Shown in pieces: positions 1 through 64,000 of a stretch of DNA of 64,000 nt. The position numbers and the translations under genes were made by a program. The notes under the pieces were generated by a model, which did not search any database, was not told where the DNA came from, and saw only the letters and a program-made list of their open reading frames with translations. Every line of letters starts with the position of its first letter. Within the stretch, counting starts at the first letter, position 1. The stretch comes from Micromonospora sp. NBC_01813. Lineage in GTDB: Bacteria; Actinomycetota; Actinomycetes; Mycobacteriales; Micromonosporaceae. The stretch lies in assembly GCF_035917335.1 (NCBI RefSeq), contig NZ_CP109067.1, positions 7,005,001 to 7,069,000 on the forward strand. The letters are read 5' to 3'.

Positions 1-189
1 GTGTGGGCACGGCGAATCCGGCATGTGCGGCTCAACGACCTGGTCGACCCGGAGCCGATCCGGCTTGGTCGACCGTTCGGATGCGTCCTGACCTCATCGG
101 TGCCGCTGGTGGTCCAGTTCCAGCGCCAGGACACCCGGCTGCCGGGCGTCGTCGCGTTGACCGACGTCGTCGCGTACGCGACGGGGTGA
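1..189 (+). CDS. Sensory rhodopsin transducer-like protein (C-terminal fragment)
   Basis: The window opens inside this gene, so only its last 62 codons are visible; the GTG at base 1 is probably internal. The fragment (RRIRHVRLNDL, then PFGCVLTSSVPLVVQFQRQD, then ALTDVVAYATG) matches what I remember of the C-terminal half of Anabaena sensory rhodopsin transducer (ASRT, DUF1362), a small beta-sandwich soluble protein that forms tetramers. Homologues occur in bacteria without rhodopsins, often near carbohydrate genes, so a light-sensing role is not implied. A strong hairpin follows directly and would end transcription. Family call is from recalled sequence similarity. Confidence 0.6.
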   Translation: MWARRIRHVRLNDLVDPEPIRLGRPFGCVLTSSVPLVVQFQRQDTRLPGVVALTDVVAYATG

Positions 190-216
190 GGTGCGACCGG
201 CCGCACCTCACCCCGT
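181..216. terminator. Bidirectional hairpin terminator
   Basis: A perfect 15-bp inverted repeat (181-195 with 202-216, arm ACGGGGTGAGGTGCG) with a 6-nt loop overlaps the stop of the first gene and lies just before the converging stop of the hydrolase gene. There is no T tract, which is usual in high-GC actinobacteria. Confidence 0.8.
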
Positions 217-231
217 CGGGTGACCCGTCGA

Positions 232-1782
<1,551 letters not shown>

Positions 1783-1792
<10 letters not shown>

Positions 1793-2121
1793 CGAACCGC
1801 CTGGTACGCCCACAGCGCCCCGACGAGCAGCGCCACCAACCAGGTCACCACCAGCCAGGAACGCCGCGACAACCGGGTGAACAGGACGACGAGCCCGGCG
1901 GCGTAGAGCCCGGCGACGACCACCGTACCGGTGATGGCCACCGGCGTACGGGCGGCCGAGGCGCAGCCCGGCGGAGCCGGCAGGATCGCGGGACAGACGC
2001 CGCCGCCCCGGTCGACCGTCAGGTGCCACATCGCCGCCCAGGCCGCCACGGCGACGAACGTCGCCGCAGCGGCCCAGATCCATCGACGGTGCCCGGACGC
2101 CAGCCCTCGGGATGCATCCAT
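1783..2121 (-). CDS. Small multi-pass membrane protein, function unknown
   Basis: This 112-residue protein has about three hydrophobic segments (near residues 14-32, 62-82 and 88-106). Two cysteines lie in the loop between the first two (VCPAILPAPPGCAS) and could form a disulfide outside the cell. I do not recognise the family. It starts at an ATG at 2121 and lies downstream of the NCS1 permease on the same strand, about 40 bp away, so cotranscription is possible. Its stop lies inside the end of the convergent TetR gene. Confidence 0.6.
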
Positions 2122-2160
2122 GCAACGACCCTAAGCCGGCGGGCACGGCGGGCGGAACTG

Positions 2161-3720
2161 TCAACTGCCGGGTGTCTCGGCCGTCGCCGGTGCGGCGGCC
2201 ACCGGTGCCGGGCTCACCGGAATCGCCCGGTCGACGGCACCTGGCGTACGCCCAGCCATCACCGCGACGTACAGCACGGCACCGATGGCCGCACCGATCA
2301 CCCAGGCGAACCCGCTCAGCTCGACCAGCCACGGCACCCACACCGTGGCCACCGAGAAGACGGCGGCGACAGCGAACGCGCCGATCGCCCGCATGTTCCA
2401 GCCGTTGACGTAGTGGTACCGGCGGGCCGGGTCCATGCTGTACAGGTCGGCAACCAGCAGGCTTCGGCGCTGCACGACGTAGAAGTCGGCGACCAGGATG
2501 CCGTAGAGCGGCGCGAGTACGGCGCCCAACGTGTCGACGAACTTCGGCAACCCGATCTGGTCGATCACCGCGACCCACAGCGCCCCGATGACGAACCCGA
2601 ACAGCGCGGTCAGATAGCCACCGCGTTTGAAGCTGATCCGCTGCGGCGACAGGTTCGACAGGTCGTACGCGGGGGGAATGAAGTTGGCGACCAGGTTGAT
2701 GCCGATCGTGGCGACCAGGAAGGTCAACGCGGCCAGCACCGTCAACGCGGTGTTCCCGACCTGCCCGACGATGTCGGCCGGGTTGGTCAGCGGATCACCC
2801 TGCCCGTCCTGGTAGACCACGTACGCGCCGGCCGTGATGAACAGCGACAGGAAGGTGAAGAACGCCAGGCTCAGCGGCAGCCCGGTGAAGTTGCCGATCT
2901 TCATCCCACGTTCGGTCCGGGAGAAGCGGGAGAAGTCGCCGAAGTTGATGATCACCGCCGAGAAGTAGGCGACCATCGTGCCGACCACGCCGAGGAAGGC
3001 GGTGACCACGGCCCAGCCCTGCACCTCGGCGTTGCTGAACAGGCTGCCGACCGCCGGCAGCAACTCGTCGCCGGCCTGCACCCAGATCGCCGCCAGCAGC
3101 ACGATCATGACCACGTAGACGGCGGGACCGGCGACGTTGAGGAACTTCTCGATCCAGGAGAGGCCCCGCATGAAGAGCACCACCTGGATCGCGGCGACGA
3201 TCAGGTAGGAGACCCAGCCGACACCGGTCAGCCCGAGCACCGTGGGCCCGCCGGGGTCGCCGAGGAGCGCGTTGAGCGCCAGCGCGACCGCCGTGGAGGC
3301 GAAGTAGGTCTGCGCGCCGTACCAGAAGATCGCGACGATGCCGCGGACCAACGCCGGGAACGTCGCCCCGCGGACGCCCATGCTCGCGCGGGCCATCACC
3401 GCGTACGGGATGCCGTACCGGACGCTCGGCTTGCCGGTCAGGTTCACCAGGTAGTTGACGAACAGTCCGGCGAGGACGATGGCGGCGAACACCCACCAGC
3501 CGTTGATGCCGGCGGTGATGAACAGGCTCGCCGCCAGGGTGTAGCCGGCGAGACTCTGCACGTCGTTGGTCCAGACGTTGAAGATTTCGAACCAGCCCCA
3601 CCGGCGCTTGGACTCGGGCAGTGGCGCGAGGTCGTCGTTGTAGAGACTCGGGTGCGGATCGTCGCCAGCCATCGGGGCAGTGGGCACGGCGGACACGGTG
3701 GTCTGCGGATCAGCGGACAC
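2161..3720 (-). CDS. NCS1 family nucleobase/hydantoin permease
   Basis: A 519-residue inner-membrane symporter of the nucleobase:cation symporter-1 family (cytosine, allantoin, uracil or hydantoin transporters). About twelve hydrophobic helices are visible. The N-terminal stretch NDDLAPLPESKRRWGWFEIF and WTNDVQSLAGYTLAASLF is a family hallmark, as is the GASMGVRGATFP-like segment (ASMGVRGATFP here). The GTG start at 3720 has AGGAGG just upstream. No catabolic genes flank it, so the substrate cannot be read from context. The C-terminus is a short Pro/Ala-rich cytoplasmic tail. Confidence 0.88.
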   Translation of the reverse strand: MSADPQTTVSAVPTAPMAGDDPHPSLYNDDLAPLPESKRRWGWFEIFNVWTNDVQSLAGYTLAASLFITAGINGWWVFAAIVLAGLFVNYLVNLTGKPSVRYGIPYAVMARASMGVRGATFPALVRGIVAIFWYGAQTYFASTAVALALNALLGDPGGPTVLGLTGVGWVSYLIVAAIQVVLFMRGLSWIEKFLNVAGPAVYVVMIVLLAAIWVQAGDELLPAVGSLFSNAEVQGWAVVTAFLGVVGTMVAYFSAVIINFGDFSRFSRTERGMKIGNFTGLPLSLAFFTFLSLFITAGAYVVYQDGQGDPLTNPADIVGQVGNTALTVLAALTFLVATIGINLVANFIPPAYDLSNLSPQRISFKRGGYLTALFGFVIGALWVAVIDQIGLPKFVDTLGAVLAPLYGILVADFYVVQRRSLLVADLYSMDPARRYHYVNGWNMRAIGAFAVAAVFSVATVWVPWLVELSGFAWVIGAAIGAVLYVAVMAGRTPGAVDRAIPVSPAPVAAAPATAETPGS

Positions 3721-3821
3721 GGCTCCTCCTGGGAATACGTCGGGATCCCGGGGGCCCTGCAGGGTTGGCTCAAGCTAGAGCCGGTCCGTCGCGTGCGGCG
3801 TACCCATTCGGTTAAATCTAT

Positions 3822-4925
3822 ATGTCGCGCAGTCGGCGGATCTCCTCCCAGCTGCCGGCGGACCCACCAGCGGCCCGGTCGGCGACGTCGACCAGATGTC
3901 GACCGGACGTCGATGCGCCGGCCCCGGCACCGTTGATCGGCAGCCGCTTCAGTGTGCCGGTGAAACTTCTCAGATGGTTTGGGGTAGGCGTCTCGGCTCT
4001 CCTCGCAATCGTGCTCGTCGGGGTCCTGACGTTGTACGTCTGGCCCCTCGGCAACGACCGGCTGGGCGCGGGACGGCCGGAGACGGTCACCTTCGGTGCC
4101 GCCGTGCAACGCGCGACGGCGGCGGTCCAGGCGGACACCGTGGACGAGACGGTGACGCCGGACTGCCGGACCGGGTTCTACTCACACGGCCGACGGACGG
4201 CCAAGGCGGTGCTGATGCTGCACGGCTACCGGGACTGTCCGGCGCAGTACGCGAGCCTCGCCCGGCACTACTTCGACCGCGGCTACAACGTCTACGTGCC
4301 CCGGGAGCCGCTGCACGGCGTACAGGACCCCGACGCCAGTTCCGGCGTACAGGCCGACGACCTGGTGTCCTATGCGGACGACGCGCTGAACGTGGTCGCC
4401 GGGCTCGGCGACGAGGTCGGCGTCGTGGGCATCTCCGGCGGCGCGGTACTGGCCACCTGGCTGGCGCAGCACCGCGCCGACGCCGTCGCGCGCCTGCTGG
4501 TCCTCTCGCCGTTCTACCGGCCGAACAGCACCCACGCACCCGCGTTCGTGGTCCGACCGATGACCGTGCTGTACGGGTTCCGGCTGCTGCCCGACCACGT
4601 CAACGGCAACGGGTTCTCGTTCTCCGCGCTCGCCCAGTATCTGCGGATAACGCAGAACTACCGGTCGGAGCCGGACAACGACCGGTTGCGGAGCGTCGCG
4701 TTGGTCGTCTCGCCCAACGACACCTTCATCGACGCGGCGGCGGCCCGCGAGGTGCCAGGCGAACTGGCCGAGACCAACGGCCTGACGTTGGAGGTCTTCG
4801 ACGTGCCGGCCGAGTTCGGGCTCGAACACGACCTGGTGGCACCGGAGGAGCTCGGGGAGCGGACCGACGACCTCAACGCCCGCTACTTCGGCCTGTACGA
4901 GGGCAGCGCCGCCGTCGCCGGGTGA
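3822..4925 (+). CDS. Membrane-anchored alpha/beta hydrolase
   Basis: A 367-residue protein if started at the ATG at 3822. A basic N-terminus leads to one membrane helix (about residues 52-74), then an extracytoplasmic alpha/beta-hydrolase domain with LMLHGYRDCPAQY (oxyanion region), the nucleophile elbow GISGG with its serine, VVSPNDTFID around the likely acid, and an ELEHD-like FGLEHD containing the likely catalytic histidine. A GTG at 3954 is an alternative start giving a shorter N-terminus. It is divergent from the NCS1 permease. Substrate unknown; carboxylesterase or thioesterase activity is plausible. Confidence 0.75.
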   Translation: MSRSRRISSQLPADPPAARSATSTRCRPDVDAPAPAPLIGSRFSVPVKLLRWFGVGVSALLAIVLVGVLTLYVWPLGNDRLGAGRPETVTFGAAVQRATAAVQADTVDETVTPDCRTGFYSHGRRTAKAVLMLHGYRDCPAQYASLARHYFDRGYNVYVPREPLHGVQDPDASSGVQADDLVSYADDALNVVAGLGDEVGVVGISGGAVLATWLAQHRADAVARLLVLSPFYRPNSTHAPAFVVRPMTVLYGFRLLPDHVNGNGFSFSALAQYLRITQNYRSEPDNDRLRSVALVVSPNDTFIDAAAAREVPGELAETNGLTLEVFDVPAEFGLEHDLVAPEELGERTDDLNARYFGLYEGSAAVAG

Positions 4926-4938
4926 ACCCGGCCGACAG

Positions 4939-6885
4939 TCAGCCGTACGGGTGGAGAAACTGTGTGGGGCGCAGCGCCTTCGCCGTGATCCGCACGTCGC
5001 CGATCCAGCCGTAGAAGCCCTGGCCGTACCGCAGGTCGAACGAGGTCGCGCCGATCACGAACGGCAGTCCGAGGGTGGCGATGCCGGTGGACGGTTGGGT
5101 CGGGTTGCGGGCGATCTTCGACCCGTCGACGTAGACGATGGTCCGCTGCGAGTCGTTGACGACGGCCAGGTGCAGCCAGCGGCCGGTCGGCAGGGCGTGA
5201 CTCCAGGAGGTGGGGTCGGCGTCCTGCTGGTCGGCGTAGACGACGTACTGCAGGAACCGCTCGGAGGAGATGTTCAGGCTGCAGGTGCATTCCAGTGGGG
5301 ACCAGCCGGTGGTCTTGCCGGCGTCGCCGCTGCGTCCCTCCCAGCTCATGATCCCCATCCAGGCATGGTCGCCCTGGTACGGGTCGGGGAGCTTGACGAA
5401 CGCCTCGATCGTGTAGCCGCTGCGGAACGTCATCGCGTTGATGGGCGCGTTCGGACCGGCCCGCAGGATGGCACCCCGGTCCGGGCCCTTGCCGCCGTCG
5501 AACCGCAGGCTGGCGTGCGCCGGCTGGCCCGGATGGTGGTCCAGCGAGTAGGTGAGGGTGTCGCTGACGCCGGAGCCGATCCGCGCCACGGTCAGGTCGT
5601 TGCCGTTGCCGGTGAGGTCCCGTGCGACGGCGCCGTCCGGGACCGGCTCGCCGTCGCCGGCCACGGCCAGCCCGTGCGAGTCGAAGCGCCAGTAGCCGAC
5701 GGTGGCGTGCAGCAGCACCGCGACCGGTGGCCGGGGCGCGGGTGGCGGCACCGGGGCGAATCCGCTGAACCGGGCGGCGAAGTCGATCTCGACGCTGAAC
5801 CGGTCGACCGGCCCGGTCAGCTCGATCGTCTCGGCGGCCAGCGGGGTGCGGTTGGCCGGATCGCGGGCCAGCACCCAGGGCGAGAAGGTCTCCACGTCGA
5901 TGACGTCGCGGGCCAGGTCGAAGTGGTAGAGGCGGATCATCCCGGCCCCGCCGTAGTAGCGGTCCTGGTAGTTGGCGAGGTGGACGTGCACCGGGTTGCC
6001 GGCGGCGTTGGTCAGCGTGGTCCGGCCGGGCGGCCAGTAATGCCCGTTGAGGGTGAGGAAGATCTGGTCGTTGTCGCGGATCAGCCGGGTCCACAGCCGC
6101 TGCCCGTGGGCGGAGAACTGAGCCTGGCCGGCGTTGTCGGCCCAGGCCAGATCGTGGGTGGTGAGGATCGTCGGCAGCGTACGGTGATCGTCGAGGACGC
6201 CCTGCGCCCAGGCCAGCCCCTGGTCGGAGGCCCGCCAGTCCAGCGCCAGGACCAGCCAGTCCCGGCCGCCGGCCCGCAGTACGTGGAAACTGTTGTAGCC
6301 GTCGGGGGAGGCGCCGCCGAAGGTCGGGGTGGTGGCGAACCGTTGCGGTCCGAAGGCGCGCAGGTAGTCGCTGTCGCCACGCTGGTCGTCCCCGCCGCGG
6401 ATGTCGTGGTTTCCGGCCAGGACGCTGTACGGCAGCCGCCCGTCCAGGGTCCGGAAGGCATCGCTGGCGAGGGCGATCTCGTGCGCGGTGCCATGCTCGG
6501 TGATGTCGCCGAGATGCGTCATGAACGCGATGTTCGCGTCGGCCCGCTGCTGGTTGAGGTAGCGGAAGGCGGCCTTCAACGGTTCCGGGTCGGAGCTGTC
6601 CTCATCGAACAGATACTGCGTGTCGGGCATGACCGCCAGCGCGAAGCGGGGGCTGGCCGGATCGAATGGGCCGCTGGCGGCCGCCGCAGTGGCTGGGGCG
6701 CCGGTTCCGCCGAGCATGGTGGCGGTGACGCCGACAGCGGGCGCGGCCAGCGCCGACTGCAGCAGGGAGCGCCGCCGCAGGCGGCCCGGAGCATCAGGTT
6801 GGCGTGGCTGCTGGGTGGACTCCGGTCGGACGGTGCGCAGGTGATCGTCGGTCACTCGGACAACGTCGCGCCTGCCGATGAGCAT
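4939..6885 (-). CDS. Tat-exported metallophosphoesterase with LamG-like domain
   Basis: A 648-residue secreted protein. The N-terminus carries a twin-arginine signal (RRRSLLQ at about 38-44, then a hydrophobic stretch and an Ala-rich cleavage region near 70). The calcineurin-type phosphoesterase domain shows Asp88 in MPDTQY, Asp127 in GDITEHG, Asn159-His160-Asp161 in GNHD, a later TTHDL and GHYW. After a Pro-rich linker (about residue 390) comes a concanavalin/LamG-like beta domain to the C-terminus, which may bind carbohydrate or cell-surface polymer. The start is uncertain: an in-frame GTG at 6855 would shorten the signal region. Target may be a phosphodiester or phosphomonoester outside the cell. 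Confidence 0.82.
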   Translation of the reverse strand: MLIGRRDVVRVTDDHLRTVRPESTQQPRQPDAPGRLRRRSLLQSALAAPAVGVTATMLGGTGAPATAAAASGPFDPASPRFALAVMPDTQYLFDEDSSDPEPLKAAFRYLNQQRADANIAFMTHLGDITEHGTAHEIALASDAFRTLDGRLPYSVLAGNHDIRGGDDQRGDSDYLRAFGPQRFATTPTFGGASPDGYNSFHVLRAGGRDWLVLALDWRASDQGLAWAQGVLDDHRTLPTILTTHDLAWADNAGQAQFSAHGQRLWTRLIRDNDQIFLTLNGHYWPPGRTTLTNAAGNPVHVHLANYQDRYYGGAGMIRLYHFDLARDVIDVETFSPWVLARDPANRTPLAAETIELTGPVDRFSVEIDFAARFSGFAPVPPPAPRPPVAVLLHATVGYWRFDSHGLAVAGDGEPVPDGAVARDLTGNGNDLTVARIGSGVSDTLTYSLDHHPGQPAHASLRFDGGKGPDRGAILRAGPNAPINAMTFRSGYTIEAFVKLPDPYQGDHAWMGIMSWEGRSGDAGKTTGWSPLECTCSLNISSERFLQYVVYADQQDADPTSWSHALPTGRWLHLAVVNDSQRTIVYVDGSKIARNPTQPSTGIATLGLPFVIGATSFDLRYGQGFYGWIGDVRITAKALRPTQFLHPYG

Positions 6886-6940
6886 CGGGCGTCAGCGGGC
6901 TGAACGAGGGCCTGCCACCAATCGAAGATCGACACTGCCG

Positions 6941-6973
6941 GCGGTACGGCGAACGGGCGGTCCGCCGTACCGC
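6941..6973 (-). terminator. Hairpin terminator after catalase
   Basis: An 11-bp perfect inverted repeat (6941-6951, GCGGTACGGCG, with 6963-6973) sits just past the catalase stop codon. Confidence 0.7.
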
Positions 6974-6980
6974 CGGGGGG

Positions 6981-8507
6981 TCAGGCCTTGGCCTGCATGG
7001 TGGAACGGGCGGAATTGGCCTGCTTTGCGGCCTTGGGGTCCCTTTCGCCCTGCTTGGCGCGCACCCCGGACTCGACCCGGTCGCCGAGGTTCTTGTCGAC
7101 GTTGTGCCAGTACTCGAAGGCGCGCAGCAGCACCGGCTCGCTCACCCCGTTGAGCAGGTGACCGACGATGTTGTCGACCAGCCGTTGCCGGGCGTCGTCG
7201 TCGAGCACCTCGCGGACCATGGTGCCGGGCTGGCCCCAGTCGTCGTCCTCGGCGTGTGACGTGTACGCCGACCGGACCATCTCGCCGTCGGCGTACCAGG
7301 TGCCGCCGTCGTCGGTGAGGGACGGCTGCGCCGCCGGCCCGCCGTAGGAGTTGGGCGCGTACACCGGGTCGGCGACGTTGTGCACCCGCATCGCGCCATC
7401 CTTGGAGTAGCTGTGCACCGGCACCTTCGCCGCGTTGACCGGAATCTGCTTGTAGTTGACCCCGAGCCGGGCGCGGTGCGCGTCGGCGTAGCTGAACCCC
7501 CGGGCCAGCAGCATCTTGTCCGGGGACAGTCCGGTCCCCGGCACCACGTTGTTCGGCTCGAACGCCACCTGCTCCATCTCGGTGTGGTAGTCGGTGACGT
7601 TGCGGTTCAGGGTCAGCCGGCCGACCTCCTGCAGCGGGTAGTCGCTGTGCGGCCAGATCTTCGTCAGGTCGAACGGGTTGAACCGGTACGTCTTGGCGTC
7701 AGCGAACGGCATGATCTGCACGTGCAGCGTCCAGGACGGGTGCTGTCCGGCCGCGATGTGCTCGAACAGGTCCCGCTGGTGGTAGTCGGTGTCCACCGAC
7801 GCCATCTGGTCGGCCTCGTCCTGGGTGAAGAACTCGATGCCCTGGTCGGTCTTGAAGTGGTACTTCACCCAGCACTGCTCACCCTGAGCGTTGATCCACA
7901 TGTAGGTGTGGCTGCCGTATCCGTTCATGTGCCGCCAGGTACGCGGGATGCCCCGGTCACCCATCAGCCAGGTCACCTGGTGCGCGGACTCCGGTGACAG
8001 GGTCCAGAAGTCCCACTGCATGTCGTGGTCGCGCAGGTTGTTGTCGGCGCGGCGCTTCTGCGACCGGATGAAATGCTGGAACTTCATCGGGTCCTTGATG
8101 AAGAAGACCGGCGTGTTGTTGCCGACGATGTCCAGGTTCCCGTCACTGGTGTACAGCTTGACGGAGAATCCACGCGGGTCCCGCCAGGTATCGGGGCTGC
8201 CCCGCTCGCCGGCGACCGTGGAGAATCGGACAATCGACTCGGTTTCGGTGCCGGGCTGGAAGACCGCAGCCCGGGTGTACGCGCTGACGTCGGCGGTCAC
8301 CGTGAAGGTGCCGAAGGCGCCACCGCCCTTGGCGTGCGGCTGCCGCTCCGGTATCCGCTCCCGGTTGAAGTTGGCCATCTGCTCGATCAGGTAGTGGTCC
8401 TGCAGCAGCAGCGGGCCGTTCGGTCCGACCGTCAGCGAATGTTCGTCGCTGGCGACCGGCACCCCCGCGTCGGTGGTGGTCGGTGGACGTTTCTGCTGGT
8501 CGGTCAC
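6981..8507 (-). CDS. Catalase (heme, monofunctional)
   Basis: A 508-residue typical heme catalase that converts hydrogen peroxide to water and oxygen. The distal histidine is His58 in [13 protein letters not shown], the distal asparagine lies in [11 protein letters not shown] (130-131), and the proximal heme ligand is Tyr340 in [15 protein letters not shown]. The length fits the small-subunit clade. I chose the GTG at 8507 (reading VTDQQKRPP), which has GAGGAG upstream; the longer frame begins in noncoding sequence. It is monocistronic with a hairpin after the stop. No adjacent peroxide regulator is present. Confidence 0.95.
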
Positions 8508-8901
8508 GAGGACTCCTCGGGTTGGCTCAGTTTCGTGCGCTATCTGCACCCATACCCGGCCAACGACAATCTCAGCCCTGCGGCTGCTCGGTACCCTGGC
8601 TCGCAGGGATCGCCTTCGATAGAGGGAGGTTGAGTCGTGGGAATGGACGACAGTCAGCGCAGTGACCGGCCTGGCCCGCGCGTCGCTGGCCGTCGCGGCT
8701 CTGTCCGGGCACACCGGGTGGGGAGGGCCAGGTCAGATCAGCCAGCGGTGCCGCTGGACGACGGGGAGCTTGGCCCAGAGCCGACCGAGGCCCCAGGTGT
8801 ATCCGGCGTGACGGTGCCGGAGCCGGCTGCGACCCGCAGGCCGACACGGGTCATCTGCCAGCCGAGACTCCCTGACCCAGGACTGGGCCGTCGCTACGGC
8901 A
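8508..8901. other. Intergenic region between catalase and TPR gene
   Basis: About 390 bp holding the catalase promoter and, on the plus strand, a possible short open frame starting at GTG 8637. That start has a good ribosome-binding site (GGGAGG at 8624-8629) and a TACCCT -10-like box at 8592. I see no RNA gene or repeat in it. Confidence 0.5.
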
Positions 8902-9035
8902 CTACGAAGGCAGGCTGGTCAGCCGCGCTGCAGCCTGCGGCGCGTACTCCGGGTGCCCGGAGTCGACCACCCGGCGGTAGTAGATCCGTGCCTCGCCCAC
9001 GGCACCTCTCAGCAGGAGCGCTCCGGCTAGGTTGA
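8637..9035 (+). CDS. Doubtful small open reading frame
   Basis: A 132-residue frame of low-complexity, Arg/Pro-rich composition resembling no family I know. The only support is the well-placed GGGAGG before the GTG start. Against it, the last 134 bases run antisense into the TPR gene. It could be an unusual regulatory leader, a decayed gene or chance. Low confidence. Confidence 0.22.
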
Positions 9036-9873
9036 TCGCCCCTTCGATCCGGGCCAGCGGGTGATCCGACTCGGCCGCTGCCCGGAACAGCCGCTCGGCC
9101 TCGACAAAATTGCGGGCCTCGACGGCGAGCAGGCCCAGATTGAGCCCGGCAGCGCCGGCCGAGGACGTGTCGCCGGAGGCAAGCGCGATGCCGTACGCGT
9201 GGCGGGCACCGGCCAGGTCGCCCCGCTCCTCGAGGAGAATGCCGAGATTCAACGCGGCCAGACCGTGTGCGGGCCGGCCGGCCGCCATCACCTCCCGCAG
9301 GGACTGCAGGGCGCGATCGGTCCGTCCCTTTGCGTGCTCCTGTGCGGCCAGCGCGATCGACAAGTCATCAGGGTCGGTCACCCGAACCGTGGGAATCCCT
9401 CTGCCGACGGCCTCGGCGAGCACCGCGTCCATGCTGACCTTTCCGGTGGCCTCCGCCAGCCGGGCCGCCACCGCGTCCGCGCCGGCGGTGTCCCCGCGCT
9501 GGCGCAGCATCGTCGTCAGATTGTTCGCCGCGCTGGCGCTGCCCCGGTCGACGGCCCGGCGGTAGGCGTCCTCCGCCTCGTCGACCTGCCCGACCTCTTC
9601 CAGCAGGAACCCGAGCCGGAACGCGCCGGTCGCGCTGCCCCGCTCGTCGGCTCGGATCAGCGCCGCGCGGGCTTCGGCGATTTCGCCGCGCTCGAAGAGC
9701 AGGACACCCAGGCAGGACGCGCCCTCCGCGCTGCCCGCCGCGTCGGCCCGGCGGTAGGCGTCCTCCGCTTCGGCGAGCCTGCCACGTTTCTCCCACCGTT
9801 CTCCGTCGCGCACCAACGCTGCGGCGTCGGAACGCCCGGACCACCAGCCGAACCATCGACGCCAGTCAGCCAT
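8902..9873 (-). CDS. Tetratricopeptide (TPR/Sel1-like) repeat protein
   Basis: A 323-residue soluble protein made of helical repeats of about 36 residues, for example RLAEAEDAYRRADAAGSAEG, then EIAEARAALIRADERGSATG and QVDEAEDAYRRAVDRGSAS. It starts with a Trp-rich segment (MADWRRWFGWWSG) and has no signal peptide. Such repeats bind proteins; no catalytic motif is visible. It lies downstream of the NB-ARC/TPR regulator on the same strand with a 72-bp gap and could be cotranscribed. Function unknown. Confidence 0.75.
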   Translation of the reverse strand: MADWRRWFGWWSGRSDAAALVRDGERWEKRGRLAEAEDAYRRADAAGSAEGASCLGVLLFERGEIAEARAALIRADERGSATGAFRLGFLLEEVGQVDEAEDAYRRAVDRGSASAANNLTTMLRQRGDTAGADAVAARLAEATGKVSMDAVLAEAVGRGIPTVRVTDPDDLSIALAAQEHAKGRTDRALQSLREVMAAGRPAHGLAALNLGILLEERGDLAGARHAYGIALASGDTSSAGAAGLNLGLLAVEARNFVEAERLFRAAAESDHPLARIEGAINLAGALLLRGAVGEARIYYRRVVDSGHPEYAPQAAARLTSLPS

Positions 9874-9945
9874 GCCCGAATCCTAGACAGGGCACGCCAC
9901 ACCGGACGGTCGGACGACGAGCCGGGCCCCGGTCACCCACCCAGG

Positions 9946-12534
9946 TCAGTTGCTGTCGAGTGCGTTCAGTAGCGTCTGGACCTGGTCGGCTTCCCGGGAC
10001 TGCAGTTCGCGGTACCTGTCCAGGGCGAGCGCCAGGTGGTGCCGGGCCCGGTCGAGGTCGTCGAGCGCGGCGTACGCGCGACCCAACCCACGATGGGCCC
10101 GGGCCTGCGGCTCGTGGACGTCGATCTCGACGGCGATCGCCAACGCCTCGGTGTGCAGGTCCAAGGCGTCTGCGGAGCGGCCGGTGGCGTACGCGGCCTC
10201 GCCGAGACCGTTGAGCACCCAGCTCTGGCCCTCCCGGTCACTGCTGTCGAGCACGATCTCCTGCGCGAGGTTCAGGTGGACGATCGCCTGTTCGGGATCG
10301 TCGAGGCTGGTGTACGCGTTGCCCAGATGGCTCAGCGCGGCAGCCTCGCCGGTGCGGTTGCCGAGCACCCGGAACATGGTCAGGGCCCGGCGCAGGTCGT
10401 CGACGGCCTCGTCGTAGCGGCCGGAGCGCAGCTCGACCAGACCGATGTTGAGCAGCGCGGCGGCCTCGCCGAGCCGGTGCCCGATCCGGCCAGCCCGCGC
10501 GAGCGCCTGCCGGTGATAGGCGACGGCCTCGTCGTAGCGGCCGCGCTCGGTCTCGATGAAGCCGAGATCCATCAACGCCTGGGCGTGTCCGGTGTCGTCG
10601 CCGCCGAGTTCGGCCAACGCCAGCGCCCGGTGGATGAACGTGGCGGCCGACTCGTGCCGGCCCCGGCGCCGTTCGAGCTTGCCGAGGTCGGCGAGGGCCC
10701 GTGCCTGGCCGGCCAGATCGCCGGTACGTTCGTACCGGGTCAGGGCCTGCTGGAAATGGTCGGCGGCCAGGTCGAAGCGGGACAACGCGAGATAGGCGCT
10801 GCCCAGGTCGACCAGGGCGTGGGCCTGCCCGGTGTCGTCGCCAGCCTCCTCGGCGGCCCGGCGGGCGTAGCCGTGCACCGCCAACGCGTCGAGGAAATGC
10901 CCACCCTCCAGGTAGCGGTAGATCACGTTGGAGAGGCTGCTGGCGTGCCCCGGCCATCCACTGTCGAGCGCGTAGCCGGCCGCGGCCACCAGCGCCGGAC
11001 GTTGCGCGTCGAGCCACGCCCGGGCCGCCGCCGGGTCGGCGAACTCCGGGACCGCGGCGACCGGCGTCGGCACCGCGTCCTTGCGCCGGTCGGCCGGATG
11101 CAGCACGTCGATGGCGGCGCTGACGGCGGCCAGATGCAGATCGAACAGGCGGCTCAGCGCTGCCCGGCGCGACTCGTCGGTCTCCTCGGCGTCGGCCAAC
11201 TGCGCCGCGTACGCCCGCAGCAGGTCGTGCATGGCGTACCGGTCGGCGGTGGCGGGCTGGACCAGGTGGGCGCGGGCCAGCGCCGCCAGCTCACGGCCGG
11301 CATCGGTGAGGTCGACGTCGGCGAGCGCGGCCGCCGCGTACCGGTCGAAGTCCGGGCCCGGATGCAGACCCAACAACCGGAAGGTACGGGCGGTCGGGGC
11401 CGGCAGATGCCGCAGCGACCAGGAGAAGACCGCGGTGACCGCCGCGTGCGGGTCGTCTCCGGCGTCCATCAGATCCAGCCGGTGGCGCCGGTCGGTCAAC
11501 TCGGCGACCAACGCGGCCAGCGGGTTCGCCGGGTACGCGGCGGCGCGCTCGGCGGCGATCCGCAACGCCAGCGGCAGCCCGGCGCACAGCCGCGCCAACT
11601 GCGCGACGGCGTCGGGTTCGTCCGCCGTACGCGGGCCGATCAGGTTTCCGAGCAGCGTGACCGCCTCGGCCGGCGGCAGCGGGTCGAGGTCGATGCGTCG
11701 GGCCCCGTCCCGGGCGACCAGCCCGGCGAGGCTGTCGCGGCTGGTGATCAGAACCGTGCAGGACGACCCGCCGGGCAGCAGCGGCCGGACCTGCTCGACG
11801 CCGCCGGCGTTGTCCAGCAGGACGAGCATCCGCCGGTCGGCGAGCTGGGTGCGGTAGCGGGCGGCCCGTTCCTCGACCCCGACCGGAATCTCCGCCTCGG
11901 GTACGCCGGTCGCGGCGAGCAGCCGGGCGAGGGCGTCACCGGGGCTCATCGGTTGTCCCGGGTCGTATCCGCGCAGGTTCAGGTACAGCTGCCCGTCGGG
12001 AAAACGTCCCGCCGCGCGGTGCGCCCAGTGCACCGCCAGCGAGGTCTTGCCGACGCCGGCCGTGCCGGAAACCGCGGAGATCACCACGGCGGTGCCGGCC
12101 GGGTCCGCCTCGGTGAGCAGGGCATCGAGCCGGGCGAGTTGTGCTGCCCGGCCGGTGAACGCGAACACGTCGGCGGGCAACTGCCGTGGGATCACCGTCC
12201 GGCGTCCGCGACCGGACTCACGCGGCACCCGGCGATGCTCGGCGACCCGGTCCCGGGCGGTGGCCAGCGCCCCCTGCTCGGCCGGCGTGGCACCGAGCAA
12301 TGCGACGAGGATGTCGAACCGGTCGGTCGGCGGCAGTGTCTGGCCGGTGAGGTATTCGGCGACGGCGGCGATCGACCAGCCGGTGCGGGCGGCCAACGCG
12401 CGGTAGGTGAGCTCACCGTCGCGACGTCGCCGGGCGTGGCGGCGCCGCAGCGCGCGCAGCGCCTCGGCCAACTCGGCCAGCGTCCGCACCCCAGCGGCGT
12501 CCAGGAACCCGGAATCTACGCCGGGCCGATCCAC
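9946..12534 (-). CDS. STAND-type regulator: HTH, NB-ARC ATPase and TPRs (AfsR-like)
   Basis: An 862-residue signalling ATPase. Residues about 20-90 resemble an XRE-like helix-turn-helix (LTYRALAARTGWSIAAVAEY). The NB-ARC domain follows, with Walker A GTAGVGKT at 157-164, Walker B-like RMLVLLDNA and the sensor CTVLITSR. A winged-helix/arm region comes next, then roughly eight TPRs (each about 40 residues with YDEAVAYHRQALA-like cores) to the C-terminus. This is the architecture of actinobacterial regulators related to AfsR but without the BTAD domain. I took the GTG at 12534; no strong ribosome-binding site is seen and the region upstream is clearly noncoding. The input signal is unknown. Confidence 0.82.
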   Translation of the reverse strand: MDRPGVDSGFLDAAGVRTLAELAEALRALRRRHARRRRDGELTYRALAARTGWSIAAVAEYLTGQTLPPTDRFDILVALLGATPAEQGALATARDRVAEHRRVPRESGRGRRTVIPRQLPADVFAFTGRAAQLARLDALLTEADPAGTAVVISAVSGTAGVGKTSLAVHWAHRAAGRFPDGQLYLNLRGYDPGQPMSPGDALARLLAATGVPEAEIPVGVEERAARYRTQLADRRMLVLLDNAGGVEQVRPLLPGGSSCTVLITSRDSLAGLVARDGARRIDLDPLPPAEAVTLLGNLIGPRTADEPDAVAQLARLCAGLPLALRIAAERAAAYPANPLAALVAELTDRRHRLDLMDAGDDPHAAVTAVFSWSLRHLPAPTARTFRLLGLHPGPDFDRYAAAALADVDLTDAGRELAALARAHLVQPATADRYAMHDLLRAYAAQLADAEETDESRRAALSRLFDLHLAAVSAAIDVLHPADRRKDAVPTPVAAVPEFADPAAARAWLDAQRPALVAAAGYALDSGWPGHASSLSNVIYRYLEGGHFLDALAVHGYARRAAEEAGDDTGQAHALVDLGSAYLALSRFDLAADHFQQALTRYERTGDLAGQARALADLGKLERRRGRHESAATFIHRALALAELGGDDTGHAQALMDLGFIETERGRYDEAVAYHRQALARAGRIGHRLGEAAALLNIGLVELRSGRYDEAVDDLRRALTMFRVLGNRTGEAAALSHLGNAYTSLDDPEQAIVHLNLAQEIVLDSSDREGQSWVLNGLGEAAYATGRSADALDLHTEALAIAVEIDVHEPQARAHRGLGRAYAALDDLDRARHHLALALDRYRELQSREADQVQTLLNALDSN

Positions 12535-12713
12535 GTGGTCCGCAATCGTGGCAGTTCCTTCTGTGTGTCCCGACAGACTCGCGAAGCCTAGTCCGCAGTG
12601 GCCGATCAGCGGTAGGTGTCCGCCGACTTCCGGAGGATTTCGCCGCTGTCCGGAAATGCCGACGTCGACCGTCGCAAGCTGGTCACCATCGACTCGGATC
12701 TGCTGACGTCGAC

Positions 12714-12765
12714 AGTCGTGGTAGGTGCCGGACCGGCGGGACCCGGCCCGGCACCTACCACGACT
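12714..12765 (-). terminator. 18-bp perfect hairpin, probable terminator
   Basis: Arms 12714-12731 (AGTCGTGGTAGGTGCCGG) and 12748-12765 pair perfectly around a 16-nt loop. It lies 45 bp beyond the stop of the upstream minus-strand gene and before the NB-ARC regulator promoter, which fits a terminator. An operator role is a lesser possibility. Confidence 0.6.
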
Positions 12766-12790
12766 GGTCGGGCGGTACGGCCGGCTGCCC

Positions 12791-12823
12791 TCAGCGCATG
12801 AAGACGGCCTCAGCGCATGAAGA
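12791..12823. repeat. Direct duplication at a gene end
   Basis: The 14-mer TCAGCGCATGAAGA occurs at 12791 and again at 12810. The second copy is the 3' end of the adjacent coding region including its stop, so the duplication provides a second copy of the terminal Phe-Met-Arg-stop codons beyond the gene. Confidence 0.6.
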
Positions 12824-13826
12824 ATCCGAAGTGGGCCCAGTGCATGCCCTGGTCGCGTACCACGACGAGTTGGCTGAGGCTGCGGACCTTCTCGGCCCGC
12901 AACGTCGCCACGATGAGCCGGGCCAGCTGGTCGGCGTCCACCTTGCCAGCCCCGCCTGCGTCGTACCGCCACGACATGGACTGGTCCGTGCTGCGACACC
13001 AGCCGGCCAACACCGGATCGTCCGGCGTGCGCAGGTCAGCTTTCAGACACAACTCACCGTCGGGGCTGCTGATGATCCGCAGCCGTGGCGTGCTGCCGCC
13101 GAACAGATACAGGTCGACGTGCTCGCCGAGGGCGAGGGTCTCGGCCGGCAGCCGAGCGAGGTAGCCGGGGATCAAGGCCTGCCACTGCTTCCAGGTGGTC
13201 ACCCGTGGCACGCCCGGGGTGAACAGGCCCTCGTTGTTCGGCACCAGCCGCTCACCGACGAAGCCACCGACGTCGCCGAGCTCGCTCCACTCGTGCGTGT
13301 CGGCCCGCCATGCCTCGTACGGCTCGACCGGCTGCAGCACCAGGTCGGCACCGACGGGAGCCGCCCGCAACTCCAGCACCCGCGACCCGGGGCGGCGCCA
13401 GCGCAGAAACGGCGCACCCCAACGCGGGACCGGATCGAACCAGGGGCCGTGCGGGCCGTGACTGCCGAACGCGTCGGCTGGGCCCAGCGCCGCCACCATC
13501 GAGTCTCTGACCTGGCGGAACGTGCGGGCCGCCGTACGATGATCAACCGGTGAGGGATCGACGGCCGCCGGGACGGCAATCTCGCGGTACTCCCGCCCGC
13601 CGGAGTACCGCGCGGCAGCCTCGCCGAACGGGACCAGTCGGCACTCGCCCCGCCCCGCGCCGTCGGGCGGCGACGCGGCACTCGGGTCGGCGGCGGCTGC
13701 GTCGACCGGCCGCCAGCCGCGCGACCCAGCCAGGGCGGTCAGCGCCGGCCCGGACCAGTCGCCGGGATCGGCTTCGTCGAGCAGCCATCGAGCGTCTGCG
13801 GCGTCCGCCAGCCGGTCCTCAACCAT
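12810..13826 (-). CDS. Conserved hypothetical protein, 338 residues
   Basis: I do not recognise this soluble, acidic protein. It begins MVEDRLADAADARWLLDEAD and contains many Trp/Gly/Pro segments (GPHGPWFDPVPRWG, YLFGGSTPRLRIISS, MHWAHFGFFMR at the C-terminus). There is no signal peptide, membrane helix or recognised catalytic motif. The ATG at 13826 was preferred because the frame upstream overlaps the GPP34 gene and has no coding character. It lies 50 bp downstream of the GPP34 gene on the same strand. Confidence 0.6.
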   Translation of the reverse strand: MVEDRLADAADARWLLDEADPGDWSGPALTALAGSRGWRPVDAAAADPSAASPPDGAGRGECRLVPFGEAAARYSGGREYREIAVPAAVDPSPVDHRTAARTFRQVRDSMVAALGPADAFGSHGPHGPWFDPVPRWGAPFLRWRRPGSRVLELRAAPVGADLVLQPVEPYEAWRADTHEWSELGDVGGFVGERLVPNNEGLFTPGVPRVTTWKQWQALIPGYLARLPAETLALGEHVDLYLFGGSTPRLRIISSPDGELCLKADLRTPDDPVLAGWCRSTDQSMSWRYDAGGAGKVDADQLARLIVATLRAEKVRSLSQLVVVRDQGMHWAHFGFFMR

Positions 13827-13876
13827 GGGCGGGAGTCTGCCAGTCGCGGGCCAGCCACCAGGCAGGCCCGCCCGGG

Positions 13877-14581
13877 TCACCGCCGGGTCCGTCGTTCGGC
13901 TGCGGCCAGGTGCCGCACCAGGTCGTCGACCCCCGGCGGTACGGGGGTGAGCAGCCGCCGGAGGTGTTGTCGTGCCGCCGGGGTGTCGTGGTCGAGGATC
14001 TGGCCGGCGAGGCCGGTGGCGAGGCAGAGCCGGGCCAGGGTGCTGTCGTGTGGGGTGAGTCGGGTGTGCCTGCGTACCCGCATGGACAGCCGCACCCACG
14101 GCCAGGCGGCGACGTGGGTGTCGGTCGGCGGGTATGCGATGTGCCGGCGCAGCAGCCAGCGGCGTTCGGTCCGGGGCCGGACCACTCCGCTGGCGGTGAG
14201 CCGGTCGGCGACGGTGCGGTGGGCGTGCCCGGCGAGCCGGTCGATCCAGCTCTGCGGCGTACGGGCAGTGTCGGTGTCGATCCAGCGCAGCACGGTGCGG
14301 CCCCAGGCGTCGACGGCACCGGGCGCGGCGGTGCCGGTGACCAGCGTGCCGGTGGCGGTGACGGTGACCGCCCCGGCGAAGGTCAGGTCGGCGAGCATCG
14401 CGGCGGCGAGACCGAGCTCGGCGGCGCGGGCGGGGATTCGGGGCTGGCCGGTGACGTCGTCGTGGGCGGTGAGGAACAGTTCGTCGGCGAGCCAGCCGGC
14501 GGTGGTCGGCAGCGGCTGAGTCGGCTGCGCCGCCGGTGTCGGGGTGGACCAGTCGCGGTGGCAGGCGCGGTAGACGGTCAT
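13877..14581 (-). CDS. GPP34 (GOLPH3/Vps74-like) family protein
   Basis: A 234-residue helical protein with the family signature near its N-terminus: LADELFLTAHDDVTGQPRI followed by LGLAAAMLADLTFAGAVTV. Eukaryotic members bind phosphatidylinositol 4-phosphate on Golgi membranes; actinobacterial members are common but uncharacterised, so lipid binding here is inference. Its start overlaps the stop of the upstream 83-residue gene by four bases (ATGA, 14578-14581), which implies translational coupling. The order XRE regulator, zinc-ribbon protein, 83-residue protein and GPP34 suggests one functional module. Confidence 0.82.
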   Translation of the reverse strand: MTVYRACHRDWSTPTPAAQPTQPLPTTAGWLADELFLTAHDDVTGQPRIPARAAELGLAAAMLADLTFAGAVTVTATGTLVTGTAAPGAVDAWGRTVLRWIDTDTARTPQSWIDRLAGHAHRTVADRLTASGVVRPRTERRWLLRRHIAYPPTDTHVAAWPWVRLSMRVRRHTRLTPHDSTLARLCLATGLAGQILDHDTPAARQHLRRLLTPVPPGVDDLVRHLAAAERRTRR

Positions 14582-14829
14582 CGGCCTGCCCGCCTGGTCC
14601 AGGCGAGGAAGCGGGTGAACATGTCGCCCGGGGTGGTCTCGTCGGGGAGGTCGGCGATGGCTTCGACCATGCGTTCGGCGGCGTACATGCTGCGGGAGAT
14701 GGGGTCCAGGTTGGCGGTCAGCTCGGCGCGGGCGTACTCGCAGGGCCAGTCGACCTGCGGGCCGCAGCCGGAGCAGGTCCAGACCGGCCGTACGGGCACA
14801 TGCAGCACGTCTTCGGGGGCTGCGGTCAC
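14578..14829 (-). CDS. 83-residue actinobacterial protein (often labelled flavin reductase)
   Basis: Read from the GTG at 14829, it begins VTAAPEDVLHVPVRPVWTC, has a CSGC motif and a nearby WPCEYARAEL, then two helices ending in FTRFLAWTRRAG. This is the pattern of short actinobacterial proteins that databases, as I recall, label flavin reductase with no basis visible here: it is far too short and has no flavin motif. Three cysteines in about 15 residues suggest metal binding. Its GTG overlaps the stop of the upstream micro-gene (GTGA), and its stop overlaps the GPP34 start. Confidence 0.65.
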   Translation of the reverse strand: MTAAPEDVLHVPVRPVWTCSGCGPQVDWPCEYARAELTANLDPISRSMYAAERMVEAIADLPDETTPGDMFTRFLAWTRRAGR

Positions 14830-14969
14830 CGCTGGTGCACTCCGGTGCAGTCCCGGCAGGTCAGCGTCTGCCCGCACACCGGGCACCACCGATGCCGACA
14901 CCGGCACGACACAAACCCACCCACCAGCCCGACGAGCAGACCAGCCACGATCGAAAGAAAAATCCACAA
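14826..14969 (-). CDS. 47-residue membrane-anchored zinc-ribbon micro-protein
   Basis: Translating from a TTG at 14969 gives a hydrophobic helix (LWIFLSIVAGLLVGLVGGFV) followed at once by a Cys/His/Arg-rich tail containing CRCRHRWCPVCG and CRDC, that is two CxxC knuckles of a zinc ribbon. A purine-rich GGAGAAGG lies directly upstream. The TGA stop overlaps the GTG start of the next gene (GTGA), a sign of translational coupling. Two other frames cross the same bases but show no sensible protein. I infer a small membrane protein with a cytoplasmic metal-binding tail; function unknown. Confidence 0.65.
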   Translation of the reverse strand: MWIFLSIVAGLLVGLVGGFVSCRCRHRWCPVCGQTLTCRDCTGVHQR

Positions 14970-15052
14970 CGCCTTCTCCAATGGTCACTTGATCGAGTTT
15001 GGATACGCCTTCGGCGCGGCAATTCATGCGCAGCGCGAACCGGCCCACGGGC

Positions 15053-15096
15053 GGCAGATGTGCGAAAGTTATTGATCAGTGACATGGTCATCTGCC
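15053..15096. promoter_or_regulatory. Inverted repeat in divergent promoter region
   Basis: GGCAGATG at 15053 and CATCTGCC at 15089 form a perfect 8-bp inverted repeat with a 28-nt spacer between the divergent XRE gene and the small-gene cluster. An operator for the XRE protein is possible but unproven. Confidence 0.35.
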
Positions 15097-15191
15097 TGTG
15101 ATAGACACACACTGGACGATGTCGGCGGGAAGTTGCAGGGGTAGGCTGTCGCCTGAGGTCGTTCGGTGGCGACGGGCGACAGCGGGAGGAC

Positions 15192-16442
15192 ATGATGGCG
15201 CAAGAGGCAGGTACTGCCGGCCAGAGCCGTACGGCTGACTTCGGCGGCACGCTCCGAGCGCTGCGGGTCGGACGTGAGTGGTCGCTTCGTGATCTTGCCG
15301 AAAAGATCCGATTCAACCGGGGCTACATCGGCAAGGTGGAGCAAGGTGAGAAATTTCCCGACCGACAGTTCGCCGAGCTTGCCGATCGAGCATTGGGCGC
15401 CGACGGGTCTCTGCTGGCGGCCTGGCGTGCCGCATCCGAGGAGCGGCAGAAGGCTCTGGCTGCAGGACGAATGCTCGCCGTCTCGACGAGAGATTCGTTG
15501 AAGATGATCGCGGCTGCCGAAGAGTCCATGGAGCTGGCCGATCTCGAACGAGCGACGAACGAGCTTTCGCTCGCCTACCTTGGTGCCGCACCAGCTCCGA
15601 TGCTGCACGCAGCCGTGGAGTTGCGGAGCGATGCGCTACGCCGTCTTCGGAGTCGCCAGTACCGACCAAACGAACTCGCTGATCTGTATCAGATAGCTGG
15701 TCGCCTTCAAGGCGTTCTTGCCTATGCTGCCCTTGATCTCGGGGATTCAGCTGTGGCCATGACACATGCGGATGCTGCGCTGGTCTGTGCCGAGAATTCG
15801 GGTGACCGCGAGCTTCGTGCCTGGGTCAGAGGAACTCAGAGCCTCATATCCAGGTTCGATAGCGACTACGAGAAAGCCCTCGCGTTTGTCGCGGATGGGC
15901 TCGCGCATAGGGCTACTGGTGTCAGCAGGTTGCGCCTGCTGTGTGGGTATGCCCAGTGCCATGCGAACCTCGGAGACTCGGTCGGTAGCAACATAGCGCT
16001 CGATCAGGTGCAGCGCGAGCGAGAGAAGTTGAATCGGCCAGGTTCGGCATCAGGGATCTTTGACTTCAGTGAGGCCAAGCAGCACTACTATGCCGGGAGC
16101 AGTCTTGTCTGGCTGAATGGCATATCGGATGCGGACCGAGCAATTCGAGAAGCATCCGAGGCGATTCGGCTCTGGGAGTGCGGATCAGGTGATGATCGAT
16201 CATTGGATGACGAATCCCTGGCGCGCGTGTATCAGGGCACTGCCTATCTGAAAGTCGGCAAGTTGGATGAAGCGGCTGCGGCTGTTCGCCCGGTACTTGA
16301 CCTTCCGTCTGAGCGCCGCATCTCGTGGATCCGTAAGCGCGTGGGTCGCATGGCTGACATGCTCGGAGCCAGTCGGTTCGCCGGGGTCCGAGAGGCGGAA
16401 TCGTTGCGGGCGCAAATCCGGCATTTCGTCGAAAGCTCATAG
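15192..16442 (+). CDS. XRE-family helix-turn-helix regulator with TPR-like C-terminal domain
   Basis: A 416-residue transcription regulator. The N-terminal HTH spans about residues 17-72 (GGTLRALRVGREWSLRDLAE, then YIGKVEQGEKFPD). The remaining ~330 residues are helical with TPR-like pairs, as in many actinobacterial XRE proteins that work with small partner proteins. A GGAGG box precedes the ATGATG start. Codon choice is less GC-biased than that of its neighbours (more A/T at third positions), which hints at acquisition. It is divergent from the zinc-ribbon/GPP34 cluster and probably controls it. Confidence 0.85.
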   Translation: MMAQEAGTAGQSRTADFGGTLRALRVGREWSLRDLAEKIRFNRGYIGKVEQGEKFPDRQFAELADRALGADGSLLAAWRAASEERQKALAAGRMLAVSTRDSLKMIAAAEESMELADLERATNELSLAYLGAAPAPMLHAAVELRSDALRRLRSRQYRPNELADLYQIAGRLQGVLAYAALDLGDSAVAMTHADAALVCAENSGDRELRAWVRGTQSLISRFDSDYEKALAFVADGLAHRATGVSRLRLLCGYAQCHANLGDSVGSNIALDQVQREREKLNRPGSASGIFDFSEAKQHYYAGSSLVWLNGISDADRAIREASEAIRLWECGSGDDRSLDDESLARVYQGTAYLKVGKLDEAAAAVRPVLDLPSERRISWIRKRVGRMADMLGASRFAGVREAESLRAQIRHFVESS

Positions 16443-16523
16443 TGTGCCGTTCTCGCCCGAGACTGCCGGTAGGTGTTCCGGTCCTCGTGGTGCAGGAGGG
16501 ATTGACTCAGTCGACCCCGGACG

Positions 16524-16620
16524 TTGCGATCCCTCGTAGGGCAGATGAGGACTCGCCGGTTGATCTCGGCGCGGCCGTGCTGGACTTCGTCTTGCGATCC
16601 CTCGTAGGGCAGATGAGGAC
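16524..16620. CRISPR. Two-repeat CRISPR-like remnant
   Basis: An identical 29-nt sequence occurs at 16524-16552 and 16592-16620, with a 39-nt unique spacer between. The repeat begins TTGCGATCCC, has a small internal stem (CCCT-CGT-AGGG) and ends in ATGAGGAC. Size, exact identity, unique spacer and internal dyad fit a minimal array. No third copy and no cas genes are seen within this window. Small or decayed arrays are easily mimicked by chance duplications, so this is tentative. Confidence 0.5.
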
Positions 16621-16830
16621 CCCAACCTTAAGCCGCAGGTCAAAGGGTCTGGACAGGCCCGACTCGGGGCGGGTTTTGCAGCGAACCTCCGGTTGTGCAG
16701 TTTAGCGCGGAGTGTCGCTGCAAACGGCGGGTGGCGTCGACTTGCCAAGCCTGCGGCCGGTGCCAGCCAGCAAGCGTATGAGCGGACCGACGTCGGTGAT
16801 CAGTCATGGGCCGCCTAGCGGCTCCGCTCG

Positions 16831-16894
16831 CGGCGATCTTGCACTTATCGACAGACAAAGCGGACAAAAGCTCTCGATAACTGCAAGATCGCCG
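16831..16894. repeat. Long imperfect palindrome between convergent genes
   Basis: Arms 16831-16851 and 16874-16894 pair over 21 bp with one mismatch; the arm core is CGGCGATCTTGCA. The loop is 22 nt. It lies between the ends of the XRE gene and the esterase gene, so it may terminate both, but its AT-containing sequence is unlike the GC-rich terminators elsewhere here and it may be a dispersed repeat. Confidence 0.6.
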
Positions 16895-16964
16895 AGGACA
16901 GGGGTGGGTCGGTGCCGAGGAGGGCGGGGTGTGGCGGCGGCAACCGCCACACCCCGACCTGGTG

Positions 16965-18722
16965 TTACCGGGAGGAGCAGGTGGGGGACATGCCGGAGCC
17001 CGTACCGGTGCCTTGGAAGCCGAACTCGGTCGACTGACCGGCACCGACGGAGCCGTTGTAGCTGACGTTGGTGAACTGAACCGCGCCGCTGTTGCCGCTG
17101 CGGTTGGCGTTCCAGGCGTTGGTGACGGTGGCACCCGACGGCAGGGTCATCGAGACCGTCCAGCCGCTGATCGACGAGGATCCGGCGGTTACCCGTACGG
17201 TGGCGACGAATCCGCCGTTCCACTGGTTGAGCGACACGGTGGCCGAGCAGCCGCCGCTGGGCGGGGGAGTGGTCGGCGGCGGTGGCGTAGTAGGCGGCGG
17301 CGGTGGCGTAGTAGGCGGCGGAGGTGTCGTCGGTGGCGGTGGGGTGGTCGGGGGAGCCGTCGTGGGTGGCGGGGTGGTCGGCGGTGCAGTGGTCGGCGGC
17401 GGCGTCGTCGGGGGAGCGGTGGTCGGCGGCGGGGTGGTCGGGCCGTCGGCCAGGGTCGGCGTCGTCCAGTCCCGCCACTGGGCGAGGTTGCCCTGCCGGT
17501 TGCTGGCGATCCGGAACGTGCCGGCGGAGCTGCCCGTGTTCAGCAGGAACTTCTGGATGTGCTGCTGCAGCGGGGTCCGCCACTCCGACCGGGAGGCGCA
17601 GTGGGTGCCGTCGGAGACCGCGGACCAGTAGGTGATGTTCTCGATCGCGCCGAGCGCCCGGTACACCTCGGCGCCGCCGAGCGCGCCGACGCTGCCGGAG
17701 GTGGGGGCCAGCCAGTCGATGTGTGGGTTGTCCATGACGAACAGGCCGCGTGGGGCGACCATGCCGACCATCTGATGGGTGTCGACCGGCAGACCTGCCG
17801 GGTTGCCGGTGTACGAGCCGAATGCGTCGCCGAGCCACGGCTGCTCGCCGTACGCGCTGCTCAGCGGTTGTGCGCCGCTTTCGGTGGCGATGCTGCGGAA
17901 CGCGGCGACACCGCCGCTGCCGGACTCGATCGGCATGGTCAGCGCGACCCGCTGGTCGAACACGCCGGCGACGAAGGCGCCCTTGCCGTAGCGGGAGCAG
18001 CCGGTGACGCCGATGTCCGTACGCAGGATGTTGCCGCCGGACTGTTCGATGACGTCGATGATCCGGCTGACGCCCCAGGCCTGGGCCATCAGCAGGCCGG
18101 TGCTGCTGGTCGCGCCGTACAGGGTGTAGAAGGCGCCCTGCTTGTTGTTGCGGGGGGTTCCTTCGCGGGCGACCGAGGCCGGGTCGAAGTTGATGACGGC
18201 GGCCCCGGCGGAGCGGATGGTGGCGGTGTCGGCGCCGAATCCGCCGTAGACGATGACTGCCGGGTGGGGTCCGGAGCCGCCGCTGGTGGGCAGTTGGACG
18301 CTGGCCGAGAAGCTGGCGCTTCGGCCCTGATGCGACACGTTGACCGTGATGCTGCTGCTCGAAACGCTTCCGGTGACGGTGGCCGGCTTCGCCGGCTTGT
18401 CGCCGTACACGAAGCGTTCGGCCAGCTCACGGGTCTCGGCCCGCAGGCAGCGCCAGTCGGCCTTGGTGGTGATGCGGGTGCCGTTGGCCTTGCGGAAAGG
18501 ATCTGGCAGGCGGGAGTTGGAGCCAGGTCCGGTGCTGGGTACGGGGCAGTCGGCGCCTTCGTCTTCGACGGTCGATGCGACGAACATGTCGGGGGTGGCG
18601 GTGGTGTCGGCGGAGGCGGAGCCGACGCTCACCACCGTCGCGGCCGCGGCGATCGTCAGTGCTGCTGCGGCCAGCACGACGACCGCCGAACGGGCCTTCG
18701 ATCGGCCCGAGCTGATGCTCAC
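16965..18722 (-). CDS. Secreted glucuronoyl esterase (CE15) with CBM2 domain
   Basis: A 585-residue secreted enzyme that should cleave the ester between glucuronic acid in xylan and lignin alcohols. A signal peptide occupies about residues 1-38. The CE15 domain shows the nucleophile Ser243 in GCSRYGKGAF, a likely acid at Glu266 (MPIESGSGG) and the catalytic His374 in SDGTHCASR. A Pro/Thr linker (about 428-485) is built from repeated TTPPPTTAPP units. The C-terminal ~95 residues form a family-2 carbohydrate-binding module (GCSATVSLNQWNGGF to a final Cys). The GTG at 18722 has AAGGAGAG upstream. This points to plant-biomass degradation. Confidence 0.92.
   Translation of the reverse strand: MSISSGRSKARSAVVVLAAAALTIAAAATVVSVGSASADTTATPDMFVASTVEDEGADCPVPSTGPGSNSRLPDPFRKANGTRITTKADWRCLRAETRELAERFVYGDKPAKPATVTGSVSSSSITVNVSHQGRSASFSASVQLPTSGGSGPHPAVIVYGGFGADTATIRSAGAAVINFDPASVAREGTPRNNKQGAFYTLYGATSSTGLLMAQAWGVSRIIDVIEQSGGNILRTDIGVTGCSRYGKGAFVAGVFDQRVALTMPIESGSGGVAAFRSIATESGAQPLSSAYGEQPWLGDAFGSYTGNPAGLPVDTHQMVGMVAPRGLFVMDNPHIDWLAPTSGSVGALGGAEVYRALGAIENITYWSAVSDGTHCASRSEWRTPLQQHIQKFLLNTGSSAGTFRIASNRQGNLAQWRDWTTPTLADGPTTPPPTTAPPTTPPPTTAPPTTPPPTTAPPTTPPPPTTPPPPTTPPPPPTTPPPPTTPPPSGGCSATVSLNQWNGGFVATVRVTAGSSSISGWTVSMTLPSGATVTNAWNANRSGNSGAVQFTNVSYNGSVGAGQSTEFGFQGTGTGSGMSPTCSSR
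17264..17450. repeat. Tandem repeats encoding the Pro/Thr linker
   Basis: Short G-rich plus-strand units built on GTGGTCGGCGG and GTAGTAGGCGG repeat through the linker part of the esterase gene. They vary between units, as expected for a slippage-prone low-complexity linker. Confidence 0.75.
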
Positions 18723-18824
18723 TGGGCTCTCCTTCTGACTAGGTGATGGCGCAGGATCGATCGATGAACACCGATCTCGCCATCTTTCTAGTTTCGGGCA
18801 ACCCAACGAAACATGTCAATGTGT

Positions 18825-19613
18825 CTACGGGGTCGTCGCCCCGCTGCCCGCGCGGCGGGTCAGCACCAGCGGGTCGCTGTCGGTGATGGCGACGGTGTGC
18901 TCGGAGTGGGCGGTGCGGGACCCGTCCGCCGATCGGATCGTCCAGCCGTCCTTGTCGAAAGTGATCTTGTCAGTGGTCTTGGCGAACCACGGCTCGATCG
19001 CGATGGTCAGCCCGGGTAGCAGCTTCATGCCGCGCCCCCGGCGACCGTTGTTCGACACGTGCGGGCTCTCGTGCATGGTGCGCCCGATGCCGTGCCCGCC
19101 GAACTCCAGGTTGACCGGGTAGCCGTACCTGCCGGCGACCTCGCCGATCGCGGCCGAGACGTCACCGAGGTGGTTGCCGGGCCGCGCGGCCTCGATCGCC
19201 GCCTCCAGCGCGACCTCGGTGGCCTCGACCAACCGCAGATCGTCGGCGGCGGCCGCGCCGACGATGACGGTACGCGCGGAGTCGGCGACCCACCCGTCGA
19301 TGCCGACCGCCATGTCGATGCTCACCACGTCGCCGTCGCGCAGCACGTAGTCGTGCGGCAGCCCGTGCAGGACCGCGTCGTTGACCGACAGGCACAGCAC
19401 GTTGCGGAACGGTCCGTTGCCGAACGACGGGGCGTAGTCCCAGTAGCAGGACTCGGCACCGCGTGCCTTGATCAGGGACCGGGCATGGTGCTCCAGATCG
19501 AGCAGGTTGACCCCGACCTCGGCGAGGTCACCGAGCTGCGTGAGCACGTCGGCGACGAACCGGCCGGTGACGTGCATGCGCTCGATCTCCTGGGGAGACT
19601 TGAGCTCGATCAC
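18825..19613 (-). CDS. map: Methionine aminopeptidase, type I
   Basis: A 262-residue cytosolic enzyme that removes the initiator methionine from nascent proteins. The five metal ligands are recognisable: Asp in VSIDMAVG, Asp in WVADSART, His in GGHGIGRTMHE, Glu in IAIEPWF and Glu in HSEHTVA. The length fits a type I enzyme without an N-terminal extension. The start is GTG at 19613 with GGAGG upstream. It is not linked to secY-adk here, so it is probably an extra map copy. A near-perfect palindrome at 19635-19650 lies in its promoter, opposite a small divergent XRE gene. Confidence 0.93.
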   Translation of the reverse strand: MIELKSPQEIERMHVTGRFVADVLTQLGDLAEVGVNLLDLEHHARSLIKARGAESCYWDYAPSFGNGPFRNVLCLSVNDAVLHGLPHDYVLRDGDVVSIDMAVGIDGWVADSARTVIVGAAAADDLRLVEATEVALEAAIEAARPGNHLGDVSAAIGEVAGRYGYPVNLEFGGHGIGRTMHESPHVSNNGRRGRGMKLLPGLTIAIEPWFAKTTDKITFDKDGWTIRSADGSRTAHSEHTVAITDSDPLVLTRRAGSGATTP

Positions 19614-19634
19614 GGTGAACCTCCGTCGTAGCGT

Positions 19635-19650
19635 TGGTATATCTATACCA
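19635..19650. promoter_or_regulatory. Palindromic operator between map and xre
   Basis: TGGTATATCTATACCA is a palindrome with two 7-bp arms and a 2-bp centre. It lies 22-37 bp upstream of the map start and 14 bp upstream of the -35 of the divergent XRE gene. It is AT-rich in a very GC-rich setting, which favours a protein-binding site. Confidence 0.65.
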
Positions 19651-19663
19651 TGCTGTGTCGTCG

Positions 19664-19692
19664 TTGCCGTCCCGCCAACCCTGCCCTACGGT
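19664..19692 (+). promoter_or_regulatory. Sigma-70-type promoter of leaderless xre gene
   Basis: TTGCCG (19664-19669) and TACGGT (19687-19692) are separated by 17 bp, and the ATG follows 6 bp after the -10 box, so transcription would start at or next to the start codon. Confidence 0.6.
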
Positions 19693-19698
19693 GCTGTC

Positions 19699-19965
19699 AT
19701 GGTCCGCCGCCCGCTCACACCTGAACAGATCGAGGCAGGTGGTCGCCTCGGAACGGCGCTGCGGCAGGCGCGCGGGGGTCGCGGCCTGTTCGAGGTGGCG
19801 CTGGCTGCGGGCATCTCACCCGAGACGCTCCGGAAGATCGAGACCGGCAGACTGCCGGCACCCTCGTTCGGCATCGTCGTCTCCCTCAGCGACGTGCTCG
19901 GCGTCCCGCTGGCCGACCTCGCGGACGCCTGGCGTGCCGTCGCTGCCATCCGGGACGCTTCGTAG
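19699..19965 (+). CDS. Small XRE-family helix-turn-helix protein
   Basis: An 88-residue DNA-binding protein that is essentially one HTH domain: LGTALRQARGGRGLFEVALA, then ISPETLRKIETGRLPAPSFG and VSLSDVLGVPLADLADAW. The ATG at 19699 lies six bases from a -10 box and has no ribosome-binding site, so it is probably leaderless. It is divergent from map with a palindrome between. It likely represses map, itself, or both. Confidence 0.85.
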   Translation: MVRRPLTPEQIEAGGRLGTALRQARGGRGLFEVALAAGISPETLRKIETGRLPAPSFGIVVSLSDVLGVPLADLADAWRAVAAIRDAS

Positions 19966-20072
19966 TCGCCGTCCGGGCGTTTTCCGCTGGCCGAACACCG
20001 GCGCGATTCTCTGCACCCGATTATCGAAAGGGAATGACCATTCCTTTCCCTTTCAAACGTATATCACGGTGG

Positions 20073-20091
20073 GGGGCTTGTGGCAAGACCT
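20073..20091 (+). promoter_or_regulatory. Rifamycin-associated element (RAE)-like site
   Basis: GGGGCTTGTGGCAAGACCT closely resembles the known 19-bp actinobacterial RAE (GGGGCTTGC-x-x-CAAG-type dyad), with two mismatches between its arms. It lies about 60 bp upstream of helR, a gene known in Streptomyces to be controlled by RAE, which strengthens the call. Confidence 0.75.
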
Positions 20092-20149
20092 GGTTTGTGC
20101 CGCAGAATCGCTGGTCGAAGCCGAAAATTTGCGAATCGGAGCTGACGCG

Positions 20150-22300
20150 GTGAATCCCCTGACGACCAGCGTGTTCGACCTGCCTGAACGCCGTTCCCCC
20201 AAGGCCGACCCGGCGCTGATCGCCCGCGACGAACAGCACTTCGCGGCCATCGCCCAGAGCCTCGACGCACTGGCCGCCGACCTGTCCGCCCGGCTCGACG
20301 CCGCGCGCCGGGCACCCGGCGGACGGGGGCAGCAGGCACTGGACCGGGACCAGGAGATCCGGCGGCTGACCGCACGCCGACGCACCCTGAGCCGATTCGG
20401 GATGGACCTGTGCCTCGGGCGGATGGTCCGCGCTGACGACCCCGAACCCGTGTACGTCGGACGCCAGGGCCTGACCGACAGCGGCGGCCACCGGCTGCTG
20501 CTCGACTGGCGTTCCCCGGCGGCGGAGCCGTTCTTCGCGGCGACCCACGCCAACCCGACGGGCCTGACCAGCCGCCGCAGGTACCGGTGGACTCTGGGCC
20601 GGATCACCGACTACTGGGACGAGGTCTTCACCCCGGACGGGTTCGCCGGGCACGCCGCCCTCGACGACCAGTCCGCCTTCATCGCCAGCCTGGGCGCCAG
20701 CCGGTCGGACCGGATGCGCGACGTGCTCGGCACCATCCAGGCCGACCAGGACGCCATCATCCGGGCGAGCTCCAGCGGAGCTCTGGTCGTCGACGGCGGT
20801 CCGGGCACCGGCAAGACCGTCGTCGCCCTGCACCGCACCGCCTACCTGCTCTACTCCGACCCTCGGCTCGGTCACCGCCGGGGCGGGGTGCTGTTCGTCG
20901 GCCCGCACCAGCCCTACCTGGCGTACGTCTCCGACGTGCTGCCCAGCCTCGGTGAGGACGAGGTGCAGACCTGCACCCTGCGGGACATGGTCGCCGAAGG
21001 AGCCGCCGCGGTGGCCGAGACCGACCCGGTGGTGGCCCGGCTGAAGTCATCGGTGGAGATGGTGACGGTTGCCATCGAGACAGCCGTCCGGTTCTACGAG
21101 GAGCCGCCCACCGCGCCGATGAAAGTCACCGCCGAAGGATCCGACATCAGATTGGACGCCGACGACTGGGCCGAGGCCTTCGAGGCACCCGACCCCGGCA
21201 CCCCGCACAACGACGCCCGGGAACTGATCTGGGCCGAACTGCTCACCATCCTGCTGGACAGGTACGACGGCGACGAACCTGCCGACCTCGTCCGTGCGTC
21301 GCTGCTGCGGAACCGGGCGTTGCGGACAGCCTTCAACCAGGCGTGGCCACTGCTCGAAGCGGCCGACCTCGTCGCGGACCTGTGGACGGTCCCCGCCTAC
21401 CTACGCAAGTGCGCTCCCTGGCTGGACCGCGACGACGTTCAGCGCCTGCAGCGGGCCGCAGGCGCGGCCTGGACGGTGTCCGACCTGCCGCTGCTCGACG
21501 CCGCCCGACAGCGGCTCGGCGATCCCCAGGCGGCCCGGGACAAGCGCACCCGCGACGCGGCCCTCGCCGCCGACCGCGAGCAGATGGATCGGGTCGTCGA
21601 AGACCTGATCGAGGCCGACGACGACCCGGAAGGGGTGATGCCGATGCTGCTCGGGCTGGACATGCGCGACGCCCTCGTCGACGAGACCACCGCATCCGGC
21701 ACCGACCCGGACCTGCTCGCCGGCCCGTTCGCGCACATCGTCGTGGACGAGGCTCAGGAGTTGACCGACGCGCAGTGGCAGATGCTGCTGCTGCGGTGCC
21801 CGACGCGCAGCTTCACCATCGTCGGAGACCGCGCCCAGGCCCGGCACGGGTTCACCGAGTCGTGGCGGCAACGACTGGAACGAATCGGCCTCGCCCGGAT
21901 CAACCTGGCCGGGTTGGGCGTCAACTACCGCACCCCGCAGGAGGTGATGGCGTACGCCGAGCCGGTCATCCGGGCGGTGCTCCCGGACGCCAACGTGCCG
22001 GTCTCGATCCGCAGCAGCGGCGTGCCCGTCGTACTCGGATTCGTCGCCGACCTGGAGTCGATCCTCGACGCCTGGCTCGCCGGGAACGCCGACGGGACCG
22101 CCTGCGTCATCGGTGACCGAACGTTCCGGACGACGTCGCGGATCCGGTCACTCACGCCGGAGTTGTCGAAAGGCCTCGAGTTCGACCTGGTCGTCCTCGT
22201 CGACCCCGAGCGGTTCGGCGCGGACATCGCCGGAGCCGTCGACCGATACGTCGCGATGACCCGCACGACCCGACAACTGGTCATCCTCACCAGCGCCTGA
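20150..22300 (+). CDS. helR: HelR, RNA polymerase recycling ATPase (HelD-like)
   Basis: A 716-residue SF1 helicase-like ATPase. Homologues displace rifamycins from RNA polymerase and confer tolerance. The opening VNPLTTSVFDLPERRSPKAD and LDWRSPAAEPFFAATHANP match my memory of HelR. Walker A is GGPGTGKT at 216-223, Walker B lies in HIVVDEAQELTD, followed by IVGDRAQARHG, NYRTPQEVM and the C-terminal LSKGLEFDLVVLVD and YVAMTRTTRQL motifs. The GTG start at 20150 has GGAGC upstream; the frame extends further upstream but without coding character. An RAE-like site precedes it. No other rifamycin resistance gene is present here. Confidence 0.93.
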   Translation: MNPLTTSVFDLPERRSPKADPALIARDEQHFAAIAQSLDALAADLSARLDAARRAPGGRGQQALDRDQEIRRLTARRRTLSRFGMDLCLGRMVRADDPEPVYVGRQGLTDSGGHRLLLDWRSPAAEPFFAATHANPTGLTSRRRYRWTLGRITDYWDEVFTPDGFAGHAALDDQSAFIASLGASRSDRMRDVLGTIQADQDAIIRASSSGALVVDGGPGTGKTVVALHRTAYLLYSDPRLGHRRGGVLFVGPHQPYLAYVSDVLPSLGEDEVQTCTLRDMVAEGAAAVAETDPVVARLKSSVEMVTVAIETAVRFYEEPPTAPMKVTAEGSDIRLDADDWAEAFEAPDPGTPHNDARELIWAELLTILLDRYDGDEPADLVRASLLRNRALRTAFNQAWPLLEAADLVADLWTVPAYLRKCAPWLDRDDVQRLQRAAGAAWTVSDLPLLDAARQRLGDPQAARDKRTRDAALAADREQMDRVVEDLIEADDDPEGVMPMLLGLDMRDALVDETTASGTDPDLLAGPFAHIVVDEAQELTDAQWQMLLLRCPTRSFTIVGDRAQARHGFTESWRQRLERIGLARINLAGLGVNYRTPQEVMAYAEPVIRAVLPDANVPVSIRSSGVPVVLGFVADLESILDAWLAGNADGTACVIGDRTFRTTSRIRSLTPELSKGLEFDLVVLVDPERFGADIAGAVDRYVAMTRTTRQLVILTSA

Positions 22301-22333
22301 GCCGGGCCGGGGGATCGACCGTCGTCGGCCAGG

Positions 22334-23152
22334 TCAGCCCGGCATGCCCTGGTCGCGAGGCGGAATCTGGACGTCGTACGCCCCCGACGGCCCGGAGTGC
22401 CGTCGACCGTCCAGGTACGGCAGACCGTTGGGGATGCAGCCATGCAGCCCCAACGTCTGCTGCTGCATCACCGGCGCCGGCTGCCCCGGCCCGGGGCACA
22501 GCTCGTGGCCCAGCCCGAGGCGGTGACCGACCTCATGGTTGACCAGGTACTGCCGGTAACCGGCGCTGTCCGAGCCGAAGGCTGGTGCCCCCTTGACCCA
22601 GCGGGCGACGTTGAGGACCACCCGGTCCCCGTTACGACACGAGGTGTAGCCGTCCGGGATGTCCTGGCACAGCAGGTCCCGCGTGCCGGGAGTCGCCAGA
22701 TAGACGGTGAAGTCGGCCGGCTGCTCGGGCCCGACCCGAATCAGCCGCCACATTCCGCCGGCCGTCCAGCCCTGCGGGCCGGTGAGCGTCGCGGTGACCT
22801 CGGCGGCGAACCCGTCCACCGGTACGCCCCGGATGTCGCGCTCCACCGCCACCTGGTAGCGCAGCAGCTGGCCAGGCCCTGGCGCAGGCGCGGCCTCGCC
22901 GTCGGCCAGGTCCCACCGGTTGTCGCCGTCCGCCGGGTAGCTGACCGGGATCGGCGCTGGCGTCGCGGGAGCTGAGGGAGGCGCGGCGACGACCGAGGGG
23001 GTCGCGGCCGCCCCGGCCCCTCCGGCGGCCGGAGCGCCGGCGTTCGACGGAGCCGGCTGCGCCGTGGCGCAGCCGGCGAGCAGAACGACGACCAGCGACG
23101 CGGTCGACGAACGGACCAGACCCTTGCTCGCATACGTACGGTTGGTGACCAA
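22334..23152 (-). CDS. DUF3152 lipoprotein with metzincin-type motif
   Basis: A 272-residue exported protein. A lipobox (VVVLLAGC near residue 26) predicts membrane anchoring outside the cell, followed by an Ala/Pro-rich linker and the DUF3152 domain. Residues 206-216 read HEVGHRLGLGH, which fits the metzincin consensus HExxHxxGxxH, so zinc protease activity is likely though unproven. Three cysteine pairs would suit an extracellular fold. The TTG at 23152 is supported by GGAGG about nine bases upstream; no ATG or GTG lies in reach. It is divergent from the ECF sigma gene. Confidence 0.82.
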   Translation of the reverse strand: MVTNRTYASKGLVRSSTASLVVVLLAGCATAQPAPSNAGAPAAGGAGAAATPSVVAAPPSAPATPAPIPVSYPADGDNRWDLADGEAAPAPGPGQLLRYQVAVERDIRGVPVDGFAAEVTATLTGPQGWTAGGMWRLIRVGPEQPADFTVYLATPGTRDLLCQDIPDGYTSCRNGDRVVLNVARWVKGAPAFGSDSAGYRQYLVNHEVGHRLGLGHELCPGPGQPAPVMQQQTLGLHGCIPNGLPYLDGRRHSGPSGAYDVQIPPRDQGMPG

Positions 23153-23297
23153 CTTTGTGCTCCTCCCATCGTCGCGTGTCGCCGGCAGCGGCACGCGGGG
23201 AGAAGGACGGGTGGTCGTCGGGCAAAGTTGATCCGCCGACGGCTCAACCTTTTGGGCGTCCCACTCGTCCAGTACGTCGTGAGGCAGGTAGGGAGCG

Positions 23298-23798
23298 GTG
23301 ATGGCGCGGGGTGACGCCGAGTTCGTCGAGTTCGTGCGGGCGGCATCCGGACGTCTGTCGCACGCCGCGTACCTGATGATCGGGGACCGCCACCAGGCGG
23401 AGGACGCCACCCAGACCGCCCTGGTCCGTACCTATGCGTCCTGGTCGCGGGTCCGGCACGACGACGCCTACGGCTACACCCGTCGGGTGATGGTCAACCA
23501 CATCGTCGACACCTGGCGACGCCCGATCCGGGAACATCCCAGCGACGCGATTCCGGAGCAGCGTCGAGGAGACATCGCGGACGAGGTGACCGACCGGCGT
23601 TGGCTGCAGACCGTCCTCAGCAGCCTGAGCCCGCGTGAACGGGCGATCGTCGTCCTGCGCTACTACTTCGACCTGCCGGAACAACAGGTGGCCCGGGAAC
23701 TGGACGTCTCCGTCGGCACGGTGAAGAGCACCAGCTCCCGGGCGCTGGAGAAGCTGCGTCGTCAGACCCACCTCGAGGTGCACGGGAGGGACCGTTGA
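23298..23798 (+). CDS. ECF sigma factor, SigE-like actinobacterial group
   Basis: A 166-residue sigma factor. Region 2 is visible in FVEFVRAASGRLSHAAYLMI and AEDATQTALVRTYASW, and region 4 in LSPRERAIVVLRYYFDLPEQ with VSVGTVKSTSSRALEKLR as the recognition helix. GTG (23298) and ATG (23301) are adjacent start candidates with GGGAG upstream. The stop overlaps the TTG start of the next gene (TTGA), so the pair is translationally coupled, as is typical of a sigma/anti-sigma pair. Confidence 0.9.
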   Translation: MMARGDAEFVEFVRAASGRLSHAAYLMIGDRHQAEDATQTALVRTYASWSRVRHDDAYGYTRRVMVNHIVDTWRRPIREHPSDAIPEQRRGDIADEVTDRRWLQTVLSSLSPRERAIVVLRYYFDLPEQQVARELDVSVGTVKSTSSRALEKLRRQTHLEVHGRDR

Positions 23799-24532
23799 AC
23801 GAGATTGGGCGCCTCCAGGAGGCCATGCGGGCGACCGAAAAGACCGGCCCGGACCGATTCGACGTCGATCTGATCATGCGTAAGGGCCGTCGACTGCGCC
23901 ACCGGCGGTGGGCGGTCCGCAGCGGCGTGGCTGCCCTGTCGGTGGCGGCCGTCGTCGGCCTGACCATCGGCCTGCTACCGGGCCGCGAGCCGTTCGACCA
24001 GGGTACGCAGCCCGAGCCGGCCGCCACGGCGACGGCACCCACTCCAGATGTCGAGACGCCCCAGCACCCGCCGACGGCGGCACCGGTGCCGCCGATCGGC
24101 GACGTGGTCACGACCGGAATCCGGTACGGCGACGACGAGCGGGTGTTCTACTTCGTCGCGGTCGAACTGCCCGAGGCACCGGAGGTGACGATCGGGTTGG
24201 CCGCCGCCCGGCGTGCTCTCGACGGGAGCCTGACCGTGGACTTCCTGTTGAACGACTTCGCGGGCTCCGACCGCAGTCCTGGCTTCCACCAGATCGGCTA
24301 CGAACCGTCGGACGAACTGCTCCCCGCTGTGTCGATGCCGACGTTCGGCTACTTCGTGGGTCCGGCCACCAGGATCGTCGGCACCATCGGCGACAGCCAG
24401 GTCACTGCCCGGCTGGCACCGTGGAGCGATGACCCGGCCGTGGTGGTCTTCTGGTTCGACCCGCAGTCGTTGACCCCCGGACAGCGGCTGGACGGCATCG
24501 CCGCCTACGACGCCCAGGGCCAGCGGCTGTAA
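23795..24532 (+). CDS. Single-pass membrane protein, possible anti-sigma factor
   Basis: A 245-residue protein with a ~40-residue cytoplasmic N-terminus (NEIGRLQEAMRATEKTGPDR), one membrane helix (about 44-62, SGVAALSVAAVVGLTIGLL) and an extracytoplasmic domain after a Pro/Thr linker. There is no zinc anti-sigma HxxxCxxC motif. Position and the four-base overlap with the sigma gene support an anti-sigma role; this is inference. It starts at TTG 23795. Confidence 0.72.
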   Translation: MNEIGRLQEAMRATEKTGPDRFDVDLIMRKGRRLRHRRWAVRSGVAALSVAAVVGLTIGLLPGREPFDQGTQPEPAATATAPTPDVETPQHPPTAAPVPPIGDVVTTGIRYGDDERVFYFVAVELPEAPEVTIGLAAARRALDGSLTVDFLLNDFAGSDRSPGFHQIGYEPSDELLPAVSMPTFGYFVGPATRIVGTIGDSQVTARLAPWSDDPAVVVFWFDPQSLTPGQRLDGIAAYDAQGQRL

Positions 24533-24567
24533 CCCGACCGCCGGGCCAACCTACGAGAAAAGGCCAG

Positions 24568-25527
24568 TCACTCGGTGGCTCGTCGGGCGCGGGCCCGGCG
24601 GCGGCCCTCGTGCATGGCCTGCACCCGGGGCACCGGAATGGTCCGGCCCTCCTTAACCAGGTCGGCGGGAAGGTGCTGCGGATCCGGCATCAACTCGGCC
24701 CATGGGTCCCGGTCCGCCAGCTGCTCCGGGACGCTGCGGATGGTGAAGTCCGCCGGGGTCACCGACTCCAGTTCTGCCCACGGCACCGGGAAGGAAACCG
24801 GCACTCCGGGTCGCAACCGGGGGCTGTAGACCGACACGACTGTTGCGCCTCCGGCGCGGGTGGGGTCGACGTAGACCTTCCCATCACGGTCCGCGCGGAT
24901 GAACGCGGTGGTCGCCAACGCCGGATCCAGCCGTTCGGCGCGAGCCGCGAGGGCCCGGGTGGCCGCGGCCAACTCCTCGGCGTCCGTGCCGGGCGCGATC
25001 GGGACGAAGACGTGCACCCCTTTGGCTCCGCTGGTCTTCACCGCGCCGGCCAGCCCGGCGTCCGCGAGGGCCTGCCGGACCAGCAGCGCGGCGGCCACTC
25101 CGGCGGCGAAGTCGCCGTCGGACGGCGGGTCGAGGTCGAGCACCAGGTGGGTGGGGTGACCCAGGTCGTCGGCGGTGGCCAGGGTGGGGTGATACTCCAC
25201 CGCCCGCTGGTTGGCAAACCAGAGCAGCGTACGGCGATCCTCGCAGAGCGCGTACGCGATCTCCCGGTGGGACGCCTCGGCCCAGATCGACACCCGGTGC
25301 ACCCAGTCAGGGGTGTGGCGCGGCAGATTCTTCTGCATGAACGGCGGCTGCCCCGGGCGTACCCGGACCACCGACAGCGGACGGCCCCGCAGCGCGGGGA
25401 CGATCCGGTCGGCCACCGCGTCGAGATAATCGACCAGGTCGCGCTTGACCACGCCGGACCCGTCGAACAACCTCTGGTCGAGGTTGGTCAACGGCACGCC
25501 GTCCCGGGTCTGCTCCGCCCCGCTCAC
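24568..25527 (-). CDS. ligD: LigD-type polymerase domain protein (NHEJ)
   Basis: A 319-residue stand-alone polymerase domain of the bacterial non-homologous end-joining ligase LigD, from the archaeo-eukaryotic primase superfamily. The metal-binding aspartates are in LVLDLDPPS (Asp131 and Asp133), with SGAKGVHVFVPI and DPTRAGGATVVSVYS as further family motifs. It should add nucleotides, with a preference for ribonucleotides, at broken ends bound by Ku. No ku or ligase gene is adjacent. I chose the GTG at 25527; the ribosome-binding site (GGATGG) is weak. Confidence 0.88.
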   Translation of the reverse strand: MSGAEQTRDGVPLTNLDQRLFDGSGVVKRDLVDYLDAVADRIVPALRGRPLSVVRVRPGQPPFMQKNLPRHTPDWVHRVSIWAEASHREIAYALCEDRRTLLWFANQRAVEYHPTLATADDLGHPTHLVLDLDPPSDGDFAAGVAAALLVRQALADAGLAGAVKTSGAKGVHVFVPIAPGTDAEELAAATRALAARAERLDPALATTAFIRADRDGKVYVDPTRAGGATVVSVYSPRLRPGVPVSFPVPWAELESVTPADFTIRSVPEQLADRDPWAELMPDPQHLPADLVKEGRTIPVPRVQAMHEGRRRARARRATE

Positions 25528-25674
25528 CCGACCACCATCCCGGCCCAGGGCCGAGCGGTCAACCGGGACACGACGCTGATCCGTCCGCACGATCAGTTGG
25601 AGCGGCCCGCGCCGCTGACTGGGATTGCTCTGGTCAGCGGCATTTTCATGCTGGTCAAGGATTCCTTAGCAAGT

Positions 25675-25698
25675 GTGCCCCCGGAGGGGTTCGAACCT
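25675..25698 (-). other. Degenerate tRNA 3' end, possible attachment-site copy
   Basis: These 24 bases match the last bases of the tRNA-Arg at 36,483 onward at 21 of 24 positions and in the same orientation: the acceptor strand (GCCCCCGG on the plus strand), then TTCGAACCT of the T loop. No D arm or anticodon arm follows, and the T stem would not pair, so it is not a working tRNA. The layout fits the far attachment site of an element integrated at the tRNA-Arg 3' end. Confidence 0.5.
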
Positions 25699-26179
25699 AC
25701 AACTGAGCAGATGCCCTCTAAACAAGAAAAGGCGAACCAGGCGAAAGGCTCGATTAGGTAGTTTCGACGCCTGATGTCGCTGTCTGTGTTTGCAGGTTTG
25801 ACGATGCAGGGCCTGTCACAGATCTACAACTGGTAGTTCGTCGGTGCCGAGCTTATCGGCGTGGGCCCGTTCTCGCGCGGTTCAGTAGGCGTAGGTCCTG
25901 CGTGGTGGTCGGAGAGCCATTGAGGACGTCGAGGATGGCCGCTGCCTGGAGTTTGGCCAGGCGCTTGCCTCGTTCTCCGCCGATGGTGGTGATCTCGAAT
26001 TCAACGGTAGGTGGCTTCAGGTGCATGACGGTGACGTTGCCGTTTGTCAACGCTTGCTCGCATCTCCTGCTGGCGCGTCGGCACCTATCGAGGGACTGGA
26101 TTGGTGTCGGATCTCGCCGGCGGCCAGCGGTCGTGGTCAGCCTAGGCGAGTCCCGTTCGGGTGCCTGTCGGTGCGAGGA
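25699..26179. other. Island left border region
   Basis: About 480 bp of lower GC with little coding character. It holds only a possible short minus-strand frame (25853-26050) and the end of the defence-like operon just beyond. No integrase gene is visible. Confidence 0.5.
25853..26050 (-). CDS. Possible small protein, unknown
   Basis: A 65-residue frame with a TTG start at 26050, or an ATG at 26026 giving 57 residues (MHLKPPTVEFEITTIGGERG then KRLAKLQAAAILDVLN). The helical middle looks protein-like, but no ribosome-binding site stands out and I recognise no family. It could be a third-from-border remnant of an island gene. Confidence 0.33.
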   Translation of the reverse strand: MTNGNVTVMHLKPPTVEFEITTIGGERGKRLAKLQAAAILDVLNGSPTTTQDLRLLNRARTGPRR

Positions 26180-27724
26180 TCAGCCGTCTCGGCTGAGCAC
26201 GGGCGCGAAGATGCCGCGACTGATGGGGTTGCCGGATCTGTTGCCGCGTCGGGGCGAGATCCAACCTTCGAGCAGTTGACGACTGTTCCGATATCCTGCC
26301 GGGCTGTTGGCCGGCTCGATGCGCCACCGGGCTCCCTCTCCGCTGATCCGGTAGCAGCGCGTCCCGCTGTATACCAGTTGATGGTCGCCGTCCTGCTCCC
26401 ACAAGGCAGGGCCGGTGTGGGTGGCGAGCTGAGTCCAGGTCTGACCGTCGCAAGTCACATGTCCGTGGCCCGGAGGGGGCCAAGGTCGCAGCGAGTCGGC
26501 CAGTAGCCGGTCGGCGGTGACGCCGGCCAGCGGGTTCACGGCAAGGTCCAGGTCGGTCTCCGCCATGTAGTGCTCGAAGTAGCGCCAGGCCTCGCCAAGT
26601 GCACCCGTACCGTCGAGGCGCATACCAAGCTCCATGCCGCCGGTCAGGCCCATCGTGGTCATGAAGTTCGCGGAGAAGAGGGAGCCGATACGGCGATCCG
26701 CGAGGCATCCTTTGGCGTGCGTCAAAGTGTCCGCGTAGATCTCCACCCCGGCCGCCTGGAACGCGGCTGCCTCGGCACGTGACGATTCAACGTGGTTTCG
26801 GCCACGCAGCAGCATGCGCACCCGTACGCCACGTTCGATTGCACGGCACACCGGGTCGTAGAGGATCTCGGGTCGCGCGGGCGCCTTCGGCATGTCGAAG
26901 GTCATATTACCGATGCTGAAGGTGCCCAGGATCAGTTCATGCTCGGCCTGGTCGATGGTCCGTCGGATGTCGTCGAGAATGCGATGCTGGTCCTGCCAGG
27001 TCCACAGCAGGCGGCCGGTTTCGGCGACCTCGTTCAGGGCATCGTCGGCCGGGCTCCGGTCGCGGACTGAGTGGTAGGACGGTGCCGGCGGCATGTCCCA
27101 CGGACTTTGCCGCCACAGGCGCCGGAAGGCCCAGGACAGCACGGCAACCTCGTCGACTCCCTCCAGCACCATGCCGTTCTCGCCGACACAAGTGAACGAA
27201 CGCGTGACCAGATTGGCGCTGGAGACCAAGGCACGAGCATCGTCCACGACGGCGAACTTCGCGTGGAGTCCCGGATAGCCGCGGACGTAGATGCCGCTGG
27301 TCGTCAGCCGGGTGAAGTTGCGGAACTCGATCTGGGTGTCGACGTCCAAGGTGTCGGATGCGTCGTTGATGGCCTTGTTCAGCCCGCGATCGTCGAGCGC
27401 CGAGACGACATAGACGCCACCTTGAAGCCGGTCGACCGCCCGTTCGAGGGCCTGCCGGACCTGCTCGTCACCGAGGAACAGGGTGGCGACGAACACTCGC
27501 CGGGTCGCCGAGTCGATCAGGCGCACCAGTTCCTCGCGTATGTTCGACCCGCCACCGTCGTAGGTGAGACAGTGCCGTACACCGTCCTGTGATCCGGTAT
27601 CGCGGGGGATGAAGGGGCTACGGATGGGGGGGCCGTCCTGGCGTCTGAGGAAGAAGGTGCCTTCCACAGTTCGCTTTCCCAGGTCGATGACCTGGCCCAG
27701 GTTGCCTGCCGGAAGATCATTCAC
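26180..27724 (-). CDS. Phospholipase D-fold protein with two HKD motifs
   Basis: A 514-residue cytoplasmic protein. It has two HxKx4D motifs, as in PLD-superfamily nucleases: His154-Lys156-Asp161 in GLHAKFAVVDDARALVSSAN and His336-Lys338-Asp343 in THAKGCLADRRIGSLFSANF. A C-terminal ~110-residue domain has no match I know. Nuclease activity is the likeliest function given the helicase and CARF-HEPN partners. The GTG start at 27724 lies within the end of the upstream gene (8-bp overlap), so it is the last gene of a coupled operon. This protein lacks the short length of DISARM DrmC-type nucleases, so it is not simply that family. Confidence 0.8.
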   Translation of the reverse strand: MNDLPAGNLGQVIDLGKRTVEGTFFLRRQDGPPIRSPFIPRDTGSQDGVRHCLTYDGGGSNIREELVRLIDSATRRVFVATLFLGDEQVRQALERAVDRLQGGVYVVSALDDRGLNKAINDASDTLDVDTQIEFRNFTRLTTSGIYVRGYPGLHAKFAVVDDARALVSSANLVTRSFTCVGENGMVLEGVDEVAVLSWAFRRLWRQSPWDMPPAPSYHSVRDRSPADDALNEVAETGRLLWTWQDQHRILDDIRRTIDQAEHELILGTFSIGNMTFDMPKAPARPEILYDPVCRAIERGVRVRMLLRGRNHVESSRAEAAAFQAAGVEIYADTLTHAKGCLADRRIGSLFSANFMTTMGLTGGMELGMRLDGTGALGEAWRYFEHYMAETDLDLAVNPLAGVTADRLLADSLRPWPPPGHGHVTCDGQTWTQLATHTGPALWEQDGDHQLVYSGTRCYRISGEGARWRIEPANSPAGYRNSRQLLEGWISPRRGNRSGNPISRGIFAPVLSRDG

Positions 27725-28892
27725 CGGGGAAGTCCTCTTCTCGTCGCAGGGCGTAGACGTGCTGGTAGTGCTGTCCGGTCCACAGCGCGCTACGTACATC
27801 GGCCACGGTCAGACCGTCCGTCGGCAGCCCGTACCGTTCCGCACTGGCCGCCGTGATGGCTGCCAGCTCTGCGGAATTGATGTTGGCGACCGATCTGGCC
27901 GAAACTTCGGCCACGGCGTGCTGGAGCGCGAAGATACGTGACGCCAGCTCGTCGCCCGGAACGAACTCGACATCGACGTAGACGACGTCACGTTCACCAT
28001 GGATCAGCAAGCCACCGGGGTGGCCAAGCCGGATCCTGTCCGCAGCGGCGGAAGCGGCTGCCTCCTGGCCCAGCTCGTAGAGCCAACTCCCGCCCGTTCT
28101 CGTCGCCACCACGGGTCCCCACGCGTCGGCGGCCGAAGCCGCCTGCTGGGCAAGGTCCTCCCATCGGCTGGCCAGCTGGTTCGCGTACGGGATCTGCAGG
28201 GTAAGTCGTTTGGAGCGCCCAACTTCGATCTTGAGGTACGCGCGGGACGTGCCGTCGGAGCCGACGCGCACATGTCCGCTGCAGCGGTACTGCTTACACA
28301 CGTCGGTGATTTGCGTCTCGGTGACTACCGGACTGACGATGTCCTGTGGGAGCCCTGGGATTGCCTGTGCCGCGATGCGCTCGGCGATGAGATTGTGCTG
28401 GCTGGTCAGACCGGCGCCTCGCGGAACATCGACGAAGCCGGCCGGTTCCGTACGGTGCAGGCGCGGTGCCCGCCGGCCCTCAGCGGACGAAAGAGCCACG
28501 ATCTCGTCGGTGTCCGCGAGGTATAGCAGCGTGACCGGAGTCTGGCGCAGTCTCACCGCAGCCGCCTGGTCCAGTGCGGGCCGGGCATAGTCCGTCGCGA
28601 CCGCGCCGTACCCGTCGGTCTGGAGAAGGCCGAGGCTTACAAGCCTACTGATAATGCCGTCCACGGCTTCGGCCGGAATGCCGGTGATCTCCTCGATTTC
28701 CGCAGCGTGGACGGGATCCAGGGCTATCGCCGCCTCGAGGAGCAGCCGGTCGATTGCGGTCAGGTCCTCCTCGAACTTGCGCACCATCGGCACATCCGGC
28801 CAAACGTCAAGACCGATGAGCGATTCCTGTACGACGACCGTTGCCTTGGTTTCGGTTTGCCGTGCGGCCTGGAACTGGAAGCGGACCGTCAT
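27717..28892 (-). CDS. Operon protein with winged-helix domain, unknown
   Basis: A 391-residue soluble protein I do not recognise. Residues about 45-100 (AIDRLLLEAAIALDPVHAAE, then IPAEAVDGIISRLVSLGLLQ) look like a winged helix-turn-helix. A small Cys pair occurs in VCKQYRCSGHVRV. The rest is alpha/beta with no catalytic motif seen. Its ATG overlaps the helicase stop (ATGA, 28889-28892), and its end overlaps the PLD gene start. A role as DNA-binding adaptor or specificity subunit for the helicase and nuclease is inference. Confidence 0.7.
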   Translation of the reverse strand: MTVRFQFQAARQTETKATVVVQESLIGLDVWPDVPMVRKFEEDLTAIDRLLLEAAIALDPVHAAEIEEITGIPAEAVDGIISRLVSLGLLQTDGYGAVATDYARPALDQAAAVRLRQTPVTLLYLADTDEIVALSSAEGRRAPRLHRTEPAGFVDVPRGAGLTSQHNLIAERIAAQAIPGLPQDIVSPVVTETQITDVCKQYRCSGHVRVGSDGTSRAYLKIEVGRSKRLTLQIPYANQLASRWEDLAQQAASAADAWGPVVATRTGGSWLYELGQEAAASAAADRIRLGHPGGLLIHGERDVVYVDVEFVPGDELASRIFALQHAVAEVSARSVANINSAELAAITAASAERYGLPTDGLTVADVRSALWTGQHYQHVYALRREEDFPGE

Positions 28893-29632
28893 AGCCGGCG
28901 AACTCGCATGAAGTCGTCGTCCTGGTCGACGAGGCTGAAGAGGTTCTCGTAGAAGATCCGCGCGGGACTGGGCTCTGCGTCGGCGGAGTGGGCGCCGAGC
29001 GCGCTGAGAGTAGGGCCATGACCGACGAATACGAGGGCGCGACGTGCTCGGGTGAAGGCGACGTTGAGGCGGCGGATGTCTTGCAGCCACTGGCCGTACC
29101 CTGGGCCGATTCGCCCGGTGTGTGCCCTGGTGAAGCTGATGATGACCAGATCGCTCTGCTGGCCCTGAATACGGTCGATCACGTCGATGACCTCCCACTG
29201 AAGGTGTGGCAGGTCCAGTCTGCGTAGCCGACGCGACAGTTGTTGTGCCTGAGCCCGGTAGAACGCCAGAACGCTGACAGTGACGGGTTTGGACCCACTT
29301 CGCCCGAGATCTTCGTTGTACAGGCGGCAGATACGTTCCACGAAGTGCTGCTCTCGTTCGTTGACGAAGCCGTGGTCCTGTGGCGTATCACCGGAGTCCC
29401 TAAAGTGGCTGGTGTCGACGAACGTCACCGGTTTCGTCAGCGTCTCGGCGAGCACCAGCGGAGTCAGCCCGATCGCTGCGAGATCAGCGGCGGGCGGCGT
29501 ACGGTATCGCCCTCTATAGACCGGTTGGGCAACGATCCGGGCCAGTGGTTCGATCATGCGCCGCTGCCAGACGAGTTGCTGCCGCAAGCCGGCGGGAACC
29601 CGGGGAGCCACCCGCTGGAACAGGCTCTGCAC
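28889..29632 (-). pseudogene. Upf1-like helicase, C-terminal part cut off by an IS
   Basis: This segment encodes the C-terminal 248 residues of the SF1 helicase and is in frame with the N-terminal part once the IS is removed. It carries the second RecA domain: VSVLAFYRAQAQQLSRRLRR (motif IV region), VIDRIQGQQSDLVIISFTRA (motif V) and RRLNVAFTRARRALVFVGH (motif VI with its arginine). Without motif I it cannot be an active helicase alone. Its stop overlaps the next gene, so the downstream genes might still be translated from a promoter in or near the IS. Confidence 0.85.
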
Positions 29633-30725
29633 TAGTGTCCCGTGTCTGAAGTCTTTTCGCGGTTTGCTTTGGTGAGGATCTGGTCGGCGGTTTTGGTCCA
29701 GGCGAAGGGTTTGCATCGCTGGTTGTAGCCGTCGATGAACGCACGGATCGCGGCGGTCAGGTCGGGCACGGAGGTGAAGGTGCCGCGGCGGATGGCCTGG
29801 CGGGTGATGATCCCGAAGAAGATCTCCACCATGTTCAGCCAGGAACAGCTGGTGGGGGTGAAGTGCATGGTGATGCGGGGGTGGCGGGCCAGCCAGGCTT
29901 TGACGTTCGGGTGGTTGTGGGTGGCGTAGTTGTCGACCACGACGTGCAGTTGCACTCGGGGGTGGGCCTTGGCGACCTGCTTGAGGAAGGCCAGGAACTC
30001 CACGTTGGAGTGCCGGTCGAAGCAGGCGTCGGCGCTGACGCGTCCGGTGGCCACCTCCAGGGCGGCGAACAGGGTGGTGGTGCCGTTGCGGACGTAGTCG
30101 TGGGTCCGGCGCTCCGCCAGTCCGGGGCGGAGCGGCAGGATCGGCGCGGTCCGGTCGAGCGCCTGGACCTGGGACTTCTCGTCGACCGAGACCACCACCG
30201 CGCCGGCCGGCGGGTTCAGGTACAGGCCGACCACGTCCCGGATCCTGGCTTCCAGTTGAGGATCGGTGGAGAACTTGAACGTCTCCGACCGGTGCGGCTG
30301 CAGGCCCCATTTGCGCCAGACACGTGAAACGGTGGCGAAGCTGACCGGGGTTCCTCCCGGCGCATCTGGTCGGCCAGCAGCCGCGCCGACCAGTGCGTCA
30401 CTCCGAGGTCCGCTGGCGGCCGCCCGTCGTCGGAGACGGTACGCACCACGATGGCGACTTCGTCGACCACCGACGGTCGGCCCGAGCGCCCCAGGTCGGC
30501 CAACGCGTCGATGCCGCCGGCGTCGTAGCGGTTACGCCACGCCAGGACCGTCGGGGTCGACACCCCGACCTGACGGCCGATCGCCGCGTTCGGCATACCT
30601 TCAGCGGCCAGTAGAACAATCCTCGCCCGCTGCGCCAGACCCGCCGCTGCCTGTGATGACCGGGTCAGTGCGCGTAGACGAGACCCATCTCCCGGGCGAA
30701 GCGCCAAAGGCGCGGCAACAGACAT
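29632..30725 (-). pseudogene. IS630-family transposase, two frames
   Basis: The N-terminal frame (30216-30725) encodes a helix-turn-helix region (AAIGRQVGVSTPTVLAWRNR) and ends in an out-of-frame tail after LLADQMRREE. The second frame (from about 30366 to 29632) continues the homology and carries the DDE residues: Asp in VSVDEKSQVQA, Asp in VVVDNYATH and Glu in NMVEIFFG. The switch is a -1 step near 30,380. Some IS630 members use programmed frameshifting, but no clear slippery run is seen, so a one-base deletion is equally likely. The stop codon is completed by the TA target duplicate. Confidence 0.85.
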
Positions 30726-30775
30726 GCCTCATTGTCCCGCACCTAAACCACAAAACCACTTACGACACGCGACAC
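29635..30775 (-). mobile_element. IS630-type insertion sequence, 1,141 bp
   Basis: The ends are imperfect inverted repeats, GTGTCCCGTGTCTGAAGT on the left and GTGTCGCGTGTCGTAAGT read inward from the right. The element is flanked by the dinucleotide TA (29633-29634 and 30776-30777), the target duplication expected of IS630/Tc1-mariner elements. It sits inside the helicase gene of the island operon. Deleting the element plus one TA (1,143 bp) leaves the helicase frame open. Confidence 0.93.
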
Positions 30776-30777
30776 TA

Positions 30778-33700
30778 GGTGGCGAAGCATGGCAGTGAGT
30801 ACCTGCCGGTCCGGATCGTTTCGGTTGCCGGATGACTGGACGCGAAGGTACGCCGATTCGAAAGGGTCCCGAAAGCTTGTGGCCCACAAACCGCTGGAAC
30901 TTAGGTCCTCCGCGACGGCCAGCACACTCTCGGCTCGGAACTTGTGGAGCTCCTCGTCTTCGGCCCAGACCTGTGCCAGGTATTGCACGGAGGCTTCGAG
31001 GCTCTCACCGGCGCCGCGGTGGAAGCGATGCAGAGCGGTCAGGGCGTGCAGGAAATGCTCGTCCCGCTGATCGACATGCGGGGGAAGTTGGTGCTCGTCG
31101 CCCACGAGAATCCACCGTCGCGCCCGTGTGGCGCCGATGAGGAACTCGCTCTCGGTCACCCGGCTCGCCTCATCGACGATTAGGGTGTCGTAGTCGGCGT
31201 ACCGGACGACCTGGCTGCCTCGTCCGACGATTCCTTTGGTGGTGGCACACACAAGGTTCGCGGCTCGGACCAGCGACTCGCGGATGTCGGCCAAGAGCAG
31301 GTCATCGGACTGGCCGCTGGTCAACTCGTACCATCGCTGGTGCAGTGCGGGAAGTCGTTGTAGTACGTGTAGGCGACGCTCGAGCTGCTCAATGTCCCGG
31401 CTGTGGTCCGCTGGATCCTCGGACCTCCCGGCAAGGATCCGGCTGATCTTCTCGACTCGTTCGACTGCGGCATCGTAGCGGCTCTGAGTCGCGGTGAAAT
31501 CCTGCTCAGCGGCGGCAAGCGAGCTCTCGATGCGGTCTCTTCTCACCTCCAGCTCCCGCTGGCACCAGGTCTGGTCTTCCAGGGCGGATCGCTGCTCCCG
31601 GCCTGCCGCAACGAGATCCGTCACTGCCTGTGACAGCTGCCCGGCAATCTGAGCGACCGATCCGAGCGCGGCCAGCGTCCCATGGTCCGCGCCTACTGGC
31701 GGCTTCCCGGCGAGGAGAGCCGGAACCGTTCCGGCTAGAAACGCAGCGACTCTCCGCCTCTCGTTCATGTCAGCTACCTCTGTCATGGCAGGCTGAGCGT
31801 CGCCGGCAGCCTCCGCGAGCCGGGTCCATCGCAAGGTGCTCTGCCGCACAGCCGCATCCATCTGCAGTCGAGCGTTGCTGGCACGTTCGCGTGCGGCCAC
31901 GACATCGTTGGTGCAGAGGGCCTCGACAGCGGCCATGTGACTTTCGGCCGTGCGCTGCCAGTCCGTGGCTGAGCGTGACCGGTTCCGCCAGTAGGTGACC
32001 GCTGCCTCTGCCTCGTCCGCTCGGCGGCGGGCGGCAGTGACGCGACCGAGATTCATTGCCGTCAGCATCCGCCCGAGCTGGTTCTGATGGGAGACCGCGT
32101 TGTCCAGGTCCAGCTGCGCCCGCCGCAACTCAGCCAGGGCGTCCTCCAGCCGTGCCATCACAGCGTGGTTATCCAGGCCGGCCCGTGCTAGGTCGTTCCT
32201 CGCCTCTGCCACACTGTGGTTCAGCAGCCCTGTTGCCCGGTCAAGTTCTTTGTTCACGGCGTCGAGAGCGCTCGCGGCGGTCGAGGCCACTCGCATTGCA
32301 GCCTGCCAGCTCCGCGCGAGCGGGGGCAGCGGCTCGAGTATCGGACGAGCCGTCGTGAGCAGGTCACCGTGAGTGCGAACGGCTCGGCTCAGGGCGCTAG
32401 CGACAGCGTCGACGCGCGCTGTCGCCAACTTCGCCGCCTGATTCAGAGTGCCCAACTCCTGATCGGCCCGGGAGCGGCTGAGATTGAGGCGTTCGGCGGC
32501 CGCCGCGAGCGCGACCCGCGTGTGGGCCAGGGCAATCGCCTGACGGCGCTTGTCCGCGATGGCGGAGATCGCTCGCCGAGCATCCTGGATGCGCTCTTCG
32601 ACCTCAATCAGCTCTGCGGCCCACAGCGGGTCGCGGGCACCCTTCGCGGGTCGGGCAACGAGGCCCGTCAGACCGGCGCCGACATTGGGCTCGAGGTAGT
32701 CGCGGACGGACTCGTGCACCCGGTCGTCGTCCCAGGTAATGCGAAGCGGCCGGACGCCGGGCTTGTGCCCGATCCTGCCCAGCACCTCGTCGACAGCGAC
32801 ATGAGTCGGTGCCAGGAGCAGCACCCGCTCGCCCCGTGCGACCAGTTGCCTGACGGTCTCACAGATGACCTCGGTCTTGCCAGTTCCCGGCGGACCCTGC
32901 ACCAGGAACGCGTGCGGGGTCGACACCGCCCCGGCGACAGCGCGCCGCTGCTCGTCGTTCAAGGGCGCGCTGCTGTCACTGTCATCGCAGAAGAACCGCG
33001 TGGGCAACGCGAGCGGTTCCTGGGCAGTGAGGCCATGGGCCTGACACAACAAGCGGGCCAAATCGTCCCAGGAGCCCTCCACCTCGCCATTGAGAAAGCT
33101 CTTGAGGGCAAGAGCATTCTGTCGCATCCCGAATGGTTTGACGAGATTGACGGTCACTTCGGTCCCGCGGTCCGGCAACCAGTTACCGGGTTGCCGGACC
33201 GCGATCCGCCCGGCGCGGATTCGTCGGACGTTGGTGTTCACCGTGACGCCGTTCGAGGCGGTGATCGTCACCCGGCGGCGGTCGAAGTCGGCCAGGTCCG
33301 TGGCGGGCTTGACGTCGAGAACCACCGTGTCCGCTCCGTCGAGGCCCTCCTCGACGGAGAGGACGACGCCCGAAACGGTTTGTTCGGCGACTTCCGGACG
33401 TTGCTCAACGATCTCCAGGAGCCGCTTCAGTCGGGCGTATTCCAGGTGGACCGTGCGTTTGAGCTGTTCGGAAGCGGGCGCCCCGACGCGGCCCTGGTGG
33501 ATCTGGCGCCATTGTTCCAGATGTCTGAGGAGATCTTCCATGTCGAAGGCGAGCTCGCGATAGTTCGGCTCGAAGGAGACGACGGCCGGCACGATGCGGT
33601 CATACCGGCGAGGCATCGAGGACGTCACCTCGATGGCCGTCACCTCGGCCAGCCAGGCACCCGACGACTGACCCTTCCGACGTCGGACTCGGGCCTCGAA

Positions 33701-33919
33701 TCGGGAGCCGCCGAGCCGGTAGGTCCGAGGACCCTGCTGTCCCGACGAAGGGTATCGAGCGATCCAGATTCCTCCGGCCATGTCGTCGACTACCTGATCC
33801 AGCGTGGTGCCATCCGGTAGAGTCAGTCTCTGCTGTGTGGACAGCAGGATTTCCGCGATCCTCATGGGCGGTGGATGGCCAGTGTTCGGTTGATCAGGCT
33901 CGAGTAAGGGCGGTGCCAT
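30778..33919 (-). pseudogene. Upf1-like SF1 helicase with coiled-coil insertion, N-terminal part
   Basis: The first 1,047 codons of a gene that would encode 1,295 residues. Walker A is QGPPGTGKTE at 341-350, preceded by NDEQRRAVAGA; Walker B is DEAS at about 916-919 and motif III is LVGDEHQLPPH. Between motifs I and II lies an unusually long Ala/Arg/Glu-rich stretch (about 420-870), which I read as a long coiled coil. Residues 1-300 include beta-rich segments. Motifs IV-VI are beyond the IS. The ATG at 33919 shares its A with the stop of the CARF gene (TGATG), so the two are coupled. As it stands the frame runs 35 bases into the IS and ends at 30743. Confidence 0.85.
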
Positions 33920-35352
33920 CAAAGCTCGCTGACGAACCGTAGCGTCTCGATACGCTCGGTGATATTTTGGTTTGGTTCGTAGACTTGCCAAAAGCACCGC
34001 ATCAGTGCACCGGCTCGCCCGCTGAGTTGAACACTCTGTTCCATTGACACCGATGCGGTGCCATGGGCGAGAACTGACCGGTTACGGGTGTCAACGACAC
34101 CACGCATGCTGCTGATTGAGGACGGCGTCGTCCAACCAATCCGCTTCAACACCGCGTCGTCCTTGAGGCAGAGTAGGAGCATTGCATCCATCAGCGCGAT
34201 CTTGCGGGGTAGGGAGGGTGTCGGTTCCCCATATACCTCGGTGGTCAATACGGCATACCGGGCCGCTAGGCCGTCCACATCCCCCAGTTTGGTGTAGTCG
34301 GGATCGACTGGGTCGAGCCCGAACTCGCTGGAAAGCCGTTCCTCGAACGCCTTCTCAATGCTGCGGTAGTAGAGAAGCGCGGCGAAGTCATGACGGCCTT
34401 GGGCTCGATAGTGCTCGCCTAGAAGGAAGAAGTTGAGCAGCATCGTCGGTCCGTCCCGGCCTGCGAGCGCCTCCGCGAACTCAAGTTGCTTCGTGATCCT
34501 TTGCGTGATGGTGGCCGCGAGTGCCATCCGTTTCTCGCGCAGATGCTCCCGAACGCGAACGATCAGCGCCGGCAATCCGTCGACATCGAGATTGCACCAG
34601 GCCTCGTACAGAGCGGCGAGGTCACGCAGGAACCGCACCTGGGTCGGCTCGGCGATCGACTCGCTCAGCTTCTCGAACAGTGCATGGGCACCGGAATACA
34701 CGCCGCTGCGGAACATGGCCATCGCGGCGGTTAAGTCCTTATCCCCGAACAGTGCCGTCGGATTCGGCAGTACACACAGCCGTTCGCTGCCGGGAAGAGC
34801 TTGACGAATCTCGGGGTCGAAAGTGCTGTCGATGTAGCACATCGGAAGGTCCAGTTGGGAAGCGGCCAGTGCCGCACCAGCGCTCATCGCCTTCTTCCCG
34901 CCAGTGATGTCGATGATCACGTGCGGCGGCCGCCCAGCGGTCAGCAGGGAGCGGACCTCCTTCAGCACGATGTCATAAATGCTGGTCGGATCGACGGGAT
35001 CGCAGGTCACATGCCGGGCCTCGGAAAACTTGATTTTGCCAGCGAGCTTCTCCCAGATCGCGTCGATCGTCTTCTGGGTGCCCTCCGACGTGATGATCAA
35101 GATCCTCGCCGGCCGGGTCAGCGCGAAGGCGAGCAGCGTCGTCTCCGGGGAGAACCCAGAAAGGCTGATCAGCAGATCGACTGCTGGCCGCTCGACGTCC
35201 GCAGAGTTGGTCCGTGCGACCTCGACGGCTTCGTCGTAGATCTCGGCCAACCGGAAGGCCTGAGCCTGCTCCGCCGACGTGCCCTCGCCGTACTTCTCCT
35301 CGCCACGGAAGATCCGCCGCATGCGGGCGTGTTTCTCGTCCAAGCTTCCCAT
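33919..35352 (-). CDS. CARF-HEPN protein, TIGR02710-like CRISPR-associated sensor
   Basis: A 477-residue protein. Residues about 55-200 form a CARF-type Rossmann domain: DLLISLSGFSPETTLLAFAL, RILIITSE, and the ligand-loop signature DITGGKKAMSAG at 148-159 followed by a YIDS strand. CARF domains bind cyclic oligoadenylates or related signals. The C-terminal half is helical and ends with TRNRSVLAHG (His430), which contains an R-x4-H HEPN ribonuclease motif (Arg425-His430, with Arg423-Asn424 just before). Together this is a Csm6-like or TIGR02710-like layout. No cas10 or other cas gene is nearby. It is the first gene of the four-gene operon and its stop overlaps the helicase start. Codon use is less GC-rich than that of the core genes. 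Confidence 0.82.
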   Translation of the reverse strand: MGSLDEKHARMRRIFRGEEKYGEGTSAEQAQAFRLAEIYDEAVEVARTNSADVERPAVDLLISLSGFSPETTLLAFALTRPARILIITSEGTQKTIDAIWEKLAGKIKFSEARHVTCDPVDPTSIYDIVLKEVRSLLTAGRPPHVIIDITGGKKAMSAGAALAASQLDLPMCYIDSTFDPEIRQALPGSERLCVLPNPTALFGDKDLTAAMAMFRSGVYSGAHALFEKLSESIAEPTQVRFLRDLAALYEAWCNLDVDGLPALIVRVREHLREKRMALAATITQRITKQLEFAEALAGRDGPTMLLNFFLLGEHYRAQGRHDFAALLYYRSIEKAFEERLSSEFGLDPVDPDYTKLGDVDGLAARYAVLTTEVYGEPTPSLPRKIALMDAMLLLCLKDDAVLKRIGWTTPSSISSMRGVVDTRNRSVLAHGTASVSMEQSVQLSGRAGALMRCFWQVYEPNQNITERIETLRFVSEL

Positions 35353-35418
35353 AGGTGAGGAACTCTATCGACGAAGCCGTCGATGGCACAGCCCTGCGCG
35401 CATCACCTCGCTGCCCCG

Positions 35419-35622
35419 TCATGCACCCGAACAGTCTGACCCAGCACGACCGTATGGCGACAGCTGACGCCGCTGTGTGTTGCTGGCCCGAAACCAGCCC
35501 AACTCCGCGAACAGGCACCCGGCAAGAAGCAGGTACACCACGACCCGGGCCGGCAACAGCTGCAGCCGGATCTCGGTACGCCTAGTCATGGCCGGGACGC
35601 CATCGACCATCTCTAACGGCAC
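35419..35622 (-). pseudogene. IS4-family transposase, N-terminal fragment
   Basis: Only the segment TRRTEIRLQLLPARVVVYLL and LFAELGW (about 35,480-35,590) resembles the N-terminal domain of IS4-type transposases of actinobacteria. The catalytic region is missing and the frame then diverges. A dead remnant. Confidence 0.65.
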
Positions 35623-35630
35623 CAGAGGCG

Positions 35631-36172
35631 TCAGATCGTGTGACCGCCCGGGGCGGCGTAGGCGAGGTATACCGCGACCTGCGCGTTCTCCACCCGCCCC
35701 GCCGTGCCGGTGTACTGCCGCTGCACCCCGACGGTGTGTACGCCCATCTTCAGATCACCGGTGTCGTCCAGGATCAGTAGCCCGCCTGGGTCGCCGATTG
35801 CGTCGATGACGTACCCACGCACGTCGTCACGCACCGCGTCGGCGTCCCACACCGCCTCACCCAACGATCGCTGCATCGCGTGCGGTGGGGCGTCCCCTGC
35901 CCGTTCCGCCAACTGCCAGCACGATCGGGTGTCTACATCCGACAACAGCCCGAGCAGGAACGAGCGGGCCTGCCGGCGCGGTTCCACCCGCCCGAACCGG
36001 CCTGCGATCCACACAACTCGGCGTCGAACTCCGTCAGCCAACTTTCGGCGTCTACGCTGTGCCCTGCGGCCGCCGCGCGATCTTCGCTTGTCTTCACAAA
36101 CAGTGCATGATCAACTGGCGGCCGTCCTTTGCCCGCAGACACGCCGACCAGCCCCGACCGAGCTGAACTCAT
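35631..36172 (-). pseudogene. IS701-family transposase, truncated and frameshifted
   Basis: The frame at 35631-36041 matches the N-terminal third of IS701-type DDE transposases: RFGRVEPRRQARSFLLGLLS, then WDADAVRDDVRGYVIDAIGD, LILDDTGDLK (with a first catalytic Asp) and VGVQRQYTGTAGRVENAQVA. The start lies in a different frame (35933-36172, ending WLTEFDAELCG), which shows a frameshift near 36,010. The homology stops abruptly at 35,631 where the IS4 fragment begins. Confidence 0.8.
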
Positions 36173-36483
36173 CGCCAGTCATCTACATGCCGAACCCGGG
36201 CTGCCGTACCAGGGTGCGCGATCATGCCCTTCGCGGCACCACAGTGCAGGCCGGAAGGATGACGTGTCGGTACCGAAAACGACCGCCTTCTTCCCGGATG
36301 AGCACGGCATCCGGATCAACCTCTCATGGCACAATACGGGCGGATCTGATGTCAGCGATTGGGTTGAGCGTGAAGGACGCCCCGGGCGGTTAGCCCAAGG
36401 CGCTCTCGATCGCTTAAACCGCGAAACTGGCGCCTGCGATCAGTGATCGGCCGGTCGCGTTGCGCTTTTGTAGTCCTGTGACG
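36173..36483. other. Island right border region
   Basis: About 310 bp between the IS701 remnant and the tRNA-Arg, with lower GC than the core. It holds a possible 60-residue plus-strand gene (36264-36446) and nothing else that I can identify. Confidence 0.5.
36264..36446 (+). CDS. Possible 60-residue hypothetical protein
   Basis: From the GTG at 36264, preceded by GGAAGGA at suitable spacing, the frame reads VSVPKTTAFFPDEHGIRINL and ends in ALDRLNRETGACDQ. Composition is protein-like and it lies just inside the island by the tRNA. I recognise no family. Confidence 0.4.
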   Translation: MSVPKTTAFFPDEHGIRINLSWHNTGGSDVSDWVEREGRPGRLAQGALDRLNRETGACDQ

Positions 36484-36555
36484 TGCCCCCGGCAGGATTC
36501 GAACCTGCGCCACCGCCTCCGGAGGGCGGTGCTCTATCCCCTGAGCTACGGGGGC
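36484..36555 (-). tRNA. tRNA-Arg (anticodon CCG)
   Basis: Reading the minus strand gives a full cloverleaf: acceptor GCCCCCG paired with CGGGGGC, D arm GCTC/GAGC, anticodon stem CCGCC/GGCGG with loop CTCCGGA (anticodon CCG), T arm GCAGG-TTCGAAT-CCTGC and discriminator A. CCA is not encoded. Its 3' end faces the island, the usual orientation for tRNA-targeted integration, and a partial copy of that 3' end lies at 25,675. Confidence 0.95.
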
Positions 36556-36633
36556 TCAGCGACCCAGGAAGACTAGCAAACGGGTACCCGGGTTGCCGAA
36601 TTGGTATCGCCGTGTCCCGCCGGCAGACCTTGG

Positions 36634-37329
36634 TCAGGCGGCGCGGGCCGGTCGGGCGCAGCTCGGCAGCAGGTGCGTGACGATGCTGCGGGGCAGCCGC
36701 CGGGGGAGTTCCGAGTTCGCCCAGGAGCCGTCGACGACGAGGTGCGCGCCGCGCCGGTCCGGGCCGCAGAGCCGTAGCAGGAACTCGCGCGGCAGCGGCG
36801 GGTCGATCGACGGGGTCAGGATCATGAAGCGGATCTGGCCGCGTACCGAGGCGGCCGACAGCACGTCGGCGGCCGGCGAGGTGCCGTGCAGCCGGGTCCG
36901 CCCCAGCCACCACAGGTCCGTACGGTGGTCGCGGGCGGCCCGCAGCACCTCCGGGTAGGCCCGGTCGACCCACTCGTTGACCGCGTCGACGCAGAGCCCG
37001 CAGGCGCGTTCCGCCGGCCGCCGGGGTGCCAACCCCCAGGCGTCCAGGTAGTGGCCGACGTCGGTCGGGCTCAGCGTCAGCCCGAACCGTCGTTCGATCA
37101 GGATCGCGACGGTACGGCGGCTCCACAGCTCGTCGTCCAGCGCGTGATCCTCCGGCCAGCGGCCGCGCAGCAGGTCGATGAGGTCGAGTTCCTGTTCCGG
37201 TGTCAGCCCGCCAGCGGCACCGGTGGGTGATCCGCGACGGCGGGCCGCCACCGCGCCGTCACCGCCGAGTGTGTGCCGTCGGCACCAGCTCGTGATCGAT
37301 CTCCGAGTATCGCTTAGAAGTGCCCCCAC
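36634..37329 (-). CDS. Transposase-derived winged-helix protein (IS630-like, catalytic residues lost)
   Basis: A 231-residue protein whose N-terminal half matches the HTH/winged-helix region of IS630-type transposases (LTPEQELDLIDLLRGRWPED, then LWSRRTVAILIERRFGLTLS and VGHYLDAWGLAPRRPAERAC). The rest follows the DDE fold, but where active elements have a WGDET-like motif this has WWLGRTRLHG, and only the second Asp (LVVDGSW) is kept. The frame is intact over its whole length, which suggests domestication rather than decay. The GTG at 37329 is the likely start but lacks a clear ribosome-binding site. It lies next to tRNA-Arg, outside the island. Confidence 0.65.
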   Translation of the reverse strand: MGALLSDTRRSITSWCRRHTLGGDGAVAARRRGSPTGAAGGLTPEQELDLIDLLRGRWPEDHALDDELWSRRTVAILIERRFGLTLSPTDVGHYLDAWGLAPRRPAERACGLCVDAVNEWVDRAYPEVLRAARDHRTDLWWLGRTRLHGTSPAADVLSAASVRGQIRFMILTPSIDPPLPREFLLRLCGPDRRGAHLVVDGSWANSELPRRLPRSIVTHLLPSCARPARAA

Positions 37330-37463
37330 GCTAGGACCAACGATGCTGTATCAGGACGGTAGCGATATGTAGCAAGAAAACGTCTGAGACCGTACAGTCC
37401 GGTGAAGTGCCCTAGAACAGGGTATAGATAGACATAAGGTTCGTGGGTCGGCGGCAGAACGAC

Positions 37464-37497
37464 CGTCGCCCGCCCCGGGCGACCGGGACGGGCGACG
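37464..37497 (-). terminator. Hairpin terminator after DUF305 gene
   Basis: CGTCGCCCG (37464-37472) pairs with CGGGCGACG (37489-37497), about 30 bp beyond the DUF305 stop. Confidence 0.65.
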
Positions 37498-37527
37498 TGG
37501 TACGAGCGTCGGACGGTGCGGCGGCGG

Positions 37528-38220
37528 TCAGCCGCCGACCTGGGACTGCAGGGTACGGATCAACTCGATCTCCTTCTGCTGCCCGCTCACCATCGACTCG
37601 GCCAGCCAGTGCACGTTCTCGTCGTCGGACAGCTCGAGCACCCCGTCGGCCATGTGGATGCCGCCCAGGTGATGGGTGAGCATCAACGACAGGTAGAGCC
37701 GGTCGACGTCGACGCCGGACGCCTCGCGCAACTCGGCCCGCTCGGCGTCGGTGGCCATCCCGGGCATCAGCCCGTCGACGATGGCCCATTCGCCGCTGGT
37801 CTGCATCCAGGCCATCCGGGGCTCGGTGCCGGTCGGCTGCAGACTCCACTCCCGCAGCCAGGTCTGCATCACGCCGATCTGGCCCTGCTGGGTCAGCGCG
37901 ATGTCGCTGGCCAGGGTGCGTACCGCCGGGTTCCCGCTGCGCTCCAGGGCGATCATTGACAACTCGACCGCCTGCGCGTGATGGGTCGACATGTCCCGGG
38001 CGAAACCGGCCTCCGGCGAGTCCTCGCCGGGGGTGAACAGACCCGGGGTGAGCAGACCGGCGGCGTACCCGAGGAGCAGACCGATCACGACGGCGGCGGC
38101 CAGCCAGGCGGTGCCGAACCCGGTGCCACGGCTCGGCCGGGCCGTCGGCGGCCCGTCAGCCGTCGGCGGCTCCGTTGGTGGCTGCGGATCCGCCGGCCGG
38201 TCGTGGCCGGTGTCGCTCAT
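37528..38220 (-). CDS. DUF305 membrane-anchored protein
   Basis: A ~230-residue protein: a Pro-rich cytoplasmic N-terminus, one membrane helix (WLAAAVVIGLLLGYAAGLL) and an extracytoplasmic four-helix DUF305 domain with the typical FARDMSTHHAQAVELS and LMLTHHLGGIHMADG motifs. The paired His residues and Met-rich helices suggest metal (copper) binding, which is inference. The ATG at 38220 has GAGGA upstream; a GTG at 38241, overlapping the stop of the DUF3105 gene (GTGA), is an equally plausible coupled start. It forms an operon with DUF3105. Confidence 0.85.
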   Translation of the reverse strand: MSDTGHDRPADPQPPTEPPTADGPPTARPSRGTGFGTAWLAAAVVIGLLLGYAAGLLTPGLFTPGEDSPEAGFARDMSTHHAQAVELSMIALERSGNPAVRTLASDIALTQQGQIGVMQTWLREWSLQPTGTEPRMAWMQTSGEWAIVDGLMPGMATDAERAELREASGVDVDRLYLSLMLTHHLGGIHMADGVLELSDDENVHWLAESMVSGQQKEIELIRTLQSQVGG

Positions 38221-38237
38221 CGAGTCCGTCCTCGTGG

Positions 38238-39125
38238 TCACGACCCGGCGCCGTCCATGGCCTGCTCCTGCTGGCCGAGGTCACGCGGGGTGGTGCCGGT
38301 CGCGGTGATCCCGCCGGAGCAAATCGCCTGCGGCTCGACGGTCGCGTTCTGCCGCAGCGCCCGGATGAACTCGTCGATCCGCGGGTCGTTGACGTCGTCC
38401 ACGGCCAACTGGTAACCCCAGGCCTGCAACGAGATCGGCGACTCCAGGCCCTCGAACGGGCTCATCATGGTGTACTCGTTGCCGCGTACCTTGCTGGCCA
38501 GGGTCTCGACCTGGTCGGCGGGCAGGGAATCCTGGTAGGTCACCCAGACCGCGCCGTGCTCCATGCTGTGTACGGCGTGCTCGCTGGCGATCGGCGCGGC
38601 GTAGACGTCGCCCATGCAGTTCTGCCAGTTCGGGTTGTGACTGCTGCCGACCGGCGGCTGGATCTCGTACTCCAGCGCGCCCCACTCGTGCGACTGCTTG
38701 CCGGCCATCGGCTCCAGCGCCGCCGGGTTGGCATCGCGGTAGTTGACCAGCCCGGTGATGTCCGACGCGCGGTCCTGCCACGACTGGGCCTCCTGGGAGA
38801 CCGCCCAGGCGCCGTAGCCGACGATGCCGGTGGCCAGTACGCCGACCGCGACCATCAGCGCGATCGGCCCCCAGTTGCGCTCCTGGTTCACCTTGACTGA
38901 TTTGAGTGGCTTACGGGGGCCTTTGCCGCCCTTGGCTGCGGTGCCCGGTTTGCCGCCGGGACGGTTCCCGCCGGCAGACCTGGCGGCCCCGGCTCCACCG
39001 GCCTTGCCGGCCGCCGGCTTACCGCCGGCCTTCTCCTCAGCCTTCGGCTTGCCGCCGGCCGCCGGCTTGCCGGTGCTGACCACGGACGGACGGCGGTTCT
39101 CGCCACCCTGGGTGCTGATGCTCAT
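38238..39125 (-). CDS. DUF3105 membrane-anchored protein
   Basis: A 295-residue protein. A long Lys/Gly/Ala-rich N-terminal tail (about 1-75) precedes one membrane helix (WGPIALMVAVGVLATGIVGY) and an extracytoplasmic DUF3105 domain with NWQNCMGDVYAAPIASEHAV and HSMEHGAVWVTYQ, rich in His, Met and Cys that could bind a metal. It is followed by DUF305 with overlapping codons, a pairing frequent in actinobacteria. The start is ATG 39125; it is divergent from argS. Confidence 0.85.
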   Translation of the reverse strand: MSISTQGGENRRPSVVSTGKPAAGGKPKAEEKAGGKPAAGKAGGAGAARSAGGNRPGGKPGTAAKGGKGPRKPLKSVKVNQERNWGPIALMVAVGVLATGIVGYGAWAVSQEAQSWQDRASDITGLVNYRDANPAALEPMAGKQSHEWGALEYEIQPPVGSSHNPNWQNCMGDVYAAPIASEHAVHSMEHGAVWVTYQDSLPADQVETLASKVRGNEYTMMSPFEGLESPISLQAWGYQLAVDDVNDPRIDEFIRALRQNATVEPQAICSGGITATGTTPRDLGQQEQAMDGAGS

Positions 39126-39218
39126 GGTGTGGTGCCTCGTCAGGTCGGTCGGTCAAGGGGCTCTCAGCGGAGACACAGCTGGTAAGGGTCGCCGCCAAGT
39201 GCCCGAGTCTACCCCCGC

Positions 39219-39224
39219 TAGCAT
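39219..39224 (+). promoter_or_regulatory. -10 box of leaderless argS
   Basis: TAGCAT ends six bases before the GTG of argS, and no ribosome-binding site is present, so the mRNA should start at or beside the start codon. The stretch CTAGCATGGTTCG-GTG is nearly repeated before thrB (CTAGCATGGTGCG-ATG). Confidence 0.6.
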
Positions 39225-39230
39225 GGTTCG

Positions 39231-40895
39231 GTGACTCCCGCCAATCTCGCCGAGATCATCCGCGCCGCGGCCCGGTCGGTCTTCGCCGACCGTGACCTCG
39301 ATCTATCTTTGCTCCCCGACGTGGTCACCGTCGAGCGTCCGCGCAACCCGGAGCACGGCGACTACGCCTCGAACCTCGCCCTGCAGCTCGCCAAGCGCGT
39401 CGGCACGCCGCCCCGCGAGCTGGCCGCCGCCCTGGCGGCGGCGCTCAGCGCGGTCGACGGAATCAGCTCGGTGGAGATCGCCGGCCCGGGGTTCCTGAAC
39501 ATCCGGCTCGACTCGGCCGCCGCCGGGGCGCTGGCCCGCACCGTGGTCGAGGCCGGCCGGGCGTACGGCCACAGCACCCACCTGGCCGGACAGCGGCTCA
39601 ACCTGGAGTTCGTCTCGGCCAACCCGACCGGGCCGGTGCACATCGGCGGCAGCCGGTGGGCCGCCGTCGGCGACTCGTTGGCCCGGATCCTGCAGGCCAC
39701 CGGTGCCGACGTCGGCACCGAGTACTACGTCAACGACGCCGGCGCGCAGATCGACCGGTTCGCCAACTCGCTGCTGGCCGCGATGCGCGGCGAGCCGACC
39801 CCGGACGACGGCTACGCCGGGGCGTACATCGCCGACATCGCCGGCATCATCGTCGGCAAACATCCGCAGGTGCGCGACCTCGACGACGACGCCGCCCGCG
39901 AGCTGTTCCGCGTCGAGGGCGTCGCGTTGATGCTCGACGAGATCAAATCGTCGCTGGCCGCCTTCGGCACGCACTTCGACACGTACTTCCACGAGAAGGA
40001 CCTGCACGCCCGTGGTGAGCTTGAGCACGCGCTGACCCGGCTGCGGGAGCAGGGCCGCGTCGTCGAGCGCGACGGCGCGACCTGGCTGCGGACCACCGAC
40101 TTCGGCGACGACAAGGACCGGGTGCTGCGCAAGTCCAGCGGCGAGTGGACCTACTTCGCCGCCGACTGCGCCTACTACCTGGACAAGCGGGAGCGCGGCT
40201 TCGACCGGATCGTGATGATGCTCGGCGCCGACCACCACGGCTACATCGGCCGGCTGCGGGCGATGGCCGCCTGTTTCGGCGACGACCCGGACGCCACCCT
40301 GGAGATCCTGATCGGGCAGATGGTGAACCTGGTACGCGAGGGGGCGCCGGTGCGGATGTCCAAGCGGGCCGGCACCGTGGTCACCCTGGAGGACCTGGTC
40401 GAGTCGATCGGGGTGGACGCCGCCCGGTACGCGCTGGCCCGCTACTCGTCCGACTCGCCGATCGACATCGACGTGGAGCGGTGGACCCGGGCCAAGAACG
40501 ACAACCCGGTCTTCTACGTGCAGTACGTCGCTGCCCGGACCGCCAGCGTGGCCCGCAACGCCGCCGACGTCGGCCTCGAACGCGGTGACCCGACGGCGTT
40601 CCGCCCCGAGCTGCTCGACCACGACAAGGAGAACGAGCTGCTCAAGGCGATCGGCGAGTTCCCCGGCGTGGTCGCCTCCGCCGCCGAGCTGCGCGAGCCG
40701 CACCGGGTCGCCCGCTACCTGGAGGAACTCGCCGGGGCGTACCACCGGTTCTACGACAAGTGCCGGATCATGCCACTGGGCGACGAGGAGATCACCGACC
40801 GGCACCGGGCCCGGCTGTGGCTCAACGACGCCACCCGTACGGTGATCGCCAACGGTCTCGACCTGCTCGGCGTCTCGGCGCCCGAGCGGATGTGA
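39231..40895 (+). CDS. argS: Arginyl-tRNA synthetase
   Basis: A 554-residue class I synthetase that charges tRNA-Arg. The HIGH-type motif is VHIGGS in [17 protein letters not shown], preceded by the family NPTGP, and the KMSKS-type motif appears as [15 protein letters not shown]. The N-terminal Add-1 domain and C-terminal DALR anticodon-binding domain ([20 protein letters not shown]) are in place. The start is the leaderless GTG at 39231. It heads the lysine/threonine cluster, an order conserved in actinobacteria. Confidence 0.97.
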
Positions 40896-40933
40896 ACCGG
40901 AGACACCCGTGAACGACGAAGGACGGTAGTGCC

Positions 40934-42319
40934 GTGCGCGCACACGAGGCCGGGGCGCTGCACGGCGACCTCGGCAGCCGGGGGCCGGGCTGGCTGCGTA
41001 CCCCCGATGACGTCAACTCCCTGCTGCCGCAGCTGTGGCCGCGGACGGTGACCCGCGCGGACGCCGGGGCGCTGACCATCGGCGGCCGCGACGTGCGCGA
41101 CCTGGCCGCCGAGTACGGCACCCCGGCGTACCTGCTGGACGAGGAGGACCTGCGGGCCCGCTGCCGTGACTTCCGGGCCGCCTTCGCCGACCAGGACGTC
41201 TACTACGCCGGCAAGGCGTTCCTGTGCCGGGCGGTGGTCCGCGTCGTCGCGGAGGAAGGGCTGCACCTCGACGTGTGCACCGGCGGCGAACTGGCCGTGG
41301 CGTTGTCTGCCGGGATGCCGCCGCAGCGGATCGGGTTCCACGGCAACAACAAGAGCGTCGCCGAGCTCACCCGGGCCCTCGACGCCGGTGTCGGTCGGAT
41401 CATCGTCGACTCGTTCGACGAGATCGACCGGCTGACCGCGCTCGCCCGTGACCGGGGCGTGCGCCCCAGCGTGCTGGTCCGGGTCACCGTCGGCGTGGAG
41501 GCGCACACCCACGAGTTCATCGCCACCGCCCACGAGGACCAGAAGTTCGGCTTCTCGCTGGCCGGTGGGGCGGCCTTCGCCGCCGCCGCCCGGATTCTCG
41601 ACGACGGCGTGCTGGAGCTGCGTGGCCTGCACTCGCACATCGGATCGCAGATCTTCGACACCAGTGGGTTCGAGGTCGCCGCCCGCCGGGTGCTGCAACT
41701 GCAGGCGCAGATCCGCGACGCCCGGGGCGTCGAGCTGCCCGAGCTCGACCTCGGTGGCGGCTTCGGTATCGCGTACACCACCCAGGACGACCCGGCTCCG
41801 GCGCACGACCTGGCCAAGCGGATCACCAAGATCGTCGACAGTGAGTGCGAGTCGATGCGCCTCGCCGTGCCGCACCTGTCCGTGGAGCCGGGCCGGGCGA
41901 TCATCGGCCCGGCGGTCTTCACCCTCTACCAGGTCGGCACCGTCAAGGACGTCGACGGCATCCGCAGCTACGTCAGCGTCGACGGCGGCATGAGCGACAA
42001 CATCCGGACCGCCCTCTACGACGCCTCCTACTCCGCCACCCTCGCCTCCCGGGCGTCGACCGCGCCGCCGATCCTGGCCCGCGTGGTGGGAAAGCATTGT
42101 GAGTCCGGGGACATCGTAGTGAAGGATGAATTCCTGCCCGCCGACGTGCAGCCGGGAGATCTTCTCGCGGTGCCGGGCACCGGCGCGTACTGCCGGAGCA
42201 TGGCGAGCAACTACAACCATGTGCCCCGGCCGCCGGTGATCGCGGTCCGCGACGGAGCGGCCCGGGTGATCGTCCGCCGGGAGACCGAGGACGATCTGCT
42301 GGCACTGGACGTGGGATAG
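40934..42319 (+). CDS. lysA: Diaminopimelate decarboxylase
   Basis: A 461-residue PLP enzyme, last step of lysine synthesis from meso-diaminopimelate. The PLP lysine is Lys94 in VYYAGKAF. GLHSHIGSQI, LDLGGGFGIAY, SVEPGRAI and the active-site CESGDIVVKDEFL motif are all present. It starts at GTG 40934, 38 bp after argS, and is probably cotranscribed with argS and hom. Confidence 0.97.
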   Translation: MRAHEAGALHGDLGSRGPGWLRTPDDVNSLLPQLWPRTVTRADAGALTIGGRDVRDLAAEYGTPAYLLDEEDLRARCRDFRAAFADQDVYYAGKAFLCRAVVRVVAEEGLHLDVCTGGELAVALSAGMPPQRIGFHGNNKSVAELTRALDAGVGRIIVDSFDEIDRLTALARDRGVRPSVLVRVTVGVEAHTHEFIATAHEDQKFGFSLAGGAAFAAAARILDDGVLELRGLHSHIGSQIFDTSGFEVAARRVLQLQAQIRDARGVELPELDLGGGFGIAYTTQDDPAPAHDLAKRITKIVDSECESMRLAVPHLSVEPGRAIIGPAVFTLYQVGTVKDVDGIRSYVSVDGGMSDNIRTALYDASYSATLASRASTAPPILARVVGKHCESGDIVVKDEFLPADVQPGDLLAVPGTGAYCRSMASNYNHVPRPPVIAVRDGAARVIVRRETEDDLLALDVG

Positions 42320-42400
42320 CGCCGCAGGCGCCGGGACGACGTGGGAAAAGCGCCGCAGGCGCCGGGACGACGTGGGTAGCGCGCTTCGGGCGCGGTCGTG
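42318..42400. repeat. Tandem repeat between lysA and hom
   Basis: A 28-bp unit (AGCGCCGCAGGCGCCGGG then ACGACGTGGG) occurs at 42318-42345 and 42349-42376 with a 31-bp period. A third, diverged copy follows from 42377. Each unit contains a GCGCC-GCA-GGCGC hairpin. The array begins at the lysA stop. Confidence 0.75.
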
Positions 42401-42413
42401 ATGTGGGGTGAGC

Positions 42414-43715
42414 ATGGACAAGCCGGTACGGCTGGCGCTGCTGGGCTGCGGCACCGTGGGTTCCGAGGTGGTGCGGCTGCTGCACGAGCAGTCCACCGAT
42501 CTCGCCGCCCGCATCGGGGCACCGATCGAGATCGCCGGGATCGCGGTCCGCCGCCCCAACCGGACCCGCGACCTGCCCATCGACCCGGGGCTGTTCACCA
42601 CCGACGCGCTCGGCCTGGTCAAACGCGACGACGTCGACGTGGTCGTCGAGGTCGTCGGCGGCATCGAGCCGGCCCGTACCTGGCTGGTCGAGGCGCTGCG
42701 GGGCGGCAAGAGCGCGGTCACCGCCAACAAGGCGCTGCTCGCCGAGGACGGTGGCTCCCTGCACGACGCCGCCGCCGAGGGTGGTGCCGACCTGTACTAC
42801 GAGGCGTCGGTCGCCGGCGCGATCCCGCTGCTGCGGCCGCTGCGCGAGTCGCTGCACGGCGACTCGATCACCCGGGTCACCGGCATCGTCAACGGCACCA
42901 CCAACTTCATCCTCTCCGCGATGGACGCCACCGGCGCCGGGTTCACCGAGGCGCTGGAGGAGGCGACCGCCCTCGGGTACGCCGAGGCCGATCCGACCGC
43001 CGACATCGAGGGCTTCGACGCCGCCGCGAAGGCCGCCATCCTCGCCTCGCTGGCGTTCCACACCCGCGTCGGCGCCGCCGACGTGCACCGGGAGGGCATC
43101 ACCGAGGTCAGCGCCGCCGACATGGCCAGCGCCAAGGCGATGGGCTGCACCATCAAGCTGCTCTGCATCGCCGAGCGAGGCCCCGGCGCGGACGGCACCG
43201 AGTCGGTCAGCGTGCGGGTGCATCCGGCGATGATCCCGCGTACGCATCCGCTGGCCAGCGTCGGTGACGCCTTCAACGCGGTCTTCGTCGAGGCGGTCGC
43301 CGCCGGGCAGTTGATGTTCTACGGCCGGGGCGCCGGCGGGGCGCCGACCGCCAGCGCGGTGCTCGGCGACATCGTCGCGGTGGCCCGCAACCGGCTCGCC
43401 GGGGTCCGCGCGGCCAGCGAGTCCGTCTACGCCGACCTGCCGATCCGGCCGATGGGGCAGGCGATCACCCGCTACCACATCAGTCTCGACGTGGCCGACC
43501 GGGCCGGCGTGCTGGCGACCGTGGCCGGCGTCTTCGCCCGCCACGACGTGTCGATCGCGACGGTGCGCCAGTCCGGCCGGGACACCGATGCCAGCCTGGT
43601 GATCGTCACCCACCGGGCACCTGACGCCGCGCTCGCAGCCACCGTCGAGGAGCTGCGCGGACTGGACATCGTCCGGTCGATCGCCAGCGTGCTGCGGGTC
43701 GAGGGCGGGCAGTAG
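42414..43715 (+). CDS. hom: Homoserine dehydrogenase
   Basis: A 433-residue NAD(P)-dependent enzyme that makes homoserine from aspartate semialdehyde. The Rossmann motif GCGTVGSEVV is at the N-terminus, followed by VTANKALLAEDGG (catalytic Lys region) and the substrate-binding GIVNGTTNFILSAM. The last ~80 residues form an ACT domain (ISLDVADRAGVLATVAGVFA), which suggests feedback control by threonine. ATG 42414 is preceded by GGGGTG; GTG 42408 is an alternative. It is followed 42 bp later by thrC. Confidence 0.96.
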   Translation: MDKPVRLALLGCGTVGSEVVRLLHEQSTDLAARIGAPIEIAGIAVRRPNRTRDLPIDPGLFTTDALGLVKRDDVDVVVEVVGGIEPARTWLVEALRGGKSAVTANKALLAEDGGSLHDAAAEGGADLYYEASVAGAIPLLRPLRESLHGDSITRVTGIVNGTTNFILSAMDATGAGFTEALEEATALGYAEADPTADIEGFDAAAKAAILASLAFHTRVGAADVHREGITEVSAADMASAKAMGCTIKLLCIAERGPGADGTESVSVRVHPAMIPRTHPLASVGDAFNAVFVEAVAAGQLMFYGRGAGGAPTASAVLGDIVAVARNRLAGVRAASESVYADLPIRPMGQAITRYHISLDVADRAGVLATVAGVFARHDVSIATVRQSGRDTDASLVIVTHRAPDAALAATVEELRGLDIVRSIASVLRVEGGQ

Positions 43716-43757
43716 TCCAGGCCGGTACGCTGTGCCGGCCGAGTCGAGGAGGATGTC

Positions 43758-44807
43758 ATGTGGCGTGGCCTGATCGAGGCGTACCGGGACCGGCTGCCGG
43801 TCACCGACGCCACGCCGGTGATCACCCTGTACGAGGGGAACACGCCGCTGCTGCCCGCCCCGGTGCTCTCCGACCGGGTCGGCGCCGACGTCTACCTCAA
43901 GATCGAGGGCGCGAATCCCACCGGTTCGTTCAAGGACCGTGGCATGACGATGGCGGTGTCCAAGGCGGTCGAGGAAGGCAACAAGGCGATCATCTGCGCC
44001 TCCACCGGCAACACCAGTGCCTCGGCCGCCGCGTACGCCGCCCGCGCCGGGCTGACCTGCGCGGTGCTCGTCCCGCAGGGCAAGATCGCGCTCGGCAAGC
44101 TGGCCCAGGCCCTGGTGCACGGCGCGAAGCTGCTGCAGGTCGACGGCAACTTCGACGACTGCCTGTCGATGGCGGCCAAGCTCGCCCAGGACTACCCGGT
44201 GGCGCTGGTCAACTCGGTCAATATCTTCCGGTTGCACGGGCAGAAGACCGCCGCGTTCGAGATCGTCGCCGGGCTCGGTGACGCTCCGGACATCCACTGC
44301 CTGCCGGTCGGCAACGCCGGCAACATCAGCGCCTACTGGATGGGTTACTGCGAGGACGTCGAGGCCGGCAACGCCACCCGTACGCCGAAGATGTTCGGTT
44401 TCCAGGCCTCGGGTGCGGCACCGATCGTCGCCGGTGAGGTGGTCCGGCAGCCGTCGACGATCGCGACCGCGATCCGGATCGGCAACCCGGCGAGTTGGAC
44501 CAAGGCGCTCGACGCCCGGGACGCCTCGGGTGGGTTGATCGACGCGGTCACCGACCGGGACATCCTCGCCGCGTACCGGCTGTTGGCCCGCGAGGTCGGC
44601 GTCTTCGTCGAGCTGGCCAGCGCGGCGAGCGTGGCGGGGCTGTTGCAGGTCGCCGCGGCCGGGAAGGTGCCGCCCGGTGCCACCGTGGTCTGCACGGTCA
44701 CCGGGCACGGGTTGAAGGACCCGGAGTGGGCGATCTCGACCGCGCCGGCGCCGACCACCATCGGCAACGACCCGCTACTCGCGGCCCGCGCCCTCGACCT
44801 GGCCTGA
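43758..44807 (+). CDS. thrC: Threonine synthase
   Basis: A 349-residue PLP enzyme that converts O-phosphohomoserine to threonine. The PLP lysine is Lys59 in [27 protein letters not shown] and the phosphate-binding [10 protein letters not shown] are typical of the short class of the family. GAGGA precedes the ATG. Its last codons (LDLA, stop) form the first unit of a 15-bp minisatellite, and it overlaps the convergent MarR gene by 33 bp. Confidence 0.96.
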
Positions 44808-45353
44808 CTCGACCTGGCCTGACCCGAGCTGGCCTGACTCGACCTGGCCTGACTCGACCTCGGCAGTTCCGGCGCTGGCGTCTGCGGCGTCGGCGTCTGC
44901 GGCAGCGGTTTCGGCGGCGTCGGCTTCCGCAGCGTCGACCAGCAGCCGGCCCGCCGACGCGACCGTCCGCAACTCGTCGAGCTCGAGTCGGGCGAGCAGC
45001 CGGGCCTGTCGGTCGGTGCCCGCGGTGACGATCTGGTCGATCAGCCGAGCGCCGTGGCCGGTCAGCTCGACCCGCCGGACCCGCCGGTCCTGCGGATCCT
45101 CGCGGCGACCGACCAGCCGCCCGGCGACGAGCCGGTCGACGATGCCGGTGACGGTGGCCATCCGTACCCCGAGCACCCGGCTCAGTTCCTGACCGGACGT
45201 ACTGCCGTGCAGGTAGAGCAGAAGCAGTATCTTCAGCTGCGGCACGGTGAGCTGCGAGTCGAACAGCGGATCGGAACGGTCGGAGGCGAACAGGAGCTGC
45301 AGTTGGCGGTGGGTCGCCATGATGTCGGCGATCAGCTCGTCCCGCTGAGTCAC
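44775..45353 (-). CDS. MarR family regulator with repeat-derived tail
   Basis: A 192-residue regulator. The winged helix lies in [20 protein letters not shown], then [20 protein letters not shown] and the wing [20 protein letters not shown]. After about residue 145 the sequence is low complexity: an Ala/Asp/Glu stretch, then pentapeptide units [20 protein letters not shown] encoded by the minisatellite that runs into the end of thrC. It is divergent from the RND pump and probably represses it through the palindromes at 45407-45443. The start is GTG 45353 with GGGAG upstream. Confidence 0.88.
44797..44862. repeat. 15-bp minisatellite at thrC/marR junction
   Basis: About four tandem copies of CTGGCCTGACTCGAC (one variant has CCCGAG) start within the last codons of thrC and run into the marR 3' end. 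They encode Leu-Asp-Leu-Ala-stop on one strand and Val-Glu-Ser-Gly-Gln on the other. Confidence 0.85.
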
Positions 45354-45406
45354 CTGGGCTCCCTGATGGTCGTCGTCATGGGCAAGCCGCGAACGTGCCC
45401 GCCGAC

Positions 45407-45443
45407 GTTATCCCAATAACTCCGCATGACGCTAACTGTTAGC
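45407..45443. promoter_or_regulatory. Palindromes in the marR-RND promoter region
   Basis: GTTAT-CCCA-ATAAC (45407-45420) and GCTAAC-T-GTTAGC (45431-45443) lie between the divergent MarR and RND genes. AT-rich dyads in this position are typical MarR operators. Confidence 0.65.
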
Positions 45444-45501
45444 CTGACCCGAAGTATTTTGCCATTCCACCGCAGGACCCTTCCCAGGAGTGAGCCCGCA
45501 C

Positions 45502-48500
45502 ATGTCGTTGCTCGCCAGACTCAGCCTCGCCAACCGGGGCCTCGTCGCGCTCGTCTCGGTCGTGACCGTGCTCTTCGGCGCGTTCACGATCCCGTCGCTC
45601 AAACAGCAACTCCTGCCCTCGCTGGAGTTCCCGGCCGCCTTCGTCAGCGCCGTCTTCCCGGGCGCCGCGCCGGAGATCGTCGAAGCGCAGGTGACCGAGC
45701 CGATCGAGAACGCGATCTCGACGGTCTCGGACGTGGAGAGCGTCTCCTCCACCTCCAGTGAGGGCTTCGCCTCCATCCAGGTCGAGTTCGCCTTCGGCAC
45801 CGACCTCGGCGACGCCGTCAACAACCTGGAGACCGCGCTCAACCGGGTCGGCGGTCAACTGCCCGACGGGGTCGACCCGGTGGTCTTCGCCGGCAGCACC
45901 GACGACCTGCCGGCGGTGGTCCTGGCCGCCACCGCCGACGACGGTGAGCTGCAGGAGTTGTCCGGTCGGCTCGCCGACAGCATCGTTCCGCAGTTGGAGA
46001 GCATCGACGGCGTGCGCGCCGTCGACGTCACCGGCGCCAGCGAGCAGCTGATCACCATCAACCCGGACTACGCCGCGCTGACCGCCGCCGGGCTCGACCC
46101 GGCCGCCATCGCCAGCGCGTTGCGCGCCAACGGGGTCACCATCCCGGCCGGGGCACTCGTCGAGGGCGACCAGACGTTGACCGTGCAGGTCGGGACCCGG
46201 ATCGAGACGATCGAGGACCTCGGCGCGATCTTCCTCACCGCCGCCGGACGGCCGCCGGTTCGGCTCGACACGGTCGCCGAGATCAGCGAGCAGACCGCCC
46301 CGGCGACGTCGATCACCCGTACCAACGGGGCGCAGAGCCTCGGGATCGCGGTGACCGCCGGCCCGGACGGCGACGCGGTCGGCATCTCGCACGAGATTCG
46401 CGACCAGCTGGCCGAGCTCGGCGACGCCGCCGGCACCGAGCTCGTGGTGGTCTTCGACCAGGCGCCGTTCGTGGAGCGCTCGATCGAGGCGCTCACCACC
46501 GAGGGCCTGCTCGGTCTGGTGATGGCGGTCCTGGTCATCCTGGTCTTCCTGTGGTCCATCCGGTCCACGGTGGTCACCGCGGTCTCCATCCCGCTGTCGG
46601 TGCTCGTCGCGCTGATCGCGCTCTGGATCGGCGACCACTCGCTCAACCTGCTCACCCTCGGCGCGTTGACCATCTCGGTCGGCCGGGTGGTGGACGACTC
46701 GATCGTCGTGCTGGAGAACATCAAACGACATCTGGAGTACGGGGAGGACCGGCGTACCGCGATCCTCATCGGGGTCCGGGAGGTCGCCGGCGCGGTCACC
46801 TCGTCGACCCTCGCGACGGTCGCGGTCTTCGCGCCGATCGCCATCGTCGGCGGCTTCGTCGGGCAGCTGTTCGCGCCGTTCGCCATCACGGTGACCGTCG
46901 CCCTGCTCGCCTCGTTGCTGGTCTCGCTGACCGTCATTCCGGTGTTGGCCTACTGGTTCCTCAAGCCGGCCCCGGCCGGCGTCGACCTCGCCGAGGTGCG
47001 TCGCGAAGCCGAAGCCAAGGAGCTGCGCAGCCCGCTGCAGCGCGGCTACCTGCCGGTGATCCGGTTCGCTACCACCCGGCGGTGGACCACCGTCGGCATC
47101 GGGCTGGCGGTGCTGCTCGGCACGTTCGCGCTCAGCACCCGGCTGGAGACCAACTTCATCGACGACGCCGGGCAGGACACCCTGAGCATGACTCAGGAGT
47201 TGCCGGTGGGCAGCAGCCTGGCGTCGGTCGACGCCGCCGCCGGGCAGGTCGAGCGCCAGCTGGCCAGGACCGACGGCATCGAGTCCTACCAGGTGTCGAT
47301 CGGCAGCAGCAGCAACCCGTTCGCCGGTGGAGGCGGCAACACCACCGCGAGCTACTCGATCACGCTGACCGAAGGCACCGACAACGTCGCCCTGCAGCAG
47401 CAGTTGCGCGACGAGTTCGCCGACCGTGAGTCCCTCGGCGAGATCACGGTCGGGGCCAGCGGCGGCGGTCCGGGCGGTGCCAGCACCAACCAGCTGCAGG
47501 TCATCGTGCAGACCAACGACCCGGACGACCTGGCAACCGCGACCGAGCGGGTACGGGCGGCGATGGCGCAGACCCCGGACGTCGCGGACGTGACGACCAC
47601 CTTGGCCGCCGACGCGACCCGGATCGAGGTGCAGGTCGACCGGGAGGCGGCGGCCGGTGTCGGGCTCACCGAGGCCGCCGTCGGTCAGCTGGTCGCGCAG
47701 GCCTTCCGGGGCAGCCCGCTGGGTCAGCTCACCCTCGACGGTGAGCGGTTGAACGTGGTGCTCAGCCCCACCGCGACGCCCACCTCGGTCGAGGAACTGC
47801 AGGCCCTGCCGGTCGGTCCGGTGGCACTGGGTCAGCTGGCCGAGATCGTCGAGGTCAGCGGGCCGGTGCAGATCAGCCGGGTCGACGGGGAACGCAGCGC
47901 CATCGTCACGGGTACGGCGACCGGCTCGAACGTCGGGCAGACCAGCGCCGACCTCACCGAGCGGCTCGACGCGCTGTCGCTGCCGGCCGGTGCGACGTTC
48001 ACGGTCGGTGGCGTCAGCGCCGACCAGGCGGAGGCCTTCGCCGACCTCGGGTTGGCGTTGCTCGCGGCGATCGCGATCGTCTTCGTGATCATGGTGGCGA
48101 CGTTCCGGAGCCTGATCCAGCCGCTGATCCTGCTGGTGTCGGTGCCGTTCGCGGCGACCGGGGCGATCGGGCTGCTGGTCGTCACCGGTACGCCGCTGGG
48201 CGTGCCGGCGTTGATCGGGGCGCTGATGCTGGTCGGCATCGTGGTGACCAACGCGATCGTGCTGATGGACCTGGTCAATCAGTACCGCGAGCAGGGTATG
48301 AGTGTGTCGCAGGCGGTGGTCGAGGGCGGCCGGCGCCGGCTCCGTCCGATCCTGATGACCGCGATCGCCACCATCTGTGCCCTCACGCCGATGGCGCTCG
48401 GTCTGACCGGGGTGGCCGGTTTCATCGGCCAGCCGTTGGCGATCGTGGTCATCGGTGGGCTGCTCAGCTCGACCGTGCTCACCCTGGTCCTGGTGCCGAC

Positions 48501-48855
48501 CCTGTACACCATGGTCGAGGGAGCCAAGGATCGGCTGCGTCAGCGTCGGGCCGCCCGCTCGGCGGAACCCGCGTCGGACAACGGATCGGGGTCCGGCCCG
48601 GCCGGCGAACCGACCCAGTCCGACGCTGGACCGGCCGACCGGTCCGACGCCGGTGCGGCCGGTGCGCGGGACGGCCGGAGCGCGGGCACCGGGTCCGGCG
48701 AGCGGTCGTCGCCGGTGGCGGCGCCACCGGCCCGGCCGTCGGCGGCGCTGATCGACGGTACGGATCAGTTCGAGGTGCTGAAGCTGCCCAAGAGCCGCAA
48801 GTCGCCGCTGCCGCCGGCCGATCCGCCGGCTGCCGATCCGCCAGCGACCACGTGA
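45502..48855 (+). CDS. RND-family efflux pump (AcrB-like)
   Basis: A 1,117-residue inner-membrane transporter. It has the full RND duplication: a first helix (GLVALVSVVTVLFGAFTIPS), a porter domain, helix blocks around 330-490, a second porter domain, helices from about 855 to 1,010, and motifs such as LTLGALTISVGRVVDDSIVV (relay Asp pair) and VENI-like VLENIKRHLE. An extra C-terminal tail of ~90 residues is Pro/Ser/Asp-rich and cytoplasmic. No membrane-fusion or outer-membrane partner is adjacent, as usual in Gram-positives. I chose ATG 45502, which has AGGAG upstream. Divergent MarR likely controls it. Confidence 0.93.
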   Translation: MSLLARLSLANRGLVALVSVVTVLFGAFTIPSLKQQLLPSLEFPAAFVSAVFPGAAPEIVEAQVTEPIENAISTVSDVESVSSTSSEGFASIQVEFAFGTDLGDAVNNLETALNRVGGQLPDGVDPVVFAGSTDDLPAVVLAATADDGELQELSGRLADSIVPQLESIDGVRAVDVTGASEQLITINPDYAALTAAGLDPAAIASALRANGVTIPAGALVEGDQTLTVQVGTRIETIEDLGAIFLTAAGRPPVRLDTVAEISEQTAPATSITRTNGAQSLGIAVTAGPDGDAVGISHEIRDQLAELGDAAGTELVVVFDQAPFVERSIEALTTEGLLGLVMAVLVILVFLWSIRSTVVTAVSIPLSVLVALIALWIGDHSLNLLTLGALTISVGRVVDDSIVVLENIKRHLEYGEDRRTAILIGVREVAGAVTSSTLATVAVFAPIAIVGGFVGQLFAPFAITVTVALLASLLVSLTVIPVLAYWFLKPAPAGVDLAEVRREAEAKELRSPLQRGYLPVIRFATTRRWTTVGIGLAVLLGTFALSTRLETNFIDDAGQDTLSMTQELPVGSSLASVDAAAGQVERQLARTDGIESYQVSIGSSSNPFAGGGGNTTASYSITLTEGTDNVALQQQLRDEFADRESLGEITVGASGGGPGGASTNQLQVIVQTNDPDDLATATERVRAAMAQTPDVADVTTTLAADATRIEVQVDREAAAGVGLTEAAVGQLVAQAFRGSPLGQLTLDGERLNVVLSPTATPTSVEELQALPVGPVALGQLAEIVEVSGPVQISRVDGERSAIVTGTATGSNVGQTSADLTERLDALSLPAGATFTVGGVSADQAEAFADLGLALLAAIAIVFVIMVATFRSLIQPLILLVSVPFAATGAIGLLVVTGTPLGVPALIGALMLVGIVVTNAIVLMDLVNQYREQGMSVSQAVVEGGRRRLRPILMTAIATICALTPMALGLTGVAGFIGQPLAIVVIGGLLSSTVLTLVLVPTLYTMVEGAKDRLRQRRAARSAEPASDNGSGSGPAGEPTQSDAGPADRSDAGAAGARDGRSAGTGSGERSSPVAAPPARPSAALIDGTDQFEVLKLPKSRKSPLPPADPPAADPPATT

Positions 48856-48865
48856 TTGGTTGATC

Positions 48866-48906
48866 CCAGCGGGGTCCCCGGGGAATCGTCCCGGGGACCC
48901 CGCTGG
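48866..48906 (+). terminator. 17-bp perfect hairpin terminator
   Basis: CCAGCGGGGTCCCCGGG at 48866-48882 pairs perfectly with 48890-48906 around a 7-nt loop, 10 bp after the RND pump stop. Confidence 0.9.
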
Positions 48907-48968
48907 TATTGGTAGCGCAGATCACATTCCGCCCGATGGCATCCCGTCGGTCGGTAGGGTTTCGGTAC

Positions 48969-50213
48969 GTGGCCTCACCGATGTCGGTCCTTACCGGAAA
49001 CCGGGATTTCCGGCGGCTGCTCCTCGCCGAGTTGGTCGTCTTCGGCGCGGACTGGTTCGTCATGGTGCCCCTGCTGGTGCTGCTACCGGAGTTGACCGGC
49101 AGCGGGGTCTGGGGAGCGCTGCTCCTCGCCGCCGACACCGGCATCCATGCCCTGCTGCTGCCGTTCACCGGGACCCTCGCCGACCGGTTCGACCGTCGCA
49201 AGATCCTGATCGCGGCGAACCTGGCTGCGGTGCTGGCGGTGTTGCTGCTGCTGGCCGTCCGTACGCCGCAGACGGCCTGGCTGGCGCTGCTGGCGATCGC
49301 CGCGCTCGCGGTGGCCAAGGCCTGCTATTCGCCGGCTGCCCAGGCGGCACTTCCGAATGTGGTCTCCGCCGAGGAACTGCCCGCTGCCAACGTCTTCGCC
49401 GGTTCGGCCTGGGGCACGATGGCGATCGTCGGGGCGTCGCTGGGTGGGTTGCTCAGCGCGGCGTTCGGCCCGTACGCCTGTTTCTGGATCGCGGCCGCCG
49501 CGCTGCTGGTTGCCGCCGGGGTGACCACGATGATCCACCGGCCGATGCAGGCTCCCCGCGACGCCGCGCTGCCGACGCTGCGGACCCTGGCGGCGATCCG
49601 GGAGACGTTGGCCTACATCGCCCGCCGGCCGCAGGTGCTCGCCCTGGTGACCGCGAAGAGCGCGGTCGGACTCGGTAACGGCGTACTCACCCTGTTCCCG
49701 CTGCTGGCCGGGGTGTACGGGGTCGGCGCGATCGGCACCGGGCTGCTGTTCGCGGTGCGTGGTGCCGGTGCGGTGGTCGGCCCGCTGCTGATGCGCCCGG
49801 TGTTGAACCGGCGGGCCTGGCTGCTCACCGGGCTGGCGATGTCGATGTCGGTGTACGGGCTCTCCTATGCCAGTGTCGCGTTGGTCACCTGGTTTCCGCT
49901 GGTGCTCGCCCTGGTGTTCCTGGCGCATTTGGGCGGCGGCAGCAACTGGGTGCTGTCCAACTACGCCCTGCAGGCGGTGGTGCCGGACCGGTTGCGCGGA
50001 CGGGTCTTCGCCGCCGACCTGATGCTGGCCACCCTGGCGATCTCGGTGAGCCAGCTGCTGGTGGCCAGTGTGATCGACACGCTGGACACCCGGATCATCC
50101 TCGCCGCGTGTGGGCTGGTGACCATCACGTACGCGACCGGCTGGTGGCTGGTGACCCGCCGGTTCTCGTTGGCCGCTCCGGTCGACGACGACGCCGCCAC
50201 CGGAACGCACTGA
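48969..50213 (+). CDS. Major facilitator superfamily transporter
   Basis: A ~414-residue protein with about twelve hydrophobic helices and the MFS loop motif GTLADRFDRRKILI between helices 2 and 3. The layout resembles drug exporters of the MFS_3 (EntS/TetV-like) group; substrate unknown. A TAGGGT -10 box ends eight bases before the GTG at 48969, suggesting a leaderless transcript; ATG 48981 is the alternative start. It is isolated from the RND gene by a strong terminator. Confidence 0.87.
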   Translation: MASPMSVLTGNRDFRRLLLAELVVFGADWFVMVPLLVLLPELTGSGVWGALLLAADTGIHALLLPFTGTLADRFDRRKILIAANLAAVLAVLLLLAVRTPQTAWLALLAIAALAVAKACYSPAAQAALPNVVSAEELPAANVFAGSAWGTMAIVGASLGGLLSAAFGPYACFWIAAAALLVAAGVTTMIHRPMQAPRDAALPTLRTLAAIRETLAYIARRPQVLALVTAKSAVGLGNGVLTLFPLLAGVYGVGAIGTGLLFAVRGAGAVVGPLLMRPVLNRRAWLLTGLAMSMSVYGLSYASVALVTWFPLVLALVFLAHLGGGSNWVLSNYALQAVVPDRLRGRVFAADLMLATLAISVSQLLVASVIDTLDTRIILAACGLVTITYATGWWLVTRRFSLAAPVDDDAATGTH

Positions 50214-50276
50214 CCGCCAGCACCGTCGGAGGGCGCCGGTCGACGGACTTCGCTGCGGCCGGTCCGTGCTAGCATC

Positions 50277-50286
50277 GTGATATCAC
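50277..50286 (+). promoter_or_regulatory. Palindrome upstream of SPFH gene
   Basis: GTGATATCAC is a perfect 10-bp palindrome followed by a further TTTGATA half-site, just after a TAGCAT -10-like box. It is a candidate operator for the ribbon-helix-helix protein encoded downstream. Confidence 0.45.
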
Positions 50287-50320
50287 TTTGATACTCCGTC
50301 CTGGCAGGCGAGGAGAAGCA

Positions 50321-51208
50321 ATGGAACGTGCTGTCTTCCGGGTTTCCGGCTTCCTGGCAATCGGTGCGCTGGCCGCGTTGGGCCTGCTCACAGCAGTTAT
50401 CGTGCTGATCGCCGTCGGCCCACCCACCGATTTCGCCGCCTCCGCCGGTGCGGTCGCCTGGCTCGTCGTTCCCGCGACGATCTACGCCGCCGTGCTCGCC
50501 GTCATGGCCACCGGGTTCACCGTCGTCAACCCCAACGAAGCCCAGGTGGTGCAGTTCTTCGGCCGGTACCTCGGCTCGATCCGCACGGCCGGCCTGCACT
50601 GGACCTTGCCGTTGACCGCCCGCCGCCGGGTCACCCTGCGGGTGCGCAACTTCGAGACCGAACGACTCAAGGTCGCCGACGCCGACGGCAACCCGGTAGA
50701 GATCGCCGCCGTCGTGGTCTGGCGGGTCGTCGACTCGGCCAACGCCGTGTTCTCCGTCGACCACTACGTCGACTACGTCGCGGTGCAGGCCGAAGCGGCG
50801 GTCCGGCACCTGGCCACCAGCTACCCGTACGAGGCCCACGACAGCGGCCGGGCCAGCCTGCGGGACAGCTCGGTGGTGTCCGAGGAACTCACCGCCGAGC
50901 TGCGGGAGCGGGCCGAGCTCGCCGGCGTCGAGATCCTGGAGTCGCGGATCACCCACCTCGCGTACGCACCCGAGATCGCGCACGCGATGCTGGCCCGCCA
51001 GCAGGCGTCCGCAGTGGTCGCGGCCCGGTTCCGCATCGTCGAGGGGGCCGTCGGCATGGTCTCCGACGCCCTGGAACGGCTGCGCGCCGAGCACGTCATC
51101 GAGCTCGACGAGGAGCGCAAGGCCCAGATGGTGTCCAACCTGCTGGTGGTGCTCTGCAGCGACCGGGCGGTGCAGCCGGTGGTCAACGCGGGATCTCTCT
51201 ACAGCTGA
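50321..51208 (+). CDS. SPFH/Band 7 domain membrane protein
   Basis: A 295-residue protein. Two N-terminal hydrophobic segments (about 8-34 and 44-64) lead into an SPFH domain, starting [20 protein letters not shown] and containing [20 protein letters not shown]. The domain continues to the helical [20 protein letters not shown] and [19 protein letters not shown], typical of stomatin/prohibitin-like scaffolds that organise membrane microdomains. GAGGAG precedes the ATG at 50321. It is followed 15 bp later by a small ribbon-helix-helix gene, a pairing I recall as common in actinobacteria. Confidence 0.9.
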
Positions 51209-51223
51209 GGCGGTTCACGGCAG

Positions 51224-51439
51224 ATGGCCGAACGCAAGAAGCTACTGTTGCGGCTCGATCCGGCGGTCCACGAGGCAATCGCGAAGTGGGCCGCCGACGA
51301 CCTGCGCAGCGTCAACGCCCAGATCGAGTACGCGCTGCGACTCGCCCTGCGGGCCGCCGGGCGTCCCCCCGGCCGAGCCCGGCCCACCAGCGACCAGGAA
51401 TCCGCCGCGGACCTCGCGGCGGACGACGACGCCGGCTGA
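51224..51439 (+). CDS. Arc-type ribbon-helix-helix protein
   Basis: A 71-residue protein with the Arc/MetJ fold: MAERKKLLLRLDPAVHEAIA (strand and helix A) and LRSVNAQIEYALRLALRAAG (helix B with the conserved NAQIE segment), then an acidic tail. It lies 15 bp after the SPFH gene and is almost certainly cotranscribed. No toxin gene is adjacent, so autoregulation of the SPFH operon is likelier than a toxin-antitoxin role. Confidence 0.82.
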   Translation: MAERKKLLLRLDPAVHEAIAKWAADDLRSVNAQIEYALRLALRAAGRPPGRARPTSDQESAADLAADDDAG

Positions 51440-51475
51440 CGCCGGCACCCCAACCGCGGCGATCAGGGCACGCCC

Positions 51476-51481
51476 TAGCAT
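51476..51481 (+). promoter_or_regulatory. -10 box of leaderless thrB
   Basis: TAGCAT ends six bases before the thrB ATG and no ribosome-binding site is present, the same arrangement as at argS. Confidence 0.6.
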
Positions 51482-51487
51482 GGTGCG

Positions 51488-52432
51488 ATGGGCATCAGCT
51501 TCGTCCCCGGGCCGGTCACCGTGCGGGTCCCGGCGACCAGTGCCAACCTCGGTCCCGGGTTCGACACGTTCGGGCTGGCGCTGAGCCACCACGACGAGGT
51601 CACCGCCCGGGTGACACCCGGTGGCTGTCGGGTGGAGATCACCGGGGAGGGCGCGGGCGAGTTGCCCGTCGACGACAGCCATCTCGTGGTGCGCGCGATG
51701 CACGCGACATTCGACGCGCTCGGTGCCCGGCCGCCCGGTCTCGCCCTCAGCTGCGTCAACCGGATCCCGCAGGCCCGGGGGATGGGCTCGTCGTCCGCCG
51801 CGATCGTGGCCGGCGTACAGCTGGCCCGGGGCCTGGTCGTCGACGGCGTCGCGCGGCTGGACGCCGCCGCCGCGCTGCGCGTGGCCGCCGTCCTGGAGGG
51901 CCACCCGGACAACGTGGCACCGTGCCTGCTCGGCGGGTTCACCATCGCCTGGACCGAGCCGGACGGCGCTCGAGCGGTGTCGTTGCCGGTGGCCCCGGGA
52001 GTGTCGGTGACCGTCTTCGTGCCGACCCAGCGCGGTCTGACGGAGGTCGCGCGCGCCGCGTTGCCGACAAGGGTTCCGCACTCCGACGCCGCGTTCACGG
52101 CCGGCCGGGCCGCGTTGCTGGTTCACGCGATCACCGCGGATCCGGCGCTGCTGTTCGCGGCGACCGAAGACCGGTTGCACCAGGACTACCGGGCGGCGGG
52201 AATGCCGGGTAGCGCCGACCTGATCGCCCGACTCAGAGTGGCTGGTGTGGCTGCCGTGGTCAGTGGGGCCGGGCCGAGTGTGTTGGCGTTGACCGAGGTA
52301 CCGGCGGATTTCTGTCCGGGAATGGACTGGCAGACACATTCGTTGCTGGTAGACGTTGCCGGATCGCGGATCGAAGGCGCTATAGTAGGACACGCCGAGC
52401 GGGACCCTGTTGCCGCAGGTCGGAAGAGTTGA
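51488..52432 (+). CDS. thrB: Homoserine kinase
   Basis: A 314-residue GHMP-family kinase that phosphorylates homoserine for ThrC. The ATP-binding motif PQARGMGSSSAA is at 94-105, with N-terminal VRVPATSANLGPGFDTFGLA and C-terminal VVSGAGPSVLAL also diagnostic. It is separated from hom-thrC by the MarR/RND/MFS/SPFH block and has its own leaderless promoter. Confidence 0.96.
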   Translation: MGISFVPGPVTVRVPATSANLGPGFDTFGLALSHHDEVTARVTPGGCRVEITGEGAGELPVDDSHLVVRAMHATFDALGARPPGLALSCVNRIPQARGMGSSSAAIVAGVQLARGLVVDGVARLDAAAALRVAAVLEGHPDNVAPCLLGGFTIAWTEPDGARAVSLPVAPGVSVTVFVPTQRGLTEVARAALPTRVPHSDAAFTAGRAALLVHAITADPALLFAATEDRLHQDYRAAGMPGSADLIARLRVAGVAAVVSGAGPSVLALTEVPADFCPGMDWQTHSLLVDVAGSRIEGAIVGHAERDPVAAGRKS

Positions 52433-52439
52433 CTACGCT
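52410..52439 (+). promoter_or_regulatory. Candidate rho promoter
   Basis: TTGCCG (52410-52415) and TACGCT (52434-52439) are 18 bp apart at the 3' end of thrB. A transcript from here would have a leader of about 275 nt before rho. Confidence 0.4.
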
Positions 52440-52721
52440 CTAGGCCAAGCACAGCCGCGAAGCACGCGATCTCCTGCGGGGCGGCGCACCCCCGAAGCTA
52501 TCGGCGGTAAGCCCGTCTCACCCCTGCCTAGGCCTACGCCAAACCGCAGTCTCCACGGATCGCTGCAGATGTCGAGACCTGCTCACCGATGTGGTGATGC
52601 GGATCCGGCGAAGCTGCGTGAAGACTCCCGCGACGTGTCATGCGAGGCGGGTGCACCGAGGCCACCCGGCCACCAAGCTGTCTCGACCCGGGTAGCCCGG
52701 CCTATCGAGGGAAGGAATCCA
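52433..52721 (+). other. Long leader region of rho
   Basis: About 290 bp without an open frame of coding character. It has C-rich, G-poor stretches (for example 52501-52560) that could act as Rho-loading sites for autoregulation. That role is inferred from known rho autogenous control; no riboswitch fold is apparent by eye. Confidence 0.4.
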
Positions 52722-54728
52722 TTGAGCGACACCACCGACATGACGTCGGATGTCTCCAACGTCGCTGACGACACCACCGCTGCTCCTGCCCGCCGTCGGC
52801 GGTCTGGCACCGGGCTGTCCGCGATGCTTCTGCCGGAGTTGCAGAGCCTCGCCGCGTCGCTCGGCATCTCCGGCACCGCCCGGATGCGCAAGAGCGAGTT
52901 GATCGTCTCGATCACCGAGCGTCAGGCCGGTGGGGGCGCCCCGCGGCCGCGCGCAGAGGTCGCGGCGGCTACCGCACCCCCTCGGGAAGAGGTTCGCGCC
53001 GAGGTGCGCACCGAACCGGAGCGCCGTGACGGCGGGGCCGAGCGGCGCGATGGCGAGCAACTCGCCATCGTCGACGAACCAGCGGCCCGCGAGCGGCCCA
53101 CCCGCCGTGGCCGGTCGAGCCGGGCGGCGCTGGAGTCCCCGGTCGGTGACGCGGAGACGGCGACGACGACCACGGAGTCCGGCGAGCGCGGCGACGGTCG
53201 GGGCGAGCGCCCCACCGAGGGCCGTAGCGGCGACGGCCGTAACGCCGAGGGCCGAAGCGGCGGCGACGGCCGTGGCAGCGAGGGCCGTAACGCTGAGGGC
53301 CGTAACGGGCGTGACCGGGGCGAGCGGGCCGACCGCGGCGACCGCAACAACGACCGGGGCGACCGGTCCGAGCGCGGCGACCGCAACAACGACCGCAACG
53401 ACCGCAACGACCGCAACAACGACCGTGGTCCGCGGGACAGTCGCGACAGCGACGACGGCGACGACGACGGCAGCGGCCGGCGTGGCCGCCGCAGCCGGTT
53501 CCGGGACCGCCGTCGGCGGGGGGACCGCGGTGACGGCGCCGAGACCGGCGGAGGCAGCGGCGGTGGTGGTGGCCGCGAGCCACAGGTCTCCGAGGACGAC
53601 GTGCTCGTGCCGGTCGCCGGCATCCTCGACGTGCTGGACAACTACGCGTTCGTCCGGACCACCGGCTACCTCGCCGGCCCGAACGACGTCTACGTCTCCA
53701 TGTCCCAGGTCAAGAAGCACGGCCTGCGGCGCGGCGACGCGGTCACCGGCGCGGTGCGCGCCTCCCGTGAGGGGGAGCAGCGGCGCGACAAGTACAACCC
53801 GCTGGTCCGGCTGGACACCATCAACGGCATGGAGCCGGACGAGGCCCGCCAGCGGCCCGAGTTCTACAAGCTCACCCCGCTCTACCCGCAGGACCGCCTG
53901 CGGCTGGAGACCGAGCCGCACATCCTCACCACCCGGGTCATCGACCTGGTGATGCCGATCGGCAAGGGGCAGCGGGCCCTGATCGTCTCACCGCCGAAGG
54001 CCGGCAAGACCATGGTGCTGCAGGCGATCGCCAACGCGATCACCCAGAACAATCCCGAGTGCCACCTGATGGTCGTCCTGGTCGACGAGCGGCCCGAAGA
54101 GGTCACCGACATGCAGCGGTCGGTGAAGGGCGAGGTCGTCGCGGCCACCTTCGACCGGCCGCCGCAGGACCACACCACGGTCGCGGAGCTGGCCATCGAG
54201 CGGGCGAAGCGCCTGGTCGAGCTCGGCCACGACGTGGTCGTGCTGCTCGACTCGGTGACCCGACTCGGCCGCTCGTACAACCTGGCCGCACCGGCCAGTG
54301 GGCGGATCATGTCCGGTGGTATCGACTCGACGGCGCTCTACCCGCCGAAGCGGTTCCTCGGCGCGGCCCGCAACATCGAGAACGGCGGCTCGTTGACCAT
54401 CCTCGCCACCGCACTGGTGGAGACCGGATCCATGATGGATACGGTGATCTTCGAGGAGTTCAAGGGCACCGGCAACGCCGAGCTCAAGCTGGACCGCAAG
54501 ATCGCCGACAAGCGGGTCTTCCCGGCGATCGACATCCACCCCTCCGGCACCCGTAAGGAGGAGATCCTGCTCGCGCCGGAGGAGTTGGCGATCACCCACA
54601 AGCTGCGTAAGGTGCTCCACTCGCTGGACTCGCAGGGCGGTCTGGACCTGCTGCTGGACCGACTCAAGCAGAGCCGGACCAACATCGAGTTCCTGATGCA
54701 GATCGCCAAGTCGACACCGGGGGAGTGA
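52722..54728 (+). CDS. rho: Transcription termination factor Rho
   Basis: A 668-residue RNA-dependent ATPase that ends transcription. After a short N-terminal helical Rho-N domain (MLLPELQSLAASLGISGTAR) comes a low-complexity insertion of about 200 residues (about 75-285), rich in Arg/Asp/Asn/Gly (RGDRNNDRGDRSERGD), as in other actinobacterial Rho proteins. The RNA-binding cold-shock-like domain follows (VAGILDVLDNYAFVRTTGYL), then Walker A SPPKAGKT (about 424-431), VVLVDERPEEVTDM and the Q/R loops (SGGIDSTALYPPKRFLGAAR). I chose the TTG at 52722 with AAGGA upstream. Confidence 0.96.
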   Translation: MSDTTDMTSDVSNVADDTTAAPARRRRSGTGLSAMLLPELQSLAASLGISGTARMRKSELIVSITERQAGGGAPRPRAEVAAATAPPREEVRAEVRTEPERRDGGAERRDGEQLAIVDEPAARERPTRRGRSSRAALESPVGDAETATTTTESGERGDGRGERPTEGRSGDGRNAEGRSGGDGRGSEGRNAEGRNGRDRGERADRGDRNNDRGDRSERGDRNNDRNDRNDRNNDRGPRDSRDSDDGDDDGSGRRGRRSRFRDRRRRGDRGDGAETGGGSGGGGGREPQVSEDDVLVPVAGILDVLDNYAFVRTTGYLAGPNDVYVSMSQVKKHGLRRGDAVTGAVRASREGEQRRDKYNPLVRLDTINGMEPDEARQRPEFYKLTPLYPQDRLRLETEPHILTTRVIDLVMPIGKGQRALIVSPPKAGKTMVLQAIANAITQNNPECHLMVVLVDERPEEVTDMQRSVKGEVVAATFDRPPQDHTTVAELAIERAKRLVELGHDVVVLLDSVTRLGRSYNLAAPASGRIMSGGIDSTALYPPKRFLGAARNIENGGSLTILATALVETGSMMDTVIFEEFKGTGNAELKLDRKIADKRVFPAIDIHPSGTRKEEILLAPEELAITHKLRKVLHSLDSQGGLDLLLDRLKQSRTNIEFLMQIAKSTPGE

Positions 54729-54805
54729 CCCGGTGCCGGCGGCCCGACAGTCGGGAATCCGCCGGAACCGCCGGGCGTTGTGCCCGGTGTCGCAGCACGA
54801 CGGGA

Positions 54806-54835
54806 CGCGGCGGGTGATATTGCCTGCCCGCCGCG
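54806..54835 (+). terminator. Hairpin terminator after rho
   Basis: CGCGGCGGG (54806-54814) pairs with CCCGCCGCG (54827-54835) about 80 bp after the rho stop. Confidence 0.6.
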
Positions 54836-54964
54836 ATCCGTCGCCACCACCCATGGCAAACTGGTCAACCGGCCAGGGTTCCGGTTCACGCCCGAGTCGA
54901 CCCGCACACCGGTGCGGGCGATGCTGACGGCGACCCGGCGACCGACGATGAGAGGACCTCACCC

Positions 54965-55189
54965 GTGAAGAAGGACATCCACCCGCAGTACGTGACCACC
55001 GAGGTCACCTGCTCCTGCGGCGCCTCGTTCACCACCCGCAGCACCGCGACCAGCGGCAAGATCCACGCCGAGACCTGCAGCGCTTGCCACCCGTTCTACA
55101 CCGGTAAGCAGCGCGTCCTCGACACCGCGGGCCGGGTGGCCAAGTTCCAGCAGAAGTACGCGAAGGCCCAGGCCAACAAGACCAAGTAG
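54965..55189 (+). CDS. rpmE: 50S ribosomal protein L31
   Basis: A 74-residue ribosomal protein of the zinc-binding type. Zinc ligands are Cys16, Cys18, Cys38 and Cys41 in TCSCGASF and [10 protein letters not shown]. The start is GTG 54965 with GAGGAC upstream. It lies between rho and prfA, as in most actinobacteria. Confidence 0.97.
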
Positions 55190-55199
55190 CTGTCCGTAC

Positions 55200-55235
55200 G
55201 ACGCCCGCTCCCGGCCACCGCCGGGGGCGGGCGTC
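55200..55235 (+). terminator. 16-bp hairpin terminator after rpmE
   Basis: Arms 55200-55215 (GACGCCCGCTCCCGGC) and 55220-55235 pair over 16 bp with one G-T wobble and a 4-nt loop, 10 bp after the rpmE stop. Confidence 0.85.
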
Positions 55236-55289
55236 GCGGTGTCTGGGACGGTCTTCCCGCGTCACGCACGGCGGATCAAGGAGTACGGG

Positions 55290-56378
55290 ATGAGCAGCGA
55301 ACGCCTGGCCGGGCTACTCGACGAGTACGCCGAGCTGGAGAAGCAGCTGGCCGACCCGGGCCTGCACGCCGACCAGGCGACCGCCCGCCGCGTCGGCCGC
55401 CGGTTCGCCGAGTTGGCGCCGCTGCACAAGGCCGCCGCTGAGCTCGCCGACGCCCGCGCCGACCTGGTCGCCGCCCGCGAACTCGTGGGTGAGGATCCGG
55501 CGTTCGGCGCCGAGGCCGACGCGATCGCGGCCACCCTGCCGGCGCTGGAGGCCCGCCTCGCCGAGCTGCTGATCCCCCGTGACCCGCACGACGCCAAGGA
55601 CGTCATCGTCGAGATCAAGGCCGGTGAGGGCGGTGCGGAGTCCGCACTGTTCGCCGGCGACCTGCTGCGCATGTACGTGCGGTACGCCGAGCGGCACGGC
55701 TGGCAGACCGAGGTCCTCGACTCGCAGGACTCCGACCTCGGCGGGGTCAAGGACGTCTCCCTCGCGGTCAAGTCGAAGGGCGTGCCGGAGGGCGGCAACG
55801 GCGTCTGGTCCCGGCTCAAGTGGGAAGGCGGCGTACACCGGGTGCAGCGGGTGCCGGTCACCGAATCGCAGGGCCGGATCCACACCAGCGCCGCCGGTGT
55901 GCTGGTGCTGCCCGAAGCCGAGGACGTCGACGTCAGCATCGACCCGAACGACCTGCGCATCGACGTGTTCCGCTCGTCCGGACCCGGCGGCCAGTCGGTC
56001 AACACCACCGACTCGGCGGTACGGATCACCCACCTGCCGACCGGGATCGTGGTGTCCTGCCAGAACGAGAAGAGTCAGCTGCAGAACCGGGAGCAGGCGA
56101 TGCGGATCCTGCGGGCCCGGCTGCTCGTCGCCGCCCAGGAACAGGCCGACGCCGCCGCGTCCGACGTGCGCCGGTCCCAGATCCGCACCGTCGACCGCTC
56201 GGAACGGATCCGCACCTACAACTTTCCCGCGAACCGGATCACCGATCATCGGATCGGCTACACCGCGTACAACCTGGATCTGGCGCTCGGCGGGGAGCTC
56301 GACGGCGTCCTCGACGCGCTGGCCCAGGCGGACCGGGCGGCGCGACTCGCCGGCGACACCGAGCTGACTCGCCGCTGA
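55290..56378 (+). CDS. prfA: Peptide chain release factor 1
   Basis: A 362-residue factor that reads UAA and UAG stop codons. The GGQ motif ([18 protein letters not shown], about residue 232) acts in peptidyl-tRNA hydrolysis, and the codon-recognition tripeptide is PVT in [18 protein letters not shown] 55290 has AAGGAG upstream. In the common order it is followed by prmC, but here a convergent GGDEF gene lies between. Confidence 0.96.
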
Positions 56379-56391
56379 TCGACGACGAAGG

Positions 56392-57948
56392 TCACGCCAC
56401 CGGGTGCGGATGCTCCCGGGCGGCCCGCAGTTGCCGGGCCGCGACGTCGAACGCCCGGCCGAGGGCGTCGCGCAGCGCCGGCCCGGATCCACTGACCTCG
56501 GCGTAGCCGACGCTCACCCCGACCGGGGTGCCCGGCACCAGCGACTCCCACTCCTCGGTGGCGATCGCCGCGCTGATCCGCCGGGCGACGTCCGCGGCCT
56601 CGGCCCGGCCGGCACCGGGCAGCACCACCACGAACTCGTCGCCGCCGTAGCGGGCCACGAAGTCGCCTCGGCGCATCACCCGGTTGATCACACCGGCGAC
56701 GCGCTGCAGCACCAGATCACCGGAGTGGTGACCGTGGACGGCGTTGACCGACTTGAAGCCGTCGAGGTCACAGAGCATCACCACGGCCCGGTCGCCCCGG
56801 GCCGCCATGTCCGACACGTACAGGTCGAGCTGGCGGCGGTTGGCCAGCCCGGTCAGCGGGTCGGTCAGCGCCTCCTCGGTGTACTGGGCGGCGGCGCGGC
56901 GCATCTCCTCGTGGTCCAGCCGGGCGGCGATGCCGTCCATGTACATGTCCCGCAGCCGGTCGTTGCGTTGGGTGGCGAGGCGGAACGCGTACCGGTCGGC
57001 GTCGTGCGCGGCGGCGTGGTCACCGGACCGGGTGTGCGCGACACTGCGCAACCGGGCCGGCTCCGCCGCGCCGAGGGTCTCGGCGGAGACCATGGCCGCG
57101 TTCAGCCGGATCACCGCCTCGGCCGGCCGGTCCGCGGCGATCGCCAGGCAGACCGCGCCGAGCTGACGCAGGTCCCGGGCCCGGGCGCTGTCCCCGCCGT
57201 CGATCATCAACCGGGTCGCCTCCGGCGCGCCGGCCGGCAGCCGGGTCGGCTCGCCCAGCGCCGCGAGCCGGGCCAGGGCGTACCCGTACGCCACCCGGCT
57301 GCTCGGGCGCAGCAGGTCGGTGCGGCCGACCCGCACGAACTTGACCAGGTCGGTGCCGATGTCGCGGAGCACCCGCAGGCAGCCGTCGGTGTCGCCGTGG
57401 TGGTCCAGGGCGACCGCGTTGCGCAGCCGGATGCCCGGCGCGGCGAACGTCTCCTCCGGGATGCCGGTGGCGTTGCCGAGCTGCCGGGCGCGCTCGATCG
57501 CACTCAACGCGTACCCGTGGAAGCTGAGGTAGGAGTAGGCCATCGCCAGGTCGTGCCAGCCCCAGGCGGTCTCCCGGTCGACGTCCGGGGCGGCACCCAG
57601 CGACCGGGAAGCCTGCACCAGGTGGGTCACGCAGCGGTCGAACGCGCCCTGGTGGTGGGCGGCGAGCGCGGCGAGCGCGTGCAGGTGCCCGTGCAGGTAG
57701 GGCTCGTCGACGTCGCGGGCGGCGTCGAACGCCCGATCCACGGCCACCGCGTATTCGGCGGAGCGGCCCAGGTTCAGCAGCGCGGACAGCCGCTGCACCA
57801 GCGCGTCGGCCCGCACGTACGGGTCCCGGCTGTCCTGGATCACCCGCTCGAAGGCGACACAGGCCTCAGCCGAGCGGCTGCTCTCCATCAGCGCCCGAGC
57901 CTGCATCAGGGCCTCGGCCTGGTCGGTGAGCCGGTCGACCCAACCCAC
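56392..57948 (-). CDS. Diguanylate cyclase with TPR-like sensor region
   Basis: A 518-residue cytoplasmic protein. About 360 residues of helical TPR-like repeats precede a GGDEF domain (LTDPLTGLANRRQLDLYVSD onward). The active-site GGDEF is intact at 435-439, and RRGD at 426-429 is a canonical inhibitory I-site five residues upstream, so it should make cyclic di-GMP under product inhibition. The GTG at 57948 has GGGAGG upstream. It lies convergent to prfA and divergent to prmC. Confidence 0.92.
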   Translation of the reverse strand: MGWVDRLTDQAEALMQARALMESSRSAEACVAFERVIQDSRDPYVRADALVQRLSALLNLGRSAEYAVAVDRAFDAARDVDEPYLHGHLHALAALAAHHQGAFDRCVTHLVQASRSLGAAPDVDRETAWGWHDLAMAYSYLSFHGYALSAIERARQLGNATGIPEETFAAPGIRLRNAVALDHHGDTDGCLRVLRDIGTDLVKFVRVGRTDLLRPSSRVAYGYALARLAALGEPTRLPAGAPEATRLMIDGGDSARARDLRQLGAVCLAIAADRPAEAVIRLNAAMVSAETLGAAEPARLRSVAHTRSGDHAAAHDADRYAFRLATQRNDRLRDMYMDGIAARLDHEEMRRAAAQYTEEALTDPLTGLANRRQLDLYVSDMAARGDRAVVMLCDLDGFKSVNAVHGHHSGDLVLQRVAGVINRVMRRGDFVARYGGDEFVVVLPGAGRAEAADVARRISAAIATEEWESLVPGTPVGVSVGYAEVSGSGPALRDALGRAFDVAARQLRAAREHPHPVA

Positions 57949-58054
57949 GCGCAACCTCCCTGGAGCCCGCTGCAACCGTTGCGGAGCACACACATCCGGG
58001 CGTTCGTGCGTACCGCAGTCACACACGTCCGGATGGACGCACCATGATTATGTC

Positions 58055-58951
58055 GTGAACGGCTTGTCAGAAAACACCTCCGGGGCGGCGGATCGGATGC
58101 CGATTTGGGCCGCGTTGGCCGCCGCGACCGCCCAGCTGGCCGGTTGCGGGGTCGTCTCCGCCCGGGTCGACGCGGAGCTGATCGCCGCCTCAGTACTGGG
58201 CATCGCGCGGGGTCGACTCGCGCTGAGCAGCGGCTTCGACGCCACCGGCCGGGCCCGGTTCGGCGAGTTGGTGTCGCGCCGGGCGGCCGGCGAGCCGGTG
58301 CAGCACCTCACCGGATCGGCACCGTTTCGTTATCTGGAACTCGCGGTCGGGCCCGGTGTCTTCGTACCCCGGCCGGAGACCGAGTTGCTCGCCGGTGCCG
58401 GCATCGAGGCGATACGTGAGCAGGTTGCCACCGTCGTCGACCTCTGCAGCGGCAGCGGTGCGGTGGCGCTGGCGGTCGCACACGAGGTGCCGACGGCCCG
58501 GGTGATCGCCGTGGAACGCTCCGCCGAGAGTCTCGACTGGCTACGCCGCAACGCGGGGCGGCGGGCGGCGGCCGGCGACCGGCCGATCGAGGTGGTGCCC
58601 GGCGACGTCACCGACCCCGACCTGCTCGCCGAGCTGACCGGCCAGGTCGACGTGGTGCTGTGCAACCCGCCGTACGTCCCGGACGGCACGCCGGTGCCGC
58701 CGGAGGTCGCCGGGCACGACCCGGTGGAGGCGGTCTTCGGCGGCCCGGACGGCCTCGCCGTCATCCGCCCGGTGGTGTCCCGGGCGGCGGCCCTGCTGCG
58801 CCCCGGCGGGCTGTTCGGGGTCGAACACGACGACAGCCACGCGGACGCCGTCGTCGCCCTGATCGTCGCCGACGGGCGGTTCACCGACGTCGCCGGGCAG
58901 TGCGACCTCGCCGGACGACCCCGCTACGTGACCGCCCACCGGGCCGACTGA
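58055..58951 (+). CDS. prmC: Release factor glutamine methyltransferase
   Basis: A ~298-residue SAM-dependent enzyme that methylates the Gln of the GGQ motif in release factors. The SAM motif VVDLCSGSGAVALAVA and the substrate motif LCNPPYVPDG are clear, with FVPRPETELLAG between the N-terminal helical domain and the Rossmann fold. GTG 58055 is taken as the start, with no good ribosome-binding site; ATG 58097 is the alternative. Its substrate gene prfA is nearby. Confidence 0.93.
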   Translation: MNGLSENTSGAADRMPIWAALAAATAQLAGCGVVSARVDAELIAASVLGIARGRLALSSGFDATGRARFGELVSRRAAGEPVQHLTGSAPFRYLELAVGPGVFVPRPETELLAGAGIEAIREQVATVVDLCSGSGAVALAVAHEVPTARVIAVERSAESLDWLRRNAGRRAAAGDRPIEVVPGDVTDPDLLAELTGQVDVVLCNPPYVPDGTPVPPEVAGHDPVEAVFGGPDGLAVIRPVVSRAAALLRPGGLFGVEHDDSHADAVVALIVADGRFTDVAGQCDLAGRPRYVTAHRAD

Positions 58952-59011
58952 CCGGCGCGACGAGGTGATCGGTGCGGATCACCCGGCGGGCACGTGGCAC
59001 ACTGGCTCACC

Positions 59012-59659
59012 GTGATGCTCTATGACTGCCGGTCCGCCGCCGACCGCGACAAAGGCATCGCCGCGGCGATCGAGGCGGTCAAGAACGGCGAGCTGGTCGT
59101 GCTGCCGACGGACACCGTCTACGGGGTCGGCGCCGACGCCTTCACCGCGTACGCGGTGACCGCCCTGCTCAACGCCAAGGGCCGCGACCGGCAGATGCCG
59201 CCGCCGGTGCTGGTCGGCTCCCGACACACCCTCGACGGACTGGTGCTGATCCTGCCGCAGACCGCCCGCGATCTGGCCGACGCGTTCTGGCCGGGCGCGC
59301 TCACGATGATCGTCGAGCACGCGCCGAGCCTGAACTGGGATCTCGGCGACACCAACGGGACGGTGGCGGTGCGGATGCCGTTGCACCCGGTGGCGCTGGA
59401 GGTGCTGCGGGAGACCGGGCCGATGGCGGTGTCGTCGGCGAACAAGACCGGCCGGCCGGCGGCGGTCACCGCCGCCGAGGCCCGTGACCAGCTCGGCTAC
59501 TCGGTGCGGACCTACCTGGAGGCGGGGCCCTGCCCGGACCCGGTGCCGAGCACCATCGTGGATCTGACCGGGGACGTCCCCCGAGTGGTCCGCGCCGGGG
59601 CGATCCCGATCGAGAAGCTGCGCGACGTGGTGCCGGACATCGTCGGTACGGAGTCCTGA
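59012..59659 (+). CDS. L-threonylcarbamoyladenylate synthase (Sua5/YwlC/YrdC)
   Basis: A 215-residue enzyme for the first step of t6A modification at position 37 of ANN-decoding tRNAs. VVLPTDTVYGVGADAF, NAKGRDRQMPPPVLVGSRHT, FWPGALTMIVEH and VSSANKTGRPA match the YrdC domain. One oddity: the usual K-x-R is seen as AKGRDR with MPPPVLV in place of the more common PLPVHV-type. GTG 59012 and ATG 59015 are both possible starts; a CACACT -10-like box eight bases upstream suggests a leaderless transcript. Confidence 0.93.
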   Translation: MMLYDCRSAADRDKGIAAAIEAVKNGELVVLPTDTVYGVGADAFTAYAVTALLNAKGRDRQMPPPVLVGSRHTLDGLVLILPQTARDLADAFWPGALTMIVEHAPSLNWDLGDTNGTVAVRMPLHPVALEVLRETGPMAVSSANKTGRPAAVTAAEARDQLGYSVRTYLEAGPCPDPVPSTIVDLTGDVPRVVRAGAIPIEKLRDVVPDIVGTES

Positions 59660-60277
59660 GTGCCGCCGTTCACCGTTCTCCACGTCTGCATGGGCAACAT
59701 CTGCCGGTCCCCGATGGCCGAGCGGCTGCTCGTCCTCGCGGTGCGGGAACGCCTGGGCCGGCTCGACCCGGCGACCGAGGTGCCGCCGGTGGAGGAGCTG
59801 CTGCACAGCCACAGCGCCGGCACCGGCGGCTGGCACGCCGGCGAGGAGATGAACCCGCCCGCCGCCCGCCAGGTGATCGCCCGCGGCGGCGAGGTCGACG
59901 GGTTCGCCGCCCGTAAGCTGCGTTCGGACCAGATCGACGCGGCCGACCTGGTGCTCACCGCCACCGCCGACCAGTTGGAGTACGTACTGGCGTTGCGGCC
60001 GGACGCCGCCGACCGCACGTTCGTGCTCGGTGAGTTCGGCCGGTTGCTGCCGGCGGTGGACGCCGGTGCGCTGCCGGCGGCCGCGGCCACCCCGGAGGCC
60101 ATGTACGCCCGGGGGGTGGCGGTGGTCGCGGCGGTCGCGGCGGCCCGCGACGGCTCGGGTCCGCAGCCCGGCGACGACCTGGACGATCCGTGGGGCCGTG
60201 GCGATCACACCTTCGCCCGGGTGGCCGACGAGGTCGAGGAGACGGTGGGGGCGCTCGGCGTGGCGCTGCTGCCCTGA
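59660..60277 (+). CDS. Low-molecular-weight protein tyrosine phosphatase
   Basis: A 205-residue phosphatase. The P-loop C-x5-R-S reads CMGNICRS (Cys10 to Arg16) near the N-terminus, and the acid loop is probably DDLDDPWGRGD near the C-terminus. Length exceeds the ~150-residue family norm because of inserted segments. Its GTG starts directly after the Sua5 stop (TGAGTG), so the two are coupled. The target could be a bacterial tyrosine kinase or polysaccharide export system; none is nearby. Confidence 0.9.
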   Translation: MPPFTVLHVCMGNICRSPMAERLLVLAVRERLGRLDPATEVPPVEELLHSHSAGTGGWHAGEEMNPPAARQVIARGGEVDGFAARKLRSDQIDAADLVLTATADQLEYVLALRPDAADRTFVLGEFGRLLPAVDAGALPAAAATPEAMYARGVAVVAAVAAARDGSGPQPGDDLDDPWGRGDHTFARVADEVEETVGALGVALLP

Positions 60278-60304
60278 ACCGGCACCGACGGAGGCGAGAT
60301 CGCA

Positions 60305-61609
60305 ATGGATTCGGTGGTTCCCCCGTTCTGGGGGCCGGACTTCGACGAGTTGTCGTCGACCGATCCGGAGATCGCCCAGGTGGTGCTCGGTGAGCTCGAT
60401 CGACTGCGCGCAGGTCTGCAGCTGATCGCCAGCGAGAACCTGACCTCACCGGCGGTGCTGGCCGCGCTCGGGTCCACCCTGACCAACAAGTACGCCGAGG
60501 GCTACCCGGGGCGGCGCTACTACGGTGGCTGCGCCCAGGTGGACCAGGCCGAGACGATCGGGCTGAACCGGGCCCGGGAGCTGTTCGGCGCCGAGCACGC
60601 CAACCTTCAGCCGCATTCGGGGGCGTCGGCGAATCTGGCCGCGTACGCCGCCCTGGTGGCACCGGGCGAGAAGGTGCTGGCGATGGAGTTGCCGCACGGC
60701 GGGCATCTGACCCACGGCAGCCGGGTCAACTTCTCCGGCCGCTGGTTCGACGCGGTCGGCTACCCGGTGCGCGCCGACACCGAGCTGATCGACTACGACC
60801 AGGTGCGGGAGCTGGCCCGGCGGCACCGGCCCAAGCTGATCATCTGCGGGGCCACCGCGTACCCGCGCCTGATCGACTTCGCCGCGTTCCGGTCCATCGC
60901 CGACGAGGTCGACGCGTACCTGATGGTCGACGCGGCCCACTTCATCGGGCTGGTCGCCGGCGGGGCGATCCCGTCGCCGGTGCCGTACGCCGACGTGGTC
61001 TGCGCGACGACGCACAAGGTGCTGCGCGGGCCGCGCGGCGGGATGATCCTGTGCCGGGCGGAGTTCGCCGAGCGGATCGACAAGGCCGTCTTCCCGTTCA
61101 CCCAGGGCGGTCCGTTGATGCACGCGGTCGCGGCCAAGGCGGTCGCCCTGCGGGAGGCGGCGCAGCCGGCCTTCGGCGAGTACGCCGCCCAGGTGGTACG
61201 CAACGCGCGGACGCTCGCCGACGGGCTGGCGCAGGCGGGGATGCGGCCGGTGTCCGGCGGCACCGACACCCATCTGGCGCTGATCGACCTGCGCGAGGTC
61301 GGGGTCAGTGGACGCGACGCCGAGGCCCGCTGCGAGCTGGCCCGGATCACGTTGAACAAGAACGCGATCCCGTACGATCCGCAGCCGCCGATGACGGCGT
61401 CCGGGATTCGGGTGGGCACCGGCTGCGTCACCACGCAGGGGATGACCGAGCCGCAGCTGCGGGAGGTCGCGGGGTTGATCGCCCGGGCGGTACGGGCGGA
61501 TCCGGCGACCGTGGCGGGCACCGCCGAGCTGACCGAGATCGCCGGTGCGGTCACCGAACTGGTCGCCGAGTTCCCGGCGTATCCCCGACCCGTGGAGTAC
61601 TCCGGATGA
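60305..61609 (+). CDS. glyA: Serine hydroxymethyltransferase
   Basis: A 434-residue PLP enzyme that interconverts serine and glycine with tetrahydrofolate. The PLP lysine is Lys238 in CATTHKVLRGPRGG; LIASENLTSPAVLAALGSTL and NKYAEGYPGRRYYGGC are hallmark segments. GGAGGCGAG precedes the ATG at 60305. It is 27 bp after the phosphatase gene, and its stop overlaps the next start (ATGA). Confidence 0.96.
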   Translation: MDSVVPPFWGPDFDELSSTDPEIAQVVLGELDRLRAGLQLIASENLTSPAVLAALGSTLTNKYAEGYPGRRYYGGCAQVDQAETIGLNRARELFGAEHANLQPHSGASANLAAYAALVAPGEKVLAMELPHGGHLTHGSRVNFSGRWFDAVGYPVRADTELIDYDQVRELARRHRPKLIICGATAYPRLIDFAAFRSIADEVDAYLMVDAAHFIGLVAGGAIPSPVPYADVVCATTHKVLRGPRGGMILCRAEFAERIDKAVFPFTQGGPLMHAVAAKAVALREAAQPAFGEYAAQVVRNARTLADGLAQAGMRPVSGGTDTHLALIDLREVGVSGRDAEARCELARITLNKNAIPYDPQPPMTASGIRVGTGCVTTQGMTEPQLREVAGLIARAVRADPATVAGTAELTEIAGAVTELVAEFPAYPRPVEYSG

Positions 61610-62007
61610 TGCGTAAGCGGTTGCGGCACCTGCCGCTGCCGATCGGAGTCTCGGTGGTGCTGCTGGCCGGGCTCGCGGTGGTCGGCGGCTGGCGCGACGG
61701 GTCGGCCGGAGCACTCGGGGCGGCCGGTGGGGTCGCGTTGGTGCTGGTGAGCTACGTGCTGTCCAGCGTGGTGCTGGCCTGGGCGGACTCGGTGAATCCC
61801 CGGCTGGTTATGTCGGTCGGTCTGGTGACGTACGCCACAAAATTCTCGCTGTTGGGGCTGGTGGTGTTCGCCGTGGCCGCGCTCGACTGGCCCGGTCAGC
61901 GGATGTTCGCCATCGGCATCATCGTGGGGACGGTGACCTGGGTTACCGCCCAGGCCTGGTGGACTTTCCGGGCCCGCATCCCGTACGTCGAGATCGATCC
62001 CCGCTGA
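61606..62007 (+). CDS. Four-helix membrane protein, AtpI-like
   Basis: A 133-residue protein with about four hydrophobic helices (LPIGVSVVLLAGLAVVGG, then LGAAGGVALVLVSYVLSSVV, LLGLVVFAVAAL and a final helix ending ITAQAWW-like TAQAWWTFRAR). Position just before the ATP synthase operon and the helix pattern resemble ATP synthase subunit I-type proteins that help assemble the c-ring. The start ATG overlaps the glyA stop (ATGA). Family assignment is inference from context. Confidence 0.75.
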   Translation: MMRKRLRHLPLPIGVSVVLLAGLAVVGGWRDGSAGALGAAGGVALVLVSYVLSSVVLAWADSVNPRLVMSVGLVTYATKFSLLGLVVFAVAALDWPGQRMFAIGIIVGTVTWVTAQAWWTFRARIPYVEIDPR

Positions 62008-62256
62008 CCAGTGGTGGGCCGGCGCTACCGCCGTCCACCGGGGTGAGATGTCCTGTTTGTTGATTATTCACCCAGTGTGGCGCTGAGTCGGGTTGAAAAA
62101 GTTGTCTGGGCGCCGCAGGGGGAGTGGATACCCACGCGTGCCGAAGAGGAGTACCGTGGGCACCCATCTGGAGTGCTGCGGCCGGGCCCACACAACGAGG
62201 GTTGTGCGGGGGGTGACGCACAGCCTCTGTCGTTGCCCTGATATGTTTCCGGCGTC
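62008..62256. other. Upstream region of the atp operon
   Basis: About 250 bp, less GC-rich than its surroundings, which probably holds the main atp promoter. A TGATAT -10-like box lies at 62239-62244, and CACAAC-GAGG-GTTGTG (62191-62206) is a perfect 6-bp inverted repeat that could be a regulatory site. Confidence 0.4.
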
Positions 62257-62472
62257 ATGGCCGGTGAATCACCCTCTCAGCCTTCCGGCCCTTCGGGGGC
62301 CGATCAAGGGTTCGCCGTGCTCGGCTATCTGCTCGCGGGGATGGCCGTGTGGGGTGGCGTGGGGTGGCTCGTCGATCGTTGGCTGGACCTGCCCAACGTC
62401 GGGCTGCCGATCGGACTGATCGGTGGAGCGGCGGCCGGGGTCTACCTGACCGTGAAGAAGCTGGGCGCGTGA
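62257..62472 (+). CDS. AtpZ/AtpI-like F0 assembly protein
   Basis: A 71-residue protein with two membrane helices (FAVLGYLLAGMAVWGGVGWL and IGLIGGAAAGVYLTVKKLG) separated by a short loop VDRWLDLPNVG. This is the pattern of the small AtpZ-type protein at the start of many atp operons. The start is ATG 62257, with no strong ribosome-binding site. It is followed 27 bp later by atpB. Confidence 0.88.
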   Translation: MAGESPSQPSGPSGADQGFAVLGYLLAGMAVWGGVGWLVDRWLDLPNVGLPIGLIGGAAAGVYLTVKKLGA

Positions 62473-62499
62473 CCAGGCCCGACCAACGGAGGATGCGCG

Positions 62500-63300
62500 T
62501 TGACTGAGCAGCCGACCGTATTCGCTGCGGAGTTCCCGCCAGGGGTGGGAGTCTTCGACTACCGCAGCCTGATTCCCGGACTCGAAGGAACCACCTGGGC
62601 CGGTGCCTTTACCAAGATCACGCTGCTGATCTGGATCGCCACCGCCCTTATCATGATCTTCTACTTGGTCACCTACCGCAGCCCCAAACTGGTGCCGACC
62701 AGGGGCCAGTGGCTGGCGGAGTCGGTCTACGGACTCGTGCGCGACAACATCGCCCGGGACCTGATCGGCAAGGAAGGCGTTCGCTTCGCCCCGTACCTGA
62801 CGGTGCTGTTCAGCTTCATCCTGCTGAACAACCTCTGGGGCATCATCCCGTTCGCGCAGATCTCGCCGATGTCGCACATCGCGTTTCCGATCGTGCTCGC
62901 GTTGCTGAGCTGGGTGGTGTACGTCGGAGTCGGCATCCAGAAGCACGGGTTCTTCGGCTACGTGAAGAACAGTTGCTGGATCGAGGGCGCACCGCTGTTC
63001 GTCCAGCCGATCCTGGTGCCGATCGAGTTCATCTCGAACCTGATCCTGCGGCCGGTCACCCTGTCTGTCCGGCTCTTCGCCAACATGTTCGCCGGGCACA
63101 TGATCCTGCTGGTGTTCACCCTCGGCGGGGTCGCGCTGTTCCAGGCCGACAGCCTGTTCATCAAGCCGATCGCCTTGGTCAGCTGGGGCATGGCGATCGT
63201 GATGACCTTCTTCGAGCTCGGCATCATGATCCTGCAGGCGTACGTCTTCACCCTGCTGACCGCCACCTACCTGCAGACCTCACTGGCTGAGGCGCACTGA
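62500..63300 (+). CDS. atpB: ATP synthase F0 subunit a
   Basis: A 266-residue membrane protein forming the proton half-channels. Six hydrophobic segments are visible, and the essential arginine is Arg191 in LSVRLFANMFAGH. The TTG at 62500 has GGAGG upstream. Confidence 0.96.
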   Translation: MTEQPTVFAAEFPPGVGVFDYRSLIPGLEGTTWAGAFTKITLLIWIATALIMIFYLVTYRSPKLVPTRGQWLAESVYGLVRDNIARDLIGKEGVRFAPYLTVLFSFILLNNLWGIIPFAQISPMSHIAFPIVLALLSWVVYVGVGIQKHGFFGYVKNSCWIEGAPLFVQPILVPIEFISNLILRPVTLSVRLFANMFAGHMILLVFTLGGVALFQADSLFIKPIALVSWGMAIVMTFFELGIMILQAYVFTLLTATYLQTSLAEAH

Positions 63301-63415
63301 CCGGGTGCCGGTGGTCCGGACGTAAAACGCTCGCGGTGCTTGCCGCGGGCGACAACTGAACATTCACCTAAACGTGCGCGTGATGGTCACGCGTTCAACG
63401 CAGGAGGAAACAACC

Positions 63416-63637
63416 ATGAACCTGGCCGAGATCACGGGCAACCTGAACGTCATCGGCTACGGCATCGCGACTCTTGGCCCGGGTATCGCCGTTGGTCTGG
63501 TGTTCGCGAGCTACATCCAGTCCACCGCCCGGCAGCCGGAGAGCGCCGGCCTGACCCGGGTCTACATGTTCATGGGCTTCGCCGTCATCGAGGCGCTGGC
63601 CCTGCTCGGCCTGGTGCTCGCGTTCGCGCTCAGCTGA
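63416..63637 (+). CDS. atpE: ATP synthase F0 subunit c
   Basis: A 73-residue two-helix hairpin protein of the c-ring. The proton-carrying carboxylate is Glu59 in FAVIEALALLG, and the polar loop is TARQPES. AGGAGG lies upstream of the ATG at 63416. Intergenic spacing to atpB is 115 bp. Confidence 0.97.
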   Translation: MNLAEITGNLNVIGYGIATLGPGIAVGLVFASYIQSTARQPESAGLTRVYMFMGFAVIEALALLGLVLAFALS

Positions 63638-63728
63638 CCCGGCCGGCAACCTGGTGGGCCGACGGGCCCACCGCGTCTGACTCGGTGACCGGCTGCGTTA
63701 CGGCCGGTCCGGGCGAAGGGAAACGTCC

Positions 63729-64000
63729 ATGAACATTGCCGCGGAAGAAGGCGGGAACATCCTGCTCCCGCCGCTGTCTGAGATCATCGTCGGTCTGGTC
63801 GCCTTCGGTCTGCTGGTCGCTGTACTGCTGAAGTTCGTGTTTCCGCGGATGGAAGCGATGTACCAGGCGCGGGTCGAGGCGATCGAGGGCGGCATCAAGC
63901 GGGCCGAGGCCGCGCAGGCCGAGGCGAACGAACTGCTGGAGCAGTACAAGGTCCAGTTGGCCGAGGCGCGCACCGACGCCGCCCGGATCCGCGACGACGC
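63729..64000 (+). CDS. atpF: ATP synthase F0 subunit b (truncated by window end)
   Basis: Ninety codons are visible from ATG 63729. One N-terminal membrane helix (LSEIIVGLVAFGLLVAVLLK) is followed by a charged helical stalk (RAEAAQAEANELLEQYKVQL), as expected for the b subunit. The gene runs past the window; atpH, atpA and the rest should follow. Confidence 0.95.
   Translation, partial: MNIAAEEGGNILLPPLSEIIVGLVAFGLLVAVLLKFVFPRMEAMYQARVEAIEGGIKRAEAAQAEANELLEQYKVQLAEARTDAARIRDD

Follow-up and report, generated by a model that had tools for sequence, protein, structure and literature searches.

Csm6-type CARF-HEPN ribonucleases have mostly been understood as enzymes serving type III CRISPR. For Thermus Csm6, passages of one report describe K137 as binding cA4 and Y161 as cleaving it, N164 as required for ring cleavage, R415, N416, H422 and E332 as forming or holding the HEPN site, and linear A4>P as an activator of the enzyme (PMC10897365). 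Among helicase-based defence systems, Mokosh type I has a Upf1-like helicase with an N-terminal protein kinase (MkoA) and MkoB, in which wHTH and PLD parts are joined in one protein, and in type II the helicase and the PLD part are found in the single protein MkoC. In CoCoNuT, as described in passages of PMC11090510, Walker A of CnuH is followed by a large helical insert, type III-C CnuE is composed of a wHTH and two PLD domains, and CARF genes are located near types II and III-A, with 2',3'-cyclic-phosphate RNA ends being proposed by its authors as the ligands of RtcR-like CARFs.

The window analysed here, a stretch of 64,000 nucleotides from Micromonospora sp. NBC_01813, features on its minus strand the genes of a CARF-HEPN protein, a Upf1-like helicase, a winged-helix protein and a two-HKD PLD protein (A to D), each overlapping the next. 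The features are as follows.

33919..35352, minus strand: gene A, CARF-HEPN ribonuclease, Csm6-like (477 aa, uninterrupted)
30773..33919, minus strand: first part of gene B, Upf1-like SF1 helicase, with the first RecA half and the long insert (AAA_11, MkoA, comparison with locus L035)
29636..30772 (about), minus strand: IS630-family insertion within gene B (transpos_IS630; borders by comparison with L035)
28889..29635, minus strand: second part of gene B, second RecA half (AAA_12, MkoA)
27717..28892, minus strand: gene C, winged-helix protein, ATG at 28892 (391 aa, uninterrupted; alignment)
26180..27724, minus strand: gene D, two-HKD PLD-fold protein, GTG start at 27724 (514 aa, uninterrupted; PLDc_2)
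26150..35406, minus strand: block common to L035, which is from another genus (96.6-97.4% DNA identity)
35631..36041, minus strand: truncated IS701-like transposase, upstream of the operon (NF033540)
36483-36555: tRNA-Arg gene, upstream of the operon
25675-25698: 24-bp piece resembling a tRNA 3' end, downstream of the operon, in a single exact copy in the genome

The TGATG at 33919 contains the CARF-HEPN stop and the helicase ATG, the ATGA at 28889-28892 contains the helicase stop and the winged-helix ATG, and the winged-helix stop overlaps the GTG of the PLD gene by 8 bp. A first-pass annotation had given these coordinates and overlaps correctly as one run of genes, but the run is broken here by the IS630-family element, which it left unmentioned, and the helicase that it treated as a single gene is split, with the first RecA half separated from the second. 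Two transposase frames are located in the element (30216-30725 and 29632-30234), the latter matching transpos_IS630 with an E value of 1.3e-41, and the open frame of the first helicase part continues into the insertion as far as 30743. Eight full-length copies of the element, including the one in the helicase, are present in the genome. The helicase/winged-helix/PLD arm is broken by this insertion, and the window copy of the operon is probably inactive because the helicase is split; uninterrupted copies are present in other genomes. The IS701-like transposase matched NF033540 (E 5.8e-42) with 144.3 bits, the cut-off being 150, over 125 of 363 model positions. A tRNA-bounded island is not claimed, as the two tRNA-like ends differ and no integrase was seen between them by eye, and an Rfam scan of 24000-38000 revealed tRNA only.

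The CARF-type fold and the HEPN domain annotated for gene A were verified by matches to PADLOC CARF1--CARF_HEPN (E 1.1e-234), to the Csm6 HEPN family PF09670 (E 6.6e-13, 49.1 bits with a cut-off of 27) and to TIGR02710 above its curated cut-off (91.4 bits versus 83.9). The top Foldseek match of its AlphaFold model (pLDDT 90.4) was T. thermophilus Csm6 with cA4 (E 1.3e-19), and the eight Thermus Csm6 chains found shared the whole-length fold with TM-scores of 0.59-0.71. K154, Y173, R423, N424, H430 and E333, all invariant in 31 rows, align with K137, Y161, R415, N416, H422 and E332 of Thermus Csm6, respectively. The HEPN site had been put down as R-x4-H, whereas the actual motif is R423-N424-x5-H430 (R-x6-H), invariant in 31/31 aligned proteins, and R425, which would make the shorter spacing, varies. 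An Asn at the position of Thermus N164 is not conserved in the family, and T59 of Thermus motif I seems to be replaced, with motif I matched by eye. By these residues and this fold gene A resembles the cA4-activated Thermus Csm6, an analogy from which we infer its ligand.

The assignment of gene B to the Upf1-like SF1 helicases proved right for both pieces, the first part matching AAA_11 (E 3.2e-38) and the second AAA_12 (E 1.8e-27). The best PADLOC match of both pieces was MkoA of Mokosh (PDLC03920, E 8.7e-49 for the first part; E 8.4e-32 for the second), MkoC being only the fourth or fifth best match of the helicase. The NCBIfam helicase named 'PLuB' matches weakly. The long insert reported between motifs I and II, a putative coiled coil, was seen as well: Walker A and Walker B are 573 residues apart in the uninterrupted helicase of locus L068, from Nucisporomicrobium flavum. 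An exact-string search located both motifs in 12 of 16 relatives, with spacings of 348-587 residues, and the insert is of the CnuH type known from CoCoNuT. Gene C is, as previously annotated, a winged-helix protein, of MarR/TrmB-like type, which is weak by sequence (Pfam matches below cut-offs) and visible in the AlphaFold model (pLDDT 88.8). It matched PADLOC MkoB at E 4.7e-5 for the window protein, its counterparts in L086 and L083 gave no MkoB match at E 0.001, and when gene C was compared by hhalign with individual MkoB and CnuE-like sequences, probabilities stayed below 1% with no significance. The tie of gene C to MkoB and CnuE is thus weak. The two-HKD architecture annotated for gene D was certified by PLDc_2 matches in two stretches and by H154, K156, D161 and H336, K338, D343, which are invariant in 20 rows. 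Gene D also matched MkoB (E 2.8e-9), so that what MkoB holds in one protein is found here as two genes, each a partial MkoB match.

The CARF-HEPN gene is patchy, occurring in 28 of 354 genomes of the host's family, and 18 of these 28, the window's genome included, carry A-B-C-D in a single order and strand, which bears out the co-occurrence of the four genes in other genomes. Strong matches to gene C were found in 19 of the 354 genomes, all 19 among the 28 with CARF-HEPN. In a scan of 84,980 genomes, many loci of which come from the same genomes as the family count, all four genes were found in 18 of 35 loci from four actinobacterial families. The divergence of the four genes is correlated across 16 loci (r 0.84-0.93 for the six gene pairs, computed without species-tree correction), and a permutation test gave values as high in 0 of 2000 trials for each pair. 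Between the window and L035, 8120 aligned bases at 96.6-97.4% identity hold just these four genes, and the IS630-family insertion is missing from the L035 copy. The four genes are thereby supported as a conserved, co-diverging unit that moves horizontally among soil actinobacteria and is degraded in some genomes. No match was obtained in a plasmid collection queried with A, C and the L068 helicase, or in a phage collection queried with A only.

The winged-helix gene is missing from nine of the 28 CARF-HEPN genomes, where the CARF-HEPN gene stands behind a CoCoNuT-like set (two), behind an Hma set (two), with PLD alone (three) or with only remnants of the other genes (two). In one further locus CARF-HEPN is convergent to B-C-D. 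Pairs of CARF-HEPN and PLD are those of three Glycomyces genomes. Because nine of 28 A genes occur without C, the CARF-HEPN gene can be exchanged and may function alone.

In the 91 flank genes of 10 loci, matches with E 1e-20 or better covered 53 PADLOC families, versus one in 99 control genes, and BREX, Wadjet, type I MTase and DpdJ are among the 25 of the 53 that were listed; no defence gene was recognised in the window's own flanks. The earlier proposal of a conserved unit in defence surroundings is thus upheld by co-occurrence, correlated divergence, the transfer seen with L035 and these flanks.

The operon is on balance probably a horizontally moving, CRISPR-independent antivirus system with two arms. 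It is read as a new form of the defence theme built on helicase, wHTH and nuclease, here with a Csm6-like arm independent of CRISPR, and its function would be protection against phages. The helicase, the winged-helix protein and the PLD nuclease would work as a single machine against invading RNA or single-stranded DNA, which the helicase would thread and the PLD sites would cut, similar to the CnuH-CnuE pair of CoCoNuT or the MkoA-MkoB pair of Mokosh. CARF-HEPN would become active only once its CARF dimer has bound a tetra-adenylate-like ligand that rises in infection; the HEPN site would then cut RNA and growth would stop. By analogy with Thermus Csm6, the CARF domain may also switch itself off by cleaving the ligand.

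This raises the concrete question of the maker of the CARF signal. Cyclases were searched for with three profiles, and among the 28 CARF-HEPN genomes Cas10 (PF22335) was above cut-off in none (two sub-threshold matches), SMODS (PF18144) was found in two and mCpol in one, with none of the three in the window's genome. Known signal makers are nearly absent from these genomes, and none of the neighbour clusters eligible as a dedicated cyclase recurs in more than 7 of 47 loci, most clusters being unannotated. These counts, together with the finding that strong C matches never occur without CARF-HEPN, disfavour an orphan type III effector that sits beside an unrelated helicase-nuclease and responds to a Cas10 or CBASS cyclase encoded at another genomic locus; this is quite unlikely, although distant homologues (25-30% identity) are located in CRISPR loci with Cas1, Cas6 or Cas10 and CARF-HEPN is found also with other defence sets. 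A cyclase would be unneeded if the CARF domain sensed RNA ends with 2',3'-cyclic phosphate, a burst of tRNA or mRNA cleavage turning on the HEPN arm. The activation of Thermus Csm6 by linear A4>P, as stated in PMC10897365, and the similar ligands proposed in passages of PMC11090510 for RtcR-like CARFs beside CoCoNuTs make this possible, if somewhat doubtful, as CARFs of the RtcR type are proteins of another kind. It is likewise rather improbable that the operon makes its own ligand without a known cyclase, the helicase feeding RNA to the PLD protein with short oligoadenylates as the result. The covalent phosphohistidine step of the PLD protein would then end by freeing cyclic or 2',3'-cyclic-phosphate oligoadenylates that activate the CARF-HEPN RNase, and the Glycomyces pairs would be the minimal form. 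If true, the breakdown of nucleic acid would itself raise the alarm, and Cas10 and CD-NTase-type cyclases would be joined by a third kind of signal source.

A split variant of Mokosh type I, with B as MkoA, C and D as a divided MkoB and CARF-HEPN as an accessory, would explain why MkoA PDLC03920 is the top PADLOC match of the L068 helicase (282 bits) and why both C and D from the window match MkoB. It is unlikely, since the match of the L068 helicase to the profile begins only at position 325 and Pkinase matched neither it nor the window's helicase piece, whereas MkoA of the adjacent MkoA-MkoB pair in L137 scored 783 bits over the whole profile with Pkinase at E 5.7e-26, and the L137 MkoB has one PLD stretch against the two HKD sites of gene D. 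A CoCoNuT minus McrB and McrC, in which a free-standing CnuH-CnuE with a PLD effector like that of type III-C is accompanied by a CARF sensor, is somewhat unlikely. It would fit the CnuH insert and the wHTH and two PLD domains of III-C CnuE (passages of PMC11090510), and the same CARF-HEPN branch is found in L088 behind a helicase, a wHTH-like protein, an AAA_5 ATPase and a DUF2357-like protein (wHTH and DUF2357 matches below Pfam cut-offs), whose AAA_5 and DUF2357-like neighbour clusters recur only in L046. However, the operon lacks the defining McrB/McrC and encodes C and D separately, and the sharing may concern gene A alone, because the two CoCoNuT-linked CARF-HEPN genes nest within the four-gene clade. 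An RNA quality-control or stress operon with no anti-phage role, suggested by the action of UPF1 in RNA surveillance (a passage of PMC11090510), is very unlikely for genes that are patchy (28/354), horizontally moved, degraded in some genomes and surrounded by defence-rich flanks.

Among named systems, no single PADLOC system covers the whole set, and titles and passages of the literature gave no description of it; the first-pass statement that it matches no known system nevertheless overlooks the close Mokosh and CoCoNuT relatives of B-C-D and is not supported in that form. The resemblance to DISARM is confined to the PLD fold: gene D matches DrmC models (best E 4.8e-16, PADLOC) but scores 80.6 bits with NF038319 DrmC, below the cut-off of 133, and neither DrmA nor DrmB was among the PADLOC matches listed for the operon proteins (for CARF-HEPN, the best 25 of 65), so membership was rejected. 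CBASS was rejected as Pfam found no CD-NTase domain in the operon proteins and SMODS is confined to two of 28 genomes, and the lack of Cas10 above cut-off in the 28 speaks against an ancillary effector of type III CRISPR-Cas. Mokosh type I likewise has a Upf1-like helicase followed by wHTH and PLD, but the operon has these in separate genes, with two HKD sites, CARF-HEPN in front and no kinase on the helicase, and it differs from type II in keeping helicase and PLD apart; it was assigned to neither. CoCoNuT types II/III share the helicase with a long insert after Walker A and then wHTH and nuclease (passages of PMC11090510), whereas no McrB-type GTPase CnuB or McrC-type CnuC is found among the four genes, which excludes membership, and the operon's CARF protein is an RNase of the Csm6 kind instead of an RtcR-like protein. 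With Thermus Csm6 the CARF-HEPN protein shares the whole-length fold, the cA4-binding Lys, the ring-cleaving Tyr and the HEPN Arg/Asn/His, differing in the unconserved Asn164 and in sharing its operon with genes for a helicase, a wHTH protein and a PLD protein. It represents a distinct CARF-HEPN branch, without Cas10 in the 28 genomes tested and mostly tied to a helicase-nuclease operon, with sister genes behind CoCoNuT-like and Hma sets, and the set connects nucleotide-type signalling, via a Csm6-like RNase, with helicase systems that resemble Mokosh and CoCoNuT.

The TGATG (33919, A/B), ATGA (28889-28892, B/C) and 8 bp (27717-27724, C/D) overlaps, by which the first-pass annotation had joined four minus-strand genes end to end, were all recovered.

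33919-35352, minus strand: gene A, CARF-HEPN protein (PADLOC, NCBIfam, Pfam)
Between A and C, minus strand: gene B, Upf1-like SF1 helicase, split by an IS630-family element
About 29636-30772: the IS630-family element, between the first and second RecA halves of B
27717-28892, minus strand: gene C, winged-helix protein of 391 residues
26180-27724, minus strand: gene D, PLD-fold protein with two HKD sites

The assignment of A, C and D held, all three being uninterrupted and equal in length to those of the nearest relative (L035, from another genus), while B did not stand as a single helicase gene. The element inside it has eight full-length copies of ~100% identity in the genome, this one included (one further match is short and weak), so the insertion is probably recent. 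In Actinoplanes sp. TFC3 (L036, which lies on one contig with L069) the helicase also carries an interruption, at a different place and by another gene, transposase-like by eye; this is an independent event in a second relative. Two such insertions could be due to chance, since no other operon gene is as large as B, or to a cost that the helicase imposes; 17 relatives have an uninterrupted helicase of 1063-1338 residues.

The CARF-HEPN identity of A was confirmed by three agreeing sources, namely the PADLOC model CARF1--CARF_HEPN (E 1.1e-234), NCBIfam TIGR02710 (above cut-off) and the Pfam Csm6 HEPN domain. Thermus thermophilus Csm6 accounted for each of the best eight Foldseek matches of its AlphaFold model (31 rows, pLDDT 90.4, pTM 0.64), with E-values from 1.3e-19 to 9.7e-17 and the complex with cA4 at the top. 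According to excerpts of PMC10897365, this enzyme requires K137 for cA4 binding and Y161 and N164 for cA4 cleavage, R415, N416, H422 and E332 form or hold its HEPN site, and linear A4>P is also an activator. Alignment of A with Thermus Csm6 points to K154, Y173, R423, N424, H430 and E333 as the counterparts, and these are invariant in 31 rows of A; N164 is unconserved (mostly S or G), and at the position of motif I T59, assigned by eye, the residue varies. A is likely to bind a ligand of the cA4 type, and ring cleavage is possible, with less assurance.

SMUBP-2, UPF1 and DNA2 are the best solved relatives of B by profile. Across 16 uninterrupted relatives the key residues of helicase motifs I to VI do not vary, and the two HKD sites of D are likewise invariant over 20 rows. 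C had no family above the Pfam cut-off, and its model (pLDDT 88.8) found nothing in Foldseek at E 0.001; its best matches, at E 0.011 and above, share the winged helix only (MotA, CggR, MarR).

A was detected at E 1e-20 or better in 28 of the 354 genomes of the family, own genome included, and at E 1e-20 was absent from the six other genomes of the genus. Regions of 20 kb around A, shorter where a contig ends, were inspected in the 27 other carriers: 18 of the 28, own counted, carry A, B, C and D in that order on one strand, the helicase being interrupted in two. For G638 (L051), C was missed by tblastn and recovered by profile on the same contig under L085. In the rest, A is convergent to B-C-D (one), precedes the PLD gene directly with no helicase between (three Glycomyces, one contig ending just after), follows a CoCoNuT-like set (two) or HmaB/HmaC genes (two), or lies with remnants of other operon genes (two). 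At those Glycomyces loci (L091:8883-9983; also L090 and L094), a gene of 366-375 aa that matches nothing in Pfam or PADLOC abuts the CARF-HEPN start or overlaps it. L057 (6966-9011) and L055 (6983-14349) share a site common to both genomes. A without its partners seems tolerated, since in L057 it is uninterrupted beside remnants of helicase and PLD.

The C profile matched 27 of the 354 genomes at E 1e-6. Nineteen matches lie below 1e-70, all within the 28 A carriers (hypergeometric chance 5e-25, without kinship correction). The other eight, weak hits of E 4e-8 to 8e-7 in short frames (183-204 residues), come from genomes outside the A carriers; they are probably unrelated winged helices and were set aside. 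Both searches scored only the best few candidates per genome, and remote copies of A or C could escape.

In an even phylum sample, six of 396 genomes carried A at E 1e-20, comprising the own genome and five with distant homologues. When alignment A1 was run against 84,980 species genomes, it yielded 35 loci, many in genomes of the family survey. Of these, 18 hold all four genes in order, one (L077) meets a contig end inside the helicase and one (L095) is convergent; the four-gene loci come from Micromonosporaceae, Streptosporangiaceae, Thermomonosporaceae and Pseudonocardiaceae. Across 16 loci, divergence of A correlated with that of B, C and D at r 0.84-0.86, and that among B, C and D at r 0.89-0.93 (for every pair, none of 2000 permutations gave so high a value; without species-tree correction); the weaker value agrees with A being exchangeable.

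The window (26150-29635 and 30773-35406) and L035 share 8120 aligned bases at 96.6-97.4% identity, and over 19.9 kb compared the similarity ends on both sides, the one exception being 94 bp (88%) around the 3' end of tRNA-Arg. The transferred segment thus comprises the four genes plus about 54 bases on the upstream and 30 on the downstream side. In L035, 94 bp resembling the 3' region of tRNA-Arg lie 1.7 kb downstream of the operon; in the window, tRNA-Arg(CCG) lies upstream (36483-36555) and a 24-bp tRNA 3'-end-like piece, the single exact copy in the genome, downstream (25675-25698). These pieces are possibly the remnant of a tRNA-targeting element.

The source of the CARF signal is a testable question raised by the operon. 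Cas10 (PF22335) exceeded its cut-off in none of the 28 A genomes (two sub-threshold matches), SMODS cyclases occur in two and mCpol in one; by these three profiles the window's genome has none. The largest neighbour cluster outside A-D covers seven of 47 loci, and most clusters are unannotated. Distant A relatives (25-30% identity) sit in CRISPR loci, with Cas10 in L062 and L067, Cas1 in L064, L065, L097 and L098, and Cas6 in L066; L063 and L099 are so labelled solely by neighbour clusters in common. One branch of the 48-row A tree (support 100/100) separates 38 rows, among them all A genes from four-gene, PLD-only, Hma-linked and CoCoNuT-linked loci, while the nine CRISPR-labelled rows all fall outside; L089 (Gemmataceae) and L096 (Myxococcota) lie within it on long branches, their placement unsure.

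A defence-gene neighbourhood was also found. At a threshold of E 1e-20, 91 genes flanking the operon at 10 of the 18 family loci with all four genes matched 53 PADLOC families, versus one family (mad3, two genes) in 99 control genes (of 153 called; 10 of 20 regions some 90-100 kb from the operon in those genomes); no gene ratio is drawn because the tally counts families, several of which can fit one gene. Among the 25 families listed, out of 53, mad3 has three genes, and BrxHI, BrxD, PglZ, JetA, JetB, JetC, type I methyltransferases, DpdJ, SngC and ShosA one each. The window's own flanks hold, by eye, a LigD-like gene, an IS701 remnant and tRNA-Arg.

MkoA of Mokosh is the best PADLOC model for the operon helicase, but it scores 783 bits for L137, a genome with an adjacent MkoA-MkoB pair, against 282 for the uninterrupted helicase of Nucisporomicrobium flavum (L068), which lacks the kinase present in the L137 MkoA. 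CoCoNuT, according to PMC11090510, typically combines CnuH helicases bearing a helical insert with downstream wHTH-nuclease genes in a large family. In type III-C there are two PLD domains, and near types II and III-A there are CARF genes, for the most part RtcR-like; the CoCoNuT McrB/McrC core is missing from the four-gene unit. CARF-HEPN genes of the same branch lie directly behind CoCoNuT-like sets at L088:695-11431 and L046:11509-19900. Each set has a helicase followed by wHTH-like, AAA_5 and DUF2357-like genes; in L088 (Catellatospora) the helicase is MkoA-like, and the label is tentative because the wHTH and DUF2357 matches fall under Pfam cut-offs. At L073:615-11446 and L074:80-11443, CARF-HEPN directly follows HmaB, HmaC (with a Swt1-like HEPN) and two more genes, which match HEC-05 and HEC-07; this may be a further defence set equipped with a CARF protein. 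CARF-nucleases outside CRISPR, TerY-linked ones included, are already noted in PMC3710099, the CARF-HEPN protein is already a candidate defence model in PADLOC, and no description of the A-B-C-D set was found among the open-access listings and passages searched. The suggestion that the operon matches no known system holds in part: its components are of known kinds, and what appears new is their stable combination in four genes, in a setting free of Cas10.
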